This document shows positions 1 through 12,120 of a stretch of DNA of 12,120 bases, one piece after another (position 1 is the stretch's first letter; the number at the start of each line of letters is the position of its first letter). Under the pieces are notes generated by a model, which did not search any database, was not told the origin of the DNA, and saw only the letters and a list, made by a program, of their open reading frames with translations. The position numbers and the translations under genes were made by a program. Source of the DNA: Thermococcus sp. (GTDB lineage Archaea; Methanobacteriota_B; Thermococci; Thermococcales; Thermococcaceae); the NCBI GenBank assembly GCA_021157445.1, contig JAGGWM010000045.1, positions 1 to 12,120 on the forward strand, written 5' to 3'.

Positions 1-489
1 TCCTCTATAACCGAGTTTTGTCTTCTTAAGCTCTTCATCACTCAAATTTAAAATATCTTCCGGCTTTGGAAATAGGTAAAGGTCTTCAATTTTTCTTCCC
101 ACGAGTTTTACGATGTTGTTAATTGTCTTCATTGCAAATTCAAAGCTTACCTGCTGCTGAGCTATTACCTCTACAAGAGCCTGGTATTTGTTCGGCGCCC
201 TGGGGATGGTTAGCCCATAGAACTCTTCAATTAAAAACGAGAACTTTGAATCCTCTATTTCTGAATAAAACCTCTCAAGGTCAATGTTCAAACCAAGAAT
301 GAATTCAAGCTTCTTTTTGGCATCTTTTCGCTCTTTTTTTGAAAAATAGTCTGGAAAATAAAAGTTTTCTCCGTCAAAACCCACTATCCCCTTCTCTAAC
401 GCTTGTCTAAATATCCCATCTTCAAACTTCCAGGTGCCGTTTTTTATCATCTCATGGGCTACTTTCCTGAGGTCGATCACTTTAACCAT
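1..489 (-). CDS. HhH-GPD family DNA glycosylase, AlkA/OGG-like (C-terminus beyond window)
   Basis: The reverse strand encodes 163 codons from ATG at 489 with no stop before the window edge, so this is the N-terminal part of the protein. It begins MVKVIDLRKVAHEMIKNG. Residues of the type APNKYQALVEVIAQQQVS followed by FPKPEDILNLSDEELKKTKLGYRG match the first half of the HhH-GPD base-excision glycosylase domain: the xxIxxQQVS helix, then the 'FPTPE..L..LGYR' stretch that directly precedes the helix-hairpin-helix. The catalytic Asp and the hairpin lie outside the window, so substrate class (alkylated bases, 8-oxoguanine or other) cannot be decided. Such enzymes excise damaged bases from DNA. The start overlaps the end of the upstream winged-helix gene by 13 nt, which implies translational coupling. 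Family assignment is fairly sure; specificity is open. Confidence 0.8.
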   Translation of the reverse strand, partial: MVKVIDLRKVAHEMIKNGTWKFEDGIFRQALEKGIVGFDGENFYFPDYFSKKERKDAKKKLEFILGLNIDLERFYSEIEDSKFSFLIEEFYGLTIPRAPNKYQALVEVIAQQQVSFEFAMKTINNIVKLVGRKIEDLYLFPKPEDILNLSDEELKKTKLGYRG

Positions 490-764
490 CTGTCCAGCTT
501 AACAGGGTTCTCCTTTATATCTTTTAGCGTTGAGACATAGAGTCTTTTTCCATCCACGGAACGCTGAATTTCAAGTTCTCCGCTTTCTTCCAAAAAGCGC
601 ATGATTTCTTTAATGTCTTTCTCTCTTATCCCAAAGTTTTTTCTTAAGAAGTCCCAGTAAGGTTCTGCATGGGAGTATTTGGCTGCCTTCTTAATTATGC
701 TCCAAGCAATTTTGATTTTCTCATTTCCTCTGGATAGTTTGAACTTCTTTATCTCTTCTCTCAT
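477..764 (-). CDS. Small winged-helix-like protein of unknown function
   Basis: A 95-residue, basic, soluble protein (about a quarter Lys/Arg). Residues 15-60 alternate predicted helices (KIAWSIIKKAAKYSHAEPYWDFL, KDIKEIMRFLEESGELEI) and are followed by a short hairpin-like strand pair (EIQRSVDGKRLYVSTL). That order, three helices and then a beta wing, is what a winged helix-turn-helix looks like. I recognise no named family. The ATG at 764 is directly preceded by GAGGAGGT, an unusually close ribosome binding site, and there is no better in-frame start. The gene overlaps the glycosylase gene by 13 nt, so the two are probably co-transcribed. It could be a DNA-binding helper or regulator of the glycosylase; that link is inference from position only. 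Confidence 0.7.
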   Translation of the reverse strand: MREEIKKFKLSRGNEKIKIAWSIIKKAAKYSHAEPYWDFLRKNFGIREKDIKEIMRFLEESGELEIQRSVDGKRLYVSTLKDIKENPVKLDRWLK

Positions 765-815
765 ACCTCCTCATGTGATTTTGGGTTCAGCTCTTATTAA
801 CTTTTCTTGGGAAAA

Positions 816-825
816 CTTAATTAAG
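816..825. promoter_or_regulatory. Palindromic A/T element, possible TATA box between divergent genes
   Basis: CTTAATTAAG is a perfect 10-bp palindrome preceded by GAAAA, a reasonable archaeal BRE/TATA arrangement for nfeD: a start about 25 bp downstream would fall near 845, just before the AGGTGG ribosome binding site. Read the other way it could also serve the minus-strand winged-helix gene, although GTTAATAAGAG near 790-800 is an alternative there. Assignment rests on spacing only. Confidence 0.35.
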
Positions 826-857
826 CTGAAAAACTATATTTACACAAGGTGGTGGTT

Positions 858-2213
858 ATGAAAAAGATCATTCTCATCTCGTTGTTTCTGCTTATATTTC
901 TAGGCCCTGCTTTAGCTGAAGCAAAAACCGTTTATGTTGCTCAAATAAAGGGGGAAATTACCCCTTACACCTACGACCAGTTCGACAGATACATAAGCGA
1001 GGCAGAGAGAGCAAATGCAAATGCAATAATAATTCTCCTCGATACCCCTGGAGGCAGGGCGGATGCAATGCAGAACATAATTGAAAGGATAAAGTCTGCA
1101 GATGTTCCCGTTATAACCTATGTTTACCCACCGGGGGCTATGGCAGCCTCCGCTGGGACATATATAGCCTTGGGGTCACATTTGATAGCCATGGCACCTG
1201 GAACAGGCATCGGTTCATGCAGACCTATTCTGGGGTATTCTCAAAATGGAAGCATTATAGAGGCCCCGCCAAAGGTCGTCAACTTCTACATCTCCTATAT
1301 AAAAAGCTTAGCAAAGGCCAGCGGGAGAAATGAAACAATGGCAGAAAAGTTCATAACCGAGGATTTGGCCATAGATCCCGAAGAAGCCTTAAAGTATGGA
1401 GTTATTGAGGTTATTGCAAACGATGTGAATGATCTTTTGGAGAAAGCAGATGGCATGAAAACTAAGGTTCCCGTAAGGGGAGAATACGTTACTCTGGATC
1501 TCAAGGGAGCCGAGGTGAAATACTTAGAACCAAGCTTGAAGGATAGAGTTATAACGTACATCACTGACCCAGCCGTTGCCTACGTTCTCCTAACACTCGG
1601 CATATGGGCCCTTGTTTTGGGATTCTTAAGTCCAGGATGGCACGTTCCGGAAACAGTGGGGGCAATAATGATTGTTTTGGCCATAATAGGTCTCGGATAC
1701 TTCGGCTACAAAAGTGCAGGATTGCTGTTGATAGTCCTGGCAGTGATATTCTTCATAGCAGAAGCCTTAACGCCCACCTTTGGTCTCTTTACCGTTGCCG
1801 GCTTTATAACGTTTGTTTTGGGTAGCATAATGCTCTTCAGTGGAGGTGAGGGAGTGGACTATCTAGTTTCGAGGGAAGTTTATTCCCAGATTAGGTTGAT
1901 AATAATAACAATTGGAGTATTGCTTGCTGTGTTCTTTGCATTCGGAATGGCCGCAGTGATAAGAGCCCATAGAAGAAAAGCACAGACTGGAAAGGAAGAA
2001 ATGATAGGCCTTTCAGGGGAAGTTGTGGAACCCTTGGCTCCAGAGGGGATGATAAGGGTTAGGGGTGAGCTCTGGAGGGCAAGAAGCAAGGACGGAGAAA
2101 CAATAAACGTTGGGGAGAATGTTAAAGTTGTTGGGATGGATGGACTCAAACTTATCGTGGTTAGGGAAAAAGAGAAAAAGTATGAAAAAGAAAATACTAA
2201 TGAGGTGAAGTAG
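858..2213 (+). CDS. nfeD: NfeD membrane-bound serine protease (stomatin operon partner protease)
   Basis: A 451-residue membrane protease closely resembling Pyrococcus PH1510, which cleaves the hydrophobic C-terminal part of its stomatin partner. Residues 4-20 form a signal/anchor helix. Residues 24-200 are a ClpP-type domain with DTPGG at 62-66, nucleophile Ser98 in GAMAASAG, and general-base Lys139 in EAPPKV; the 41-residue spacing equals that of the Ser97/Lys138 dyad known from PH1510. Several membrane helices follow at about 235-370, then a soluble C-terminal OB-fold NfeD domain with GLSGEVVEPL and VVGMDGLKLIVV. An in-frame GTG lies at 849, but ATG 858 is preferred because AGGTGG (847-852) is then well placed. 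The stomatin gene begins 1 nt after its stop, so the two are one transcription unit. Confidence 0.95.
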   Translation: MKKIILISLFLLIFLGPALAEAKTVYVAQIKGEITPYTYDQFDRYISEAERANANAIIILLDTPGGRADAMQNIIERIKSADVPVITYVYPPGAMAASAGTYIALGSHLIAMAPGTGIGSCRPILGYSQNGSIIEAPPKVVNFYISYIKSLAKASGRNETMAEKFITEDLAIDPEEALKYGVIEVIANDVNDLLEKADGMKTKVPVRGEYVTLDLKGAEVKYLEPSLKDRVITYITDPAVAYVLLTLGIWALVLGFLSPGWHVPETVGAIMIVLAIIGLGYFGYKSAGLLLIVLAVIFFIAEALTPTFGLFTVAGFITFVLGSIMLFSGGEGVDYLVSREVYSQIRLIIITIGVLLAVFFAFGMAAVIRAHRRKAQTGKEEMIGLSGEVVEPLAPEGMIRVRGELWRARSKDGETINVGENVKVVGMDGLKLIVVREKEKKYEKENTNEVK

Positions 2214-2214
2214 A

Positions 2215-3012
2215 ATGGTCTTTGAGTGGATTGTGTATGTTATTATTTTGGTTTTTATTTTAGTGTTTTTGGCTTCGGCCATAAAGATAGTGAAGGAGTA
2301 CGAAAGGGCAGTAATCTTCAGGCTTGGTAGAGTTGTTGGAGCAAGGGGCCCAGGATTGTTCTTCATAATCCCAATATTCGAAAAAGCTGTGATAGTTGAT
2401 TTGAGAACTCAGGTTTTGGATGTTCCAGTGCAGGAAACCATAACAAAGGACAACGTCCCAGTAAGGGTCAACGCCGTTGTTTACTTTAGAGTTGTTGAGC
2501 CGGTAAAAGCCGTTACTCAGGTTAAGAACTTCATAATGGCGACCTCTCAGATTTCCCAAACAACTTTGAGAAGCGTAATCGGGCAGGCTCACTTGGATGA
2601 ACTCCTTAGTGAGAGAGAAAAGCTTAACAGAGAACTACAGAGGATAATTGACGAGGCAACCGATCCATGGGGAATAAAGGTTACCGCTGTAGAGATCAAA
2701 GACGTTGAGCTCCCAGCAGGAATGCAGAGAGCTATGGCAAAACAGGCAGAGGCAGAGAGAGAAAGAAGGGCCAGGATTACACTTGCCGAGGCAGAAAGAC
2801 AGGCCGCTGAGAAGCTCAGAGAAGCTGCCGAAATTATCTCCGAACACCCAATGGCACTTCAGCTTAGAACTTTGCAAACAATAAGCGACGTAGCAGGCGA
2901 TAAAAGCAACGTCATAATCCTAACACTCCCAATGGAGATGTTAAAGCTGTTCAGGAGCCTTTCCGATACAGCTGAGGTTGCAAAGAAAAAATTAGAGGAA
3001 GAGAAAGAGTAA
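2215..3012 (+). CDS. Stomatin/prohibitin-like SPFH membrane protein
   Basis: A 265-residue protein of the slipin/stomatin family, equivalent to Pyrococcus PH1511. Residues 3-23 are the membrane anchor. The SPFH domain spans about 25-175 (EYERAVIFRLGR, GPGLFFIIPIFEKAVIVDLRTQVLDVP). A charged coiled coil rich in AEAERE repeats spans about 173-215 and is typical of oligomerisation. The hydrophobic segment NVIILTLPMEML at 232-243 corresponds to the site that the partner NfeD protease cleaves in the Pyrococcus pair. GAGGTGA at 2202-2208, inside the end of nfeD, is the ribosome binding site. Stomatins form membrane scaffolds or microdomains and modulate membrane proteins; the archaeal function is not settled. 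T-rich runs (TTTCTCTTT, GTTTTT, CTTTTT) follow within 50 nt of the stop and probably end the transcript. Confidence 0.95.
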   Translation: MVFEWIVYVIILVFILVFLASAIKIVKEYERAVIFRLGRVVGARGPGLFFIIPIFEKAVIVDLRTQVLDVPVQETITKDNVPVRVNAVVYFRVVEPVKAVTQVKNFIMATSQISQTTLRSVIGQAHLDELLSEREKLNRELQRIIDEATDPWGIKVTAVEIKDVELPAGMQRAMAKQAEAERERRARITLAEAERQAAEKLREAAEIISEHPMALQLRTLQTISDVAGDKSNVIILTLPMEMLKLFRSLSDTAEVAKKKLEEEKE

Positions 3013-3060
3013 GTTTCTCTTTACGTTTTTGACCATCCTTTAATTCTTTTTGGGGATAAG
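3013..3060 (+). terminator. Oligo-T intergenic terminator after stomatin gene
   Basis: Three pyrimidine-rich T runs (around 3014-3021, 3026-3030 and 3047-3051) lie between the stomatin stop and the next promoter without an obvious stem. This is the usual form of archaeal intrinsic termination. Position is approximate. Confidence 0.45.
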
Positions 3061-3098
3061 TTAACTATAAAAAGTTAGACATCAACATATAAGTTAGA
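3058..3098 (+). promoter_or_regulatory. minD promoter region with repeated AAGTTAGA element
   Basis: CTATAAAAAG (3065-3074) and ACATATAAG (3085-3093) are two possible TATA boxes for the MinD gene that starts at 3153. AAGTTAGA occurs at 3072-3079 and again at 3091-3098, 19 bp apart, each followed by CATC within a few bases, with a third partial copy AAGTTA at 3058-3063. The copies flank or overlap the TATA candidates, so a regulator could bind here. Not tested against any known archaeal operator. Confidence 0.4.
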
Positions 3099-3152
3099 TG
3101 CATCGATTACAAATTTTGTACATTGGATTTTAAAAGACATGGAGGGATTAAA

Positions 3153-3935
3153 TTGGGAAGGTCTATTGTCTTCGCCTCTGGAAAAGGCGGCACGGGTAAA
3201 ACCACAACACTAGCAAATGTTGGCGTTGCTTTGGCACAGTTTGGAAAGGAGGTCATAGTGATAGATGCTGATATTACCATGGCAAACCTGAGCCTGATTC
3301 TTGGTATGGAGGACATTCCAATAACCCTCCATGATGTTCTCTCAGGAGAGGCAGAACTCAGGGATGCTATTTATGAAGGTCCAGCGGGTGTTAAAGTCAT
3401 CCCAGGTGGATTGAGCCTTGAAAAGATAAAGAAGGTGAAGAACCCGGAACGGTTGAAGGGGCTTATAAGGGAGATTTCGTCAATGGCAGATTTTGTTTTA
3501 ATCGATGCTCCTGCTGGCCTTGAGATGACCTCAATCACTGCTCTGCTCATAGGGAAGGAACTTATTTTGGTAACAAATCCCGAGATTTCTGCGATTACGG
3601 ATTCTCTTAAAACAAAGCTCGTGGCAGAAAAGCTCGGAACACTTCCACTAGGAGCTGTTTTAAACAGGGTAACGAGCGAAAAAACAGAACTAACCAGAGA
3701 AGACATTGAGGCCATCTTAGAAGTCCCAGTACTTGCCATAATACCCGAAGACCCGGAAGTAAAGAGGGCTAGCGCTTATGGAATCCCCCTTGTTATCAAA
3801 AACCCAATGTCACCGGCAGCAATAGCCTATAAACAGCTCGCTGCGAAGCTTGCAGGAGTTAAATATAAACCTCCAGAACCAGAAAGCCCAATAAAAAGAA
3901 TTTTCAAAGCTCTGTTTGGGGGAGGAAGAAAATGA
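3153..3935 (+). CDS. minD: MinD/ParA-type P-loop ATPase
   Basis: A 260-residue deviant-Walker ATPase of the MinD group. The deviant Walker A motif GKGGTGKTT occupies 10-18, with signature Lys11 and catalytic Lys16. Switch I/A' is DADITMANLSL at 38-48. Walker B is FVLIDAPAG with Asp118. The last 17 residues (ESPIKRIFKALFGGGRK) look like a short amphipathic membrane-targeting helix, as at the end of bacterial MinD. The open frame extends to a TTG at 3123, but TTG 3153 is chosen because GGAGGG at 3141-3146 gives a 6-nt spacing and the protein then begins GRSIVFASGKGG, as in the family. Archaeal MinD homologues bind and hydrolyse ATP; a role in cell division or in placing membrane complexes is inferred, since no MinC/MinE is visible. 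The stop overlaps the start of the next gene (ATGA). Confidence 0.9.
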   Translation: MGRSIVFASGKGGTGKTTTLANVGVALAQFGKEVIVIDADITMANLSLILGMEDIPITLHDVLSGEAELRDAIYEGPAGVKVIPGGLSLEKIKKVKNPERLKGLIREISSMADFVLIDAPAGLEMTSITALLIGKELILVTNPEISAITDSLKTKLVAEKLGTLPLGAVLNRVTSEKTELTREDIEAILEVPVLAIIPEDPEVKRASAYGIPLVIKNPMSPAAIAYKQLAAKLAGVKYKPPEPESPIKRIFKALFGGGRK

Positions 3936-4174
3936 GTCCGCTTACTGTTTTGGTCATTATCCTTCTAGCCACAAATATAATCTTGGCAATACTGTACATA
4001 GCGGAGAGGAGGGCTCCTGCCTATACTGTATACGACGCAGAAACGAAGAATACCCTTAAGAGGAGGGTTACTCATCTAAAAGAAGAGCTAGAGTCGGAAT
4101 TAGTCGAGTTTGATATTGAGGAATGGGAAAGGGCCCTTGAAGAGTCTCTAGAAGAGGAAATACGGAACTTGTGA
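3932..4174 (+). CDS. Small single-span membrane protein coupled to MinD, unknown function
   Basis: An 80-residue protein. Residues 4-24 (LTVLVIILLATNIILAILYIA) are one strong transmembrane helix. RAPAYTVYDAETKNTLKRRV follows, then a highly acidic amphipathic helix from about 46 to the end (HLKEELESELVEFDIEEWERALEESLEEEIRNL), which could form a coiled coil. The ATG shares 4 nt with the minD stop (ATGA), so translation is coupled. I do not recognise a named family. The acidic cytoplasmic tail next to a MinD with a basic membrane-targeting end suggests a membrane partner or receptor for the ATPase; this is inference from context. It is long, in phase with the operon and compositionally coherent, so it is a real gene. 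Confidence 0.8.
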   Translation: MSPLTVLVIILLATNIILAILYIAERRAPAYTVYDAETKNTLKRRVTHLKEELESELVEFDIEEWERALEESLEEEIRNL

Positions 4175-4200
4175 GGCTCTCTTTGTATTCTTTTTGTCCC
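4172..4200 (+). terminator. T-rich terminator after the minD unit
   Basis: CTCTCTTTGTATTCTTTTTG directly follows the stop codon at 4172-4174 and precedes the next promoter. It fits archaeal oligo-T termination; no stem is apparent. Confidence 0.4.
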
Positions 4201-4204
4201 TAAG

Positions 4205-4218
4205 AAAAGCTTAAGTAT
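4205..4218 (+). promoter_or_regulatory. Probable BRE/TATA of AMP phosphorylase gene
   Basis: AAAAGCTTAAGTAT resembles an archaeal purine-rich BRE followed by a weak TATA box. A start about 25 bp downstream (near 4240) leaves a short leader carrying the strong AGGAGGGTGG ribosome binding site at 4253-4262. Confidence 0.45.
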
Positions 4219-4265
4219 TCTTGAGTAATATTGTTACATCCCCACTAATCTTAGGAGGGTGGAGC

Positions 4266-5777
4266 ATGAGAGCAAAGGTGAAGATTTTGGACATAGAGAC
4301 TGGCAGATTTATGGTAGTAATTAACGAGGAAGACGCAAAGAGAGCAAAACTTCATCCAGAGGATCTAATTAAAATAGAAACCGCAAAGAGAACAATATAC
4401 GGAGATGTGGTCATAAGCAACATGGTTCAGCCGGGGGAGATAGGGGTCACAAGAGATATAATGAGCACTTATGCCTTTTCTGAAGGAGAAATGGTGAACG
4501 TGGTTCCAGCTGGAACCCCCGAAAGTGTGAGGTATGTTAAGAAAAAGATGAACGGTCAAAAGCTTAAGAAAGTTGAAATAGAAGCTATTGTGAAGGATAT
4601 CGTCGATAGAAAGCTTAGGGATATAGAAATAAGTTCTTTTGTGACCTCCCTTGAGATAAACGGGCTTGACATGGATGAGATTGCTTGGCTTACAATGGCG
4701 ATGGCAGAGACTGGCGATATGCTTGATATAGATAGAAAGCCGATCATGGACGTTCACAGCATAGGTGGTGTTCCCGGAAACAAGACAAACGTGCTTGTAG
4801 TTCCCATTGTTGCTGCAGCCGGCTTGACAATTCCCAAGACGTCCTCAAGGGCAATAACAAGTGCCGCTGGAACGGCTGATGTCGTGGAGGTCCTTGCCCC
4901 GGTAACTCACTCCCTGGATGAAATAAAGAGGATTGTGGAAAAAATCGGTGCCTGCTTGGTCTGGGGTGGAGCCCTTAATCTAGCTCCTGCCGATGATCTA
5001 ACGATTAAAGCGGAAAGGGCGTTGAGCATTGACCCAAGAGGGCTTATGCTTGCGAGCATAATGTCAAAGAAATACGCTATGGGCTCCCAGTACGTTCTCA
5101 TCGATATTCCAACGGGAGAGGGAGTAAAAGTAGAAACTATAGAAGAGGCTAGATCTCTAGCAAAAGATTTCATAGAACTGGGGAAGAGGCTCGGCCAGTA
5201 CGTAGAAACAGCAATTACCTATGGTGGTCAGCCTATAGGTCATACTGTTGGTCCCGCTCTCGAGGCCAAAGAGGCCTTGGAAACGATAATGACGGGTAAA
5301 GGTCCGGGGAGCTTGGTAGAGAAGGCCACGGGACTTGCTGGAATCTTGCTTGAGATGGGGGGAGTGGCACCGGCAGGAATGGGCAAAAAGATGGCAAAGG
5401 AAATCCTCGAAAGCGGAAAAGCATATGAGAAGTTAAAAGAGATAATAGCTGAGCAGGGCGGGGATCCAAATATAAAGCCAGATGACATCCCAATAGGCGA
5501 CAAAACCTACACCTTCGTAGCTCAAACCTCAGGATACGTGACAAAGATTGATAACAAAGCAATAGCAACAATAGCAAGAGCCGCTGGAGCTCCCGAGGAC
5601 AAAGGCGCCGGAATTTTGCTCCACGTTAAAGTCGGGGAAAAAGTGAAGGAAGGAGATCCCCTCTTTACGATACATGCAGAGAGTGAGGTTAGACTTGATC
5701 AAGCAATAATTCAGGCAAGGAGAATGGAGCCGATAAGAATAGAAGGTATGGTGCTCCAGAGAATTGGGAATATCTAG
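4266..5777 (+). CDS. deoA: AMP phosphorylase (nucleoside monophosphate phosphorylase)
   Basis: A 503-residue archaeal AMP phosphorylase, the same length as the characterised Thermococcus kodakarensis enzyme. It converts AMP (also CMP, UMP) and phosphate to the free base and ribose 1,5-bisphosphate, feeding ribose-1,5-bisphosphate isomerase and type III RuBisCO. The first ~85 residues are the archaeal extra domain absent from bacterial thymidine phosphorylases. Family-typical segments are [14 protein letters not shown] (162-175), [18 protein letters not shown] (191-208), which forms the phosphate/nucleoside site, and the C-terminal [21 protein letters not shown] lipoyl-like hammerhead domain. 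The open frame extends upstream to 4221, but ATG 4266 follows AGGAGGGTGG with correct spacing and gives the family N-terminus [13 protein letters not shown]. The stop codon overlaps by two bases the stop of the convergent DUF2095 gene. The isomerase and RuBisCO genes are not in this window. Confidence 0.95.
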
Positions 5778-6151
5778 CGCTTTCTATGCCTTTCGTACCA
5801 TCCCCACTCTTTTTTGCTTCCAAAACTTCTTACTCCCTCTTTTACAAGCTTTATTCTGAGCTCCTTGGCCAGCTCGGAAGTTATCTCACCATGCTCTTCC
5901 ATCCAGTTGATAATCTCCAAGGCCTCTTCATCGGTCTCGCATCTTCTTATGAAGTCAATAACCGTTGGGTTGTATCCAGAAAAATCCATTGATTCCTCTT
6001 CCTTCTCTTCTACTCGGTATCCTTCAATAACAAGCCCGGGCTTTTCCTCAAGCTCTCTAGCTAGATGAGGATATTTCTCTTCAAATTCCTCCTTATCATA
6101 TTCCTGCCAAGGGAACTCATCAATGGGACGTTTTTTCTTTTTATCTGTCAT
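5774..6151 (-). CDS. DUF2095-type archaeal protein, unknown function
   Basis: A 125-residue soluble, very charged protein ([36 protein letters not shown]...). It resembles the archaeal uncharacterised family DUF2095. The N-terminal third is acidic and probably extended. Residues about 58-110 hold two or three helices ([46 protein letters not shown]) that could be helix-turn-helix-like, and the tail is aromatic and basic ([13 protein letters not shown]). The frame is open to a GTG at 6160, but ATG 6151 is preferred because GAGGTG then sits 6 nt upstream. It converges on the AMP phosphorylase gene with overlapping stops (CTAG). No function can be assigned. Confidence 0.8.
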
Positions 6152-6189
6152 ATTGGGCACCTCGTTTCAAATTCTACTCTGTTGGTCTG

Positions 6190-6200
6190 CTTTATATACT
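6190..6200 (-). promoter_or_regulatory. TATA box for the DUF2095 gene
   Basis: On the minus strand AGTATATAAAG is a near-consensus archaeal TATA box. A start about 25 bp downstream falls near 6170, leaving a leader that carries GAGGTG ahead of the ATG at 6151. It lies back to back with the TATA box at 6224-6233 on the other strand. Confidence 0.6.
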
Positions 6201-6223
6201 TTGTTGCTTTGCCCTTGCAAAGG

Positions 6224-6233
6224 GCTTATATAT
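6224..6233 (+). promoter_or_regulatory. TATA box of the GIY-YIG/GGGP synthase unit
   Basis: GCTTATATATC is a strong archaeal TATA box whose centre is about 25 bp before the ATG at 6254. Transcription should therefore start at or within a few bases of the start codon, giving a leaderless or nearly leaderless mRNA. No purine-rich ribosome binding site precedes the ATG (CGATCTCCAAAC), in agreement. Confidence 0.65.
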
Positions 6234-6253
6234 CTTCTCATCGATCTCCAAAC

Positions 6254-6715
6254 ATGAGAGGCTCATATTTTCTCGTGATCTATTTAGATAGGGATACAAA
6301 AATAAAAACAAAAGCCAAAGAGTTTTGTTTGAAGAAGGGGTATTACATCTACGTCGGCTCCGCCATGAATTTCCTTGAAAAAAGAGTTGCAAGGCATTTT
6401 AAAAAAGAGAAACGCCTTCACTGGCACATTGATTTTCTTCTTCAAAAAGCACAGCTTTTGAGTGCTTATTTAATACCCAGCAGGGAGAGGATTGAGGAAA
6501 CACTTTCTCGGATTGTAGGAGAGGTTTTTCAGGGGGTTGAGGGCTTTGGGGCGAGCGATCTTAGCGTAAAGACAAATTTATACTACTCTATGCATCCCCC
6601 AGATGAAACAATATGTAACATCTTAAACTCAAAAGGCCTTAGTTGGAAAAGGGTTAAAAGTCCAAAAGAGATTATGGATTGGAGGGAAGAGAATGTTGAG
6701 GATAGGGAAAGTTGA
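6254..6715 (+). CDS. DUF123-type GIY-YIG superfamily protein
   Basis: A 153-residue protein of the archaeal/bacterial DUF123 group, a GIY-YIG nuclease-fold family. The signature is GYYIYVGSAM at 29-38. A basic helix with RVARHFKK follows at 44-51, then HWHIDFLL at 56-63, a DUF123 hallmark, and Glu81/Glu82 in RIEETL as candidate metal ligand. Many family members continue with a Cys-containing GFGxSDCxCxSHLFY segment; here it reads GFGASDLSVKTNLYY (97-111), so the usual Cys and His are absent. The open frame continues upstream to 6065, but the TATA position and the family start at MRGSYFLVIYL support ATG 6254. The 3' end overlaps the GGGP synthase gene by 23 nt, so the two are co-transcribed. 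Nuclease activity is possible but unproven in the family. Confidence 0.85.
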   Translation: MRGSYFLVIYLDRDTKIKTKAKEFCLKKGYYIYVGSAMNFLEKRVARHFKKEKRLHWHIDFLLQKAQLLSAYLIPSRERIEETLSRIVGEVFQGVEGFGASDLSVKTNLYYSMHPPDETICNILNSKGLSWKRVKSPKEIMDWREENVEDRES

Positions 6716-7460
6716 ATCATATATTCACGAGAAGCTCGAGAAGGAGAAACTTCACTTTGTTCTCCTAGACCCGGATGATGTTTCTCCTAACGTTGCCGGA
6801 AAGCTTGCTAAAATGAGTGAAGAAGTAGGCGTGGATGCGATAATGGTGGGGGGTTCTACAGGAGCGGAGGGAGAGATCCTTGATAAAGTTGTTAGATCAA
6901 TAAAAGAGAGCTCCAGCTTACCGGTGATACTCTTTCCCGGCTCACATGGGGGAATAAGCAAATACGCAGACGCCATATTCTTCATGAGCCTTCTCAATTC
7001 ACGAAATCCCTTTTTCATTACTGGGGCTCAGGCACTTGGGGCTTTTGCAGTAAAGCGCTATGGAATTGAACCAATACCCATGGCGTATCTAATCATCGAG
7101 CCGGGTGAAACGGCTGGATGGGTAAGTGATGCTAAGCCTATTCCAAGGCATAAACCAAAGATAGCTGCCGCTTATGCTCTAGCTGGCCAGTATATGGGGA
7201 TGAGGCTTGTTTACCTTGAAGCCGGTAGCGGTGCTCAAAAGCATGTGCCGAATGAAATGATTAAGGTAGTTAAAGCTGCCATTGAAGTACCGCTCATTGT
7301 TGGAGGTGGCATAAGGAGTTATGAGGACGCAAAAGAAGTAGCAATGGCCGGTGCAGATATCATAGTTACCGGAACGGCAATAGAGAAAGCAGGCTCCCTT
7401 CAAGAAGCCAGAAAAAGACTGGAAAATATAATAAAAGGAGTTAAGGAAGTTAATCCTTGA
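6693..7460 (+). CDS. Geranylgeranylglyceryl phosphate synthase
   Basis: A 255-residue prenyltransferase with a TIM-barrel fold (EC 2.5.1.41). It joins sn-glycerol-1-phosphate to geranylgeranyl diphosphate, the first committed step of archaeal ether-lipid synthesis at the membrane surface. Family segments seen are FVLLDPDDVSP (22-32; the Mg-binding DPD at 26-28), GGSTG (53-57), ILFPGSHGGIS (79-89), YLEAGSGA (174-181), IVGGGIRSYEDA (202-213) and TGTAIE (226-231), the last three forming the glycerol-phosphate site. Length is normal. The ATG at 6693 lies inside the end of the GIY-YIG gene and has GGAGGG at 6681-6686 as ribosome binding site. The coupling with a GIY-YIG gene has no obvious metabolic logic. 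Confidence 0.95.
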   Translation: MLRIGKVESYIHEKLEKEKLHFVLLDPDDVSPNVAGKLAKMSEEVGVDAIMVGGSTGAEGEILDKVVRSIKESSSLPVILFPGSHGGISKYADAIFFMSLLNSRNPFFITGAQALGAFAVKRYGIEPIPMAYLIIEPGETAGWVSDAKPIPRHKPKIAAAYALAGQYMGMRLVYLEAGSGAQKHVPNEMIKVVKAAIEVPLIVGGGIRSYEDAKEVAMAGADIIVTGTAIEKAGSLQEARKRLENIIKGVKEVNP

Positions 7461-7481
7461 CCAGTATTCTCTCTCCTTTTA

Positions 7482-7495
7482 GAAATATATTTAAG
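7482..7495 (+). promoter_or_regulatory. TATA box of the D-aminopeptidase gene
   Basis: GAAATATATTTAAG is a good archaeal TATA box. A start about 25 bp downstream, near 7513, leaves a leader of only some 14 nt containing GGTGAT (7518-7523) before the ATG at 7527. The T-rich stretch at 7465-7480 just upstream probably ends the GGGP synthase transcript. Confidence 0.6.
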
Positions 7496-7526
7496 AGTTA
7501 AGTTGAATTCTTTGTTTGGTGATACC

Positions 7527-8369
7527 ATGAAGGCTTTTATCTCCGTTGATTTGGAGGGGATGCCGTTCATAGTGAGCCCTCAGCATCTAGTGGAGAAAGG
7601 TGCCCTCTACAATGAAGCTCGAAAAATAGCCACAGAAATAACCTTAACAGCTGCAGACGCCCTTCATCGGGCTGGTTTTGGGGAGGTAGTGATAGCTGAT
7701 AGCCACGGTCCAATGGTGAACCTTCTTCCAGAGGAGCTTCCCGAATATGTTTATCTCGTTAGGGGATACCCAAGACCAGTTGCCATGATCGCTGGAGCTG
7801 AAAAATGCGATGTTGCGTTGTTCTTGGGCTATCACGCAAAGGCTGGAACTCCCTATGCGATTTTTGACCACACCTACAGTGGCGCAAACGTTGGTAAGCT
7901 TGAACTAAACGGCATTGAGGTTAGTGAATTCCTTCTAAACGGCTATGCTGTGGGTCATTTTAACATACCGGTAATCCTCGTTGGTGGAGATGAAAAGCTC
8001 CTCGAGGAGGACGTGAAAAGTTTCACCCCATGGGCAGAGAGAATAGCGTTCAAGAGAGCCTTTTCACGTTATTCCGCTATAAGCCCAAGCCTGAAGAAAA
8101 TAAAGACAGACCTTGAGAACGCGGTCTTTAAGGCCGTTGAAAAATACAAAAAAGGCGAAACAAAGCCTTTAAAGCTTGAATATCCCGTTAGGGTAAGACT
8201 CACCTACAACAACAGCGGCATGGCGGACGTTGGAGAGCTTCTCCCTGGAGCAAGAAGAATGGATGGAAAGACAATAGAGTTTGAAGCAAAAGATATTATC
8301 GAGGCATACAAAGCATTTCAGCTACTGGTGTTTGCTGCCACAGGAGTTACCTCAATACTCCGGCGTTAG
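7527..8369 (+). CDS. M55 family D-aminopeptidase, DppA-like
   Basis: A 280-residue zinc peptidase of the DppA family, about the same length as Bacillus subtilis DppA (274). Conserved active-site stretches are SVDLEG with Asp8 and Glu10, ADSHG with His60, GYHA with His103, FDHTYSG with His115, and a Glu at 131 or 134 in NGIEVSEF. These match the metal-binding and catalytic positions known from B. subtilis DppA. Family members remove N-terminal D-residues from short peptides and form rings of subunits; here a cytoplasmic peptide-salvage role is inferred. The open frame extends to 7503, but ATG 7527 has GGTGAT upstream and begins MKAFISVDLEG as in the family. Its stop overlaps that of the convergent 79-residue gene. 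No dipeptide transporter genes accompany it. Confidence 0.92.
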   Translation: MKAFISVDLEGMPFIVSPQHLVEKGALYNEARKIATEITLTAADALHRAGFGEVVIADSHGPMVNLLPEELPEYVYLVRGYPRPVAMIAGAEKCDVALFLGYHAKAGTPYAIFDHTYSGANVGKLELNGIEVSEFLLNGYAVGHFNIPVILVGGDEKLLEEDVKSFTPWAERIAFKRAFSRYSAISPSLKKIKTDLENAVFKAVEKYKKGETKPLKLEYPVRVRLTYNNSGMADVGELLPGARRMDGKTIEFEAKDIIEAYKAFQLLVFAATGVTSILRR

Positions 8370-8605
8370 GCCTCGCTCAAGACCTTGAAGCTGACTTTTC
8401 CGTCTCTCACTATCTTTTTGATATCTGCGAGGAGTTTTTGAACGTTCTCTTCTACAACTTCCATTCTTATTTCACTAACACCTTTGCTTGTGGGGGGCAA
8501 GAAGTGTATGTCCGTAAGTTTTCCTCTAACCTCGTTTAAAATTTTAGCCAAAACTTTTCCTCTTTTTTCATAGGGCAATTTTATGTCCAGTTCAACAACT
8601 TTCAT
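8366..8605 (-). CDS. Conserved small protein, unknown function
   Basis: A 79-residue protein, MKVVELDIKLPYEKRGKVLAKILNEV..., ending KVSFKVLSEA. The predicted order strand-helix-strand-strand-helix-strand (VVELDIKL, RGKVLAKILNEVRG, TDIHFLPP, SEIRMEVVE, NVQKLLADIKKIVRDG, KVSFKVL) fits a ferredoxin-like or ACT-like fold, which often serves as a regulatory or oligomerisation module. I recognise no named family. A GTG at 8614 would add three residues, but ATG 8605 is chosen because GGTGA then acts as ribosome binding site at normal distance. It stands alone, convergent with the D-aminopeptidase gene, with overlapping stop codons. Confidence 0.75.
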   Translation of the reverse strand: MKVVELDIKLPYEKRGKVLAKILNEVRGKLTDIHFLPPTSKGVSEIRMEVVEENVQKLLADIKKIVRDGKVSFKVLSEA

Positions 8606-8637
8606 AGCTGTCACCGTTTTATTTTAGAAAAGAAGCC

Positions 8638-8646
8638 CTATATAAC
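8638..8646 (-). promoter_or_regulatory. TATA box of the 79-residue gene
   Basis: On the minus strand GTTATATAG is a near-consensus TATA box. A start about 25 bp downstream falls near 8617, just ahead of GGTGA and the ATG at 8605. Confidence 0.55.
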
Positions 8647-8693
8647 CTTTTTCATGAACCAGAGGCATGTGGCTTTTGGGAGTTTATTCCTCT

Positions 8694-8703
8694 CAGTTAT
8701 AGG
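8694..8703 (+). promoter_or_regulatory. Possible TATA box for the H/ACA-like RNA
   Basis: CAGTTATAGG is a moderate TATA match. A start about 25-30 bp downstream (around 8725-8730) falls just before the base of the GC-rich hairpin at 8736. Its value depends on the RNA being real. Confidence 0.3.
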
Positions 8704-8731
8704 AAGGTTTTTGATTTTTTCATCTAACTGT

Positions 8732-8806
8732 TAATGCCCCGGAGAAACCGCGGGGGATGAGCGAGTGGCGAGCCATGAGTCCCCTTCGCTCCTCCGGGGC
8801 ACACTC
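8732..8806 (+). ncRNA. Probable archaeal H/ACA guide RNA (rRNA pseudouridylation)
   Basis: A GC-rich island in an A/T-rich intergenic region. A 9-bp lower stem, GCCCCGGAG (8736-8744) with CTCCGGGGC (8792-8800), is followed directly by the box ACA (8801-8803). The internal loop has a 5' strand AAACCGC (8745-8751) and a 3' strand TCGCTC (8786-8791). The upper stem is GGGGGA (8752-8757) with TCCCCT (8780-8785, one G-U pair). Its top contains ATGAG on both sides (8757-8761, 8775-8779), giving the tandem G-A bases of a kink-turn or K-loop, the L7Ae site. The distance from the upper stem to ACA, 15-16 nt, is the family value. The pocket strands are complementary to GCGGUUU and GGAGC, which lie two bases apart in the conserved archaeal 16S stretch GGAGCCUGCGGUUUAAU. 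Exact target uridine is uncertain. The minus-strand reading lacks these matches. Confidence 0.75.
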
Positions 8807-9408
8807 TAAATGTTAATTAGCTTACGAATGTTTATCTTGAATTCATCTTTTTCCTCGATTGAGATAACCGCCGTTGCAATTTCCTCCATAATGGGCAAGA
8901 CTTCTGGAAGTGCTGACTTTATCAAATCTACGTTGATGAAGTAAAAGGTAATCCTCTTTTTGTTTCCTAGGTATTTTAGCATTCCATGTATGGTACTGAG
9001 GAAGTCTTTTCTATCGCTATAGAAAATAAAAAGCTTATCAAAGCCCAGTACTGGATTTATTATTTCGTCTTCGGACAATTTGCTGAAAATCTTGTCGTAT
9101 TCTCTCTCCAAAACTGCGCTCTCGGTTATTGAAATCTTCCCCAAGATGTTTCCTATCTTTATGTTTCCTCCCATCTTTATCACATTGAGATCGTTAAGAA
9201 GAGACGTATCTATTCCCGCAACCTCCATCTGGGCTTTGTACATATGGAGCGTGTCCAAGAAATCATCTACAAGGATTGGGTAATTCTTTTCCCTGCTCCA
9301 TTTTATAAGCTCGTGAAAGAGCAGATAAACTGGGGCTTTTGAGGAGTATTCCACTAGGACGGTTTCACCAAATTTTAGATCTTCCAGTATAGAAAGAAGG
9401 TTGCGCAC
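8806..9408 (-). CDS. DUF257 family protein (Thermococcales-specific), unknown function
   Basis: A 200-residue soluble protein resembling DUF257, a family known mostly from Pyrococcus and Thermococcus. It starts MRNLLSILEDLKFGETVLVEYSSKAPVYLLFHELIKW and has alternating strands and helices reminiscent of RecA-like KaiC domains (VLVDDFLDTLHMY, DKLFIFYSDRKDFLSTIHGML, KRITFYFINVDLI), but no Walker A motif, so ATP binding is unlikely. The start is GTG at 9408, with GGGGTGGT just upstream; no ATG offers a better site. The stop codon lies only 2 nt beyond the ACA box of the opposing guide RNA. TATA-like CATATAAAAG at 9433-9442 is at the right distance. No function is known to me. Confidence 0.82.
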   Translation of the reverse strand: MRNLLSILEDLKFGETVLVEYSSKAPVYLLFHELIKWSREKNYPILVDDFLDTLHMYKAQMEVAGIDTSLLNDLNVIKMGGNIKIGNILGKISITESAVLEREYDKIFSKLSEDEIINPVLGFDKLFIFYSDRKDFLSTIHGMLKYLGNKKRITFYFINVDLIKSALPEVLPIMEEIATAVISIEEKDEFKINIRKLINI

Positions 9409-9432
9409 AGTACCACCCCTATTTTGTGACTT

Positions 9433-9442
9433 CTTTTATATG
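9433..9442 (-). promoter_or_regulatory. TATA box of the DUF257 gene
   Basis: CATATAAAAG on the minus strand is a strong TATA match. A start about 25 bp downstream falls near 9412-9415, so the leader before the GTG at 9408 would be very short and the GGTGGT site may be only partly transcribed. The gene is separated from hef (stop at 9462), so it has its own promoter. Confidence 0.5.
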
Positions 9443-9461
9443 TTAGATAGTTTTGAAAATC

Positions 9462-11777
9462 TTATATATTTTTCTCTTCCTCCTCTTCATATGGAGCCGT
9501 TATGACTTTCCTTATTTCCCTGGCAATTTTCTCTCCAATTCCCTCCACCTGCATTAGTTCGCTCTCTTTTGCTGTGAAAACTCTCTCTACACTTCCAAAA
9601 TGCTTAAGGAGCCTCTTTGCCAAGGTTGCCGAGACGTAGGGGAGCCCTTCAACGATTAGCCTCTGCCTTTCTGCCAGGGTAAGAGCTTTTTTCTCACTCC
9701 TAACGGCCACTTCTTTTTTTCTCTCCTCCTGTTCGCGTTTGGCTATGAGGTAGATGTAGCTGGCGGCTTCGCTTGCATCTTTGGCAAAAAGAACTGGAAT
9801 CTCCCAATCCACGGTCAAAGCAGCCAAAGCTCCCCTAATGGCATTGGGATGTATGTTCCTAATTCCGTAGAGCTCCCCTTCTATAATAATAACCGGTCTG
9901 GCATAGGCTTCCTTTAAACGTTTTGCTTGGTCGAAAAGCCTTCCGTCTATTATTGACTGGATAAAATCATTTGCAGCTTTCCTTTCTATGGCCACATCCT
10001 CGCTCACTATATAATCCCCAACATCGAGGGTCTTGACTTCCAAATGAGCACCAAGTTCCTTTAGCACTTTTGGAACCTGGCTCTTAAGTTCACGTGAATC
10101 AACGTAAACGACAATTCCCTTTGGTTTTTTTACAAAAACTGGCTTTATGGGGAGCTTTTCATACACTTCTTCCTCTGATTCCTCTCTCTTTTCGCAAACT
10201 TCCCCAGATTTTTCATCTTTCCCCTTGGGCTTTACAAAACCTAGGAGGGAAGCCTGTTTTTCCTTTTTAACCATATCTTCCACCTTCTTTAAGAGGGAAA
10301 TCATCTGCTTCTCCTTATGGCGGGAACTCCAGTAATAAGCTTCATCCCTTGTGCCCTTTGCCATTAGTATAATAACTCTACCGGGTCTATGTCTTCCAGT
10401 TCTTCCCCTTCTCTGAATGCTTCTTATTGCTGATGGAACCGGTTCATAAAAGATAACCAAATCTACCTCGGGGACATCCAATCCCTCTTCGCCAACGCTT
10501 GTGGCTACGAGAACATTAAATTCTCCTTGCGAGAAGAGATCTAAGATCTGCTTTTGCTTCTTTTGGCTTAAGCCCTTGTCGTTCTCCCTGTTGGCCTGCC
10601 CTACAAAACGCATGCTCCTGATATGCTCTTGAAGGAGTTCTTTTACGATCTTTTTTGCAGTTTCCCTGTAGTTTGTGAAGACGATTATCTTTGAGGATGG
10701 CTTCTTACTCAGTTGCTCTTTAACTAGTTCCTTCATTTTATCGAGCTTTGGATGATCGATTCCTAATTCTTTTGCCTGGACAAGAAGGGCTATTGCTTTT
10801 TTCATCCTTTGATCCTGCATGAGCTCTTTTGTCGATTTTGTCCTCCCTCTCTTGGCTTCTTCGTAGAGCTTCTTGAGGTAAGCCCTTAAAGCAGACAATC
10901 CCTGAGTTTCAAGGAGCTCTATTGAATGGTGAAGCTTTAGGGCTTTTGCTTGGTAGAACATAAGCTTCCCGACATCGTAGTTGCCTTTTGCCATCTCGGC
11001 ATTTATTATTTGCCCCGCTTTGAGAATTTCTTTTTTTGGGATGTCGGGAGAAGCTCCTTCTATAAGACCCGCTTCGGCCAGAGGCTTCAACGAGTCTTTG
11101 AGCATCTCTCTTAGAATTTTTCTGACCTCTTTGTAAATTCCCGGCAGTTCTACTTTGACCCACTCAAACTTTATTCCCTGAACGTAAGGCTTGACATCTG
11201 GGGAATTCTCGGTTCTAACCTCAATGTGCTCTATGAAGAGATTTTTAACGATCTCGCGAATCTTTGTCTCATCACTCCCGGGAGAAGCTGTGAGTCCCAG
11301 AATAAGCGGATACTTTGCCTGTCTCATATATTCCTTTGCTATGTAAACGTAGGCGTAGTTTCCTACTGCTCTATGGGCTTCGTCAAAAACTAGCAAAACA
11401 ACATCTTCGAGACTTATTCTCCCAACAACAAGGTCATTTTCTATCGTTTGAGGAGTGGCGGTTATTATGATGCTCTTTCTCCAGATTTCGGATCTTCTTT
11501 CCGGAGAAATCTCGCCGGTCAGAGTATTTATCTTCTCCTCCGGAAGATCAAAAAGCCTTAAAAAGCTCTCCCTGTGTTGAAGTGCCAGGGGCTTTGTTGG
11601 TGCGAGCATTAAAACCCTTCCTCCATACTTAGAAAGCCGATAATCCGCTATCATCTGGGCTATTAAAGTCTTCCCTAACCCTGTTGGCAGAACAACTAGG
11701 CTGTTTCTGTCTTTGCATTTTGCGTAGATTACCTCTTGATAAACCCTCGGCTGGATAAGGTCTTTTCGCAGATACAT
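9462..11777 (-). CDS. hef: Hef: archaeal XPF/FANCM-type helicase and structure-specific nuclease
   Basis: A 771-residue protein with the full Hef architecture. Superfamily 2 helicase core at about 1-500: Walker A PTGLGKT (31-37), DEAH box (132-135), TAS (163-165), and motif VI QRRGRTGR (455-462). The stretch 205-360 between the two RecA lobes is the helical insert typical of Hef/FANCM/Mph1. A charged linker at 515-550 joins to the XPF-type nuclease: VDSRE (559-563), DVGDY (585-589) and the catalytic ERK (598-600). Tandem helix-hairpin-helix motifs at about 707-755 (EGLPYVSATLAKRLLKHFGSV, VEGIGEKIA) follow. Hef unwinds and cuts forked and stalled replication structures. The end EEEEEKNI is acidic. 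There is no ribosome binding site before the ATG at 11777 and the TATA box is about 27 bp upstream, so the mRNA is probably leaderless. Confidence 0.96.
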   Translation of the reverse strand: MYLRKDLIQPRVYQEVIYAKCKDRNSLVVLPTGLGKTLIAQMIADYRLSKYGGRVLMLAPTKPLALQHRESFLRLFDLPEEKINTLTGEISPERRSEIWRKSIIITATPQTIENDLVVGRISLEDVVLLVFDEAHRAVGNYAYVYIAKEYMRQAKYPLILGLTASPGSDETKIREIVKNLFIEHIEVRTENSPDVKPYVQGIKFEWVKVELPGIYKEVRKILREMLKDSLKPLAEAGLIEGASPDIPKKEILKAGQIINAEMAKGNYDVGKLMFYQAKALKLHHSIELLETQGLSALRAYLKKLYEEAKRGRTKSTKELMQDQRMKKAIALLVQAKELGIDHPKLDKMKELVKEQLSKKPSSKIIVFTNYRETAKKIVKELLQEHIRSMRFVGQANRENDKGLSQKKQKQILDLFSQGEFNVLVATSVGEEGLDVPEVDLVIFYEPVPSAIRSIQRRGRTGRHRPGRVIILMAKGTRDEAYYWSSRHKEKQMISLLKKVEDMVKKEKQASLLGFVKPKGKDEKSGEVCEKREESEEEVYEKLPIKPVFVKKPKGIVVYVDSRELKSQVPKVLKELGAHLEVKTLDVGDYIVSEDVAIERKAANDFIQSIIDGRLFDQAKRLKEAYARPVIIIEGELYGIRNIHPNAIRGALAALTVDWEIPVLFAKDASEAASYIYLIAKREQEERKKEVAVRSEKKALTLAERQRLIVEGLPYVSATLAKRLLKHFGSVERVFTAKESELMQVEGIGEKIAREIRKVITAPYEEEEEKNI

Positions 11778-11800
11778 TAGTTTATATTTTGACTGGGAGG

Positions 11801-11808
11801 TTTATAAA
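11801..11808. promoter_or_regulatory. Palindromic TATA box shared by divergent hef and UPF0251 genes
   Basis: TTTATAAA is a perfect palindrome and the best TATA match in the 89-bp gap. On the minus strand its centre is about 27 bp from the hef ATG, predicting a leaderless transcript. On the plus strand it predicts a start near 11830, about 35 nt before the UPF0251 start codon. One element could serve both directions, although flanking BRE sequences would bias it. Confidence 0.55.
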
Positions 11809-11825
11809 TACGCCGCCCACACAAA

Positions 11826-11860
11826 ACCTAAAAAGGTGAAATTCAAACTGTAATTTAGGT
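11826..11860 (+). repeat. Inverted repeat ACCTAAA / TTTAGGT in the UPF0251 leader
   Basis: ACCTAAA (11826-11832) is the exact reverse complement of TTTAGGT (11854-11860), with 21 bp between them. A second AGGT at 11834-11837 could also pair with ACCT. The right arm contains part of the AGGTG ribosome binding site (11857-11861) of the downstream gene. It could be an operator for a dimeric regulator, perhaps the product itself, or, if transcribed, an RNA hairpin hiding the binding site. Confidence 0.4.
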
Positions 11861-11866
11861 GTTAAA

Positions 11867-12120
11867 ATGCCACGTGGAATGGGATGGGGAAGAGGGAGAA
11901 GACGGAAAATGCGATTTATAGGATTTATTCCTGAGGTTAGGCACTTTTATCCTGCCAAACCACCATTTGGCCCACCACAGCCGCCAGTTTTCATGACTTA
12001 TGAGGAGTTTGAAGCACTAAGGTTAGTGGATTACGAAGGCTTAACTCAAGAGGAAGCTGGGCAGAGAATGGGAGTCTCAAGGGGCACAGTGTGGAGAGCT
12101 TTAACATCTGCAAGGAAGAA
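11867..12120 (+). CDS. UPF0251 (DUF134) family predicted DNA-binding protein (C-terminus beyond window)
   Basis: Eighty-four codons are visible from ATG 11867, preceded by AGGTG at 11857-11861; the frame runs off the right edge. The protein begins [23 protein letters not shown], a basic Arg/Gly-rich start. [64 protein letters not shown] follows in segments typical of UPF0251/DUF134. The last part ([24 protein letters not shown]) is a clear sigma-70-region-4-like helix-turn-helix. Family members are small presumed DNA-binding proteins, often near NifB/NifX-type iron-molybdenum cofactor-like proteins; no such neighbour is visible here. It is divergent from hef and may share its TATA box. Targets are unknown. 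Confidence 0.9.
   Translation, partial: [84 protein letters not shown]

Follow-up and report, generated by a model that had tools for sequence, protein, structure and literature searches.

The closest described relatives of the RNA reported here are the archaeal box H/ACA RNAs Pab160 and Pf9. Pab160 has been characterized as a functional homologue of Pf9 (PMC3726423), and Pf9 in turn as an orthologue of Pa160; more generally, the H/ACA genes of Thermococcus are described as orthologous to those of Pyrococcus (PMC4652768). Pf9 is also the parent of the RNA in PDB entry 2RFK and, in part, of those in 3HJW and 3LWO (PMC4652768). Seven H/ACA RNAs of T. kodakarensis were verified by sequencing, in a passage that does not name Pab160 (PMC4247193).

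The window analysed here is a stretch of 12,120 nucleotides from a Thermococcus assembly that is 61% complete and fragmented into 220 contigs. A sequence-only reading had placed an H/ACA guide RNA within 8732–8806, had thought that it might be equivalent to a known Pyrococcus H/ACA RNA, and had named a covariance-model search as one way to check this. That search (cmscan) matched 8736–8803 of the plus strand to Rfam family RF02796 (Pab160, box H/ACA RNA) over the full model (positions 1–68 of 68), with a score of 78 bits (E = 1.1e-12) against a gathering score of 47.4. The guide RNA is thus confirmed, and its Pyrococcus equivalent is Pab160, known as Pf9 in Pyrococcus furiosus. The element at 8736–8803 is an orthologue, in a Thermococcaceae archaeon, of this already known RNA, and every defining feature that was checked places it in the Pab160/Pf9 family. 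We put the probability at about 0.95 that it is a Pab160/Pf9 H/ACA guide RNA whose proposed target is the 16S rRNA uridine corresponding to P. abyssi 922. The remaining Rfam hits in the window (mir-245, NRON, DAOA-AS1_2, snoU82P, KCNQ1OT1_1, and RAGATH-8) all fell below their gathering scores and were set aside as chance.

The window RNA is as long as the Pab160 model (68 positions) and shares with it the two stems, the two guide strands, the kink-turn sequence, and the ACA; relative to the Rfam consensus it carries compensated changes in stem pairs and a different terminal loop. In an assembly this fragmented, the Pab160 gene found here might be imagined to be a copy in decay, but we regard that as scarcely credible: all nine lower and all seven upper stem pairs are intact, the guides and the ACA are unchanged, and 65 of the 68 bases are identical to those of the RNAs in genomes G074 and G075. 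Moreover, the site is the only RF02796 match in its own assembly, where 21 first-look candidates were scored.

In the numbering used below, window position 8736 is position 1 of the RNA and all features lie on the plus strand. The RF02796 match delimits the complete RNA, from the lower stem through the ACA. Its lower stem (RNA positions 1–9 with 57–65) is formed by 8736–8744 and 8792–8800, with all nine pairs made; both strands are supported by sequence, Rfam, and covariation, and the 5′ strand by the computed fold as well. The ACA box (8801–8803; positions 66–68), identified by sequence, follows the stem directly. The upper stem (17–23 with 44–50) joins 8752–8758 to 8779–8785 by seven pairs; Rfam and covariation support both strands and folding also supports the 5′ strand. 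Between the two stems lies an asymmetric pocket, drawn from sequence and the Rfam structure, with AAACCGC on the 5′ side (8745–8751; positions 10–16) and UCGCUC on the 3′ side (8786–8791; positions 51–56). By the target scan described below, the 5′ guide proper is AAACCG (8745–8750) and the 3′ guide is CGCUC (8787–8791). The last base of the 5′ pocket, a C next to the upper stem (8751; position 16), varies among homologues and is read as unpaired with the substrate. The sequence-only reading had described the same layout, that is, a lower stem of 9 bp, an asymmetric pocket, an upper stem, and an ACA straight after the lower stem, in the canonical archaeal single-hairpin arrangement with a kink-turn or K-loop; each of these is present, with a kink-turn sequence, as is the ATGAG that it had seen on both strands (8757–8761 and 8775–8779). 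It had counted 15–16 nucleotides from upper stem to ACA. By the Rfam structure the distance is 15, or 14 if the C·U layer 8751/8786 is joined to the stem, in keeping with the rule of 14–15 nucleotides from the closing pair of the upper stem to the ACA in archaeal H/ACA RNAs (PMC4652768). Pf9 belongs to subfamily 65, defined by a 6-nt 5′ guide and a 5-nt 3′ guide (PMC4652768); the guides of the window RNA have the same 6 + 5 lengths if the C·U layer is assigned to the upper stem, the orthology with Pf9 being as reported.

The RNA is flanked by two minus-strand genes: one for an 82-aa protein (8366–8614), whose transcription leads away from the RNA, and a DUF257 gene (8806–9408), which in turn lies between the RNA and a gene for a Hef-type helicase. 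Only two bases separate the ACA from the DUF257 stop codon (8806–8808). Such a position, just past the end of a convergent gene, together with the strength and GC-richness of the hairpin, would fit a terminator or mRNA-end hairpin of the DUF257 gene with no separate RNA. That explanation is extremely improbable in light of the comparative evidence. On the plus strand, homologues preserve the asymmetric pocket, the kink-turn sequence, and the ACA; the guide bases do not vary, and a terminator would require only the stems; and of 50 loci with the RNA, just 9 had a detected DUF257 gene. It was not detected at two loci of the same genus (L062 and L071). Neighbours were sought by tblastn (E value of 1e-5, flanks of up to 2.5 kb). 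One or more of five window genes (those for the Hef-type helicase, the 82-aa ORF, a peptidase of family M55, a PcrB-type synthase, and DUF257) was found near the RNA in 46 of the 50 loci, with such genes on both sides in 27 and none in 4. The guide RNA may have a promoter in a TATA-like candidate, TTTTTGA (8708–8714, plus strand), 22–28 nucleotides before its start; a T-rich element of four or five T followed by G occurs at a similar distance in 10 of 10 congeners among those listed.

Several features of the surroundings can be recorded separately. The 82-aa protein has no Pfam match and was picked up close to the RNA in 36 of the 50 loci; a scan of genome contigs for related loci with the 82-aa neighbour returned one, in the metagenome-assembled genome Thermococcales archaeon 44_46. 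Elsewhere in the window, the first 88 residues of the ORF at 6065–6715 (plus strand) precede its DUF123 domain and overlap a DUF2095 gene on the opposite strand; the true start of this ORF is probably further in.

Under stricter filters, RF02796 matches were found in 85 of 94 Thermococcaceae genomes, in 72 of the 74 of good quality, and in all six genera. A search of the phylum, also under stricter filters (115 genomes), returned 85, all of them in Thermococcaceae. Two Thermococcaceae genomes that are 99% complete (G035 and G055) gave no RF02796 match under these filters, which may reflect loss, divergence, or a miss by the filters. In a control set of 14 genomes, one, that of M. jannaschii, matched the family. 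One genome (G068), from an assembly listed at 6% contamination, had two Pab160 matches, the second akin to that of G001 (genus g2).

Covariation was assessed on 86 homologues. One of these (G050), in which a contig end cuts the RNA, was removed, and the remaining 85 were collapsed to 59 distinct sequences. Pairs were counted by position from fixed anchors, namely the conserved guide motifs themselves, because a MAFFT alignment of 28 of the 59 distinct full-length homologues set the gaps of rows with a shorter 5′ arm at the 5′ terminus and so lost the pairing register. In the lower stem 509 of 531 cells were standard pairs, and in 34 cells both sides had changed; 17 of the 22 unpaired cells fell at the innermost pair, pair 9. 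In the upper stem 388 of 413 cells were paired, with 56 two-sided changes, and all 25 unpaired cells fell at pair 7, which adjoins the kink-turn. The exchanges occurred at several pairs and included C-G to G-C and G-C to A-U. For neither stem did any of 500 shuffles attain the observed values, a count that ignores relatedness and hence is not a probability. The compensatory change across relatives that had been proposed as a check on the hairpin is seen in both stems, and with such exchanges it can hardly be doubted that selection maintains them.

In all 86 homologues ACCG of the 5′ guide (positions 12–15) and CGCTCC on the 3′ side (positions 52–57) are identical. The ACA is present in 85, and the remaining homologue is cut by a contig end. 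Position 16 is variable (75 homologues have C, 9 have T, and one each has A or G). A variant 5′ guide was observed at nine loci (L074, L075, L076, L080, L081, L090–L092, and L095; seven in genus g5, one in g6, and one in g2), in which the first A of the guide is replaced by C (CAACCG), with TGACCG at L095; these same nine have T at position 16 and an unchanged 3′ guide.

The segment 8725–8815 folds more stably than expected (z = −3.41), and 1 of 200 shuffles was equally stable. A strict descriptor was composed of a 9-bp stem directly before ACA, a pocket, an upper stem of at least 6 bp, and a tandem GA. On the plus strand of the window it found a single place, the site of the RNA; it found none on the minus strand and none in 40 resampled windows of one strand each.

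The kink-turn sequence and terminal loop, the presumed L7Ae site, occupy 8759–8778, as judged from sequence and from conservation among homologues. From sequence, this segment offers potential tandem G·A pairs (8759–8760 with 8777–8778; positions 24–25 with 42–43), two G-C pairs (8761–8762 with 8772–8773; positions 26–27 with 37–38), and a 3-nt bulge, CAT in the DNA and CAU in the RNA (8774–8776; positions 39–41), a combination that fits a published description of the kink-turn (PMC7991803). Among the 59 distinct homologues, tandem pairs of the G·A/A·G type occur in 51 and the two G-C/C-G pairs in 56, and the last base of the bulge is U in all 59. In the minimum-energy fold of the free RNA the kink-turn is replaced by a 4-bp hairpin (30–33 with 38–41), and two extra pairs (14–53 and 15–52) partly shut the pocket; the open form with its two G-C pairs is 5.1 kcal/mol less stable, a value in which the G·A pairs were left out of the scoring. 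We gave conservation more weight than the energy fold because energy models omit protein-bound kink-turns. Binding of L7Ae to Pab160 alters its lead-cleavage pattern and increases cleavage in pocket strand s2 (PMC3726423). The increase in s2 would fit the opening of a closed pocket form upon L7Ae binding, as we interpret it.

A target for the guide was sought in rRNA. Neither 16S nor 23S rRNA was found in the assembly that contains the window (the 16S having been sought by both pattern and family), and the target was read in the 16S rRNAs of nine congeners. All nine contain GGAGCG-UG-CGGUUU. On this sequence AAACCG pairs with CGGUUU, 3′ of the target dinucleotide, over 6 bp, and CGCUC pairs with GAGCG, 5′ of it, over 5 bp, leaving UG unpaired with no mismatch; in 9 of 9 cases this is the arrangement of a UN-dinucleotide H/ACA target. 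The 6 + 5 site is the only full match in the nine 16S and four 23S rRNAs scanned, and in the two 16S and two 23S rRNAs shown in detail the next best guide scores were 7 and 8 of 11. When the guides were permuted and scored on one 16S and one 23S rRNA with G-U pairs allowed, 2 of 1000 reached a score of 11 and 40 of 1000 a score of 10. The chance of a full guide match is thus about 0.2%.

The segment of 16S rRNA is the one to which the sequence-only reading had pointed, and full pairing was found there in all nine congeners. The register of that reading did not hold. It had paired AAACCGC with GCGGUUU over 7 bp, with CU at the apex, and a UN apex would have called for a 6-bp 5′ duplex and a C-C mismatch, but the congeners have G rather than C before the target U (9 of 9), and the exact 16S pattern with C at this place was found in none of 94 family genomes, some of which are incomplete and may lack 16S rRNA. 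The difficulty arose because a 16S sequence unfit for this genus had been used. In the 7-bp register, position 16 of the RNA would pair with the G that follows the target U. That position 16 varies, with positions 12–15 and 52–57 fixed, speaks independently for UG as the dinucleotide left unpaired. The 7-bp register was therefore rejected, and the 6 + 5 pairing around UG is the likely one.

An H/ACA guide of this kind might have its main target, or an additional one, in 23S rRNA, tRNA, or mRNA; leuS mRNA has been predicted as a possible target of Pa160, and a pairing of Pa160 with L1318 has been mentioned (PMC4652768). At the 23S site at 1326 the 3′ guide of the window RNA matches in full, with the 5′ match broken. 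L1318 is, however, classed as an unmodified position (PMC4652768), and in the rRNAs scanned full pairing was confined to 16S position 904/905, the best 23S site in the two 23S rRNAs shown reaching 8 of 11. We accordingly judge a main or additional target elsewhere to be unlikely, and the 16S uridine is retained as the proposed target.

This uridine is U904/905 in the Rfam-trimmed numbering of the congeners. In P. abyssi 16S rRNA, m1Ψ938 and m5C939 have been reported (PMC7005279). The target lies 16 nucleotides before the congener uridine that, together with the C following it, is equal to m1Ψ938–m5C939, which places it at P. abyssi 922 (938 − 16). Position 938 corresponds to E. coli 966, and the target would then be E. 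coli 950. In 16S rRNA the target uridine would lie near the P-site loop. A pseudouridine without further modification would not be expected to show up in density. Position 922 is not mentioned in the text of PMC7005279. Position S922 of 16S rRNA is a named H/ACA target with two candidate guides, and counts given in the same paper imply that it is a modified site; redundantly guided sites include non-productive pairs (PMC4652768). Judged by numbering and pairing, Pab160 most likely guides pseudouridine formation at 16S 922.

The position has a probable counterpart in humans. If no insertion lies between 1232 and 1248 of human 18S rRNA, as we assume, the offset from m1acp3Ψ1248 makes Ψ1232 the equivalent rRNA position. 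Sources for this offset are Table 4 of PMC7005279 and PMC6182160, and human Ψ1232 is modified to 98% (PMC6182160). Unlike the archaeal sRNA here, the guide in humans is a eukaryotic snoRNA.

Most of the proteins needed for such a modification were found in the genome itself, which encodes Cbf5 (466 bits), Nop10 (96.5 bits), and Gar1 (35.9 bits), each above its cut-off. No L7Ae was found in the assembly, which is 61% complete. The sole PF01248 match was considered as L7Ae and rejected, since its scores identify it as ribosomal protein L30e (NF002172, the L30e model, gives 141.3 bits, and the L7Ae model gives 37.2 bits against a cut-off of 134.6). L7Ae may lie outside the assembled part or may have been missed. 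From established work on H/ACA RNAs, the proposed mode of action is as follows: L7Ae would bind the kink-turn, and Cbf5, Nop10, and Gar1 would contact the pocket, the lower stem, and the ACA; within the pocket, AAACCG would pair with CGGUUU and CGCUC with GAGCG of 16S rRNA; and Cbf5 would turn the unpaired U of UG into pseudouridine.

The locus adds one more orthologue to the family, along with a family-wide view of which guide bases stay fixed, and a reading from raw sequence alone is seen to have picked out a genuine H/ACA guide and the right segment of rRNA. The likely pairing register is settled, for a target whose human equivalent, judged by offset, is also a pseudouridine. The base 5′ of the target uridine is C in many other archaea and eukaryotes. 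In the nine congeners it is G, and the guide base facing it, C52, is the same in all 86 homologues. The two may represent a matched pair specific to this lineage, a tentative suggestion that we consider possible but would not favour. If it is true, guide and target would have changed together, and the pseudouridine at 922 (1232 in humans) would have been retained through lineage-specific guides.
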